Virus record (IMG/VR): IMGVR_UViG_3300042566_001283
Span: 1-38,583 of that record
From: a virus
Direction: 5' to 3' (one strand)
DNA length: 38,583 nucleotides
In this document: piece by piece, positions 1 to 38,583 of the stretch
Position numbering within the stretch: position 1 is the first letter of the stretch
How the letters are laid out: each line of letters begins with the position of its first letter
Notes under the pieces: model-generated
What the model saw: only the letters and a program-made list of their open reading frames with translations
Database searches by the model: none
What the model was told of the DNA's origin: nothing
Made by a program: the position numbers and the translations under genes

Positions 1-127
1 TTATTGCAAGTCAATCATAATGAAGATGATGATTTTATCACTTCATTGATTGAGGCATCGTCTACCTTTGCTGAGACTTTTTGCGATACGAAGTTAATGA
101 AGCGGCATATTAAAGAAATTTATATGG
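1..127. repeat. Terminal direct repeat (circular assembly overlap), left copy
   Basis: Bases 1-127 are identical to bases 38457-38583, and an open reading frame runs through the join without a break. An exact 127-base overlap is what a de Bruijn assembler with k=127 leaves on a circular or circularly permuted genome, so the biological unit is taken as 38,456 bp. It lies inside the connector coding sequence, which argues against a packaged terminal repeat or cohesive end at this point. Confidence 0.93.
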
Positions 128-540
128 GTAGCAATTCGAATACATTGCTTGTCAATGCGAAGCCCATCTTTAATGTCATTTCATTAAAAGTAAATCAAAA
201 AGAAATTAAAGCATATAATCAAACTAATCATTATGGTTATACTTTTCATAATCAACGCATTGCTCTTATCAATGATAAGTTTATGCAGTCAGATCTCATT
301 GAAGTTGAATTTGAGTCAGGGTATGACGAAACAGATGCCCCTGCCGATTTGAGTTGGGCCATTGCGTATAACGCTGCTGAACTTTATCGCAATAGAGATC
401 GACTTGGTATTTCTTCTGAAAGTTTAGCAAATGGTGGAACGGTCTCTTATCAATCTTTAATGCATCCAAAAGTTGAACATATATTAAAAGATTATAAGAA
501 GGTGCATCAAAATGTTCCTGTATATTCAGAGGAGCTATAA
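1..540 (+). CDS. Head-tail connector, gp6-like (5' end at 38427)
   Basis: This is the C-terminal 179 residues of a 189-residue protein whose first 10 codons are at 38427-38456, across the circular junction. Length, position directly after the capsid genes and the helical N-terminus with residues like EASSTFAETFCDTKLM fit the HK97 gp6 / 'phage gp6-like head-tail connector' family. Such proteins form a ring under the portal and prepare the head for the tail. The stop codon overlaps the next start by one base (TAATG), so the genes are translationally linked. The family call rests on motif style and synteny; the role is inferred. Confidence 0.8.
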   Translation, partial: LLQVNHNEDDDFITSLIEASSTFAETFCDTKLMKRHIKEIYMGSNSNTLLVNAKPIFNVISLKVNQKEIKAYNQTNHYGYTFHNQRIALINDKFMQSDLIEVEFESGYDETDAPADLSWAIAYNAAELYRNRDRLGISSESLANGGTVSYQSLMHPKVEHILKDYKKVHQNVPVYSEEL

Positions 541-1028
541 TGCCTGTTATTATCAAGTCAAACATCGAAGCGGGAAATGTCTCAGTTTATTTTGACAAGA
601 TCAATGACAAGATTAAGGCCGAACTTCGTGAAACAGTTGAAAAGCTTTGTGTAAAGCTTACCGCAAAGATTAAACAAGAGAAACTGTCAGGACAAGTCTT
701 AAAGGTTCGCACAGGGAATTTAAGGCGTTCTATTTCTTATCGTATTGACGATAAAGATGGAAGTGTTGTTGGTATTGTTGGAACGAATGTAGAATATGCC
801 CCTATTCACGAGTATGGCTTTCGAGGTACCGTGAATGTCAGAGAACATATTCGAAATATGACCCAGGCTTTCGGTATTCCTGTAGCCCCTATGGCTGTTC
901 TTGTAAGAGCACACGCAAGGCAAGTCAATATGCCTGCCCGTTCTTTTGCCCGTTCTGCATTAGACGAATTACAACCGCAAATTGCTCAGGACTTTAATGA
1001 TTTAGTAAGAAAGGCGTTAAATAAATGA
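540..1028 (+). CDS. HK97 gp10-like head closure / tail completion protein
   Basis: A 162-residue protein with the pattern of the HK97_gp10_like family: an N-terminal region of charged helices, then VEYAPIHEYGF near residues 85-95 and a C-terminal segment with PARSFARSALDE. Family members sit at the head-tail interface or act as tail completion proteins in siphoviruses. The gene overlaps its upstream neighbour by one base and its downstream neighbour by four bases (ATGA), as in a tightly coupled morphogenesis operon. The exact structural position is inferred from gene order (connector, gp10, tail terminator, tail tube). Confidence 0.8.
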   Translation: MPVIIKSNIEAGNVSVYFDKINDKIKAELRETVEKLCVKLTAKIKQEKLSGQVLKVRTGNLRRSISYRIDDKDGSVVGIVGTNVEYAPIHEYGFRGTVNVREHIRNMTQAFGIPVAPMAVLVRAHARQVNMPARSFARSALDELQPQIAQDFNDLVRKALNK

Positions 1029-1459
1029 TTACTTCACGCCTCCAAATCTATGAAGCGGTTTATAATAAAATTAAAGACCTACCTTCATTTAAAACAGTTT
1101 CTCAAATTATTAAAATGTTTGATAAGTTGAATGCTGCAGATACGCCTTCTTTATTTATGCAAGTTGTTTCAATGAATAATGACAATCTCAAAGGTAGACC
1201 CCCAATTGGTATTATGGGTATTGATTTAATTATTTATGTTCGACACGCAAACACACAGGGCGGCTATGTCAGTCCAACACACGCTTTAATGCCTCTCATC
1301 GATGAAGTTGCGAATGTCTTTGAAGGCAATGAAGGTGAACCAACTAAAACTTTAGATGGACTTGTATCGCATTGCTGGGTCTCAGATATCGTAACCGATG
1401 AAGGCGTGAATCAAAACTATGCGATCGCTGTTGTTCGTTTAGATATACTCTATACATAA
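1025..1459 (+). CDS. Tail terminator / tail completion protein (gp37/gpU-like position)
   Basis: A 144-residue protein starting at an ATGA overlap with the gp10-like gene. It has the alternating strand-helix look of tail terminator proteins (a long N-terminal helix MITSRLQIYEAVYNKIKDL, then strands such as IGIMGIDLIIYVRHA). In lambda-like gene order the gene between gp10/FII and the tail tube is the terminator, which caps the tail tube and joins it to the head. The functional name is mostly from synteny; I see no diagnostic catalytic motif. Confidence 0.65.
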   Translation: MITSRLQIYEAVYNKIKDLPSFKTVSQIIKMFDKLNAADTPSLFMQVVSMNNDNLKGRPPIGIMGIDLIIYVRHANTQGGYVSPTHALMPLIDEVANVFEGNEGEPTKTLDGLVSHCWVSDIVTDEGVNQNYAIAVVRLDILYT

Positions 1460-1473
1460 GAAAGGAAAGCTTT

Positions 1474-1665
1474 ATGACAAATAAAGAAAACGAAAGTTTA
1501 AAACCTATCAAGCAGGTACAACAATTTTCAAAGACAGATGAAATTATTGAAGAATGGTTTCGCGAACATTTTCACGGAACTTGGATCTCGCAAGATACAC
1601 AGAAATTTAATCAATTAAGAGATTCTCTTAAAAAATTAAAGGAAAAGATTGCGGATGCTCTTTAA
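1474..1665 (+). CDS. Small hypothetical protein before the tail tube
   Basis: A 63-residue charged protein with a predicted C-terminal helix (RDSLKKLKEKIADAL). The start is supported by AAGGAAAG about 8 bases upstream. It is the last gene of the connector operon; a promoter-like sequence begins directly after its stop. No family is recognised. Small genes at this place are common in siphoviruses and variable, so a role in head-tail joining is possible but unproven. Confidence 0.6.
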   Translation: MTNKENESLKPIKQVQQFSKTDEIIEEWFREHFHGTWISQDTQKFNQLRDSLKKLKEKIADAL

Positions 1666-1669
1666 AGTG

Positions 1670-1699
1670 TTGCTTTTTAGATAGTATCTGTAATACAAT
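1670..1699 (+). promoter_or_regulatory. Promoter for tail tube gene (late-type)
   Basis: TTGCTT (1670-1675), 18-bp spacer, TACAAT (1694-1699). The string around it (TGTTGCTTTTT...ATAGTATCTGT) is nearly the same as at 35562-35591 in front of the prohead protease gene, so it is a repeated element and not chance AT-richness. Confidence 0.65.
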
Positions 1700-1747
1700 A
1701 TAGCTTGATTAAGTGATCGATCTCTTAACTTTTAAAAGGAAATAATT

Positions 1748-2473
1748 ATGGCTAATCAATTTAGTTTCGGTTCAGGTGAACTCTGGGCAATCGGGCAGAA
1801 TGACCCTACCCCAATCAAATTTGGTACTTTACAGAATGTACAAGTAGATTACAACTCTAATGTGGTTGAACTTCACGGTGCTAAGCAACTTCCTGTTGCG
1901 GTAGGTCGCGGTAAAATGAAGGTATCAGGTAAAGCACAATTCGCAAGCATTGATGCTCGTGTAATGTCAAATCTTTTCTTCGGTGTTGCTGCTACTACGG
2001 GTAAAAACCGCGTTGCTTCGAATGAAGTAGGTACCGTTGCAACAGCAAAAGTAACCGTTGCAAATGCCGCAACTTTTAGTTTAGATTTAGGTGTTGTTGA
2101 AAAATCAACAGGCCTTGTTTTAAAGAAAGTAACAGGAACTCCTTCTGCTAACGAGTATAGCGTTGCTCTTGGTGTCTATACTTTTGATGCTTCTATGAAC
2201 GGCAAAGACGTGTACCTAGATTATGAATATACTGTTGCTGGTTCAGGTAATACCATTGTATTGACTAACCAAAACTTGGGTGAGCAACCTGTGTTCAAAC
2301 TTGTATTGCGTTCTTCTTACAACAACAAACAAACAGTAATTACTTTCAATCGTTGCGTTGCGACAAGTTATACTTTCCAAACACAACAAGAAAACTTTAC
2401 TATTCCTGACTTCGCATTCTCAGCCTTCACCGATGATGCTGACGAGTTGGGCTCGATTTCTACCGAAGTTTAA
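1748..2473 (+). CDS. Major tail tube protein
   Basis: A 241-residue beta-rich protein, MANQFSFGSGELWAIGQ at the N-terminus and FTDDADELGSISTEV at the C-terminus, typical of siphovirus major tail proteins. It has its own promoter, a good ribosome site (AAAAGGAAATAATT before ATG) and a strong terminator straight after, as expected for a highly expressed structural gene. Residues about 95-170 look like an extra beta domain inserted in the core. It polymerises into the tube around the tape measure. The call rests on position after the terminator gene and before the chaperone, plus composition. Confidence 0.8.
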   Translation: MANQFSFGSGELWAIGQNDPTPIKFGTLQNVQVDYNSNVVELHGAKQLPVAVGRGKMKVSGKAQFASIDARVMSNLFFGVAATTGKNRVASNEVGTVATAKVTVANAATFSLDLGVVEKSTGLVLKKVTGTPSANEYSVALGVYTFDASMNGKDVYLDYEYTVAGSGNTIVLTNQNLGEQPVFKLVLRSSYNNKQTVITFNRCVATSYTFQTQQENFTIPDFAFSAFTDDADELGSISTEV

Positions 2474-2493
2474 CCTCCCTTCACAAGGTAGAA

Positions 2494-2523
2494 AACTCCC
2501 CCGTCTTCGGATGGGGGTTTTTT
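2494..2523 (+). terminator. Rho-independent terminator after tail tube gene
   Basis: Stem CCCCCGTC / GATGGGGG closed by a cUUCGg tetraloop, followed by six T residues. It insulates the very highly expressed tail tube message. The complementary strand carries the stop codon of the HNH gene at its edge. Confidence 0.9.
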
Positions 2524-3011
2524 CATCCATTGTTCGCGTATTTCCCGTGATATTTAATTCGTTCTTTTTGAACTTCAAATTTAGCTTCTTCCAATGTTTC
2601 AAATAATTTTGTATAAACCCTTTTTTTATTTACATTTATATAAGCTGTCCATTTATTTAATCTTTTATTGAAAGAAACACCTTTTACGCCAGAAGAATTA
2701 TTTTTTTTCTTAAAAACATTTATATTGTTTTCTTGTCTATTTATATTTCGTAGATTTTCAATTTTATTATTAGATTTATCATTATCAATATGATCTATAA
2801 TGTTTGGAGTATAACCATAATGATATATAAAAATTAGTCTATGTAAAAAATAGACTTTTCGAAATAAACCTATTTGAGTATAACCATTTTTACATTTATA
2901 ACCAGCTTTTTTACCTATTTTTATTCTTTTATGATTAAAATCATTCTTCTTCCAATAAAGATTTCCATCCTTATATTCAAAGTATTCCTTTAAAAGTTCT
3001 TGTGTAATCAT
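2523..3011 (-). CDS. Free-standing HNH homing endonuclease with AP2 domain
   Basis: A 162-residue protein with an HNH_3-type core, residues about 55-95: HRLIFIYHYG, then IIDHIDNDKSNNKIENLR. A C-terminal AP2-like DNA-binding segment follows (SSGVKGVSFNKRLNKW...). This pair is standard for phage-borne selfish endonucleases that nick or cut intergenic DNA and are copied by recombination. It lies against the direction of the tail genes, between tail tube and tail chaperone. TAAGGAGG lies 6 bases before the ATG, and its promoter resembles those of the other minus-strand genes. No intron or intein was seen around it. Confidence 0.9.
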   Translation of the reverse strand: MITQELLKEYFEYKDGNLYWKKNDFNHKRIKIGKKAGYKCKNGYTQIGLFRKVYFLHRLIFIYHYGYTPNIIDHIDNDKSNNKIENLRNINRQENNINVFKKKNNSSGVKGVSFNKRLNKWTAYINVNKKRVYTKLFETLEEAKFEVQKERIKYHGKYANNG

Positions 3012-3037
3012 AATGCCTCCTTAATGGTTATATATAC

Positions 3038-3066
3038 ATAGTAATTGATTTTTTACCTATTGTCAA
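3038..3066 (-). promoter_or_regulatory. Early-type promoter for HNH gene
   Basis: On the minus strand: TTGACA (3066-3061), 17-bp spacer, TACTAT (3043-3038), followed by GTATATATAAC. This is the minus-strand promoter family shared with nine other places in the genome. Unlike most of them I see no 7-nt-spaced inverted repeat here. Confidence 0.75.
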
Positions 3067-3070
3067 CAGG

Positions 3071-3100
3071 TTGACTTTCTTTAATGTTTTGATATATAAT
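3071..3100 (+). promoter_or_regulatory. Promoter for tail chaperone and tape measure operon
   Basis: TTGACT (3071-3076), 18-bp spacer, TATAAT (3095-3100). Its -35 box is 4 bp from that of the divergent HNH promoter, together forming GTCAA-cagg-TTGAC. It restores transcription after the terminator at 2494-2523 and the oppositely oriented HNH gene. Confidence 0.7.
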
Positions 3101-3128
3101 TTTAGATATAAATAAAGGGGGTTTCAAT

Positions 3129-3449
3129 ATGTTTAAAGAAAAAAATACAGTTAATAAAATCACTGGAAACAAAGTAGAAGTTTTCGGTCAAGAGCTTTAT
3201 CTTCGTAATCTAACTCTAGGTGGAATGCGTCGATTAGAGCCTTTACTTGATCGATTAAATGGAAGCATTGATAATAGTTCTATTGCGAATGTTATTGGAA
3301 CAATTAGCGATGTGATTCAGATTTTAACTGAAAGAGATTACGAATTTAACAGAGAAGATTTTGAAGAAAATGTGGATGTGGAAGAAGTTCACGCCGCTTT
3401 ACCTTTGATGCTCGAAGCTGCTGGACTTGCTCAAAAAAAAACAACCTGA
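3129..3449 (+). CDS. Tail assembly chaperone, short form (gpG-like)
   Basis: The zero-frame product is 106 residues ending ...GLAQKKTT. It sits between tail tube and tape measure, the position of lambda G, whose product coats the tape measure protein during tail assembly. The start has AAGGGGG upstream. Just before the stop is the homopolymer run used for frameshifting into the downstream frame (see next entry). Sequence similarity to a named Pfam family is not obvious to me; the assignment rests on position, size and the frameshift architecture, which together are distinctive. Confidence 0.85.
   Translation: MFKEKNTVNKITGNKVEVFGQELYLRNLTLGGMRRLEPLLDRLNGSIDNSSIANVIGTISDVIQILTERDYEFNREDFEENVDVEEVHAALPLMLEAAGLAQKKTT
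3432..3442 (+). promoter_or_regulatory. Programmed -1 ribosomal frameshift site
   Basis: C-A9-C, read in frame as GCT CAA AAA AAA ACA ACC TGA. The two AAA codons allow both tRNAs to re-pair after a -1 slip, and the zero-frame stop follows three codons later. The -1 frame stays open for 105 sense codons. Confidence 0.85.
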
Positions 3450-3757
3450 AAGATTTAGGGACGAACAAGGACGGGGAAGCAACAACAACGCTTGATGCAT
3501 ATGTATTGCTTGCCCGAACTTTTAACTGGACGCCTTCCCAAATTGACGATGTTGAGCTTGGGTTTTTCTATAAAGTTGTAAAAGATTTTGATAAGTTTCC
3601 ACCGTTTTATATGCTCTTTACTTCTTACTCTGGCTATGAAGCTCCTTCCGCTGTAAAATGGGATGAGTTCAATAAGAAGTTAAACACACAGACAGAAGGT
3701 GATTTTAATGAGTTTATTTCAGCGTTTGGGGCAATGGGTGGAACAGTTAATCTCTAA
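3440..3757 (+). CDS. Tail assembly chaperone, -1 frameshift extension (gpGT-like C-terminal part)
   Basis: The -1 frame relative to the gene at 3129 is open from the slippery run to a TAA at 3755-3757. Ribosomes that slip on the A9 run would make a fusion of about 209 residues, adding NNLKDLGTNKDGEATTTLDAY and then ARTFNWTPSQIDDVELGFF. The extension has no convincing start of its own: the first possible start, a TTG at 3506, has no good ribosome site. This is the classical G/GT arrangement, in which the T part contacts the tail tube subunit. Slippage site and open frame are seen directly; use of the site is inferred. Confidence 0.85.
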   Translation, partial: NNLKDLGTNKDGEATTTLDAYVLLARTFNWTPSQIDDVELGFFYKVVKDFDKFPPFYMLFTSYSGYEAPSAVKWDEFNKKLNTQTEGDFNEFISAFGAMGGTVNL

Positions 3758-4658
3758 GTTATATGAAGCAACAGATGGGGCAGCACCTCCTGCTAAGCCC
3801 TACCTGGATCATCTTGTCTATAATTCAGCATCAATTAAGTTTTACTTTAAAATGCCAGAGTCTGAACTTCCAATTAAAAAAGTTTATATGGGGTTTGTTG
3901 GTCAAGGTTTTAGAGCTGTTCAAGTTCACGAAGATGGTGATTTTCTTTATGGTGAACTTTTTACACAATCGGGAATTGCGGCTCTTGCAGTAATGTATGT
4001 TGAAAGCGATGCTGGAAGAAGTCAAGACAGTAATTATCTTAATGCGTATACACTTCCTAAAGAACCTGACATTATATCGTATCACGAATGTGGACAATCA
4101 ATCACCATTCTTTATGAAGATTTTGTTTCAGTGAATCCGATCATTCGTTATGAAGTCGCAAGGGTAGACCCAAATACAAAAAGCGAAACAACTTGCCCTG
4201 TTTTCTTAATGCCTCATCGCGATGGAAACCCTTTAAACGTTGCAACGGCTTTTACTGATATTGATAATTATTATCAGTATAAGTTTAGGGCAGGCAACAT
4301 CTATCAATGGTCAGCCTGGACGATATTAAGCCTTCCTTTAAAAGCATATGATTTTCCTTCGACACCAATTATTGTGAATGTTGAACCTTTAACAAATAAC
4401 AGAGCAAAGATTACATTTTTAAAGCCAAACTCGACAAGAACTATTAAGCAAGTTGAATACTATTCTGCTGAAACAGATTATGTCATTCACCCTTTTAAAG
4501 GTATTGTTGATTATATTGATAATTTAGATGGTACCTATTCAATTTTCACTTACAGTTGGGCAGGTGAAGAAATTACAACAAGTATTAGAGTGATTGATAA
4601 CGCTGGAAATCATTCGGAATGGTCTTTCGCAAGTGAAGTTTATACAACGTTAGGATAA
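3708..4658 (+). CDS. Tail protein with fibronectin-III-like domains (before tape measure)
   Basis: A 316-residue protein. The ATG at 3708 is preferred over GTG 3699 because AGAAGG lies at the right distance. The gene overlaps the end of the chaperone frame by 50 bases. After an N-terminal helix come repeated segments of the type 'AAPPAKPYLDHLVYNSASIKFYFK', 'LPKEPDIISYHECGQSITILYED' and 'STPIIVNVEPLTNNRAKITFLKP', each about 90-100 residues, which look like Fn3/Ig beta-sandwiches. Similar modules decorate tail tubes or tips in other phages. The location before the tape measure suggests a minor tail protein, but the precise role is unknown. Confidence 0.65.
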   Translation: MSLFQRLGQWVEQLISKLYEATDGAAPPAKPYLDHLVYNSASIKFYFKMPESELPIKKVYMGFVGQGFRAVQVHEDGDFLYGELFTQSGIAALAVMYVESDAGRSQDSNYLNAYTLPKEPDIISYHECGQSITILYEDFVSVNPIIRYEVARVDPNTKSETTCPVFLMPHRDGNPLNVATAFTDIDNYYQYKFRAGNIYQWSAWTILSLPLKAYDFPSTPIIVNVEPLTNNRAKITFLKPNSTRTIKQVEYYSAETDYVIHPFKGIVDYIDNLDGTYSIFTYSWAGEEITTSIRVIDNAGNHSEWSFASEVYTTLG

Positions 4659-4662
4659 TAAA

Positions 4663-7596
4663 ATGGCTGAGAATAATCAAAATGTAGAAGTCAAGATCTC
4701 GGCGAATGCGTCTCAATTAAAAGAAGCATTAAAAGCCGCCTCTTCTTCAATCAATCAAGCAGCACAAGAGATCAAAAGAGGTTTTAGCGATATCGATAAA
4801 GCGTCGGAACAGAGTGCGAATAAAACAGTAAGCAACGCTACAAAAATGAAAGGGGCCTTCGCAGGCATTGGAAATTCTTTAAAAGGTATCGGTGGACAAC
4901 TTCAGAACGCGTTTAGCGGTATCACAGCAGGCCTGGGAGGCGGTGGCGGTGGTCTGTCAAGTATGTCAACAGCGTTATCTTCTATTCGCCTTGGGGCCGT
5001 TGGTGCGGCTGCTGCTGTTGGAACACTTTCAGTCGCTCTAGCGGAAGCAGCAGGAAAACGATTGATTCGCGTTCAAGAAGATGCCGAAAAATTAAGCCTT
5101 GCTCTAAATACAACACAGAGTAGAGCCATTGCGTTTACAGAGATGCTTGAATCTGCTAAAGTCAAGTCCGATGAATTTTTACAAATTACGCAATCTTTAA
5201 CTAAAGGACTTGCAAAGAATCAAGAAGTTTACGAACGCTATAACATTGCGATTAAAGACAGTAATGGCAATTATTTATCGCAAGAACAAATCATCGGAAA
5301 CATTGTCAAGAAATATAATGAGATGGCCGATGGTACTTCAAAGCAAATCTTTTTACAGCAAACCCTAAAAGGGGTGAGTCAAGATGTCTTTGAAAAAATG
5401 AATCAAGCCTTTGGCGGAGATTTACAAGGCCATTTAGATGAAGTCGAAAAGAAATTACAGCGGCTCGGCGTTGTAATGAATGATATTGATGTTGCGAAAA
5501 CGAAAGAATATGAACTTAATATGATTGAGTTCAACCGTATCATCGAAGGGGCGATCAATCAATTTTCCGCAGGGCTTTTACCAGCTCTAAACAATGTCAA
5601 GAAGAGCTTTAATGATACCTTTGGCGATGGTTCACTTGCTGAAATGTCAAGATCTATCGGTGTAAGTGTAGGGGCGATTATTGAATTTTTTCAAGCGTTA
5701 TGGGACACCATTAAATCTATCTTTTTAACAATCTTTAACCCAATTGCAGATGCATTTAATTGGTTAATGACGGAAATTTTTGGGCCATTGCCTGAAAAAG
5801 TTGAAGGAAGTGTTGATGATACATTAAGCGGATGGAAAAAATTCGAAATAGGAATTGCTGAAGGTATTCACGCTGTTGAAGTTGTTTTACAATCTTTAGT
5901 AACATTCTTTGAAGTGGCTATGAATGGCATTATTCGTATTGTTGAATTTGCTTCAAATGTAGTAAGAGACAATATCAAAGTAATGGCAGATACTGCAAAT
6001 AATTTAAAGAATGGAAACTTCTCTGCTGCAGCTGATTCATTCATGCAGGGTGGTAAAAACATTAGTAAAAACTGGAAAGAAATGATGAAGGGTATCGAAA
6101 GCGATACTCAAAAAAGTATGGATGGTGCCGCTGCTAAAATGACGGCTTCACTTGTTAAAGCCGAAGGAAAAATTTCCGAAATTACAAAAAGAAAGAATAC
6201 ACCTTTTACTGTAAAAGAAGGAGGAGGTACTGGAGTAGGTCAAGCCATTCCTAAGCCAAGTGGCGGTGGTGGCGGTGATTTAATGAAGTCGCAATATGCG
6301 TTAATGAAAGCCCAACTCGAAGCAGAGTTAATGCTATTAAAAGATAGTCTTGATAGAGAAAAAGAAGTACTCGATCAAAAACTAAAAGATCATTTAGTTT
6401 CATATAAAGACTATTATGAAGATTTAACGCGTATTCAAAAAGAAGAACTCGCAAAGCAAACTGAAATTAAAACAAAAGAATTGGAAGAAAATCAACGCAT
6501 GCAGTCAAGTGCGAAGGGTGGCGATCGTCTTCAACTTCAGGCCGCTGCAGTAAAACTTCAAGCAGAGTTAAACATTCTAAAATTAAAAGAAGGGGACATT
6601 GAACGCCGTAATCTTCAGGCTTTGAAAGATAAGCAAGAAGCAATGAAGAATATGGTTATCGATCTAAAAGCACAACTTGCGAACGCAACGAATAGCTTTG
6701 ATCCTTCTGCTGCTATTGACCAAATTCAAAAGAAATTTGAAAAGATGTATGAAGAGTTAATTGCGAATGGCGATTTAGCGGGTGCTGAAATTGTTAAACG
6801 CCTTATTCAAGTTGAAACCGCAAAAGCTCAAATTGACACAATGTCAAAAGAGTTTGACACTTTCGCAAATCAAAGATTAGCCGAAATTGAAAAAATCAAT
6901 CAAGCCGAAAAGAGCGGTGCATTAAGTGCATCGCAAGCTTCTGCTGCACGTCATAATCTTGAAATTACTATGATTCAAAAAGAGATTAAACTCTTAGAAG
7001 AGAAAAGAGCTAAATATGTCGAGTCTGGAGATTGGCTACAAGTTTCGCAGATTGATCTTGCTATTGCTAAACTTCAAACTGCACAAACTGAAGTTAATAT
7101 GCTTGGTCAAGGTATTAACGATGCTTTCGCTTCTGGCATTATGCAGTTCTTTAATGATGTCGCCAGCGGTACAAAGAGTATTAAAGATGCGTTTTCAGAT
7201 ATGGGTAAAAGTATTGTTAATCAAATCAATAACATTGTCGCCCAATGGATTGCTGCAAAAGCGTTAGGGATCTTCAATATCGGCGGTGCTTCAACAGGTG
7301 CATCAACAGGGTTTGACTTCTCTTCACTGTTTTCAGGTTTGTTTGGTGGGTTTAGAGAAAGCGGCGGTTATGTTAACCCTGGCTCAGCCTACATTGTTGG
7401 AGAGAAAGGTCGCGAAGTCTTTGTGCCTAACACCCCTGGAAAAATTGTACCTAACGATGCCCTTGGAAGCGGTGGCTCAACAAACATTACAATGAATATC
7501 TCTACACCTGATGCGAATTCATTTAGAAGAAGTCAAGGGCAAATCTCTAACAACTATGCTTCTGCATTAAGTCGAAGTCAACGAAGAAACTCTTAA
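4663..7596 (+). CDS. Tape measure protein
   Basis: A 977-residue protein, long and helical, with glycine/alanine-rich hydrophobic stretches (residues about 85-130 and 340-370) and long coiled coil (about 540-780). The C-terminus carries the common tape-measure ending SGGYVNPGSAYIVGEKGREVF...GKIVPND. It sets tail length and is expelled on DNA ejection; at roughly 1.5 angstrom per residue the tail would be about 145 nm, which is an estimate from known phages. It follows the chaperone genes as expected and ends at a palindromic terminator. Confidence 0.93.
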   Translation: MAENNQNVEVKISANASQLKEALKAASSSINQAAQEIKRGFSDIDKASEQSANKTVSNATKMKGAFAGIGNSLKGIGGQLQNAFSGITAGLGGGGGGLSSMSTALSSIRLGAVGAAAAVGTLSVALAEAAGKRLIRVQEDAEKLSLALNTTQSRAIAFTEMLESAKVKSDEFLQITQSLTKGLAKNQEVYERYNIAIKDSNGNYLSQEQIIGNIVKKYNEMADGTSKQIFLQQTLKGVSQDVFEKMNQAFGGDLQGHLDEVEKKLQRLGVVMNDIDVAKTKEYELNMIEFNRIIEGAINQFSAGLLPALNNVKKSFNDTFGDGSLAEMSRSIGVSVGAIIEFFQALWDTIKSIFLTIFNPIADAFNWLMTEIFGPLPEKVEGSVDDTLSGWKKFEIGIAEGIHAVEVVLQSLVTFFEVAMNGIIRIVEFASNVVRDNIKVMADTANNLKNGNFSAAADSFMQGGKNISKNWKEMMKGIESDTQKSMDGAAAKMTASLVKAEGKISEITKRKNTPFTVKEGGGTGVGQAIPKPSGGGGGDLMKSQYALMKAQLEAELMLLKDSLDREKEVLDQKLKDHLVSYKDYYEDLTRIQKEELAKQTEIKTKELEENQRMQSSAKGGDRLQLQAAAVKLQAELNILKLKEGDIERRNLQALKDKQEAMKNMVIDLKAQLANATNSFDPSAAIDQIQKKFEKMYEELIANGDLAGAEIVKRLIQVETAKAQIDTMSKEFDTFANQRLAEIEKINQAEKSGALSASQASAARHNLEITMIQKEIKLLEEKRAKYVESGDWLQVSQIDLAIAKLQTAQTEVNMLGQGINDAFASGIMQFFNDVASGTKSIKDAFSDMGKSIVNQINNIVAQWIAAKALGIFNIGGASTGASTGFDFSSLFSGLFGGFRESGGYVNPGSAYIVGEKGREVFVPNTPGKIVPNDALGSGGSTNITMNISTPDANSFRRSQGQISNNYASALSRSQRRNS

Positions 7597-7604
7597 AAAG
7601 GAAA

Positions 7605-7633
7605 ATCGAACCAAATTTGGTTCGATCTCTTTT
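7605..7633. terminator. Bidirectional terminator between tape measure and 7636 gene
   Basis: Perfect 22-bp palindrome ATCGAACCAAA/TTTGGTTCGAT (7605-7626). On the + strand CTCTTTTG follows; on the - strand TTTTCC follows. It lies between two convergent genes. Confidence 0.8.
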
Positions 7634-7635
7634 GT

Positions 7636-7956
7636 TTATCTTTCAATAAATTCGCCTTCATCGTATTCGAGCATTATTGCGTTCTCTTCCATTCGATCTT
7701 CATATTGTATTTCGAAAGCTTTAATCTCTTCTTCTTGACGTCGTATCATATTAAGAATCGGTTGAGCAATAAACTCTGAAACCATTTCAGTTGATATAAA
7801 AGATTTACCGCAAAAACGAAGCCTTCCATCTTTCATATAAAACCCTGGCACACAGAAGTCCTTGATTCCATTGGAAGTAATAGCTCTAATGTTTGCGAGC
7901 AAGCCTTTTCCAATAGGGCTCCAATTTGTTGCATCAATACTTGGTCTACTTGACAT
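7636..7956 (-). CDS. Hypothetical early protein inside the tail region
   Basis: A 106-residue protein; the ATG at 7956 is chosen because AGGAG lies 6 bases upstream (the ATG at 7962 is too close to it). It begins MSSRPSIDATNWSPIGKG, contains two cysteines (DFCVPGF, LRFCGKS), and ends in an acidic helix (EEEIKAFEIQYEDRMEENAI). No family is recognised. It stands alone on the minus strand between tape measure and distal tail protein, with its own early-type promoter and shared terminator, so it is an independent expression unit inserted in the late region. Confidence 0.7.
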   Translation of the reverse strand: MSSRPSIDATNWSPIGKGLLANIRAITSNGIKDFCVPGFYMKDGRLRFCGKSFISTEMVSEFIAQPILNMIRRQEEEIKAFEIQYEDRMEENAIMLEYDEGEFIER

Positions 7957-7980
7957 AATCATCTCCTAATTTGTTAAAGA

Positions 7981-8038
7981 ATATATAGAGTGGTGTTCTA
8001 TATATACATATAATAAGCGATGAAAAAGGGGTTGTCAA
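7981..8038 (-). promoter_or_regulatory. Early-type promoter and inverted repeat for the 7636-7956 gene
   Basis: Minus strand: TTGACA (8038-8033), 17-bp spacer, TATTAT (8015-8010), then ATGTATATATA. Downstream is ATATATAGA-N7-TCTATATAT (7981-7989 / 7997-8005), a perfect 9-bp inverted repeat centred 19.5 bases from the -10 centre, close to the class-I register of 18.5 seen elsewhere. Confidence 0.75.
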
Positions 8039-8084
8039 TAGCTTATTTAAAATAAATGTATATAATTTTATTTATATTTAAATA

Positions 8085-8114
8085 CTTTTATTTTTTAAAG
8101 TTCTGTTATATAAT
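8085..8114 (+). promoter_or_regulatory. Promoter for tail-tip operon
   Basis: TATAAT at 8109-8114 within TTCTGTTATATAATA, similar to the -10 regions of the other structural-gene promoters (compare 35586-35591 and 38194-38199). The -35 region is poor (CTTTTA). It lies 37 bases before the distal tail gene. Confidence 0.5.
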
Positions 8115-8150
8115 AGGAAAATAAATAGAATTAAGCACAAAGGGACAAAA

Positions 8151-9065
8151 ATGGCGTATAATGATTTTGATGAAGTTGTGTTTTCACCTGGCATTCCTTT
8201 GCGAGGAACAACGGGCGGCCCTTCTTTCAATACTTCAGTTTTAACAACACAAAGCGGAAAAGAATATCGCCAACAAAACTGGAAGTTTAGCCGTGGAAGT
8301 TGGGATCTTGGGGGTAGAACATTAAGAGAAGTCGAAACTCAAGAGATTGTAGCTTTCTTTCAAGCAAGAGGGGGGATGGCCCGCGGTTTTCGTTTTAAAG
8401 ATTTCTCTGATTATAAAGACAATGGGAATGGACGCATTGGACGCGTTGGAAATAATAATGTTATGGCTTCAACAATTGACGGCTCTACTTTTTATAATAT
8501 GTTCAAGCAATACAACTCTGCAGGGCAATTGTATTACCGCCGTATTTATAAGCCCGTCAATAATAAAATTATTGTTAAGAAAGGCGGAGTGCTTGTCCCG
8601 ATTGGAATGGGGGCTGGGCAATGTCAAATTGATTATACAACGGGTATTGTAAGATTGACCCCGATCAAACGACTTCATATTCAAAGCATTGCCAAAGATG
8701 ATCAAGGAACAATTACAACAGACACTGCTCACAGTTTAACAGACGGTGAACGAGTGGGTCTAAATGTTCCTTCTGTTCCTGAGCTTCATCAAAGAAGTTT
8801 TAGTATTAAAGTACAGAACGCAACGAAGTTTACTATTTATGAGAACACAACAGATTATTCAAATTACACAGGCGACGGTTATGCGGAACAAGATGATAAA
8901 GGTGGACAAGCGTTAACCTGGGAAGGTGAGTTTGATGTTCCCGTGCGTTTTAATACTGATAAAATTGATTTCTATTTCACAGAGATCGTAAAGTATACCA
9001 ATGCCCCTTCCGCTGAAGTCTTTTGCGATTTACAAACTTTACCGATTGTAGAACTTAAATTATGA
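8151..9065 (+). CDS. Distal tail protein, DUF2460 family (GTA g12-like)
   Basis: A 304-residue protein with the DUF2460 / TIGR02217 signature: an N-terminal part with GTTGGPSFNTSVLTTQSGKEYR, then ETQEIVAFFQARGGMARGFRFKDFSDY (about 64-90). In the Rhodobacter gene transfer agent the same family is the distal tail protein that joins the tube to the baseplate. Start supported by AAAGGGAC upstream. It opens a cassette of four genes with overlapping ends whose order is the same as GTA g12-g15. Confidence 0.88.
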   Translation: MAYNDFDEVVFSPGIPLRGTTGGPSFNTSVLTTQSGKEYRQQNWKFSRGSWDLGGRTLREVETQEIVAFFQARGGMARGFRFKDFSDYKDNGNGRIGRVGNNNVMASTIDGSTFYNMFKQYNSAGQLYYRRIYKPVNNKIIVKKGGVLVPIGMGAGQCQIDYTTGIVRLTPIKRLHIQSIAKDDQGTITTDTAHSLTDGERVGLNVPSVPELHQRSFSIKVQNATKFTIYENTTDYSNYTGDGYAEQDDKGGQALTWEGEFDVPVRFNTDKIDFYFTEIVKYTNAPSAEVFCDLQTLPIVELKL

Positions 9066-9895
9066 AAAGTGTATCTTTTAATTTTCGGCAACACATTAAA
9101 GGTCAATTAACAACCTTAGCAACTCTATGGCGTTTAGAGAGACGCGATGGACTTGTAATGGCGTTTACTGATTTTGATGAAGATATCTTTTTTAATAACA
9201 TTCAATACAAAGCAAGTGGGGGTTATACCCCTTCTGCAGTAGAAACAAATTCAGGTTTAGCAGTTGATAATCTAAACATTCAAAGTATCATTGATCACGA
9301 AAGCATTAAAGAAGAAGATATTAGAGCAGGTGTATACGATTATGCAGCGGTCGAAATTCTTTTAGTTAATTATAAAGATCTTTCGATGGGTTCATTGATT
9401 CAAAGAAATGGTATTTTAGGGGAAGTCACATCGGGTCGTGTTGCGTTTGAAGCTGAACTTCGTGGAATGACACAACCTTTTTCGCAAAAGATTGGCCGCG
9501 TTTATACTGCAGCTTGTCAAGCGAATTTGGGTGATGCTCGTTGTAAAGTGAATTTAACTCCTTTTACATTTAACGGTACCGTCTCTTCTGTTACTGATAA
9601 TCGAAGATTTAATACAAGTTTAACGAATGACGATAATTATTTTAATGGTGGACTTTTGACTTGGATGAGCGGCCCTAATTTAGGTTTAAAAATGGAAGTC
9701 AAGACAAGCACTTTGCAAAATGGGTTTATTGAATTACAACAACAAATGATTTACCCTGTTTCCATCGGTGATACATTTAGCGTTTACAAAGGTTGTGATA
9801 AGACGGACGCAACTTGTAAAGCGGGTTTTAATAACATTGTGAATTTTAGGGGTTTCCCGTATGTACCAGGGAGGGACAAATTGTATGGCAAATAA
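9062..9895 (+). CDS. Tail hub protein, DUF2163 / TIGR02218 (GTA g13-like)
   Basis: A 277-residue protein starting at an ATGA overlap. The N-terminal part matches the DUF2163 type (RLERRDGLVMAFTDFDEDI...). The C-terminal part has the four-cysteine pattern AACQANLGDARCKV ... GCDKTDATCKAGFNNIVNFRGFPYVPG. In GTA g13 and lambda gpL cysteines in this kind of hub bind an iron-sulfur cluster; the same is likely here but is inference. It forms the hub between distal tail ring and megatron and opens into the host envelope. Confidence 0.87.
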   Translation: MKSVSFNFRQHIKGQLTTLATLWRLERRDGLVMAFTDFDEDIFFNNIQYKASGGYTPSAVETNSGLAVDNLNIQSIIDHESIKEEDIRAGVYDYAAVEILLVNYKDLSMGSLIQRNGILGEVTSGRVAFEAELRGMTQPFSQKIGRVYTAACQANLGDARCKVNLTPFTFNGTVSSVTDNRRFNTSLTNDDNYFNGGLLTWMSGPNLGLKMEVKTSTLQNGFIELQQQMIYPVSIGDTFSVYKGCDKTDATCKAGFNNIVNFRGFPYVPGRDKLYGK

Positions 9896-10403
9896 ATTAG
9901 AAATCGTCGAACACGCAAGAGCATATATCGGAACCCCGTTTAAACATCAAGGAAGATTAAAAGGGGTAGGTGTTGATTGTGCTGGGTTGTGCATCAATGT
10001 CATGAAAGAGCTTGACTATGAGATTATCGATGTCAAAGCTTATGATAGAGTGCCCAACGGGAATTTATTTGATAAGATTGTCAATGCGAATTTAAAAAGA
10101 AAACACTTTGAAGATGTAGAGCCTGGGGACTTTCTAACCTTTAACTTCGATCAAGACCCTCAGCATATCGCCGTAGTGTCCGAAGTGAACCCTTTAAAGA
10201 TTATTCATTCATATCAAAAAGCGGGACGCGTTGTAGAGCATTACGCAGATAACTTTTGGCTTTCTCGTATTGTCGCAACTTATGAAGCGAAAGAAGATGA
10301 CAATCATGAAGATCACGATTTAACTTTAAAAGATAATGAAGTAGAACAAGCGGACGGGAAAGAAGAACAACAAGAGCAAGAAGACGATGGGAGTTTGAGA
10401 TAA
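9885..10403 (+). CDS. NlpC/P60 tail peptidoglycan peptidase (GTA g14-like)
   Basis: A 172-residue protein. The ATG at 9885 is preferred over 9861 because GGGAGGG lies upstream; it overlaps the hub gene by 11 bases. It has the NlpC/P60 catalytic layout: VDCAGLC with Cys32, then QHIAVVS with His94 and a third polar residue near His108. The last 35 residues are a highly acidic, Asp/Glu/Gln-rich tail not needed for the fold. Such enzymes cut peptidoglycan cross-links locally at DNA entry. Its stop overlaps the megatron start (TAATG). Confidence 0.9.
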   Translation: MANKLEIVEHARAYIGTPFKHQGRLKGVGVDCAGLCINVMKELDYEIIDVKAYDRVPNGNLFDKIVNANLKRKHFEDVEPGDFLTFNFDQDPQHIAVVSEVNPLKIIHSYQKAGRVVEHYADNFWLSRIVATYEAKEDDNHEDHDLTLKDNEVEQADGKEEQQEQEDDGSLR

Positions 10404-13400
10404 TGGCAACATTAGCATTAGGGTTAGCGGGTGCAGCGGTTGGTTCATTTTTTGGAATGCCTGCATTGGGTTGGGCCGTGGGCTCTATGCTGGGTGCTGC
10501 TCTTTTTCCAACCAAAGGTCCTACAACCGAAGGGCCAAGGCTTTCCGATTTACAAGTTCAAACTTCAACTTATGGTACAGTAATCCCGCAAGTCTATGGC
10601 TCTGCCCGTATTGCTGGGAATATCATTTGGTCAACGAATAAGAAAGAAACAAGACACGAAGAAACACAGGGCGGCAAAGGTGGACCCACCGCAACATCGG
10701 TCACTTATACTTATGCGATTGATTTAGCCGTGGCGATTTGTGAAGGGCCTATTACTGGTATTCGAAGAATTTGGGCTAACTCTATTTTAATTTATGACGC
10801 TTCAAGTACAGGTTCAGCTGGGTCAATCATTTCAAGTAAAGGCTTCTTTGCGGGCTCTTCTTCAAATTATGGTTCATTAGAAGTATATAATGGAAGTGAG
10901 GATCAACTTCCGAACGCAACAATACAATCACAAATGCAACCTGGGGCAGATACCCCAGCATATCGCGGTACCGCTTATGTGGTCTTCTCTAATTTACAAT
11001 TGGCCGACTTTGGTAATAATGTACCTCAACTTGAATTTGAAATTGTCAATACAGACCAAGCCCAAATCATTGATGGTCGTGTATTAAGTACAACTAATTC
11101 ATTTTTGATTGATGAAGGAAACTTTACAAACGGTTATCAATCGTATTGCGGTATCACTGATTTAAATGAGGGTTCTATTCGTTTAATCGTGGGTGGAACT
11201 AACACGCCAAATTCGACAACGGTTGGGGCTCCAGCTTATACAAAGATTTTAAATACAGATTTAACAAACAGTACAACAGAAAGCGTTGATAGCACTGACA
11301 GCTGGATGAACATTCATACAAATTATCCGAACAATACTTTTTTAAGATTGGGTGCACCAGTCAATGATAAAACGGTGTTTTTCAATTATGGAAATTATCC
11401 GATGTCTACGACTTCTCGCAATCTTCAATTCTTTCCTAAAAATTCATCGCCTTCAACCAATCTTGGCTTATATGATAATGGCTATGTATTTGACTATTGG
11501 TTTGGCGATGAGATTGCAGCGGGTGATAGCCGATGTCAAGGTGTTTGTCCCGTGCAAGGTTATTCCTCTTTCTTTGTACTCTTTCAAAGAACAAGCGAAA
11601 ATGCTATTTGTTCGAGATATTATATCTGTAATGAGAGCGGCATTAAATCGCGTGGGGTTTGTAATTACGGACCAAGCGTACAGCCTTTAACTTCTGTATC
11701 GCCTTCGCTTGCTATTCCAAAAGCGAATGGAACGGTCAACTGTGCGATGGTTGATATCAGTGAAACACAAATGATTTCAGGAAATCGTTTATTTAATATC
11801 GGGGGTGGCTTGATTACTTTTTATAAGTATATCTCTCACCCAGGTCAAACTATTCAAAGCGTTTACTGTAAAAATAAAGTCTATGCAATTTATGGTACTG
11901 ATACTATCGCGGGTAAACAACGCGTCACTATTTACTCACCCGATCAATTCATTAGTAATGATGTAGACAAATCATCAATAAGCCTTCCCGCAGTGATTAA
12001 CAGAATAGCTGCACAAGGTGGTATTCCTGAAACTGATTTAGATACTTCACAACTCATTGATGAAAAGGTGGTCGGCTATGTTGTAAACGCTCAAAACTCG
12101 ATTAGAGCAATGCTTGAACCATTGATGCAGGCTCACTTCTTTGACGCAGTTGAAAGCGATACAAAAATTAAATTTGTAAAACGAGGTAATGATGCCGCGG
12201 GTTGGATCTATGAAGAAGATCTTGCAGCTTTCGAAGGTTCTGTTGGTTTTGAACTTCCAAACGATGTCAGTATTACTCGAACACAAGAAGTAGAGCTCCC
12301 GCAAGAGATCACCATTCAATATCTCTCTTGGGAAAGAGCGTATCAAGAATCTGCTCAATACTCGCGAAGAGAAACAACAAGTAGCAATAACAAAGTTTCG
12401 CAATCATTGCCAATGGTATTGACTTCACAGAGAGCAAAACAAATTGCAGATGTGCTTTTACAAGAAGCCTGGAAAGCCCGTCAAATTTACAAGTTTAGCA
12501 CTCCTCGAAGATACGCAATCTATGAGCCTACCGATGTTGTTTATCTTCAACGAAATGGTACAGTGTATACACTAAGACTTATTAAAAAAACAGAAGGTCA
12601 AAACGGGGTCATCGATTGGGAAGCTGTCGAAGAAGACGCAAGCATTTACAATCAAAACGCTCCAGCTTCACCTGGTATTATCATTGATCCAAATGTTTTG
12701 ACTCCGCAACCTACCGTTTTGCGTATGTTAGACATTCCAATTTTAAGAGATTACGACAATAACTTTGGTATGTATTGTGCCGCAGCTCCAACGGACAGCA
12801 ATTGGCCTGGAGCGGGGCTTTACAAATCAATTGATGACATTTCTTATACCGCTCAAACGTCTATCTATTTTAATAAAGAAACCCCTTGCGGGTACGTTCG
12901 AAATGTTCCAGATTATTGGAACCCGATGGACAATCGTTTTGATGAGATAAACTTTTTCATTGTAGAGATGGGCAACGGTGAATTATCAAGTATGACTGAA
13001 GATCAAGTTTTAAACGGTGGAAATACTTGTGTGATTGGTAATGAAGTTTTACAATTCAAAACCGCAGAACTGATTGATGTCGATACTTATCGTTTAACAG
13101 GTTTGCTCCGAGGTAGAAAAGGAACAGACTGGGCTATTGATACACATCAAGCGAATGAAGAGTTTACTTTATTGAACCCCAACACGGTTTTACGCTATGA
13201 AGAAGATCGCAGTCGAATGAATGTATCAACGAAATATAAAGCAGTGACCTCAGGGCAATACATTGGCTCTGCTTACCCTAAAACTGTGACAAATACAGGA
13301 CGCAGTTTAAAGCCTTATTCTGTGATTTATGCGAAAGGCACTAAAAACGGAAATACCGATATTTTAATAACTTGGATCAGAAGAACGCGATTAAGCGGGG

Positions 13401-13648
13401 AATGGCAAACGCCTGAAGTTCCACTCGGCGAAAACTTTGAGAAATATGAAATTGAAATTTATGGCGATGCGTCTTATAATACAATTAAGAGAACAGAAGT
13501 TGCTTTAACAACAAACTGGACTTATAGCACTGCTCAACAAAACTTGGACTTTGGAACAACGCAAAACATTCTCTATGTTCGCATTTATCAAATTTCAGAT
13601 TTGGTTGGACGCGGCTTTGTCTGTCAAGCAACTCTAAATATCATTTAA
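10403..13648 (+). CDS. Megatron / tip attachment protein J-like tail protein (GTA g15-like)
   Basis: A 1081-residue protein. The N-terminus is a hydrophobic Gly/Ala helix (LALGLAGAAVGSFFGMPALGW), followed by SDLQVQTSTYGTVIPQVYGSARIAGNIIW, the usual opening of phage-tail_3 / megatron proteins, and later the domain with ELPQEITIQYLSWERAYQESAQ. The middle (about 230-520) seems lineage-specific and could bind a receptor. It forms the central tail tip with the NlpC/P60 product. One base overlap with the upstream gene supports coupled expression. Confidence 0.87.
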   Translation: MATLALGLAGAAVGSFFGMPALGWAVGSMLGAALFPTKGPTTEGPRLSDLQVQTSTYGTVIPQVYGSARIAGNIIWSTNKKETRHEETQGGKGGPTATSVTYTYAIDLAVAICEGPITGIRRIWANSILIYDASSTGSAGSIISSKGFFAGSSSNYGSLEVYNGSEDQLPNATIQSQMQPGADTPAYRGTAYVVFSNLQLADFGNNVPQLEFEIVNTDQAQIIDGRVLSTTNSFLIDEGNFTNGYQSYCGITDLNEGSIRLIVGGTNTPNSTTVGAPAYTKILNTDLTNSTTESVDSTDSWMNIHTNYPNNTFLRLGAPVNDKTVFFNYGNYPMSTTSRNLQFFPKNSSPSTNLGLYDNGYVFDYWFGDEIAAGDSRCQGVCPVQGYSSFFVLFQRTSENAICSRYYICNESGIKSRGVCNYGPSVQPLTSVSPSLAIPKANGTVNCAMVDISETQMISGNRLFNIGGGLITFYKYISHPGQTIQSVYCKNKVYAIYGTDTIAGKQRVTIYSPDQFISNDVDKSSISLPAVINRIAAQGGIPETDLDTSQLIDEKVVGYVVNAQNSIRAMLEPLMQAHFFDAVESDTKIKFVKRGNDAAGWIYEEDLAAFEGSVGFELPNDVSITRTQEVELPQEITIQYLSWERAYQESAQYSRRETTSSNNKVSQSLPMVLTSQRAKQIADVLLQEAWKARQIYKFSTPRRYAIYEPTDVVYLQRNGTVYTLRLIKKTEGQNGVIDWEAVEEDASIYNQNAPASPGIIIDPNVLTPQPTVLRMLDIPILRDYDNNFGMYCAAAPTDSNWPGAGLYKSIDDISYTAQTSIYFNKETPCGYVRNVPDYWNPMDNRFDEINFFIVEMGNGELSSMTEDQVLNGGNTCVIGNEVLQFKTAELIDVDTYRLTGLLRGRKGTDWAIDTHQANEEFTLLNPNTVLRYEEDRSRMNVSTKYKAVTSGQYIGSAYPKTVTNTGRSLKPYSVIYAKGTKNGNTDILITWIRRTRLSGEWQTPEVPLGENFEKYEIEIYGDASYNTIKRTEVALTTNWTYSTAQQNLDFGTTQNILYVRIYQISDLVGRGFVCQATLNII

Positions 13649-13662
13649 CGAAGGGAATAACG

Positions 13663-15021
13663 ATGGCCGATTCAACAACAAATTTAGATTTAATTCAACA
13701 AAGTCAAGCTCAAAAAGAAGTGACTGCAAATAATCTTTTTGATGCATTTAGTTCAACTGCATTGGGTGGGCGTAGATCTTCAACAACAAACGGCCTTACT
13801 TGGGGCTATTATGGTGGAGCATATTACACAGGTTCTGTCTATGCTAAATTAGCGAACGGAACTAAAACATTAACCGCAAACGCTACCAATTATTTAGAGT
13901 TTAACCCTTCAACAGGGGCAGTCTCTGTCAATACTTCAAGCTGGACAAATGGTCTTATTCCTTGGTATAAAATTGTTTGCGGTGCAGCAACAACAACTTC
14001 ATATGAAGATTTTAGAGTGGGTCCAGCAGGAACACAAGGCGGCGGCGGTTCTGTTATTACTTTAAAATATCTTGTAGAAGATAGCACCAATTTAACAACA
14101 GCCCCAACTGTTGCAGCAGGTACAAAGTCCTGGGCTTTATTCGAAGGGGCAAAGATTTTAACGGGGGCAAATCAATCGATTGCGTATGGTACTTCTCGAA
14201 ACGCAGGCACATATTCAATGACCTGGAACATTGGAAGTAATACGAACTATGGTATCTCTTCAACTGCTTCACAGTATTGCCTAGCCTGGGGAAGTCAAGC
14301 AACTATTTCAAATGGTTCTTATAACATTTCGTTCGGTTATAATAATCAAGTGGCTGCAACACAATACGGTGTTGCTATTGGTCAAAGTAATGTCATTCCT
14401 GTCAGTTCAAGTTTTTGTTATGCTTTCGGTGCATCAAATAACATTGCAGGAACGCCTTCACATGTGTATATGTTCGGTTATCAAAATGGGGCGGGCGGTA
14501 CGTGTTCGTATTCTTTCGTTTCAGGCGAAGGCCATTCATTGCAACATACTTATGCGACCATTTCTGGAAGATATGGACAAACAAGACGAACTGGCGATCG
14601 TATTTTAGCAAATTCAAGATATGGAACAACAACGGGAAGCTGCCAACAAGTCGAAAGCGTTTTAAGTACGCTAACAACCTCCGCAAACCCAACAGAGCTT
14701 GGAATGCAAGGGGCCCCATCTAACAAATTTCAATTACAGACTGGCTATGTTTACACTTTCGAAGGGCTTGTGTCTGCAGGCGATGCCTCAGGCAACTGTG
14801 CATCCTGGAAAATTTCAGGCTGTGTCAAAAATATCGGTGGGGTTGTCTCTGCAGTCGGGACACCTTCTGTAGTCAGTTTAGGTGCAGATGCAGCGGCTTC
14901 AACTTGGGTTTTTGAGATTGACCCTAATAGTCAATTTGATGCTTTAATAATGAAAATCACTGCAGTCACTGGCGTTAAATGTATGTGCATCTTGAACACA
15001 ACAGAGATGACCTTCCTATAA
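13663..15021 (+). CDS. Tail fibre / receptor-binding protein with YadA-like head repeats
   Basis: A 452-residue protein, the last gene of the tail operon, with AAGGGAATAACG before the ATG. The N-terminus (LDLIQQSQAQKEVTANNLFDAF) resembles the DUF2793-type attachment segment. Residues about 185-310 hold short repeats of the form Y-x-x-A-x-G-x-x-N (for example YCLAWGSQATI, YNISFGYNNQV, YGVAIGQSNVI, YAFGASNNIAG), as in the left-handed beta-roll of YadA head domains. It is presumably a trimer that contacts the host surface. The attachment and host-binding roles are inferred. Confidence 0.75.
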   Translation: MADSTTNLDLIQQSQAQKEVTANNLFDAFSSTALGGRRSSTTNGLTWGYYGGAYYTGSVYAKLANGTKTLTANATNYLEFNPSTGAVSVNTSSWTNGLIPWYKIVCGAATTTSYEDFRVGPAGTQGGGGSVITLKYLVEDSTNLTTAPTVAAGTKSWALFEGAKILTGANQSIAYGTSRNAGTYSMTWNIGSNTNYGISSTASQYCLAWGSQATISNGSYNISFGYNNQVAATQYGVAIGQSNVIPVSSSFCYAFGASNNIAGTPSHVYMFGYQNGAGGTCSYSFVSGEGHSLQHTYATISGRYGQTRRTGDRILANSRYGTTTGSCQQVESVLSTLTTSANPTELGMQGAPSNKFQLQTGYVYTFEGLVSAGDASGNCASWKISGCVKNIGGVVSAVGTPSVVSLGADAAASTWVFEIDPNSQFDALIMKITAVTGVKCMCILNTTEMTFL

Positions 15022-15027
15022 AAAAGT

Positions 15028-15050
15028 AAACCCCCGAAAGGGGGTTTTTC
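15028..15050. terminator. Bidirectional terminator at end of late operon
   Basis: AAACCCCC-gaaa-GGGGGTTTTT with A-run upstream, so it works on both strands, between the convergent fibre gene and the minus-strand gene at 15053. Confidence 0.9.
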
Positions 15051-15052
15051 AT

Positions 15053-16435
15053 TTATGCTGAGAAGCGAGGCCGTAGACCTGTGCAAGGGACAGGCTTTGT
15101 AGCCTCTGGCACTTTATAACCTGTCGAAGGTGGGTCAAACGGTACATCGTCTGTCTCATCTTCTGACCAAGGGTCTCTAAATGCTGCAACATTTTGCGGG
15201 GCTGCTTCCATATGGTCTGCTGTAATTAACGCATTAAATTCTGGAAGAATAGCATCGACTGTGTTATTTTCAGGAACATAAACTTGACCATATTGCATCA
15301 AGTCTCCCTTCATTTCATTTGAAAGGGTAGGCATCATTCCGTCTGGGCTTTTAATCTTTTGTTGAACAAAGTTTTTAGCTTTTGTATTCACATAGACTTT
15401 ACTAACATAGAAACGCGGTACCACTTTGCTATTATCGTCAATCACATCTTTTGATAAACAGATCACACCCCAACCCCCAAAATTTCCGCCTTCAACTGTT
15501 TGATCGTCATTACTTGAAAGCTTGCTTTTTGCGGTAGCCATTCGAAGATATGGGTTATACCCGTTCACACCATTGAAATCAAGATCGGAACAGTATTGCC
15601 CGTTTGGATAAGAGATATACCAAGCAGCTTCAACTCTTGCATCGTGTCCATAATGTTCTTTAACATATTCGCTGTATTGCTTCACGATCTTATCAAAGTC
15701 TTCCCCCTTCAATTGGGTTCGAGTTGTGCTGTCTTCATTTTGAACAACAGAACATTCGAAGCGTCCGCTGACGTCGACAATTTTAGCGGCTTCAACAGGA
15801 TTAAACGCTGGAAGTAAAGCACGCAATTCAAAGCCAATGTATGGAAGCCAAAAGCTGCTCTTTGCTTCTTCAAGTTTAGCTTCTTCAGTTTGATGCTGTT
15901 CAAACGATTGATCCATTCTTTCTTTCAATGCTTTAGATTGTTCAGCATCGTCAGCTATAAAAGCATCACCGACCCAAGCTTGAACGCGTTCAACTTTATT
16001 GAGTTTATGATTCATTGTAAATGTAAACAAAGCTTCAATAATTTTATTTTTGTTTTTACCCGCCGAAATCACGCGAGTTGCTTTCATAATACGATTGCCA
16101 GACTTTTTGTCTTTGCGTAATACTTCCGCATTTTCGAGAACAACATAATGACCGACAGGGATCTTCTCTTCCATTTTACGATCAATACGGTGAGTCAAAT
16201 AGGGGGCTGCTTTAGTTCGTGCTGGATCGCGTTGTTCAGTTTTTACACCGCGTCCGAAGGCTTCAGCATCGATACTTACTGCAGCGGTTCTTCCATCATT
16301 AAGTGTTCCAAAAATAATGTTTTGAGCAGTGTCATAACCTGTCACAGCCATTACCATATCACGTTTAACTGGGGTATATGATTTAGTACCGTTGTTAATT
16401 TGTTGTGTTGCGATTGATGTTTGAAAATAAGCCAT
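15053..16435 (-). CDS. Unknown replication-region protein with SSB-like acidic motif
   Basis: A 460-residue protein with a strong ribosome site (AAAAGGAGAATTATT before ATG). No named family is recognised. The first 150 residues are beta-rich and basic (KIPVGHYVVLENAEVL, KATRVISAGKNKNK). Near the C-terminus is DPWSEDETDDVPFDPP (about residues 430-445), which resembles the acidic, proline-phenylalanine tip by which bacterial SSB recruits repair proteins, though here it is not at the very end. It lies downstream of helicase and RusA genes but has its own promoter. A ssDNA-binding or recombination role is plausible but not shown. Confidence 0.6.
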   Translation of the reverse strand: MAYFQTSIATQQINNGTKSYTPVKRDMVMAVTGYDTAQNIIFGTLNDGRTAAVSIDAEAFGRGVKTEQRDPARTKAAPYLTHRIDRKMEEKIPVGHYVVLENAEVLRKDKKSGNRIMKATRVISAGKNKNKIIEALFTFTMNHKLNKVERVQAWVGDAFIADDAEQSKALKERMDQSFEQHQTEEAKLEEAKSSFWLPYIGFELRALLPAFNPVEAAKIVDVSGRFECSVVQNEDSTTRTQLKGEDFDKIVKQYSEYVKEHYGHDARVEAAWYISYPNGQYCSDLDFNGVNGYNPYLRMATAKSKLSSNDDQTVEGGNFGGWGVICLSKDVIDDNSKVVPRFYVSKVYVNTKAKNFVQQKIKSPDGMMPTLSNEMKGDLMQYGQVYVPENNTVDAILPEFNALITADHMEAAPQNVAAFRDPWSEDETDDVPFDPPSTGYKVPEATKPVPCTGLRPRFSA

Positions 16436-16467
16436 AATAATTCTCCTTTTTTGTTGTGGCGTTAAAC

Positions 16468-16520
16468 ATAAGATTTTTTGTCTTATATATACATAATAAC
16501 ATATTTCACGGGGGTGTCAA
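16468..16520 (-). promoter_or_regulatory. Early-type promoter and operator for the 15053-16435 gene
   Basis: Minus strand: TTGACA (16520-16515), 16-bp spacer, TATTAT (16498-16493), GTATATATAAG, then ATAAGA-N7-TCTTAT (16468-16473 / 16481-16486), centred 18.5 bases from the -10 centre. The TGA stop of RusA (16519-16517) is part of the TTGACA box. Confidence 0.8.
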
Positions 16521-16873
16521 GTGTTTTTATCAATAATTTTAATTATTTTTATTAAACATTTTCCACCTTTAATTTTTTCCATTCTAAAAACGTGCATTTC
16601 ATCAACTTGACTATCGTCTTCCCATACACCTGCCTTTGTTAAACTATCAAAAATCGCCTTTTCGATGTTGTCAATATCGCGTCTTCGAAGGTCAGGTGGG
16701 TAGAGTAAAATAGTAATTGAAACACGGTCTGTATTAAAAGAAGGCATTCCTTGTGTCAGTTGTTTAATCTCTTCTGTATAAGCAACACCTTTTTTACTAA
16801 TGACAAGCCTATTTCGAACTTTCATATAATAAGAATTTAACGAAGGTGGGTAGCTTGTTTCGATTTCAATCAT
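16517..16873 (-). CDS. rusA: RusA-like Holliday junction resolvase
   Basis: A 118-residue protein of typical RusA length. The catalytic stretch is clear: PPDLRRRDIDNIEKAIFDSL (about 59-78) followed by AGVWEDDSQVDE, giving acidic residues Asp66, Asp68 and Asp86/87 in place of E. coli RusA Asp70, Asp72, Asp91. It cuts four-way junctions, useful for resolving concatemers or recombination intermediates before packaging. It overlaps the helicase stop by four bases, so the two are co-expressed. Confidence 0.93.
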   Translation of the reverse strand: MIEIETSYPPSLNSYYMKVRNRLVISKKGVAYTEEIKQLTQGMPSFNTDRVSITILLYPPDLRRRDIDNIEKAIFDSLTKAGVWEDDSQVDEMHVFRMEKIKGGKCLIKIIKIIDKNT

Positions 16874-18390
16874 ACTTGCTCCAATCTTGCAGTTTCTAAA
16901 TTTGTTTCAAAGTCAACATCAATTTTTACAATATAGCGTTTATTGTTAATTTCAATCACTTCTCTATTAAAAACTTGCTTATAGTTTTTAGATTGATGAT
17001 CGTTTGGAAGATCAGAGTCAAACACTAATTGAACAAAGCGTTCACGAATGCCGTTATGTCCTTTAAGTTTTCCTTCAAAATTCACCTCGATGCCATACTC
17101 TCTATTAAACGCTTTTTCAAGCATTGGCCAAAATACACTGGAACTCATCGGCTTTTCACCGCGACTTATACAGAAATCATTATAATTAAGATAGACATCC
17201 TTTTTCGAAATACTTGCATCTTCTTTATGTTTTAGAGAGCGTTCAAGAAGAAAACGCCAGGCTGAGTTGTTATTAAGTTGAGCTTGCTTCTTTAATATCG
17301 TATCGCATTCAAGTGAGTGAAACTTCATATTATTAAGAAGTAAAGATCGTAAACCTTTTAGGGCCCAGATCAAAACTTGATCAAGTTCGTCTTCAATAAT
17401 ACGATCTTTAATGTCAGCAATAATTTGGCTATCTTCTAATTTTTGATTAAAATCAATAAAAATAAAGCGACGCCATAACCCATCTGATTTATCTAAACCT
17501 AATGGAAGTTGGTTCGCTGCAATGATAAATTTAGCTTTAGGCTGGAAGGTCATCGGATCTTTATAGAGCAACTTGACTTGAATCTTATCACCTGTCACCA
17601 AGGCTTTAAAGTTATCTTCTTGAATGTTTTTACCCGCGTCAGGTGAGAAGACAAGAGTCGCATCAATCATTTCACTGAGATCCGAAGGGCCCAACTTGTC
17701 TAATTTTAATGAAGTCACTTTATAATGTAAAGCAGAGACGACATCAATTAAAACGCTTTTTCCATTTCTTCCATCGCCAAGCAAATAAACTGCTTTTGTT
17801 TCACCGTTAATGATTGGGGTTAAGCTATAACCGACCCATTGCGATAAAGTGAGTTGAACATCATTGGCAGGAAGAGAAGTTGAAAGATAATGAGAGAATA
17901 GACCGCTCTTATTTAATTCAGGTAATTCAATTTTGTAATCTTTAAATTGTAATTCGCTTGCAAGTTCAGGGTTTGGCAAGAATTTACGAAGATAAACATT
18001 TAAGCAATAGGTATGCGTATCTCTGTCCTGGTCAGGTTCGCTAATGGTTAAACTCCCATCAGAAAGTAAACGCAAGACATAGTCGGCACAAGGAATAACA
18101 ATCTCATTATTACTCTTCTTTTGTTTAAGTTCTTGTAAAATCATTCCTGCCGTTGCTGCACAACTTTTAATCATTTTATCAGAAACCATCGCAGGCATAT
18201 ACTGTTCAAGATATTTACCCGCAATTTCATAAATCTTAGATGAATCAAGTCTAGACCAATAGACGCCATTCCAGCTGTAAATGTTGTTTCCTATTCTTCG
18301 ATAATCTTTTTTACGCAAAAACTCAACAAAATGAAGTGTTGCTGATTTCTTTTTTTCGTTTTCAAGTGTTGTTTGTACTTCTGTTGTCAT
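16870..18390 (-). CDS. P4/D5-type SF3 replicative helicase (phage/plasmid primase family, C-terminal part)
   Basis: A 506-residue protein. Residues about 140-195 fit the D5_N region. The SF3 core has Walker A GDGRNGKS (205-212), an acidic Walker B region (ATLVFSPDAG, 244-253), the Asn sensor in FIIAANQLP (289-296) and arginines GLWRRF (304-309). A C-terminal domain, about 393-460 (ISKKDVYLNYNDFC...GIRERFVQLVF), looks like the origin-binding winged helix of this family. I see no zinc-ribbon, TOPRIM or AEP primase module, so it may be helicase only. It is the first gene of an operon with rusA. A second copy of its C-terminal domain is encoded at 28363-28761. Confidence 0.92.
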   Translation of the reverse strand: MTTEVQTTLENEKKKSATLHFVEFLRKKDYRRIGNNIYSWNGVYWSRLDSSKIYEIAGKYLEQYMPAMVSDKMIKSCAATAGMILQELKQKKSNNEIVIPCADYVLRLLSDGSLTISEPDQDRDTHTYCLNVYLRKFLPNPELASELQFKDYKIELPELNKSGLFSHYLSTSLPANDVQLTLSQWVGYSLTPIINGETKAVYLLGDGRNGKSVLIDVVSALHYKVTSLKLDKLGPSDLSEMIDATLVFSPDAGKNIQEDNFKALVTGDKIQVKLLYKDPMTFQPKAKFIIAANQLPLGLDKSDGLWRRFIFIDFNQKLEDSQIIADIKDRIIEDELDQVLIWALKGLRSLLLNNMKFHSLECDTILKKQAQLNNNSAWRFLLERSLKHKEDASISKKDVYLNYNDFCISRGEKPMSSSVFWPMLEKAFNREYGIEVNFEGKLKGHNGIRERFVQLVFDSDLPNDHQSKNYKQVFNREVIEINNKRYIVKIDVDFETNLETARLEQV

Positions 18391-18413
18391 AATAATCTCC
18401 TAATTTTTCATTG

Positions 18414-18465
18414 AAGCTTTGGTGGCTTACTTATATAGAATAGTTGATCAAATCATTATTGTCAA
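18414..18465 (-). promoter_or_regulatory. Early-type promoter for helicase-rusA operon
   Basis: Minus strand: TTGACA (18465-18460), 17-bp spacer, TATTCT (18442-18437). A short AAGC-N7-GCTT repeat (18414-18417 / 18425-18428) lies in the same register, 18.5 bases from the -10 centre, as the operators of three other minus-strand genes. Confidence 0.7.
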
Positions 18466-18481
18466 TAGCATTATTAAAAAT

Positions 18482-18800
18482 AAATAGTTTTATTTATAAA
18501 TAGAAGATTTGAACAAGGCAGATCAAGGCTAAAACTGGGTATTGTGCTTTGCCTGATCGGCATCAAACCCGCTTAGTTATTGGATTCGTACAACCATCAC
18601 AACCTTTTTCTTTATTTTAAAAAATATATATATAGAATCATAGATCTTATCCTATTTTTTACTATATAAGTTTTAAAATGGCCTTTTGGGTTGTGCTATT
18701 GTGCAAAAAATCAAAAAACCTTTATAAATCAATACTTTAACTTGATCGGGCAACGGTACGACCCTCTTTTTGACCATTGATCTTGCACAAGGGTTTAAAA
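18482..18800. repeat. Duplicated noncoding region, copy A (candidate replication origin)
   Basis: Most of the 525-base gap between the helicase gene and the plus-strand gene at 18916. It aligns with 28870-29190 at a constant offset of 10,388, with only two single-base shifts near the right end. It includes an exactly shared block of 58 bases (18555-18612) and another of 45 (18615-18659). The segment has no ORF. It holds repeated TTGTGC / GCACAA and GATCGG motifs in both orientations around a very AT-rich centre. Position next to an SF3 helicase gene suggests an origin, as in phage P4; function is inferred. Confidence 0.8.
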
Positions 18801-18864
18801 TCAATGAGATAAAAACTTTCTTTCATTTTTTTATAAAAAAAGTGTTGTAAACCCTTGACAACCC

Positions 18865-18892
18865 TTGCCAAAGTTATTATATCGGTTATGAT
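18865..18892 (+). promoter_or_regulatory. Early-type promoter for phosphoesterase-relaxase operon
   Basis: TTGCCA (18865-18870), 16-bp spacer, TATGAT (18887-18892), followed by GTATATATAGAG. The TATGAT-GTATATATAGAG string is the same as in the promoter at 25413-25440, so this plus-strand operon belongs to the early promoter family. It fires divergently from the helicase promoter across copy A. Confidence 0.7.
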
Positions 18893-18915
18893 GTATATAT
18901 AGAGGGAGACAAATT

Positions 18916-19425
18916 ATGGAAATTGAAGATTATCAAAAAATTAAAAATTGGCAAACATTATCAGAAGCTGTGTTGTTTGACTATTATAATAAGTTGGGTG
19001 AGCGTTTACTCGCACGATTGCTTTATAAAGAGTTAAGCGATAAAGACGCAATTAAGAAAATGAGAGCACAGAAAGTCAATGAAATAGATGCGAATAAACA
19101 CGAGAGAGACTTTCGAAAAATTAACCCTGAATTAGAAGCAAGAGAAAAGGAAAAAGATCGCGAATTAGATGCTCTACTTCAAAAGATTCGTTTAAGGAGA
19201 GCAACAATGACAACGACGAAAAAGATTACTTTGAAAACATTGTTCAAAGATATTGATCAAACTATTCTAGAAATTACTGAACTTGCTGAAGAACGCGATG
19301 TTTACATTGAAGATTTTGAAGGAAAATACCCAACTGAATCTTCTGAAATTATTCTTTACATTCACGATTTTATAAAGTGGATGTTAGATAGTGTTAAAAA
19401 GATCACTTTAAAATCTTCTATTTAA
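18916..19425 (+). CDS. Coiled-coil hypothetical protein, first gene of relaxase operon
   Basis: A 169-residue, strongly charged helical protein preceded by AGAGGGAGAC. Residues about 45-95 are rich in Lys/Glu/Arg and look like a long coiled coil. An in-frame ATG at 19207 (codon 98) has its own good ribosome site (TTAAGGAGAGCAACA), so a second product of 72 residues, MTTTKKITLKTLFKDIDQ onward, is possible. No family is recognised. As the first gene of the operon with phosphoesterase and relaxase it may be a DNA-processing accessory, but nothing in the sequence proves that. Confidence 0.7.
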   Translation: MEIEDYQKIKNWQTLSEAVLFDYYNKLGERLLARLLYKELSDKDAIKKMRAQKVNEIDANKHERDFRKINPELEAREKEKDRELDALLQKIRLRRATMTTTKKITLKTLFKDIDQTILEITELAEERDVYIEDFEGKYPTESSEIILYIHDFIKWMLDSVKKITLKSSI

Positions 19426-19449
19426 TCACCATATAATTTGGAGAACAAA

Positions 19450-20571
19450 ATGAAAAAGCAAACTGCACCTTTGAGTGAAATTGAAACTAAAATTAAAGAA
19501 GCAACCCGCGATGAATGTATTGACGAACTTCGAAGAATTGCTAAATTAGATCCCGAAAAATTTATTAGCCGTAATTTTTTTAGAGCAAATTCTAAATTAG
19601 CAGAATCTGCATGGAATAGACATTTCGGTACATTTGATGAGTTCAAGCGTATCGCAGGTTTAACCCTTTCAAGACAACAACAGCAATTGGAAAAACATAT
19701 TGCGAAACATGCAAGCGTCGATCACTATCGAAAGATTAGTTTAGAAAATCAAGAATACGGCGAAAAGTATATTAAGCCTGGAAACGGAAACAAAATTAAG
19801 ACGGTATTGATTGCTTCCGATTTACACGATGAAGAGATTGATCGATTCGCATTAAGAGTTTTTGTAGATACAGCTAAACGCATTCAACCCGATGTCATTT
19901 GTTTGGCGGGCGATACTTATGATTTAGCTGAATTTGGTAAATATGGTGTTGACCCTCGCGAATGGGATGTAGTATCTAAATTAAAGTTTACAAAAGAAAA
20001 CATTTTAAGACCATTAAGAGAAGCTGCTCCAAACGCTCAATTTGATATGATTGAAGGTAATCACGAAGCTCGACTTGTTAAGCATTTAGCCGATCAATCT
20101 CCTGCAATGCGGGCTGTTCTATCTGATTTTTTGGGCTTGACTTTAGCAGATATTTTTGCTTTAAGAGAATTAGAGATCAATTATATTACTAAAACAAATT
20201 TAGCAGCCTGGGGAACAAAAGATTTTAAATCTGAATTGGCAAACAATCATAAAGTATATTGGGACAGCCTTCTTGTTCACCATTTTCCGTATGCCAAAGC
20301 CTGGGGTATGCCTGGAGTAAATGGACATCATCATTCTTATAAAGCTGAAACAATTTACAATTTAACTTATGGTTCTTATCAGTGGTGCCAATTAGGTTCT
20401 CTTCATAAAAGATCTGCAAGCTATTGCGATGGTGAGAAATGGTCTTGCGGTTTTATGATTGCTCATATTGATACTGTATCTAAAAATGTTAATTTTGAAT
20501 ATGTTGACATTAAAGATTTAGCCATTGTGGGTGGCAAGTATTATGAGAGACACCCAAGCGAGGTAAGCTAA
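19450..20571 (+). CDS. Calcineurin-like metallophosphoesterase with N-terminal DNA-binding-like domain
   Basis: A 373-residue protein; ATG 19450 (TTTGGAGAACAAA upstream) is preferred over TTG 19438. All metallophosphoesterase motifs are present: DLH (Asp124, His126), GDTYD (Asp155), GNHE (Asn204, His205), His277 in VHHF and GHHH (293-295). The first ~90 residues (ISRNFFRANSKLAESAWNRH, FGTFDEFKRIAGL) resemble a small DNA-binding module seen in front of phage phosphoesterases and homing enzymes. Nuclease activity on DNA ends or hairpins, like Mre11/SbcD relatives, is one option; nucleotide or protein dephosphorylation is another. It ends two bases before the relaxase start. Confidence 0.88.
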   Translation: MKKQTAPLSEIETKIKEATRDECIDELRRIAKLDPEKFISRNFFRANSKLAESAWNRHFGTFDEFKRIAGLTLSRQQQQLEKHIAKHASVDHYRKISLENQEYGEKYIKPGNGNKIKTVLIASDLHDEEIDRFALRVFVDTAKRIQPDVICLAGDTYDLAEFGKYGVDPREWDVVSKLKFTKENILRPLREAAPNAQFDMIEGNHEARLVKHLADQSPAMRAVLSDFLGLTLADIFALRELEINYITKTNLAAWGTKDFKSELANNHKVYWDSLLVHHFPYAKAWGMPGVNGHHHSYKAETIYNLTYGSYQWCQLGSLHKRSASYCDGEKWSCGFMIAHIDTVSKNVNFEYVDIKDLAIVGGKYYERHPSEVS

Positions 20572-20572
20572 A

Positions 20573-21631
20573 ATGAAACAGATTGTATCTTTTGATAAAT
20601 TAAAAAACTTCGGACAGATCGGGGCAAGCTCTTCTCATACTTATCGAACAAGAGAGACCCCGAATGCAGATGAAGAGCGTTTTAATCTTAATCGCTATTT
20701 TAGAGCAAATACCGTTGAACAATTGACAAAGTCAATTAAAGAGCGAATTGCTGCTTCTATCAATAAACCTCGTTCAAATGCGGTACTTTGTATGGAATAC
20801 TTTGTGTCCGCTTCACCTGAATTTTTTGAAGAAGATAATGGCAAGCAATGGAAGCAGTTCTTTAATGACACAGTGGAATGGCTTGACGAAAGACACGGTA
20901 AAGAAAATGTCGTTGGGGTGGTTATTCATTTAGACGAAAAGACACCGCATATGCATGCTTATGTTGTGCCCATCGATAAACGCGGGCATCTCTGTGCTAA
21001 AACATTTATTGATGGTCGTCAAAAGTTGCGGGAAATGCAAGACAGCTTCTTTGATAAAGTGTCTAAAAAATATGGGGTAGAGCGTGGAATGAAAGGGGCT
21101 TTAATTAGTCATCAAAAAATTCAAACTTATTACGGCCATATTGAAAAAGCTTTAGATGATATGCCTTCTGTTGAACAACTTAAACGAATGAAAATAGAGG
21201 AACATATTGAATTGACGCAAGGCCTTTTCGTGAAAACGCAAGAATTGAAACAACAAAACAATTTACTTGAAAAAGAGCGAGTTAAACTTTCTTCATATAA
21301 TCTTTCTTTAGAAAATAAAAATAAACTTTTAACAAAGAGTATTGAAACTTTCAAGAAGATTACAAAAAAGCTTATTAAATCAGTGATTAGCAAAGATAAA
21401 TTTAATGAATTCTTTAAAGTGAATGTTGAAGATGATCCGTTAAAATCTTTTGTTGAGTCAGGTCAAGCAGAAAGTGAAGAGATGGCGGCTTTGAAGATTG
21501 CTTCTAAAGTTCAAAATAAAACATTGATGACTTGGTTTGATAAAGTGATTCAACGCCTTGCTCCAAATGAAATTCCAACAGAAACGAAGGACGAGGTGAA
21601 AAAATCAATAAAATTAGGTACAGACCTTTGA
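20573..21631 (+). CDS. MOBV-family relaxase (Mob_Pre, MobM-like)
   Basis: A 352-residue protein with the hallmarks of plasmid relaxases of the pMV158 MobM type. His22 in SSSHTYRTRETPNAD is at the same residue number as the MobM nucleophile. HLDEKTPHMHAYVVP gives metal ligands His119, Glu122, His126 and His128, with the same spacing as MobM His126, Glu129, His133, His135. After the ~200-residue catalytic domain comes a coiled coil (about 205-270), also as in MobM. These enzymes nick one strand at oriT and stay bound to the 5' end for transfer or rolling-circle replication. It is intact and expressed with the phosphoesterase. A relaxase is not an ordinary phage gene. Confidence 0.93.
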   Translation: MKQIVSFDKLKNFGQIGASSSHTYRTRETPNADEERFNLNRYFRANTVEQLTKSIKERIAASINKPRSNAVLCMEYFVSASPEFFEEDNGKQWKQFFNDTVEWLDERHGKENVVGVVIHLDEKTPHMHAYVVPIDKRGHLCAKTFIDGRQKLREMQDSFFDKVSKKYGVERGMKGALISHQKIQTYYGHIEKALDDMPSVEQLKRMKIEEHIELTQGLFVKTQELKQQNNLLEKERVKLSSYNLSLENKNKLLTKSIETFKKITKKLIKSVISKDKFNEFFKVNVEDDPLKSFVESGQAESEEMAALKIASKVQNKTLMTWFDKVIQRLAPNEIPTETKDEVKKSIKLGTDL

Positions 21632-21655
21632 TTTTTTGACGTTTTGTGCTATCAT
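21628..21655 (+). promoter_or_regulatory. Promoter for lysis operon
   Basis: TTGATT (21628-21633), 16-bp spacer, TATCAT (21650-21655) with an extended TGC just before it. The -35 box overlaps the last codons of the relaxase gene, so lysis genes can be switched independently of the early operon. Confidence 0.6.
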
Positions 21656-21685
21656 ATAGAAAATGGAAAACTGTATGGTAGCACT

Positions 21686-22042
21686 ATGGACTGTCCTTCG
21701 AATCTTACTGAAATCACAATGAAAGTGATGAGCGCTTTCGGGGGATTCCTTGGCGGCAGTTCTTTGCTTATTTATATTAAACCAAAAAACATTAAAGATG
21801 GTATTGTTCGTGTTTTAGTCAGTACCGCTGCTGCAGCAACCTTAGCCCCTCCAATAACATTAAAAATCTTTGATGCGTCAGCGGCTTCAGATAGTGAAGT
21901 TTTAATGGGGGTGGCGTTTTCTATTGGCTTTATCGCTTGGAATGTTTTAGGGGCTGTTGCGAACTTCTTTGCGAACAGACAAGGAAAAGATATCGTTGAA
22001 ATGACAAAAGATATTAATCCTTTAAATAATGGAGGTCAATAA
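21686..22042 (+). CDS. Probable holin (three membrane segments)
   Basis: A 118-residue protein from ATG 21686; an in-frame TTG at 21644 lies inside the promoter and is not used. Three hydrophobic segments are visible: around MSAFGGFLGGSSLLIYI, VRVLVSTAAAATLAPPITL, and VLMGVAFSIGFIAWNVLGAVANFF, with a charged C-terminus. That is the class-I holin layout, and it is the first gene of a cassette with endolysin and spanins. It would form lesions in the inner membrane to free the endolysin. The ribosome site is weak, which suits a tightly timed holin. Which of the three membrane proteins here is the true holin cannot be settled by eye. Confidence 0.65.
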   Translation: MDCPSNLTEITMKVMSAFGGFLGGSSLLIYIKPKNIKDGIVRVLVSTAAAATLAPPITLKIFDASAASDSEVLMGVAFSIGFIAWNVLGAVANFFANRQGKDIVEMTKDINPLNNGGQ

Positions 22043-22455
22043 TGGAATTTCAACAAACAATCGAAAGCATTGAATTCGTATGGGGGTTTACCGCCGCATT
22101 TGATTTCATCTTAGGTCTTGTAATGTTTATCTTTGTATTAACACGAATATGCCCAAAACCTTTTATTGGACTCGCTTGGTGGTGTGGTTGGTTTGCTTGG
22201 TTTGACGCATTTACAATGTTTGTCAATAGTTTCGCTGGAATCAATAACCCTTTCGCATATCATCAAATTGGAATTTTTGCTGAAATGATGGTGGCACCCG
22301 TTGCTTCATTTTATTTGATTCGCTTTTTAATTAAAAATTGGTATATTCGCGATGAAGAATGGGAGCTTATCTTGAAATATCGCGATGAAATTACGATTGC
22401 GAAGATTCAAGAGAAGCAAACGAATGAAGAATTACAGAAAGAAGATACGATATGA
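22042..22455 (+). CDS. Lysis-cassette membrane protein, three TM segments
   Basis: A 137-residue protein with GGAGGTCAATA directly before the ATG. Hydrophobic segments lie at about 13-35, 43-63 (Trp-rich: GLAWWCGWFAWFDAF) and 75-98, followed by a charged cytoplasmic helix (EEWELILKYRDEITIAKIQEKQ). No family is recognised. Its place between putative holin and endolysin makes a holin or antiholin role likely. It overlaps the next start by four bases. Confidence 0.65.
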   Translation: MEFQQTIESIEFVWGFTAAFDFILGLVMFIFVLTRICPKPFIGLAWWCGWFAWFDAFTMFVNSFAGINNPFAYHQIGIFAEMMVAPVASFYLIRFLIKNWYIRDEEWELILKYRDEITIAKIQEKQTNEELQKEDTI

Positions 22456-22658
22456 AAAAGCAAACAGAAGCTTATATGAAAGAGCACCCTCAGTTAACGC
22501 TGTTTATTTCAGTGTTAGTTGCTCCTTTCGCGTTCTTCTTTTGGGTTTATCGAGAGTTTTGCTTTTTAATTGTAAGACAATTCATTCGCCATTTCTTTTT
22601 AATGCCTTTGCTTTTCTTATTGCTAACTATTTCATTTTTAATGAGATTCGAGGTGTAA
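22452..22658 (+). CDS. Small lysis-cassette membrane protein
   Basis: A 68-residue protein starting at an ATGA overlap. Two hydrophobic stretches, LTLFISVLVAPFAFFFWVYRE and FFLMPLLFLLLTISFLM, are separated by a basic loop. The size and topology fit a class-II holin or an antiholin. It ends one base before the endolysin start, so it is certainly part of the lysis operon. Function is inferred from context. Confidence 0.65.
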   Translation: MKKQTEAYMKEHPQLTLFISVLVAPFAFFFWVYREFCFLIVRQFIRHFFLMPLLFLLLTISFLMRFEV

Positions 22659-22659
22659 A

Positions 22660-23106
22660 ATGACTCCTTCTGATAAATGTTATGATTTAATCAAGTCTTT
22701 TGAAGGTTGTAAATTAAAAGCATACCCTGACCCTGGAACTCATGCAGAACCTTGGACCATCGGCTATGGAACAACGAAGATTGATGGAAAGCCTGTCCCT
22801 CACGATTTAACAATTACACAAGAGCAGGCAAATCATTATCTACAATTAGAAGTTGATGAAAAAGCGAAAGGGGTAAACAATTTATTAAAAGTTGATGTGA
22901 CTCAAAGTCAATTCGATGCCTTAGTTTCTTTTGCTTATAATTGCGGACTGGGTAATTTAGAGAAGTCAAGCCTTTTGAGATATTTTAACGCTGGAAATAG
23001 TAAAGCCGCAGCAGACGAATTTTTGAAGTGGAACAAAGCCGCAGGACAAGTAATGTCAGGTTTAACCCGCAGGCGTGAAGCAGAAAGGACCTTATTTTTA
23101 TTATGA
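22660..23106 (+). CDS. Endolysin, GH24 lysozyme
   Basis: A 148-residue phage lysozyme. KSFEGCKLKAYPDPG and EPWTIGYGTTKIDG give the catalytic set Glu15, Asp24 and Thr33 of the GH24 family, and the C-terminal SGLTRRREAERTLFL is the common ending. It cleaves the glycan strands of peptidoglycan. There is no signal peptide or membrane arrest segment, so it depends on a holin for release. GAGG lies upstream of the start; the stop overlaps the spanin start (ATGA). Confidence 0.95.
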   Translation: MTPSDKCYDLIKSFEGCKLKAYPDPGTHAEPWTIGYGTTKIDGKPVPHDLTITQEQANHYLQLEVDEKAKGVNNLLKVDVTQSQFDALVSFAYNCGLGNLEKSSLLRYFNAGNSKAAADEFLKWNKAAGQVMSGLTRRREAERTLFLL

Positions 23107-23459
23107 ACTGGCTTCCTATTCCTTTAAGTATCTTAAAATGGATCGGCATTGCTTTAGTCGTTGCGGGCTTCTCTTTCTATATGTATGAGAAAGGTTATCA
23201 TAACGCTGAGAACGATCTTCGTATTAAACAGTTAGAGATGATTGAAAAAGAAGTAGCACAAGCGAAAGAACAGGCGAAAGAAGAGTATTCTAAAGCCCTA
23301 CAAGCTGAAAAGAATCGCTTAGCACAGTTAGAGAAAGCAAACAAAGCAAAAGACGATGCAGCTGCTATTATTAAAGTTCAAGTCGCTGAACAATGTAAAG
23401 TTGTTCCAAAAGGTATTACAGATAAATTAAATGAGCTAATTAAAGGAGCAAATCAATGA
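23103..23459 (+). CDS. Rz: Inner-membrane spanin (Rz-like)
   Basis: A 118-residue protein with one N-terminal membrane segment (about 11-30, LKWIGIALVVAGFSFYMYE) and a long periplasmic coiled coil (Lys/Glu/Ala-rich, 35-100) containing a cysteine near the end (EQCKVVPKG). This is the i-spanin layout. With the o-spanin it bridges the envelope and fuses inner and outer membrane in the last lysis step. It overlaps the o-spanin start by four bases. Confidence 0.87.
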   Translation: MNWLPIPLSILKWIGIALVVAGFSFYMYEKGYHNAENDLRIKQLEMIEKEVAQAKEQAKEEYSKALQAEKNRLAQLEKANKAKDDAAAIIKVQVAEQCKVVPKGITDKLNELIKGANQ

Positions 23460-23704
23460 AACTTTATATTTTATTAGCTATGTTTTTGACGGGCTGTGCT
23501 TCTACAGTTCAACCTGTGAAAGAGAATCTCACTATGCCATCGACTTATTCAATGTTGCCTTGTGAACCATTGCCTCAGATTCAGGGAAATACTTTACAAG
23601 CCGTCGTGAATAATCAAATTGATACGATCGGGCTTTACAGAGCGTGTAAAGAACGCCATCAATACCTCATTGAATATGTTCAAAAAATCAAGGACTTAAA
23701 ATGA
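23456..23704 (+). CDS. Rz1: Outer-membrane spanin lipoprotein (Rz1-like)
   Basis: An 82-residue lipoprotein precursor: short hydrophobic leader and lipobox LTGC with Cys14, giving a mature product of 69 residues containing several prolines near its start. The gene follows the i-spanin with a 4-base overlap, the separate-gene arrangement. Outer-membrane anchoring of this protein is the clearest evidence that the host is Gram-negative. It also has two further cysteines (LPCEPLP, YRACKERH) that could form intermolecular disulfides. Confidence 0.88.
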   Translation: MKLYILLAMFLTGCASTVQPVKENLTMPSTYSMLPCEPLPQIQGNTLQAVVNNQIDTIGLYRACKERHQYLIEYVQKIKDLK

Positions 23705-24012
23705 TTTTAAGATTTTGGAGCACTCGCGATCTGGTCTTGAAAATTACAGACTTGATTGACGATGTTTCAAAATTAAAAAAGGAAGTCCCCAAAGATTTCG
23801 AGTTGATTAAAAAGAAACAGGAAGCAATTCATTTACTCTATAAAGAGATTAAACGAAGAAAGCTTGTTTTAGAGCAAGCCTTGCTTCAAAAAGAGATTGA
23901 CGAAGAAGAGTTAAAACAGTTAAAGCCTGTAAAAGGTTGGAGTTTGTTTATTTTCTTAATGTTAGACCAACTTAAAAAGAGTTGGGACAAAAAGCAAAGA
24001 CAGACCGCCTAA
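23701..24012 (+). CDS. Coiled-coil hypothetical protein at end of lysis operon
   Basis: A 103-residue protein linked to the o-spanin gene by an ATGA overlap. It is mostly charged helix (VSKLKKEVPKDFELIKKKQEAIHLLYKEIKRR) with a hydrophobic patch near the C-terminus (WSLFIFLMLDQLKKSW). No family is recognised. Its 3' end runs 51 bases into the 3' end of the convergent metalloprotease gene; I see no terminator here, so the two transcripts are expected to overlap. Confidence 0.65.
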   Translation: MILRFWSTRDLVLKITDLIDDVSKLKKEVPKDFELIKKKQEAIHLLYKEIKRRKLVLEQALLQKEIDEEELKQLKPVKGWSLFIFLMLDQLKKSWDKKQRQTA

Positions 24013-24687
24013 AATATAATAAAATTTTGCTTCTATTTTCTTATAGTTAGTCAATTGTTTTTCAAGACGGTTTATCTTCTCATCTTTATCTTTACTTAAT
24101 TGAACAATGATACGCAATACCTGTGCATCATAAAAGCGATCTTTTTTAGCTTGAATTAAACGATCATTTTGTAAAGAAAAGCGAGCATCTAAACGATAGA
24201 CTGCTTTCAATAAATGGTTATACCCTTTTAAATGTTTAGCGACTAAACGGGCATAACGCCACAAAAACGCAGGGTTAACTAATTTGCTTTTAATTTCTTC
24301 TTTGTGATTGTATTGCGAATGATCTGGGTTATACCCGTAAAAAGCATAAAGAAGAACATTCATTGTATAAAAGTTAAAGGAATGGCCATAATTTTGTTCT
24401 TCACCTGAAAGTGCATGACAGAATTCGTGGATCAATACTGTAAAAATAAACTCTTTTGAATTGTTTTGAAGTGATTCAATCATTCGATATTCATTCAATC
24501 GAATTTGTTTTTGTGTATAACTACACAAACCTGAAAATCGATCCTTATCGAAATCAAAGATTAACTTAAATGATTTAGAGTATTCTGTTCCAAAGTCATT
24601 TTGGAGCTTCTTATAAAGCACCAAAAGTTCTCTTTTAAATGCATTAAGATCTTTTTCTTCATACTCATAAACTTTTGATACTCTCAT
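23962..24687 (-). CDS. SprT-like zinc metalloprotease with C-terminal membrane segment
   Basis: A 241-residue protein. LIHEFCHALSGEEQNYGHSFNFY gives HExxH (87-91) and a third histidine at 102 in GHSF, the pattern of SprT / Wss1-like proteases. The rest is helical and basic, ending in a likely coiled coil and a hydrophobic segment (FYYILGGLSLLFVPTLF) that could anchor it in the membrane. SprT-like enzymes in eukaryotes (SPRTN) remove proteins crosslinked to DNA; in phages the target is unknown. It is a single-gene early unit with its own promoter and AGGAGATAATA before ATG. Confidence 0.75.
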   Translation of the reverse strand: MRVSKVYEYEEKDLNAFKRELLVLYKKLQNDFGTEYSKSFKLIFDFDKDRFSGLCSYTQKQIRLNEYRMIESLQNNSKEFIFTVLIHEFCHALSGEEQNYGHSFNFYTMNVLLYAFYGYNPDHSQYNHKEEIKSKLVNPAFLWRYARLVAKHLKGYNHLLKAVYRLDARFSLQNDRLIQAKKDRFYDAQVLRIIVQLSKDKDEKINRLEKQLTNYKKIEAKFYYILGGLSLLFVPTLFKLV

Positions 24688-24706
24688 TATTATCTCCTTT
24701 GTGGTG

Positions 24707-24749
24707 GGGGTTATACATATAATATAACCCCTTCTATTCTATTTGTCAA
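24707..24749 (-). promoter_or_regulatory. Early-type promoter and operator for metalloprotease gene
   Basis: Minus strand: TTGACA (24749-24744), 17-bp spacer, TATATT (24726-24721). A perfect 9-bp inverted repeat GGGGTTATA-N7-TATAACCCC (24707-24731) spans the -10 box, its centre 4.5 bases downstream of the -10 centre. The same layout occurs at 27370-27411. Confidence 0.8.
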
Positions 24750-24754
24750 TAGTT

Positions 24755-25099
24755 TTATTTATATTTATGAAGAAATTTAGGGATGTCCTTGTTTTCAGTG
24801 TTTTTGTAAAGATATTCAAGTTCTCTTTGATTGATAATCGTTTCAACTAAATGAGCAAGTGTGCCTTCGTATTTTGAAGCTTCACGAAGTTGATGCGGTG
24901 TAAAGTAAACACTGTTATCTTTGCTGACGTGATATTGATTATCAATAAAATCAAAAAGTAAACGCTCACCTTCTAAAGTCGGCCATTGGCAATATACGCG
25001 GTATTCCCCATTGTTTAATGTGTGTGATTCTCCGCAATTGTCTTCAAAAATAATTAAATTCAAAAAATTAAGTGCGTCATAAGCTTTGTTGTTTTTCAT
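24755..25099 (-). CDS. Hypothetical early protein
   Basis: A 114-residue protein with AGGAGACAACT before the ATG. It has aromatic and acidic segments (YRVYCQWPTLEGERLLFDFIDNQYHVSKDN) and a C-terminal helix. No family is recognised. It is the second gene of a two-gene operon with the 44-residue membrane protein encoded just upstream (10 bases apart). Confidence 0.7.
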   Translation of the reverse strand: MKNNKAYDALNFLNLIIFEDNCGESHTLNNGEYRVYCQWPTLEGERLLFDFIDNQYHVSKDNSVYFTPHQLREASKYEGTLAHLVETIINQRELEYLYKNTENKDIPKFLHKYK

Positions 25100-25108
25100 A
25101 GTTGTCTC

Positions 25109-25243
25109 CTAAATTGTAAAAGTTAAAGCTAAACCGTTCACGAAAAGTGAACAACACGAAAGATAAAGAAGCCAATCATCGTGTTTGTACTGATATGCAA
25201 TGTAAAGTGTCATTGCGATTAAAAGTAAAATAATATATAACAT
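25109..25243 (-). CDS. 44-residue membrane microprotein
   Basis: A small ORF with a good ribosome site (GAAGGACATATT before ATG). It reads MLYIILLLIAMTLYIAY, a hydrophilic link QYKHDDW, and a second hydrophobic stretch LLYLSCCSLFVNGLALTF, so two membrane segments in a hairpin. It is the first gene after the promoter at 25275-25313. The function is unknown; small early membrane proteins of phages often act in superinfection exclusion or on host transport, which is only a general analogy. Confidence 0.6.
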   Translation of the reverse strand: MLYIILLLIAMTLYIAYQYKHDDWLLYLSCCSLFVNGLALTFTI

Positions 25244-25274
25244 AATATGTCCTTCAAGTGGTGTTTAATGTGCT

Positions 25275-25313
25275 TCTATACTTTAATTATAGATCTTTTA
25301 TTTTATTTGTCAA
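25275..25313 (-). promoter_or_regulatory. Early-type promoter and operator for microprotein operon
   Basis: Minus strand: TTGACA (25313-25308), 16-bp spacer, TATAAT (25291-25286), full consensus in both boxes. TCTATA-N7-TATAGA (25275-25293) spans the -10 box, centred 4.5 bases downstream of its centre, as at 24707 and 27370. Confidence 0.8.
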
Positions 25314-25334
25314 TAGTTTTATTATAAATAATAT

Positions 25335-25406
25335 AAAAAAAACCCCGCTTTTTAGGGCGGGGTAAAATCGGAGATATTTTTAATAGAGAGTTGTTTTCTG
25401 CTCTAT
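25335..25406 (-). ncRNA. Candidate small RNA (minus strand)
   Basis: A promoter (25413-25440) is followed after about 70 bases by a terminator: ACCCCGC-N8-GCGGGGT (25342-25363) and eight T residues (to 25335, minus strand). There is no start codon or ORF between them. The 5' part can fold as ATAGAG-N12-CTCTAT. The unit lies between the end of the methyltransferase gene and the microprotein promoter. The predicted transcript is about 72 nt; start and function are inferred. Confidence 0.55.
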
Positions 25407-25412
25407 ATATAC

Positions 25413-25440
25413 ATCATAACCGATCTATAGAGAATGTCAA
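25413..25440 (-). promoter_or_regulatory. Early-type promoter for candidate small RNA
   Basis: Minus strand: TTGACA (25440-25435), 16-bp spacer, TATGAT (25418-25413), then GTATATATAGAG. CTCTATA and TATAGAG flank the -10 box as an inverted repeat, 16 bases apart. Confidence 0.72.
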
Positions 25441-25474
25441 GGGTTTATCAAATGTTTTTGAATTATACAGCAAC

Positions 25475-26578
25475 TTATTCAGGTTTGTCATTATCAATTT
25501 CTTTTTCAAGATGAACTTCAATCTCAATTTCAGCTTCTTGCTTTGATTGATTTAATTCATGTTCAATTCTTGCTTTTGAAATGTCGATGTATTCTTGACT
25601 TAAATCAATGCCTATATAATTAAAACCAAGTCTAGCACAAGCCTTTCCAGTAGAGCCACTACCATTGAAAGGGTCTAAAACTATGCCTCCTGGAGGTGTA
25701 ACTAATCTAACAAGATATGCCATTAGGTCAGTAGGTTTAACCGTTGGATGGCCGTTGCCTTCTCCTCTATCTTTCTTAGAAGCTTTAGCACAATAAAAAT
25801 ATCTTGCCCATTCTTCATTTAATCCATCGTGTATTACATTAGCTGGCCAACGGCCTTCTGGCTGCAAGAATTCTTTTTTTCCGCCGTAAGCCAAGAATGA
25901 AGAACCTTTAAAATTTTTTGAATACCCGCCGCCATTCAGGTTATCATTTGTTGCAACCCTACTCTCGTCTATATTCATTGCTCCTACTCCAAAACTTAAT
26001 ACATTCTCTGCTACTGTTCCCTTAAATGGCTTTCTCGCTAAAACCATAGGTTCGTGGGCTGGCTTCAGAGCGGTGCCCCATCCTTGCCATTGTTTTGCGG
26101 AATTTGTGGAGGGTTTGGTGATAAATGAATCATTGCCATCAGCATTACCAAACATTGCTTTTGCTTTTACATTATTTCGCGGATTTGAACCATCTGGTCT
26201 TTTATATCTTCCAATAACTTCTCTTTCAGCACCAGCTTTTTTATCAATTTGCTTACTTATATCCGTAGATTTCGGGAATCCCGATCCATACATCCATAAA
26301 ATCTGGTCTCTAATTTCAAACCCAGCATCCTCAATGGCAACAGCCATTCGATGGTAAGTTCTCGAACCACTGAAAGCAATCAAATGGCCACCTGGCTTTA
26401 AAACTCTTAAACATTCGGTCCAAATTTCTTTATTAAAGGCGATCCCTGATTTGTCCCAAGCTTTATTCATAAAACCTAATTCGTAGGGTGGATCAGTAAC
26501 AATACTATCAATAGTACTGTCTGCAAGCGTTTTAAGTACGCTTAATGAATTGCCTGTGTTCAGCTTTATTTTTTTCAT
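25475..26578 (-). CDS. DNA methyltransferase, beta class (N4-cytosine or N6-adenine)
   Basis: A 367-residue enzyme. The ATG at 26578 is chosen because AAGGAAGG lies just upstream and the product then begins MKKIKLNTGNSLSVLKTLAD, a typical start for this class. Motif IV is DPPYEL (29-34); the SAM-binding motif DPFNGSGSTG lies near the C-terminus, so the motif order (IV before I) is that of beta-class enzymes. The middle has a variable target-recognition region. There is no restriction endonuclease gene nearby, so it is probably an orphan enzyme that protects phage DNA or marks it for regulation. The target sequence cannot be read from the protein. Confidence 0.92.
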   Translation of the reverse strand: MKKIKLNTGNSLSVLKTLADSTIDSIVTDPPYELGFMNKAWDKSGIAFNKEIWTECLRVLKPGGHLIAFSGSRTYHRMAVAIEDAGFEIRDQILWMYGSGFPKSTDISKQIDKKAGAEREVIGRYKRPDGSNPRNNVKAKAMFGNADGNDSFITKPSTNSAKQWQGWGTALKPAHEPMVLARKPFKGTVAENVLSFGVGAMNIDESRVATNDNLNGGGYSKNFKGSSFLAYGGKKEFLQPEGRWPANVIHDGLNEEWARYFYCAKASKKDRGEGNGHPTVKPTDLMAYLVRLVTPPGGIVLDPFNGSGSTGKACARLGFNYIGIDLSQEYIDISKARIEHELNQSKQEAEIEIEVHLEKEIDNDKPE

Positions 26579-26606
26579 AGTGCCTTCCTTTTCAATGTTG
26601 TTTTGT

Positions 26607-26810
26607 TTATCTTTCGTCATAATCTCTTTCTCCATATTTTCCATACCCTTCCCAATAAAGATAGCCTGGCTTTTGATTAAGCATTTCAACAAAAGATAAA
26701 GGTTGTGAAACAAACTTTGGAAGCTCTTCCTTCATTTTCTTTTCGATAGCCTTCAAGCGTTTCTTCTCTTCAGCTCGAACGGTATGTTTAATTTTTTCTT
26801 TAATAGCCAT
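26607..26810 (-). CDS. Small basic hypothetical protein
   Basis: A 67-residue protein with a clear ribosome site (AAGGAGAACATTCA before ATG). The N-terminal half is a Lys/Glu-rich helix (KEKIKHTVRAEEKKRLKAIEKKMKEEL); the C-terminal half is aromatic (GYLYWEGYGKYGERDY). It stands between the ribbon-helix-helix-like gene and the methyltransferase gene, 28 bases before the latter, in one operon. No family is recognised. Confidence 0.65.
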   Translation of the reverse strand: MAIKEKIKHTVRAEEKKRLKAIEKKMKEELPKFVSQPLSFVEMLNQKPGYLYWEGYGKYGERDYDER

Positions 26811-26849
26811 TGAATGTTCTCCTTGTTAACAATAACCAAACTTCTAAAG

Positions 26850-26868
26850 GTACGCCGTTAATGCGTAC
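26850..26868. promoter_or_regulatory. Intergenic hairpin in the RHH-methyltransferase operon
   Basis: GTACGC-N7-GCGTAC, perfect 6-bp stem with 7-base loop, in the 71-base gap between the genes at 26882 and 26810. An 8-codon ORF (26870-26844, MYALTAYL) with a ribosome-site-like AAGG overlaps it, so it might control translation of the downstream genes; this is inference. Confidence 0.4.
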
Positions 26869-26881
26869 ATTGCTTACCTTT

Positions 26882-27259
26882 TTATTTGATAATGATGGTG
26901 TCTTCATCTTTGAACTCCTCTTTCACTTCTTCAATGAATTGCTCTGTTTGACGAAAAGTATTGCAGTAAGCTTGAAAGATATTACGAATATAAGAGTGGA
27001 TCTTAAAGTTGCGAAGGTGAATCTCGCGAACTAAATCAGCATCAATTGAAATGCTTGTTAAGATTTTGGTACGCTCATCGTCTACATTGTTTTGCTTTCT
27101 ATTTTTGAAGTTAGGCTTATCAAACCATTCTTTTTTATTTAAGTCTTGAATCACAATATATTCAATGACGCTTGAAAGTTTAAGGCCGTTTGGTCGAATA
27201 ATTTCTTCGAACAATTCTTTATCTTCTTTGAAAAGGCGAATCTGTTTAACTTGTTTCAT
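26882..27259 (-). CDS. Candidate tandem ribbon-helix-helix DNA-binding protein
   Basis: A 125-residue basic protein; ATG 27259 (AGGAGACTTAAA upstream) is preferred over 27298. Two segments have the strand-helix-helix look of MetJ/Arc/CopG repressors: KQVKQIRLFKEDKELFEEI followed by GLKLSSVIEYIVIQDL (about 2-43), and ILTSISIDADLVREIHLRN followed by IHSYIRNIFQAYC (about 66-100). It could be the regulator of the repeated early operators, or a relaxosome accessory protein, since MOB relaxases are often helped by such proteins. The fold assignment is by eye and uncertain. Confidence 0.55.
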   Translation of the reverse strand: MKQVKQIRLFKEDKELFEEIIRPNGLKLSSVIEYIVIQDLNKKEWFDKPNFKNRKQNNVDDERTKILTSISIDADLVREIHLRNFKIHSYIRNIFQAYCNTFRQTEQFIEEVKEEFKDEDTIIIK

Positions 27260-27348
27260 TTTAAGTCTCCTATTAAATTTTTGTAAAAGCATAGACACAA
27301 AGTAAGAACCAAGTGCAGCTTACGAAAGTCCATTGTAATTTTGTCATT
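27256..27348 (-). CDS. 30-residue membrane microprotein, leader of RHH operon
   Basis: A tiny ORF with a strong ribosome site (AAGGAGAAACAAA before ATG), reading MTKLQWTFVSCTWFLLLCLC and then FYKNLIGDLK, so one membrane-spanning segment and a basic tail. Its TGA overlaps the ATG of the RHH-like gene (ATGA), which supports real translation and coupling. It is the first gene after the promoter at 27370-27411. Confidence 0.55.
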   Translation of the reverse strand, partial: NDKITMDFRKLHLVLTLCLCFYKNLIGDLK

Positions 27349-27369
27349 TTGTTTCTCCTTAGTGGTGAA

Positions 27370-27411
27370 GGGGTATACTTATAATATAACCCCTTCTTTT
27401 CTATTTGTCAA
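27370..27411 (-). promoter_or_regulatory. Early-type promoter and operator for RHH-methyltransferase operon
   Basis: Minus strand: TTGACA (27411-27406), 17-bp spacer, TATATT (27388-27383). GGGGTATA-N7-TATAACCCC (27370-27393) spans the -10 box at the same register as at 24707. The TGA stop of the upstream gene (27410-27408) is inside the TTGACA box. Confidence 0.8.
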
Positions 27412-27692
27412 TAGTTTTGATTGCCTAAATTTAAATTAAAATAAACACTTTCTAAAAATTGTTTTGTCGTTAGAGTTTGTTCATCCCAATGTTTAAGATC
27501 TTCTTGAATCGCATTCCACATATAGTCGCCATAAAATTTGTCAAACTTAGCTTGACTAAAATCAGGGTCAACCTTCTTCGCGTGAAGTTCGACATAATAC
27601 ATAAACTGTTCGTAAACTTCTTTACAAGTGCCATACTTGCGAATGTCTGCGTTTACTTTGTTATAGACTGTTTCAAATTTGTTGTATTTCAT
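27408..27692 (-). CDS. Hypothetical early protein
   Basis: A 94-residue protein; ATG 27692 with AAAGGAGAATCATT upstream is preferred over the start at 27758, which lies in the promoter. It is acidic and aromatic (YEQFMYYVELHAKKVDPDF, KFYGDYMWNAIQEDLKHWDE), probably all helical. No family is recognised. It is a single-gene unit whose 5' leader is identical for about 46 bases to that of the helicase-paralogue gene at 28363-28761. Confidence 0.7.
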   Translation of the reverse strand: MKYNKFETVYNKVNADIRKYGTCKEVYEQFMYYVELHAKKVDPDFSQAKFDKFYGDYMWNAIQEDLKHWDEQTLTTKQFLESVYFNLNLGNQNY

Positions 27693-27719
27693 AATGATTC
27701 TCCTTTTTTGTTTGTAGTG

Positions 27720-27774
27720 ATATAAGATTTGTTGTCTTATATATATATAATAACACATCTATTCTATTTGTCAA
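27720..27774 (-). promoter_or_regulatory. Early-type promoter and operator for the 27408-27692 gene
   Basis: Minus strand: TTGACA (27774-27769), 16-bp spacer, TATTAT (27752-27747), then ATATATATAAG. ATATAAGA-N7-TCTTATAT (27720-27742) is centred 18.5 bases from the -10 centre, the same as at 16468 and 28789. Confidence 0.8.
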
Positions 27775-27786
27775 TACTTTTATACA

Positions 27787-27815
27787 CTTTTTTTTAATTA
27801 TTTTTATGATATAAT
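27787..27815 (+). promoter_or_regulatory. Promoter for secreted moron gene
   Basis: TATAAT (27810-27815) preceded by an extended TGA, with a poor -35 box (CTTTTT near 27787). It is divergent from the minus-strand promoter at 27720-27774 and is not of the early family. Confidence 0.5.
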
Positions 27816-27850
27816 GAAACAGGAGGTATTTTCTATAGAAAGGAACTTTT

Positions 27851-28324
27851 ATGAAAAAGTTTTTAGCAGTCTGTTTAGTTTTTATCTCTTCGTTTGCTTT
27901 TGCTGAATCAGCAAATTTCACAGGGAATTACCCAACTTCAGCTTGTAGTTTCACAGGTTCGCAAGATGGTGTTATGGGGATCAACCCTCAACTTCCTTTA
28001 GTTTGGTCAACTTCAGCAACTGGGGGTCAAGCTGCAGTATTGAATTTGGCCTACATCGGTGATCCAACGGTTTCTATTGATGCAGTTTCAGGGTTTACTT
28101 CAACTCCTGGGAGCATTCCTTCTGGAACAACTTATGAAACAAAAGCTTGGATGAATAGCAATGGAGCGATTAACAGTGGGAACTGGTTTCAAACTGGAAA
28201 TAAAACAAAGCAACTCTCAAATGCATTTTATACTGACATTCTCTATGTAGATTTTGCGACCAACTTCGGAAGTGCACCCGCTTCAGGAAACTATACAGCG
28301 TCAACAACAGTGACTTGCATGTAA
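27851..28324 (+). CDS. Secreted protein with signal peptide (moron candidate)
   Basis: A 157-residue protein with a standard Sec signal peptide, MKKFLAVCLVFISSFAFA, cleaved after AFA (residue 18). The mature part (about 139 residues) is rich in Ser/Thr/Gly and beta-like, with one cysteine near each end (TSACSF and VTCM), positioned to form a disulfide as in small periplasmic or fimbrial-type domains. It is alone on the plus strand amid minus-strand early genes, with its own promoter and terminator: the layout of a moron expressed in the infected or lysogenic cell. It may alter the host envelope. No exact family is recognised. Confidence 0.75.
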   Translation: MKKFLAVCLVFISSFAFAESANFTGNYPTSACSFTGSQDGVMGINPQLPLVWSTSATGGQAAVLNLAYIGDPTVSIDAVSGFTSTPGSIPSGTTYETKAWMNSNGAINSGNWFQTGNKTKQLSNAFYTDILYVDFATNFGSAPASGNYTASTTVTCM

Positions 28325-28332
28325 AAAGAAGG

Positions 28333-28360
28333 AAAGGCCTCATAAGGGCCTTTTCTTTTT
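28333..28360. terminator. Bidirectional terminator after moron gene
   Basis: AAAGGCC-N7-GGCCTTT, followed by TCTTTTT on the + strand and preceded by an A-rich run that gives T residues on the - strand. It separates the convergent genes at 27851 and 28363. Confidence 0.85.
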
Positions 28361-28362
28361 AA

Positions 28363-28761
28363 TTAAAGTAATTCAAATGAGAGATAAACATAACGCTCTC
28401 TTGTGCCATCTCGTTTTTTAAGTTTTCCTTCTAAATTGATAAAATGATTTTCAATGGAAGAAAGTTCTTTTTCAAGAGCAGGCCAAAACACAGAAGAAGC
28501 GATTGGAATGAATTTAAATCTTATGCAAAAAGAAATATATAGATCGTAAAGTTCATTTTTTGAAACCATATGCGTTTCTGAAGTTTTGATATGATAAGAT
28601 TGAATGAAAGATTTTACACAAGAATAACGTTTTGAAATATCTTTAACGATAGTCTTTTTAGACTTCTTTTCAACAAGATAATAAAGCACATCAACCAATT
28701 CTTTAGGAATGTCTTCATTTTTTGATAATAAAACTAATTTTTGAAATATATCTGTGTTCAT
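28363..28761 (-). CDS. Stand-alone paralogue of the SF3 helicase C-terminal domain
   Basis: A 132-residue protein. Its C-terminal 68 residues follow the end of the helicase encoded at 16870-18390: VSKNELYDLYISFC matches ISKKDVYLNYNDFC, SSVFWPALEKEL matches SSVFWPMLEKAF, and EGKLKKRDGTRERYVYLSF matches EGKLKGHNGIRERFVQLVF. The ATPase part is absent. The first 60 residues are helical and may derive from the lid region before this domain. In P4-like helicases the corresponding domain binds origin DNA. The gene is transcribed away from copy B of the duplicated noncoding region, so it may bind it as a replication or packaging regulator. Confidence 0.85.
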   Translation of the reverse strand: MNTDIFQKLVLLSKNEDIPKELVDVLYYLVEKKSKKTIVKDISKRYSCVKSFIQSYHIKTSETHMVSKNELYDLYISFCIRFKFIPIASSVFWPALEKELSSIENHFINLEGKLKKRDGTRERYVYLSFELL

Positions 28762-28788
28762 TTTGTTTCTCCTTTTTTGTTTGTAGTG

Positions 28789-28843
28789 ATATAAGATTTG
28801 TTGTCTTATATATACATAATAACATTTTTGCTCTATTTGTCAA
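28789..28843 (-). promoter_or_regulatory. Early-type promoter and operator for helicase-paralogue gene
   Basis: Minus strand: TTGACA (28843-28838), 16-bp spacer, TATTAT (28821-28816), GTATATATAAG, then ATATAAGA-N7-TCTTATAT (28789-28811), centred 18.5 bases from the -10 centre. The leader is a near-exact copy of that at 27699-27745. Confidence 0.82.
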
Positions 28844-28869
28844 TAGTCTATCAAATTTATTTTAAATAT

Positions 28870-29190
28870 AAATAGTTTTATTTATAAATAGAAGATTTGA
28901 ACAAGACAGATCAAGTCTAAAACAGGGGGTTGTGCGTTGCCCGATCGGCATCAAACCCGCTTAGTTATTGGATTCGTACAACCATCACAACCTTTTTCTT
29001 CTTTTTAAAAAATATATATATAGAATCATAGATCTTATCCTATTTTTAACTATATAAGTTTTAAAACAGCCTTTTGGGTTGTGATGGTTGTGCGAAAATA
29101 CAAAAAATCTAATAAAATCAATACTTTAACGCCGATCGGGCAACGATCAACCCCTATTTTTTACCCTTATTTTTGCACAACCCCTTGATC
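28870..29190. repeat. Duplicated noncoding region, copy B (candidate second origin / crr-like or packaging site)
   Basis: Homologous to 18482-18800 and more symmetrical. Perfect inverted pairs are nested around an AT-rich centre near 29040: GATCAAG / CTTGATC (28909, 29184), GGGGTTGTGC / GCACAACCCC (28926, 29175), GTTGCCCGATCGG / CCGATCGGGCAAC (28936, 29132), ACAACCATCACAACC / GGTTGTGATGGTTGT (28978, 29077). It forms most of the 622-base gap between the helicase-paralogue gene and terS. It may be an origin site, a cis site for the paralogue, or part of the pac/cos region; sequence alone cannot decide. Confidence 0.8.
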
Positions 29191-29208
29191 AATGAATAAA
29201 AAAAAGAA

Positions 29209-29237
29209 TTGACATAAAATCTGTTTAGTGTGATAAT
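29209..29237 (+). promoter_or_regulatory. Strong promoter for pre-terminase leader RNA
   Basis: TTGACA (29209-29214), 17-bp spacer, GATAAT (29232-29237): consensus -35, one mismatch in -10, ideal spacing. It directly follows copy B. Confidence 0.8.
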
Positions 29238-29243
29238 GTTCTT

Positions 29244-29319
29244 GTCTGACTTCGAGTTGTGGTGGCTCTGTTCAGGAATGAACACAGACAAGGGCGGGTG
29301 TCTCCCCTGCCCTTTTTTT
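29244..29319 (+). ncRNA. Candidate late-operon leader RNA (lambda 6S / HK022 put-like position)
   Basis: Between a strong promoter and a strong terminator, with no ORF. CTTGTCTG (29241-29248) pairs perfectly with CAGACAAG (29285-29292), enclosing TGTTC-aggaat-GAACA (29269-29284). The last three bases of the outer stem are also the first bases of the terminator stem, so the two folds compete. It stands directly before the terS gene, like the pR' leader that Q or put RNA controls. The predicted length is about 76 nt; the regulatory role is inferred. Confidence 0.6.
29290..29319 (+). terminator. Terminator between leader RNA and terS
   Basis: AAGGGCGGG-N7-CCTGCCCTT (one G-T pair) with seven T residues (29313-29319). 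A weaker promoter for terS follows immediately. Confidence 0.9.
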
Positions 29320-29320
29320 A

Positions 29321-29349
29321 TTGCCTTTTAAAATGTTTTATTATATAAT
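29321..29349 (+). promoter_or_regulatory. Promoter for terminase operon
   Basis: TTGCCT (29321-29326), 17-bp spacer, TATAAT (29344-29349), 35 bases before terS. Similar -35 (TTGC) to other structural-gene promoters. Confidence 0.6.
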
Positions 29350-29383
29350 TCAAGATAGTTATAATACTTTTTAGGGGTTAAAA

Positions 29384-29752
29384 ATGAAACCAAGAAAAAA
29401 AATGGGAAGGCCAACCCATAGACCAACTCAGGAATCTCGTGAAAAAGTAGAGAAGCTTTCTGGTATGGGTATACCTCAAGAACAAATCTGTGCCCGCCTT
29501 GGTATCTGTGATGACACGCTTCGCAAGTATTACGAACAAGAGATTTTGAATGGTCAAGCTGTTGCGAATGAAGCCATTGCTCAATGTCTTTATAATAAAG
29601 CAACGGGCGGCGATACAACAGCTTTAATCTTTTGGGCTAAAACTCGAATGCGTTGGAAAGAAACAAGCGGAGTCGAACTGACGGGTAAAGATGGAGCACC
29701 TGTTGAAATCAATGATGTGACACAAAAACTCTTTGACAAGCTTGGGAAATGA
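29384..29752 (+). CDS. terS: Terminase small subunit
   Basis: A 122-residue protein with a basic N-terminus (MKPRKKMGRPTHRPT) and a helix-turn-helix at about 20-50 (ESREKVEKLSGMGIPQEQIC, ARLGICDDTLRKYYEQEI), then an oligomerisation helix with ALIFWAKTRMRWKE, typical of TerS. It recognises the packaging site and loads the large subunit. Ribosome site TTAGGGG. Its stop overlaps the terL start by four bases. The packaging site is commonly in or next to terS; here copy B lies just upstream. Confidence 0.9.
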   Translation: MKPRKKMGRPTHRPTQESREKVEKLSGMGIPQEQICARLGICDDTLRKYYEQEILNGQAVANEAIAQCLYNKATGGDTTALIFWAKTRMRWKETSGVELTGKDGAPVEINDVTQKLFDKLGK

Positions 29753-31143
29753 TTAAGCAACTCTCTGAACTTTATCAAATACAACAGCAAGAGAACAAAA
29801 GCCTTGCTCAGTTGTTTGTCGAGCATTACTCTAAAACAACACGCATTAAAGCTTTATCAAGTTTAACCCCTCAAGAACAAGAAGCTTTACTTTATGATTG
29901 GAGCTTTAATGCAAGGCCTGCTCAACAAATTCCAAAGCAAGATTGGGACAACTGGTTGTTATTAGCAGGGCGGGGCTTTGGGAAGTCAAGGACAGGGGCC
30001 GAAACAATACGGCATTACATTGAATCAAATCAGTATCGCCGTGTTGCTTTTGTAGGTCCAAATGCAGCAGCAGTGAGAGACATTATGATTGAAGGGGAGT
30101 CAGGACTTCTTTCAGTCTTTCCTCAAGACAAAAGGCCTCGCTATATTCCTTCAAAGCGTTTAATAGAATTTCACAATGGTGCAGTGGGATTTACCTATTC
30201 TGCGGAAGAGCCTGAAAATTTACGAGGACCGCAACACGATTTAGCCTGGATCGATGAACTTTGTGCGTTCAAGTATATTGAAACTTATGACCAATTAAGG
30301 TTTGGCCTTCGTTTAGGTCAACACCCAAGGCTCATTATTACGACAACGCCAAAGCCCATTAAAGTGATTAAAGACTTAATGAAAGATGAACGGACCTTTG
30401 TCACAACAGGTTCTACTTTTGATAATAAAGATAACCTTGCTCCAACTTTCATTAAAACTGTTATTGATAAATATCAAGGCACGCGTTTAGGTCGTCAAGA
30501 GTTAGAAGGACACGTTTTAGAAGATAACCCTTCAGCCCTCTGGAAGCGTTCAAACTTAGACGAGTTAAGGCTTACCATTGATAAACGTCAAGAAGTGCTC
30601 CAAAGGCTTAAAAAGGTCGTTGTAGCTATAGATCCTGCAGTGACTTCAGATGCTGATAGTGATGAGACAGGTATTGTTGTTGTAGGGCTCGATGAATTAG
30701 GGCAAGGCTATCTCTTAGAAGACAAGTCAAACATTTATACTCCTGCCGAATGGGCTCAAGAAGCTATTCGTTTATATCATCAATATGACGCCAATTATAT
30801 TGTTGCTGAAGTGAATAATGGCGGTGAAATGATTGAATTAACATTAAAGACCTACGATCGAAACATTGCTTATAAACCTGTGAGAGCCTCTAAAGGTAAA
30901 TACGCAAGAGCAGAGCCCGTCGCTGCACTCTATGAACAAAAGCGAATCTTCCACGTCGGGAATTACCCTGAGTTAGAAGATCAACTCTGTGAATACTCTC
31001 CTGATATCGCAAAATACTCTCCAGATAGGCTCGATGCATTAGTGTGGGGCTTTACAGAGTTAATGTTAAATAAAGTTGCGGGGGCAGGGCTTATTGATTA
31101 TTATCGCGATGCTCTTGCTAAAAGCAAAGCTTCAGATGTATAA
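29749..31143 (+). CDS. terL: Terminase large subunit
   Basis: A 464-residue packaging ATPase-nuclease. Walker A AGRGFGKS (73-80), Walker B LAWIDE (165-170) followed by coupling TTTPKP (near 202-207), then the RNase H-like nuclease with AIDPAVTSDADSDETGIVVVG (about 290-310) and a final acidic cluster SPDRLDALVWG. The type is Terminase_6, as in gene transfer agents and many Proteobacteria phages, which agrees with the GTA-like tail tip. It moves DNA into the prohead and cuts it. Confidence 0.95.
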   Translation: MIKQLSELYQIQQQENKSLAQLFVEHYSKTTRIKALSSLTPQEQEALLYDWSFNARPAQQIPKQDWDNWLLLAGRGFGKSRTGAETIRHYIESNQYRRVAFVGPNAAAVRDIMIEGESGLLSVFPQDKRPRYIPSKRLIEFHNGAVGFTYSAEEPENLRGPQHDLAWIDELCAFKYIETYDQLRFGLRLGQHPRLIITTTPKPIKVIKDLMKDERTFVTTGSTFDNKDNLAPTFIKTVIDKYQGTRLGRQELEGHVLEDNPSALWKRSNLDELRLTIDKRQEVLQRLKKVVVAIDPAVTSDADSDETGIVVVGLDELGQGYLLEDKSNIYTPAEWAQEAIRLYHQYDANYIVAEVNNGGEMIELTLKTYDRNIAYKPVRASKGKYARAEPVAALYEQKRIFHVGNYPELEDQLCEYSPDIAKYSPDRLDALVWGFTELMLNKVAGAGLIDYYRDALAKSKASDV

Positions 31144-31144
31144 T
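31115..31144 (+). promoter_or_regulatory. Promoter for portal gene, overlapping end of terL
   Basis: TTGCTA (31115-31120), 18-bp spacer, TATAAT (31139-31144) with TG just before. The -10 box contains the terL stop codon TAA (31141-31143). Confidence 0.55.
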
Positions 31145-31172
31145 GTAAAACATTAGAAAAAAGGAAGATGAG

Positions 31173-33419
31173 ATGGCAAGACCCAACGGCACCCCAATTG
31201 ATACTAATTCTTTTTTATCTCGATTAAAGACGGGGTTTCGTATTGCGCTAGGTCAAAATAATTGGATGCCTCCAGGTGAGCCTATTGAACCAAGCCTTAC
31301 TCCAACACAACAAGAAGATGTCAAGGGTAGAAAGTTTGACTTCCCTGTGGGTGTCAATACTCGCTTCCAACCTTTGACAGATGAACAGCAACGGGCGTTA
31401 AACTATCAACAATTAAAAGCTCTCTCGAATTATGATATGGTTCGAATGGCGATTAACACGCGTAAAGACCAGATGTCTCGCCTTAAATTTAAAGTGAAGC
31501 CTCGCGATAAGAAGAAGCAAGCAGACGCAAGATGTGAAGAAGTTGAAAAATTATTACGAAGACCAAGTGGAAAGAATCAATCATTTAATAGCTGGATTCG
31601 CGAAGTCGTTGAAGCCTTGCTTATTATTGATGTGATTGCGATTCAACCAAAGAAAACAGTAGGGGGCAAAACTTTAGGCTTTGAATTGATTGACGGTGCG
31701 TTAATTAAGAAAGTCATTGACGAAACAGGGCGAACACCTGACGCTCCCGCTGTTGCTTATCAACAAATCTTAAAAGGCGTGCCTGCCTGTGATTTCACTG
31801 AAGATGAACTTTTAGTAGTTCATAGAAATACAAGCACAGATAAGATTTATGGCCGCTCCCCTGTCGAAGACATTGCCTTCACTATCAATATCGCTTTACG
31901 CCGTCAAGTGACTCAGTTGGCTTACTTCACAGACAGCAACATTCCAGCTGGCTTTTTGGCAGCTCCACCCGATTGGACGCCTGAGCAGTGTGCTGAATAT
32001 TCTTCATTTATGGACAGCCTTTTAGAAGGCAACCTCGGAAATAGATCTAAAATTATTATGGTTCCAGGGTCGACAAGTTTTACAGAAGCAAAAGAGCCTC
32101 CCCTTAAAAATGAATTTGATGAATGGCTCGCTCGGAATGTGTGCTATGCTTTCTCATTGAGCCCCCAAGCGCTTGTGAGAGAGAACAACCGTGCCACTGC
32201 TGAACAAGCAGCTCTTAATAGCAAAGAGGAAGGCCTCGGTCCTTTACAAGAGTTCCTAAAAACTGATATTTTCGATGTGATTATTGAAAAGTTTTTGGGG
32301 TATGAAGATCTTGAATTTGTTTGGGAAGAAGAGAATGTTGTTGATACACTTAAACAAGCTCAGGTCAATCAAATCTATGTCGCTGCTGGGGTATTAAAAC
32401 CAAACGAAGTGAGAGCCGAACTCGGTAAAGATCCATTGCCTGAGCTTGAAATTCAAAATACAATTGAAGAAGAAGATAAGCTTGATCCAAAGATGCCTGA
32501 CCCCAATAAACAAAGACAAGCCGATCGAAAAGCGGAAGAAGCTCCAACTCCTGTTGCTACTGAAAAAGCTGAGAAGGCAACGCTTAAAAAAAAAGTCTAC
32601 ACTATTGATCGAAATCGCAAAGCAGTATTAAGCAACGAAAGCAAACTTAAATCGGTTTATCTCGATGTCTTTGATACTTCTAAAGCCGATCTTCTCACTG
32701 TTTATAGAGAACAGGTGGGCAATAAGTTTGACGATATTAAAGACGATGAAACGCTTGATATCATTCAAGCAAGACAAACACACGCTCAGATGCTTGCCCC
32801 TGTGATTTTAGGTGCTTTAACTTTTAAGGGTGCTTCTTTTGTCAATAAGATTGTCAAGCCTTACACTGCAATGGTGAAAGACTCTGTTAAAGAAGCAAGT
32901 AAACAACTGTATGATTTAGGGGTTGAAACTTCAGTAGCAAGTGTCGACTCTGTAAGAGAAAGAGCGATTGCTTATGCAGAAGAACGCGGGGCAGCCCTTG
33001 TAGGTATGAAGTCAAACGGAGTCGGTGGATGGATCCCTAACCCTAACCCTGAATTTAGTATTGCGAATACAACAAGAGATATGCTCCGTGAAGAAGTTGT
33101 TCAAGCCCTTTCCCAAGGCTTATCTCCAAAGAAGTTTGCCGATCGTCTTGCCGATACTTATGCTTTATCTGAAGACAGAGCAATGAAGATCGCAAGAACA
33201 GAAATGGCCTGGGCAGATGTGGAAGGCAATCTTGAATTATACAGAGAAGCTAAAGTTCAAAAGAAACGCTGGATCGCTGAAGCGGGGGCTTGTGAAGATT
33301 GTTTATCAAATGAAGCGGTGGGCGACATTGATATAGATGATACTTTTCCAGATGGTTCCGATGGACCTCCAGCTCATCCGAATTGTAAATGTGATGTAAT
33401 TCCAATTTTAGAGGACTAA
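31173..33419 (+). CDS. Portal protein fused to MuF-like head morphogenesis domain
   Basis: A 748-residue protein. Residues 1-440 are an HK97-type portal (YDMVRMAINTRKDQMSRLKFKV, LGNRSKIIMVPGS, YAFSLSPQALVRENNRATAEQA). A charged linker (about 440-480) leads to a Phage_Mu_F domain: KIARTEMAWADVEGNLELYREA, KKRWIAEAGACEDCLSNEAVG and the hallmark PPAHPNCKCDVIPI at the C-terminus. In most phages these are two genes. The portal part is the DNA channel and packaging motor base; MuF parts are minor capsid proteins that may be ejected. AAGGAAGATGAG precedes the ATG. Confidence 0.92.
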   Translation: MARPNGTPIDTNSFLSRLKTGFRIALGQNNWMPPGEPIEPSLTPTQQEDVKGRKFDFPVGVNTRFQPLTDEQQRALNYQQLKALSNYDMVRMAINTRKDQMSRLKFKVKPRDKKKQADARCEEVEKLLRRPSGKNQSFNSWIREVVEALLIIDVIAIQPKKTVGGKTLGFELIDGALIKKVIDETGRTPDAPAVAYQQILKGVPACDFTEDELLVVHRNTSTDKIYGRSPVEDIAFTINIALRRQVTQLAYFTDSNIPAGFLAAPPDWTPEQCAEYSSFMDSLLEGNLGNRSKIIMVPGSTSFTEAKEPPLKNEFDEWLARNVCYAFSLSPQALVRENNRATAEQAALNSKEEGLGPLQEFLKTDIFDVIIEKFLGYEDLEFVWEEENVVDTLKQAQVNQIYVAAGVLKPNEVRAELGKDPLPELEIQNTIEEEDKLDPKMPDPNKQRQADRKAEEAPTPVATEKAEKATLKKKVYTIDRNRKAVLSNESKLKSVYLDVFDTSKADLLTVYREQVGNKFDDIKDDETLDIIQARQTHAQMLAPVILGALTFKGASFVNKIVKPYTAMVKDSVKEASKQLYDLGVETSVASVDSVRERAIAYAEERGAALVGMKSNGVGGWIPNPNPEFSIANTTRDMLREEVVQALSQGLSPKKFADRLADTYALSEDRAMKIARTEMAWADVEGNLELYREAKVQKKRWIAEAGACEDCLSNEAVGDIDIDDTFPDGSDGPPAHPNCKCDVIPILED

Positions 33420-33421
33420 TT

Positions 33422-35533
33422 ATGACAAACGAATGGGTACCGATCGATAACGAACAAGAGCAAGATATTAAAGTCAATAAAGCAACGCTTATTGTGCCAA
33501 CTGCAGAAGAGCCTAAAGTAATGATCGATGACTTGCCTGACGGCAATGAGATTACAGATCAAGATGTATTTGTTGCAGTTCAGGGCACAGCAAATAGAAC
33601 AACTGTGAAGATTACTTTAGATCAAATGAAGAAAGCCTTCGGGGGTGGAGGGGGTGGCAGTTATACTTTACCAACTGCAAGCCCTACCGTTAAAGGCGGG
33701 ATTAAAATTGGAAAGAATCTAAAGATTAACTCCGATGCAACATTAGATGCACCTGATCCTATTCCTGGACCTAAGGGCGACAAAGGTGATACGGGTGCCA
33801 CAGGACAGCAAGGGCCGCAAGGATTGAAGGGCGACAAAGGTGATACAGGACAGCAAGGCTTGAAAGGCGACAAAGGTGATACTGGAGCCACGGGACAGCA
33901 AGGGCCTAAGGGTGATAAGGGTGACCCAGGTGATGGTGGTTCAATTGAAATTCAATTGAATGGCATTACAATTACTAAAACATCAAAGATTATTAACTTT
34001 AAAGGAAATGTAGATATTAATTTGATAGGTGATACTGTTAATGTAGATGTTAAATCAAGTTCACCTTTACCAAAACCAACAGCTCCAACCCCCATGTGGA
34101 CAGGTTCAACACAAGAGAACTTGGCATCTTTCCAATTGAACGGTGGCACTATACCCGCAGGCGATACACTTGATTATTATAATTACAGATTAAATAATGG
34201 AAGTGCTGTTAAAGTTGTTTTGATTAACTCTATTCAATTTAAAGTTCAATTAGATAAACCAAATACATCTTATCAACTTTCAGTGCAAACCGTTACAAAA
34301 AATGGGGCCATCTCTGATTGGTCAAGCAATACTGTTGCAACAACACTTCCAGATGGACAGCAACTATTAACTGCTGTTTCTAATGCACCTCAATCTATTG
34401 ACTTGACATTTAAAGCTAATGCTAACGATGGTACAGAGCCTTATATTAAATTCTTCTATTCTATTTATAACAGTTCAATCGGAACGGGTATGGTTGAATT
34501 TACAACTAAATCTATTATAGATGGAGTTTATACAGCTACAATTACAGGTATAGACCCAAGGGCATGTAAACCAGATTCTAACTTTCAAATTTCTGCAAGC
34601 AATAAAGCAGGACAAGGTTCTACAAGTAATTCCATTGTGATGAATGTTTTACCACCAGCTATGCCAACGCCTGAAGATTTAAAGGTGTTAAGCATAGACA
34701 ATAAAAGAAATTGCTTTTTAGATTTCAAAACAATTACATCACCCTTAGATGAAGTTGATTATTACAATGTAAAATACAATAGCATTACTCAAAAATATAT
34801 CTTTAAAACAAAAGATGCAACAACTTCGGAAATCATTTTAGGATTACCAAATTATAATGAACAGTATAATATGCAAATACAAGCAGTATCAAAGATTGGC
34901 CTTGTGTCTGAGTGGTCATCTATTGTGAAAGGTATTGTTCCACCTGGACCTCCAGAAGTGATATCTGCAAATGGTGGTATGTCAAGTGTAAAAATAGTCA
35001 TTAAAGCAAATGATTTAGATAAAAATGTTGATTATCAAAATTGGAATTTAAGACTAGAAGGAACTTTTGGGACTGTTTATAAAAAGATTTCAAGAGTTGA
35101 ATATGATGATACAACTAAACAATACACATGCGAATTATTAAACATAGAAGATACTTATTGCGTCAATTCAGTTACTCCTTATATTAGTGTTATCAATTTA
35201 GGTGGCGAAAGTATACCATCAATTTGCCCTATCGTTAACATTACAAAAGATGATAACAAGCCTAAAATTGTAAGCTATCAAACTCCTAATAAAAAGATGA
35301 TACAATTTACAGTATCTGGTGTAAAATCAGATCAATCAATTGTGGTTAGCTTTGACCGATTGAAATCAGATGGTTCATCTTATAATGAGCAATTCTCCAA
35401 AACTCTTTCACCTGATGCACCTTTCACTTATTATTATGGGGACTTTGTTTATTCTGGAGATTATAACATCAATTTCCAACCAGACAATGAACCATCAAGA
35501 TGGAGCGATAAGGTGAAAATAACGATTAGATAA
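33422..35533 (+). CDS. Collagen-like and fibronectin-III-like virion fibre protein
   Basis: A 703-residue protein. The N-terminal part (to about 115) ends in TLPTASPTVKGGIKIGKNLKI, the type of segment found in phage fibre trunks. Then comes a Gly-X-Y collagen-like run, residues about 115-172 (repeats of GPKGDKGDTGATGQQ), encoded by tandem DNA repeats at 33768-33936. The remaining 530 residues look like five or so Fn3/Ig-like domains (for example PPGPPEVISANGGMSSVKIVI). Collagen runs make trimers. The place between portal and protease, away from the tail genes, suggests a head fibre or capsid decoration. Its Fn3 style resembles the tail protein at 3708-4658. Confidence 0.82.
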   Translation: MTNEWVPIDNEQEQDIKVNKATLIVPTAEEPKVMIDDLPDGNEITDQDVFVAVQGTANRTTVKITLDQMKKAFGGGGGGSYTLPTASPTVKGGIKIGKNLKINSDATLDAPDPIPGPKGDKGDTGATGQQGPQGLKGDKGDTGQQGLKGDKGDTGATGQQGPKGDKGDPGDGGSIEIQLNGITITKTSKIINFKGNVDINLIGDTVNVDVKSSSPLPKPTAPTPMWTGSTQENLASFQLNGGTIPAGDTLDYYNYRLNNGSAVKVVLINSIQFKVQLDKPNTSYQLSVQTVTKNGAISDWSSNTVATTLPDGQQLLTAVSNAPQSIDLTFKANANDGTEPYIKFFYSIYNSSIGTGMVEFTTKSIIDGVYTATITGIDPRACKPDSNFQISASNKAGQGSTSNSIVMNVLPPAMPTPEDLKVLSIDNKRNCFLDFKTITSPLDEVDYYNVKYNSITQKYIFKTKDATTSEIILGLPNYNEQYNMQIQAVSKIGLVSEWSSIVKGIVPPGPPEVISANGGMSSVKIVIKANDLDKNVDYQNWNLRLEGTFGTVYKKISRVEYDDTTKQYTCELLNIEDTYCVNSVTPYISVINLGGESIPSICPIVNITKDDNKPKIVSYQTPNKKMIQFTVSGVKSDQSIVVSFDRLKSDGSSYNEQFSKTLSPDAPFTYYYGDFVYSGDYNINFQPDNEPSRWSDKVKITIR

Positions 35534-35561
35534 ATCTTTTAACTAACTTAATTTTAACATG

Positions 35562-35591
35562 TTGCTTTTTGTATAGTATCTGTTATACAAT
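35562..35591 (+). promoter_or_regulatory. Promoter for prohead protease gene (late-type)
   Basis: TTGCTT (35562-35567), 18-bp spacer, TACAAT (35586-35591); nearly identical to the tail tube promoter at 1670-1699, including the spacer. Confidence 0.68.
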
Positions 35592-35617
35592 AAAGAAAAC
35601 CTTGAAAAGGAATACTT

Positions 35618-36640
35618 ATGAATAAATTAAATTTTTACAGCGAAATTAGTAAAACAGACGACGAACAGCGTTTAGTTTACGGTTATGCTTCAACAGAGGC
35701 TCTTGATAGCCACGGTGAAATCATTAGTAAAGACGCCATCGGTGGTGCTCTTGAAGATTATATGAAGTTCGCTAACATTAGAGAAATGCATAAAGCATCT
35801 GCGGTTGGCGTTACCGAACAAGCCCAACTGGATGAAAAAGGGCTTTACATTGTAGCTAAGGTTGTAGACGATGCAGCCTGGGCGAAAGTCAAGGCAGGTG
35901 TTTATAAAGGATTTTCGATTGGTGGCAAACTTGTAGAAAAGGTAGGCGATACTATTACTAAAATGAAGTTAACTGAAATTAGTTTAGTTGATCGTCCTGC
36001 ATGCCCTGAAGCAATGATTGAAGTTTTCAAACTTGAAGACGAACCTGAAGAAGTTAAAGAAGTTCAAGTTGAAAAAAGTCTATCAACAACCGCTCGCATT
36101 GCAAATCTTCTTTCTGACTTGAATTGGCTAAAAGAAGATAACAGCTGGGAAGCTGAATATAAAGAAAATGAAACAGAAGTTCCTGCTAAACTAAAAGAAG
36201 CGATTAAAGCTTTAGCCGATGCTCTTACTATTTCAGCACAAGAAGAAGCTGCTGAAGTCGCTTCGTGTGAAGAAGAAGTTGAAGAAGAAGTTGAAGAAGA
36301 AGTTGAAGAAGAAGCTCCTGTAGACAAAATGGATCAACTTCTTGATTTAGTGAAAGGCCTTGTCAAGCCTGAGCAAGAAATTCAAAAGGTCGATAGCGAT
36401 GAAACCATTGCTAAACTTGCAGATTTAGAAGCAAGCCTTAAAAAGATTTCCGATGAAAATGAAACTTTGGTGAAGCGTATCAAAGAATTAGAAGACAAAC
36501 CTGCCTCACCTAAAGGAGTGGCTCGCGTTGTTGAGAAATCGGAAGATGTTGGCGTTTCAGTCGAACAAAAGCAAGATGTATCGAAAATGACCCCTGCTGA
36601 AATCATTAAATCGATTCAAGCTGGAAGATTTTATCAATAA
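35618..36640 (+). CDS. Prohead protease with fused scaffold-like C-terminus
   Basis: A 340-residue protein. The first ~145 residues are an HK97-type (S78) prohead protease: GYASTEALDSHGEIISKDA, catalytic His58 in REMHKAS, Ser100 in YKGFSIGG, and ISLVDRPACPEA. The rest is acidic and helical, with a low-complexity (EEVE)n block near 217-232 and a coiled coil after it (about 265-295), like the scaffolding delta domain that directs capsid assembly and is then digested. The DNA for the acidic block is a short tandem repeat (36268-36315), which may vary in copy number. AAAAGGAATACTT precedes the ATG. Confidence 0.92.
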   Translation: MNKLNFYSEISKTDDEQRLVYGYASTEALDSHGEIISKDAIGGALEDYMKFANIREMHKASAVGVTEQAQLDEKGLYIVAKVVDDAAWAKVKAGVYKGFSIGGKLVEKVGDTITKMKLTEISLVDRPACPEAMIEVFKLEDEPEEVKEVQVEKSLSTTARIANLLSDLNWLKEDNSWEAEYKENETEVPAKLKEAIKALADALTISAQEEAAEVASCEEEVEEEVEEEVEEEAPVDKMDQLLDLVKGLVKPEQEIQKVDSDETIAKLADLEASLKKISDENETLVKRIKELEDKPASPKGVARVVEKSEDVGVSVEQKQDVSKMTPAEIIKSIQAGRFYQ

Positions 36641-36643
36641 CAC

Positions 36644-36673
36644 TTGATTTTATTTATAAACGCGTTGTATAAT
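36644..36673 (+). promoter_or_regulatory. Promoter for major capsid gene
   Basis: TTGATT (36644-36649), 18-bp spacer, TATAAT (36668-36673) with TTG upstream. It lies just after the protease stop and 28 bases before the capsid start. Confidence 0.68.
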
Positions 36674-36701
36674 AAAATAACTTTTAACAAAGGAAATAAA
36701 T

Positions 36702-38138
36702 ATGAGCAATCAAAATCCTCAAAATACGGCTGAAACAGTAGAACTCGTTAAAGCCGCTCAGGCAGACACTATTGAAAAAGCGGGCGTTGTTGCAGGTTCA
36801 GGTACTACTGCAGGTTGGCAGAACTGGAACCTTGAACCAGCAGCTAAGAACCTTTTTCCCGTAACTACTACCCTTCGCAACCGTATCGCTCGTGTTGGCA
36901 ACGGTAATGGCGGTGTTGGTGCTACTTACAAATACTTGACAAGCTTTAATAACCCAGGTGAAGCTGGCGTTATTGAAGGTGGTCGTGCTGTTGTTCAAGG
37001 TGGAAGCCCATTGGACAGAACTGCTTTCTTCCGCACCCTCGGTGTTGAAGGTTCTGTGACTTATGAAGCACAAAGCGCAACTCGCGGTTTTGATGATGTG
37101 CTTGCGAATGAAACAACCAAGGCTCTTTTAAGCCTAATGGAACAAGAAGAAAAAGCAATTGTAGGCGGACGCACAACGGTCGCTCTTGCTGCTATTACAG
37201 GTTTAACCGCAACGGCTGCTGACGGTGGTTCTATTCCTGCAGGTACTTATGTTGTTAAGGCTGTTGCTTTAACCAACAAGGGTGCAGCAAATTCAAGCGT
37301 TGCTTCAGGTGTCGCAACCCAGCGTTCATTAGTTGCCGCTGACGGTACTTCATTTACTTCTAAGGGTTATCACGGTGCTGTCGCAACGGCTGCTGCTGTA
37401 ACTGTAACCGCTAACCAAAAATTAAGCGTATCTTGCAACGGTGTTGCGGGTGCTGCTGCTTATGCATGGTATGTTGGTACCGCAGGTGCTGAAAAGTTAT
37501 GTGCTATTACTTCAGTGAGCTTCACTGAAATCTCTACTCTAAACGGTTCAGGTCAAGCCGCAACTGCTCTAAACAGTGCTGAAAACGGTAAAGATGAACT
37601 CGCTTTTGACGGTCTATTAACTTTGTCTTTCGATAGCTCACCTTATAACAAAGTGTTCGGTATCGGTAATACAGGTTTGAACGGTTCAGGCGGTCATTTA
37701 AGCGATATCGATGATGTGCTTCAAGCAATGTATGATGGTCATCGTATTAGCCCTGACAAAATGTTGGTCTCTTCGGATCTTGCTGCTGCTGTAAATAAGA
37801 AGATTCTTGACGGTGCTAACATTCGTTTAGCTCAACAAGCCGCAAGCATTGACGGCGGAAGCTATGTAACTACCTACATTAACCCTGTGACTGGTAAATC
37901 AATGACGGTTGAAGTTCACCCGTTCTTACCAAAGGGCAGCATCCTCCTTTACACGACTTCTCTTGATTACCCAATGCCAAACATTGAGAACTTGATTCAA
38001 ATCAAGACCAATCGTGAATACAACCAAATTAGCTGGCCGCTTCGTCGTAGAACATACGAATTCGGCGTGTATGTTGAAGAAGTTTTACAACATTACCTCC
38101 CAGCTTCGATGGCTGTGCTTTCAAACATTAAGGCCTAA
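36702..38138 (+). CDS. Major capsid protein with inserted Ig/Fn3-like domain
   Basis: A 478-residue protein with AAAGGAAATAAAT before the ATG. Residues 36-160 (AGWQNWNLEPAAKNLFPVTT, LRNRIARVGNGN) and 297-478 (LTLSFDSSPYNKVFGIGNTG, DKMLVSSDLAAAVNKK) form the HK97-fold core of a capsid protein family in which a major head protein follows the protease. Residues about 161-295 are rich in Ala/Gly/Thr/Val, beta-like (GTYVVKAVALTNKGAANSS, AAYAWYVGTAGAEKLCAITS) and look like an inserted Ig/Fn3-type domain exposed on the capsid. Own promoter and strong terminator fit its high expression. Confidence 0.9.
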   Translation: MSNQNPQNTAETVELVKAAQADTIEKAGVVAGSGTTAGWQNWNLEPAAKNLFPVTTTLRNRIARVGNGNGGVGATYKYLTSFNNPGEAGVIEGGRAVVQGGSPLDRTAFFRTLGVEGSVTYEAQSATRGFDDVLANETTKALLSLMEQEEKAIVGGRTTVALAAITGLTATAADGGSIPAGTYVVKAVALTNKGAANSSVASGVATQRSLVAADGTSFTSKGYHGAVATAAAVTVTANQKLSVSCNGVAGAAAYAWYVGTAGAEKLCAITSVSFTEISTLNGSGQAATALNSAENGKDELAFDGLLTLSFDSSPYNKVFGIGNTGLNGSGGHLSDIDDVLQAMYDGHRISPDKMLVSSDLAAAVNKKILDGANIRLAQQAASIDGGSYVTTYINPVTGKSMTVEVHPFLPKGSILLYTTSLDYPMPNIENLIQIKTNREYNQISWPLRRRTYEFGVYVEEVLQHYLPASMAVLSNIKA

Positions 38139-38152
38139 CCTTAATAGAAGTG

Positions 38153-38178
38153 AAAGGGGCTTCGGCCCCTTTTGCTTT
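38153..38178 (+). terminator. Rho-independent terminator after capsid gene
   Basis: AAAGGGGC-ttcg-GCCCCTTTT, cUUCGg tetraloop, followed by GCTTTTT. The promoter for the next gene overlaps its T-run. Confidence 0.9.
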
Positions 38179-38199
38179 TTGTACTTTCTGTTGTATAAT
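38172..38199 (+). promoter_or_regulatory. Promoter for connector operon
   Basis: TTGCTT (38172-38177), 16-bp spacer, TATAAT (38194-38199) preceded by CTGTTG. Its -35 overlaps the capsid terminator T-run, so stop and restart are compactly combined. Confidence 0.66.
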
Positions 38200-38226
38200 A
38201 AATAAAACTTATAAAAGGGAGTTCTT

Positions 38227-38424
38227 ATGAAATACAAAACAGACGCAACATCATTAGTCATTGATGAGCAAGAATATGAAATTAAAAATGGAATTGTTGA
38301 AGGCTTTTTTGAAGAAGGTTTCGCTAAGTTCCACGGCCTTACTCCAATCGTTGAAGATACGCAAGAAAAAAAAGAAGAACATAAAAAAGAAACGGTAAAG
38401 AGAACGCCTGCTAAGAAGGACTAA
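38227..38424 (+). CDS. Small hypothetical protein after capsid gene
   Basis: A 65-residue protein with AAAAGGGAGTTCTT before the ATG. The N-terminal half is acidic (SLVIDEQEYEIKNGIVEGFFEEGFAKFHG); the C-terminal 20 residues are Lys-rich (EEHKKETVKRTPAKKD). Small genes at this place in HK97-like clusters are often head-tail or capsid accessory proteins, but I recognise no family. It ends two bases before the connector gene. Confidence 0.7.
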   Translation: MKYKTDATSLVIDEQEYEIKNGIVEGFFEEGFAKFHGLTPIVEDTQEKKEEHKKETVKRTPAKKD

Positions 38425-38426
38425 AT

Positions 38427-38583
38427 ATGCTAGCAACATTAGACGCTGTTAAAACTTTATTGCAAGTCAATCATAATGAAGATGATGATTTTATCACTTC
38501 ATTGATTGAGGCATCGTCTACCTTTGCTGAGACTTTTTGCGATACGAAGTTAATGAAGCGGCATATTAAAGAAATTTATATGG
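38427..38583 (+). CDS. Head-tail connector, gp6-like, 5' part (continues at position 1)
   Basis: The ATG at 38427 begins MLATLDAVKTLLQVNHNEDD. The first ten codons (38427-38456) are unique to this end; from 38457 the sequence repeats bases 1-127. Joined to 1-540 it gives one 189-residue protein. The start is coupled to the upstream stop (TAA, then two bases, then ATG). Confidence 0.85.
   Translation, partial: MLATLDAVKTLLQVNHNEDDDFITSLIEASSTFAETFCDTKLMKRHIKEIYM
38457..38583. repeat. Terminal direct repeat (circular assembly overlap), right copy
   Basis: Exact copy of bases 1-127; remove one copy to obtain the 38,456-bp circle. Confidence 0.93.

Follow-up and report, generated by a model that had tools for sequence, protein, structure and literature searches.

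It was found that the gene mobV of a tailed phage encodes a MOBV (Mob_Pre) HUH relaxase that is catalytically complete, as judged from its family, its modelled fold and its aligned active-site residues, and that the oriT kept by nearly all sampled relatives is absent from the phage genome. The protein may tentatively be regarded as a histidine nickase that is active, was acquired from a lineage of MOBV plasmids, is kept without its oriT and acts on a diverged site. The window is the entire IMG/VR virus record IMGVR_UViG_3300042566_001283 (38,583 nt), and all coordinates are positions in this record.

A MOBV relaxase gene in a siphophage-type genome

The first 127 bases of the window recur exactly at its end (1-127 and 38457-38583, a direct repeat). 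The genome, of siphophage type and about 38.5 kb, is thus closed into a circle or redundant at its termini. The siphophage-type gene set is complete, with the small and large terminase, portal, capsid, connector, tail and tail-tip genes and a lysis cassette. The portal is fused to a minor-head domain, and the capsid-position protein is related to its counterpart in the Brevundimonas phage Polewnik. A sequence-only reading had called the window a tailed phage genome, which is borne out by the terminases, the portal, the capsid-position protein, the tail genes, the lysozyme and the 127-bp repeat. The record also has full virion genes on a circular element, a feature by which phage-plasmids are defined. 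No ParA, ParB or plasmid Rep was recognised among the proteins scanned, where many genes have no family and a P4-type replicase and origin-like repeats are present. Neither an integrase nor a repressor nor a partition gene was recognised in the phage genome.

No close phage relative was found by DNA, by relaxase-specific peptides or by capsid peptides. A host assignment was dropped, as the terminase relatives are mostly Alphaproteobacteria while the MobV relatives are mostly Gammaproteobacteria. The 42-kb phage-plasmids of Piscirickettsia, found by their terminase, were rejected as a model because they have no annotated relaxase and their tails differ. An HNH/AP2 homing-endonuclease-like gene (2523-3011, minus strand) with a G+C content of only 0.227 lies antisense within the tail genes.

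The relaxase gene and its neighbours are as follows.

18916..19425, plus strand: 169-aa ORF without a family match, opening the rightward operon
19438..20571, plus strand: metallophosphoesterase (phrog_20266), stop codon followed by mobV after 1 bp; ATG at 19450 as the likely start
20573..21631, plus strand: MOBV relaxase gene mobV, 352 aa, open from ATG to TGA; relaxase domain at about residues 1-190, helical tail at 183-348; by MobM alignment, nucleophile His22, metal ligands H119, H126 and H128, acidic residue E122
21644..22042, plus strand: holin-like gene (phrog_2359, phrog_1024), which may in fact start at the ATG at 21687
22660..23106, plus strand: phage lysozyme (PF00959)
23103..23704, plus strand: Rz/Rz1-like pair (23103-23459 and 23456-23704), from sequence features, no family match

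The mobV product matches Pfam Mob_Pre (PF01076) at E 6.6e-44 and 150.5 bits (cut-off 25.5) and the NCBIfam equivalog NF041497 "MobV family relaxase" at 174.6 bits (cut-off 100). In a PDB sequence search, MobM (4lvi, E 7.1e-18) was the sole convincing relative with a known structure, and His22 and H119/E122/H126/H128 align to H22 and the HxxExxxHxH motif of MobM. An AlphaFold2 model (mean pLDDT 80; about 90 for most of the relaxase domain) has the MobM-oriT crystal structures as its top matches (E 1e-14, target-normalised TM 0.87, rmsd 2.2 A). The earlier claim of an intact MOBV relaxase with a MobM-like nucleophile and metal-ligand set is therefore supported by the profile search, the alignment and the structural comparison alike, in each case at a level well above that expected by chance. 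Its claim of a coiled-coil tail is supported only in part; long helices are predicted (a 72-residue helix at residues 200-271 and a second one at 289-328), but the heptad periodicity is not above that of shuffled sequences (752/5000).

MobM of pMV158 is the MOBV1 prototype (PDB 4lvi-4lvm, 5n2q), and the phage protein shares with it the relaxase fold, the position of His22, the HxDExTPHMH metal motif and the helical C-terminal tail. The MobM protomer is 57.9 kDa, an oriT with inverted repeats and promoters lies directly upstream of mobM, and both the histidine chemistry and the oriT-promoter overlap have been described (PMC5863519). In contrast, the phage gene has no adjacent oriT, is read from a phage operon and encodes only 352 aa.

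From the divergent intergenic region 18391-18915, the rightward genes are ordered as the family-less ORF, the phosphoesterase gene, mobV, the holin-like gene, two small membrane-type ORFs, the lysozyme gene and the Rz/Rz1-like pair, whose second ORF has a lipoprotein-like start. The gaps of mobV are 1 bp to the phosphoesterase gene and 12 bp to the next ORF, and a Shine-Dalgarno-like sequence for mobV lies within the 3′ end of the upstream gene. In G+C content (0.347), GC3 and codon usage, mobV is like its neighbours, the codon-usage distance being 0.141 for mobV and 0.139 for the phosphoesterase gene. It had been proposed that mobV belongs to an early-type operon rather than a cargo island. 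The latter part agrees with these values and no island is visible, while the former is not supported, as the holin-like, lysozyme and Rz/Rz1-like genes directly after mobV mark the lysis end. In other phages, the phosphoesterase gene is found near PhoH, primase or lysis genes, and no relaxase was seen there (including loci L119-L122).

May the gene simply come from a plasmid fused to a phage contig during assembly? There is an apparent precedent. Klebsiella phage KP13MC5-1 (OP617746.1; L007) was considered as an isolate phage with MobV and was rejected, because at its end (about 171676-174135) this T4-like record is joined to a whole 2,460-bp MOBV plasmid that is 100% identical to plasmid NZ_CP070904.1 of E. 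coli. This "complete" record with a terminal plasmid is likely an assembly chimera. In the window, however, the relaxase ORF stands alone in mid-contig with phage genes at 1 and 12 bp, the contig is closed by the 127-bp repeat, and there is no oriT, no plasmid rep gene and no mismatch in composition. Thus, an assembly artefact is very improbable here.

The missing oriT and the MOBV relatives

Upstream of plasmid MobV genes, the common element is a hairpin followed by GTGTAGTGAGTACAC. The oriT tally was made on 20 relatives from the proteobacterial/Treponema group. In 19 of them, nine phage-like contigs among these, TAGT(A/G)AGT precedes mobV by 41-95 bp. The motif is absent from the sole exception (L022) and from five cyanobacterial plasmids of the sister group. 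The phage genome was scanned for the plasmid-clade motifs, the pMV158 motif and a hairpin-plus-TAGTGWG pattern with shuffled controls. No copy of TAGT(A/G)AGT lies within 300 bp upstream of the phage mobV, and its occurrence elsewhere in the genome is not above chance. The same is true genome-wide for TAGTGAGTACAC, TAGTRAGTA and TAGTGTGTTA as well as for the pMV158-type nick site, and the hairpin-plus-TAGTGWG pattern shows no excess over shuffles. An oriT-mobV module is defined by a hairpin with TAGTRAGT or TAGTGTGTTA ahead of mobV, and this arrangement was not found in the phage. An intergenic near-match, TAGTGTG at 29226, was rejected as an oriT; it overlaps a sigma-70-like promoter and is without a good upstream hairpin, and a mean of 2.27 such matches per shuffle is expected. 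Since no relative-type, pMV158-type or hairpin-nick site is above chance, the gene is, as far as these motifs can tell, kept while its cognate oriT is lost or diverged. Mobilisation and rolling-circle replication, both suggested earlier as uses of the relaxase, require a nick site and are weakened by the absence of the oriT that nearly all relatives keep.

The phage relaxase is placed basally in the proteobacterial group of a 28-row relaxase tree. Its branch is long (1.49) and its exact place unsure (support 90/82), and the best identity in the tree alignment is 39% over 240 columns. The nearest sequence relatives are encoded by small proteobacterial MOBV plasmids such as Oceanisphaera pD, Klebsiella pKp_SB617_3 and Acinetobacter pApiAN37a, with a best identity of about 44-47% over the relaxase domain. 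At 41-91 bp upstream of mobV, these plasmids have GTGTAGTGAGTACAC or a variant close to it, which is absent from the phage, and their relaxases have lost the fourth ligand (V/S/Y/T), whereas the phage relaxase keeps His. Among the sampled members of the proteobacterial group, the phage relaxase alone keeps all motif residues (HHEHH), the last His being replaced by V, S, Y, T or I in the others. In the more distant MOBV proteins of the tree, the complete motif is normal. Since all motif residues are kept against the loss of the last His in the clade, the active site seems to be under constraint or ancestral, and not decaying. An unusual metal site was seen in the mobV genes of contigs L019, L020 and L021, where the first motif His is replaced by Gln and the last one by Val, yet the oriT is canonical.

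The oriTs of this type are widespread on small proteobacterial plasmids, and the lack of an own oriT would leave the phage genome uncut. Thus, the relaxase might act in trans, nicking the oriTs of MOBV-type plasmids resident in the host and thereby disturbing or mobilising them. However, the diverged relaxase (at most 39% identity over 240 columns, long branch) may not recognise the plasmid motif, and I know of no precedent for a phage relaxase acting in trans on plasmid oriTs. This possibility is considered quite improbable.

How common are such relaxases in phages? None of 49 virus records of terminase or phosphoesterase relatives, which are distant and include many fragments, has a MobV by profile alignment A1, with which the positive control L018 was detected. 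Likewise, MobV was found at none of 80 genome loci with a related terminase, within the DNA covered by each locus. The terminase relatives are only about 45-55% identical in the terminase and many are fragments, which makes this a weak test of a "core gene". The core role proposed from the operon position thus finds no support in these distant and often fragmentary relatives. The same reading held that a relaxase missing from related phages would indicate a recent chance insertion. None was indeed found (0/49), but the ameliorated composition, the long branch and the loss of oriT make it less likely that the insertion is very recent.

No MobV family was matched in PHROGs (best E 0.0085), while BFVD has one strong match, a MobA/VirD2-type relaxase. 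MOBV matches were found in 10 of 50,697 phage records, and none of those inspected is in a phage backbone position; the match in a Streptococcus suis phage record lies within an island with tetracycline-resistance and partition genes. No MOBV relaxase in a tailed-phage backbone was found in the literature, most subscription journals being outside the search. In P1-like phage-plasmids, a relaxase or oriT was reported in only two, and these occur mostly in derived plasmids that have lost phage genes (PMC10879196). The phage and these elements are alike as phage-related genomes with a relaxase or oriT, but the phage has a full virion-gene set and a relaxase only, with no oriT recognised.

Two profile scans of IMG/VR gave a few dozen distinct MOBV loci. 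Several of these have capsid, tape-measure or ejection genes, which mark them as phage-like, as well as full oriT-mobV modules. In contigs L018-L021, L023-L025, L213 and L214, the MOBV gene shares the contig with phage genes (capsid, tape measure, DNA-ejection proteins), but unlike in the window it is directly preceded by a canonical oriT, so that the whole mobilisation module is complete. Since related phage-like contigs keep whole modules, phage-borne MOBV mobilisation appears to be a recurring solution. L018 (IMGVR_UViG_3300050582_000095; 13.6 kb, 55-bp terminal repeat) has a major head protein, a tape-measure protein, a P4-type primase, a resolvase-like ORF and a full oriT-mobV, and is possibly a small mobilisable phage-plasmid or satellite. 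The phage-like contigs L023, L024, L213 and L214, all with oriT-mobV, may represent a recurring mobilisable phage type; the module adjoins a 2037-aa protein in L023 and L214 (phrog_9880 in L023), and an integrase-like ORF lies near the L213 copy.

The main rival to an active nickase is a passenger gene, taken up from a MOBV plasmid but not together with the oriT, that has no phage function, whether expressed or not. It would account for an oriT that is gone although it lies less than 100 bp from mobV in 19 of the 20 sampled relatives, for the absence of mobV from all searchable phage relatives and for the few MOBV matches among the phage records, none of them inspected in a backbone position. 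However, the ORF is intact with a full active site, its composition is ameliorated, and it is tightly packed between phage genes. Since an unused gene should decay over the time needed for amelioration, a passenger is disfavoured and rather unlikely.

Replication genes and origin-like repeats

The sequence-only reading also regarded the relaxase as a possible starter of replication. The phage has other candidates for this task.

16870..18390, minus strand: P4-family primase/helicase C-terminal-type protein (TIGR01613, DUF5906)
18474..18815, no strand: origin-like repeat A, non-coding, sharing 86.6% identity with repeat B, with GGTTGTGC-type short repeats
28363..28761, minus strand: paralog of the primase/helicase C-terminal domain, 132 aa, 42% identity over 79 aa (E 6e-17)
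28862..29202, no strand: non-coding repeat B, origin-like, 86.6% identical to repeat A

The P4-type helicase-primase gene runs leftward from the intergenic region 18391-18915. Repeats A and B are direct repeats of about 340 bp with several GGTTGTGC-type short repeats, denser than the genome average; repeat A adjoins the P4-type primase gene, and repeat B adjoins the gene of the 132-aa paralog. Phage P4 has two cis sites, ori and crr, both bound by the C-terminal domain of the alpha protein. The two repeats beside the primase gene and the C-terminal paralog gene resemble this ori/crr layout. Thus, a candidate replication system apart from the relaxase may consist of the helicase-primase, the paralog and the origin-like repeats, which weakens the case for the relaxase as the starter.

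A putative small RNA gene (29209-29318) adjoins repeat B and has no counterpart at repeat A. It has a TTGACA-17-GATAAT promoter, a structured stretch of about 80 nt and a G+C-rich hairpin with a T run; the fold is -29 kcal/mol (z -2.1), with no Rfam match at the gathering score. Pfam, PHROGs and NCBIfam gave no convincing match for the 460-aa protein of the replication operon (15053-16435, minus strand). Among the leftward genes lie several short intergenic sequences that are related to one another (77-88% identity; 16433-16552, 24684-24756, 27344-27418, 27688-27807 and 28757-28869) and may be promoters or regulator sites in common use.

In tailed phages, HUH endonucleases do act as rolling-circle initiators, an example being gpA of phage P2. 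By analogy, the MOBV relaxase could initiate late replication or concatemer formation by nicking in or near the origin-like repeats. No recombination protein able to make concatemers was recognised in the phage genome, and expression in the lytic cycle is likely because mobV adjoins the lysis genes. However, MOBV proteins are, to my knowledge, no replication initiators, and the P4-type helicase-primase and two repeat-bearing origin-like sites are already there. Moreover, a search specific to MOBV-type sites found no nick motif with a hairpin in repeats A and B. A role as a rolling-circle initiator is thus unlikely.

A proposed nickase without a recognisable site

The active-nickase reading may be outlined as follows. 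The relaxase would be derived from small mobilisable plasmids and would have resided in the phage for some time. His22 would nick single-stranded or supercoiled DNA and, as in MobM, become covalently bound to the 5′ end through a phosphohistidine link, and the nick site would lie on the circular genome of the phage itself, diverged past recognition. The single-strand nick may lead to conjugative mobilisation through the secretion system of a helper plasmid, which is the ancestral use and slightly favoured, or else to the displacement of a strand in late replication and packaging. Basic replication is probably the task of the P4-type helicase-primase, acting at the two origin-like repeats, rather than of the relaxase.

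The intact ORF, the phage-like codon usage, the Shine-Dalgarno-like sequence and the full active site count for an active nickase. The lack of a recognisable nick site and the long branch with moderate support count against it, as does the lack of a recognised integrase, repressor or partition gene; because of the latter, a plasmid state that would reward mobilisation is not supported. It is also doubtful, although conceivable, that a plasmid MOBV relaxase was domesticated without oriT and now serves the lytic cycle as a core nickase, initiating late rolling-circle replication or packaging.

Relaxases define plasmid movement and are almost unknown in phage backbones. The repeated finding of full oriT-mobV modules on phage-like contigs suggests that mobilisable phages may be commoner than isolate collections show. 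If the phage is complete, with an intact relaxase and no oriT, it would point to a route to conjugatively mobile phage genomes or to the re-use of a conjugation enzyme for phage DNA processing. If the relaxase is a domesticated nickase, a conjugation enzyme would have been turned into a core enzyme of the lytic cycle.
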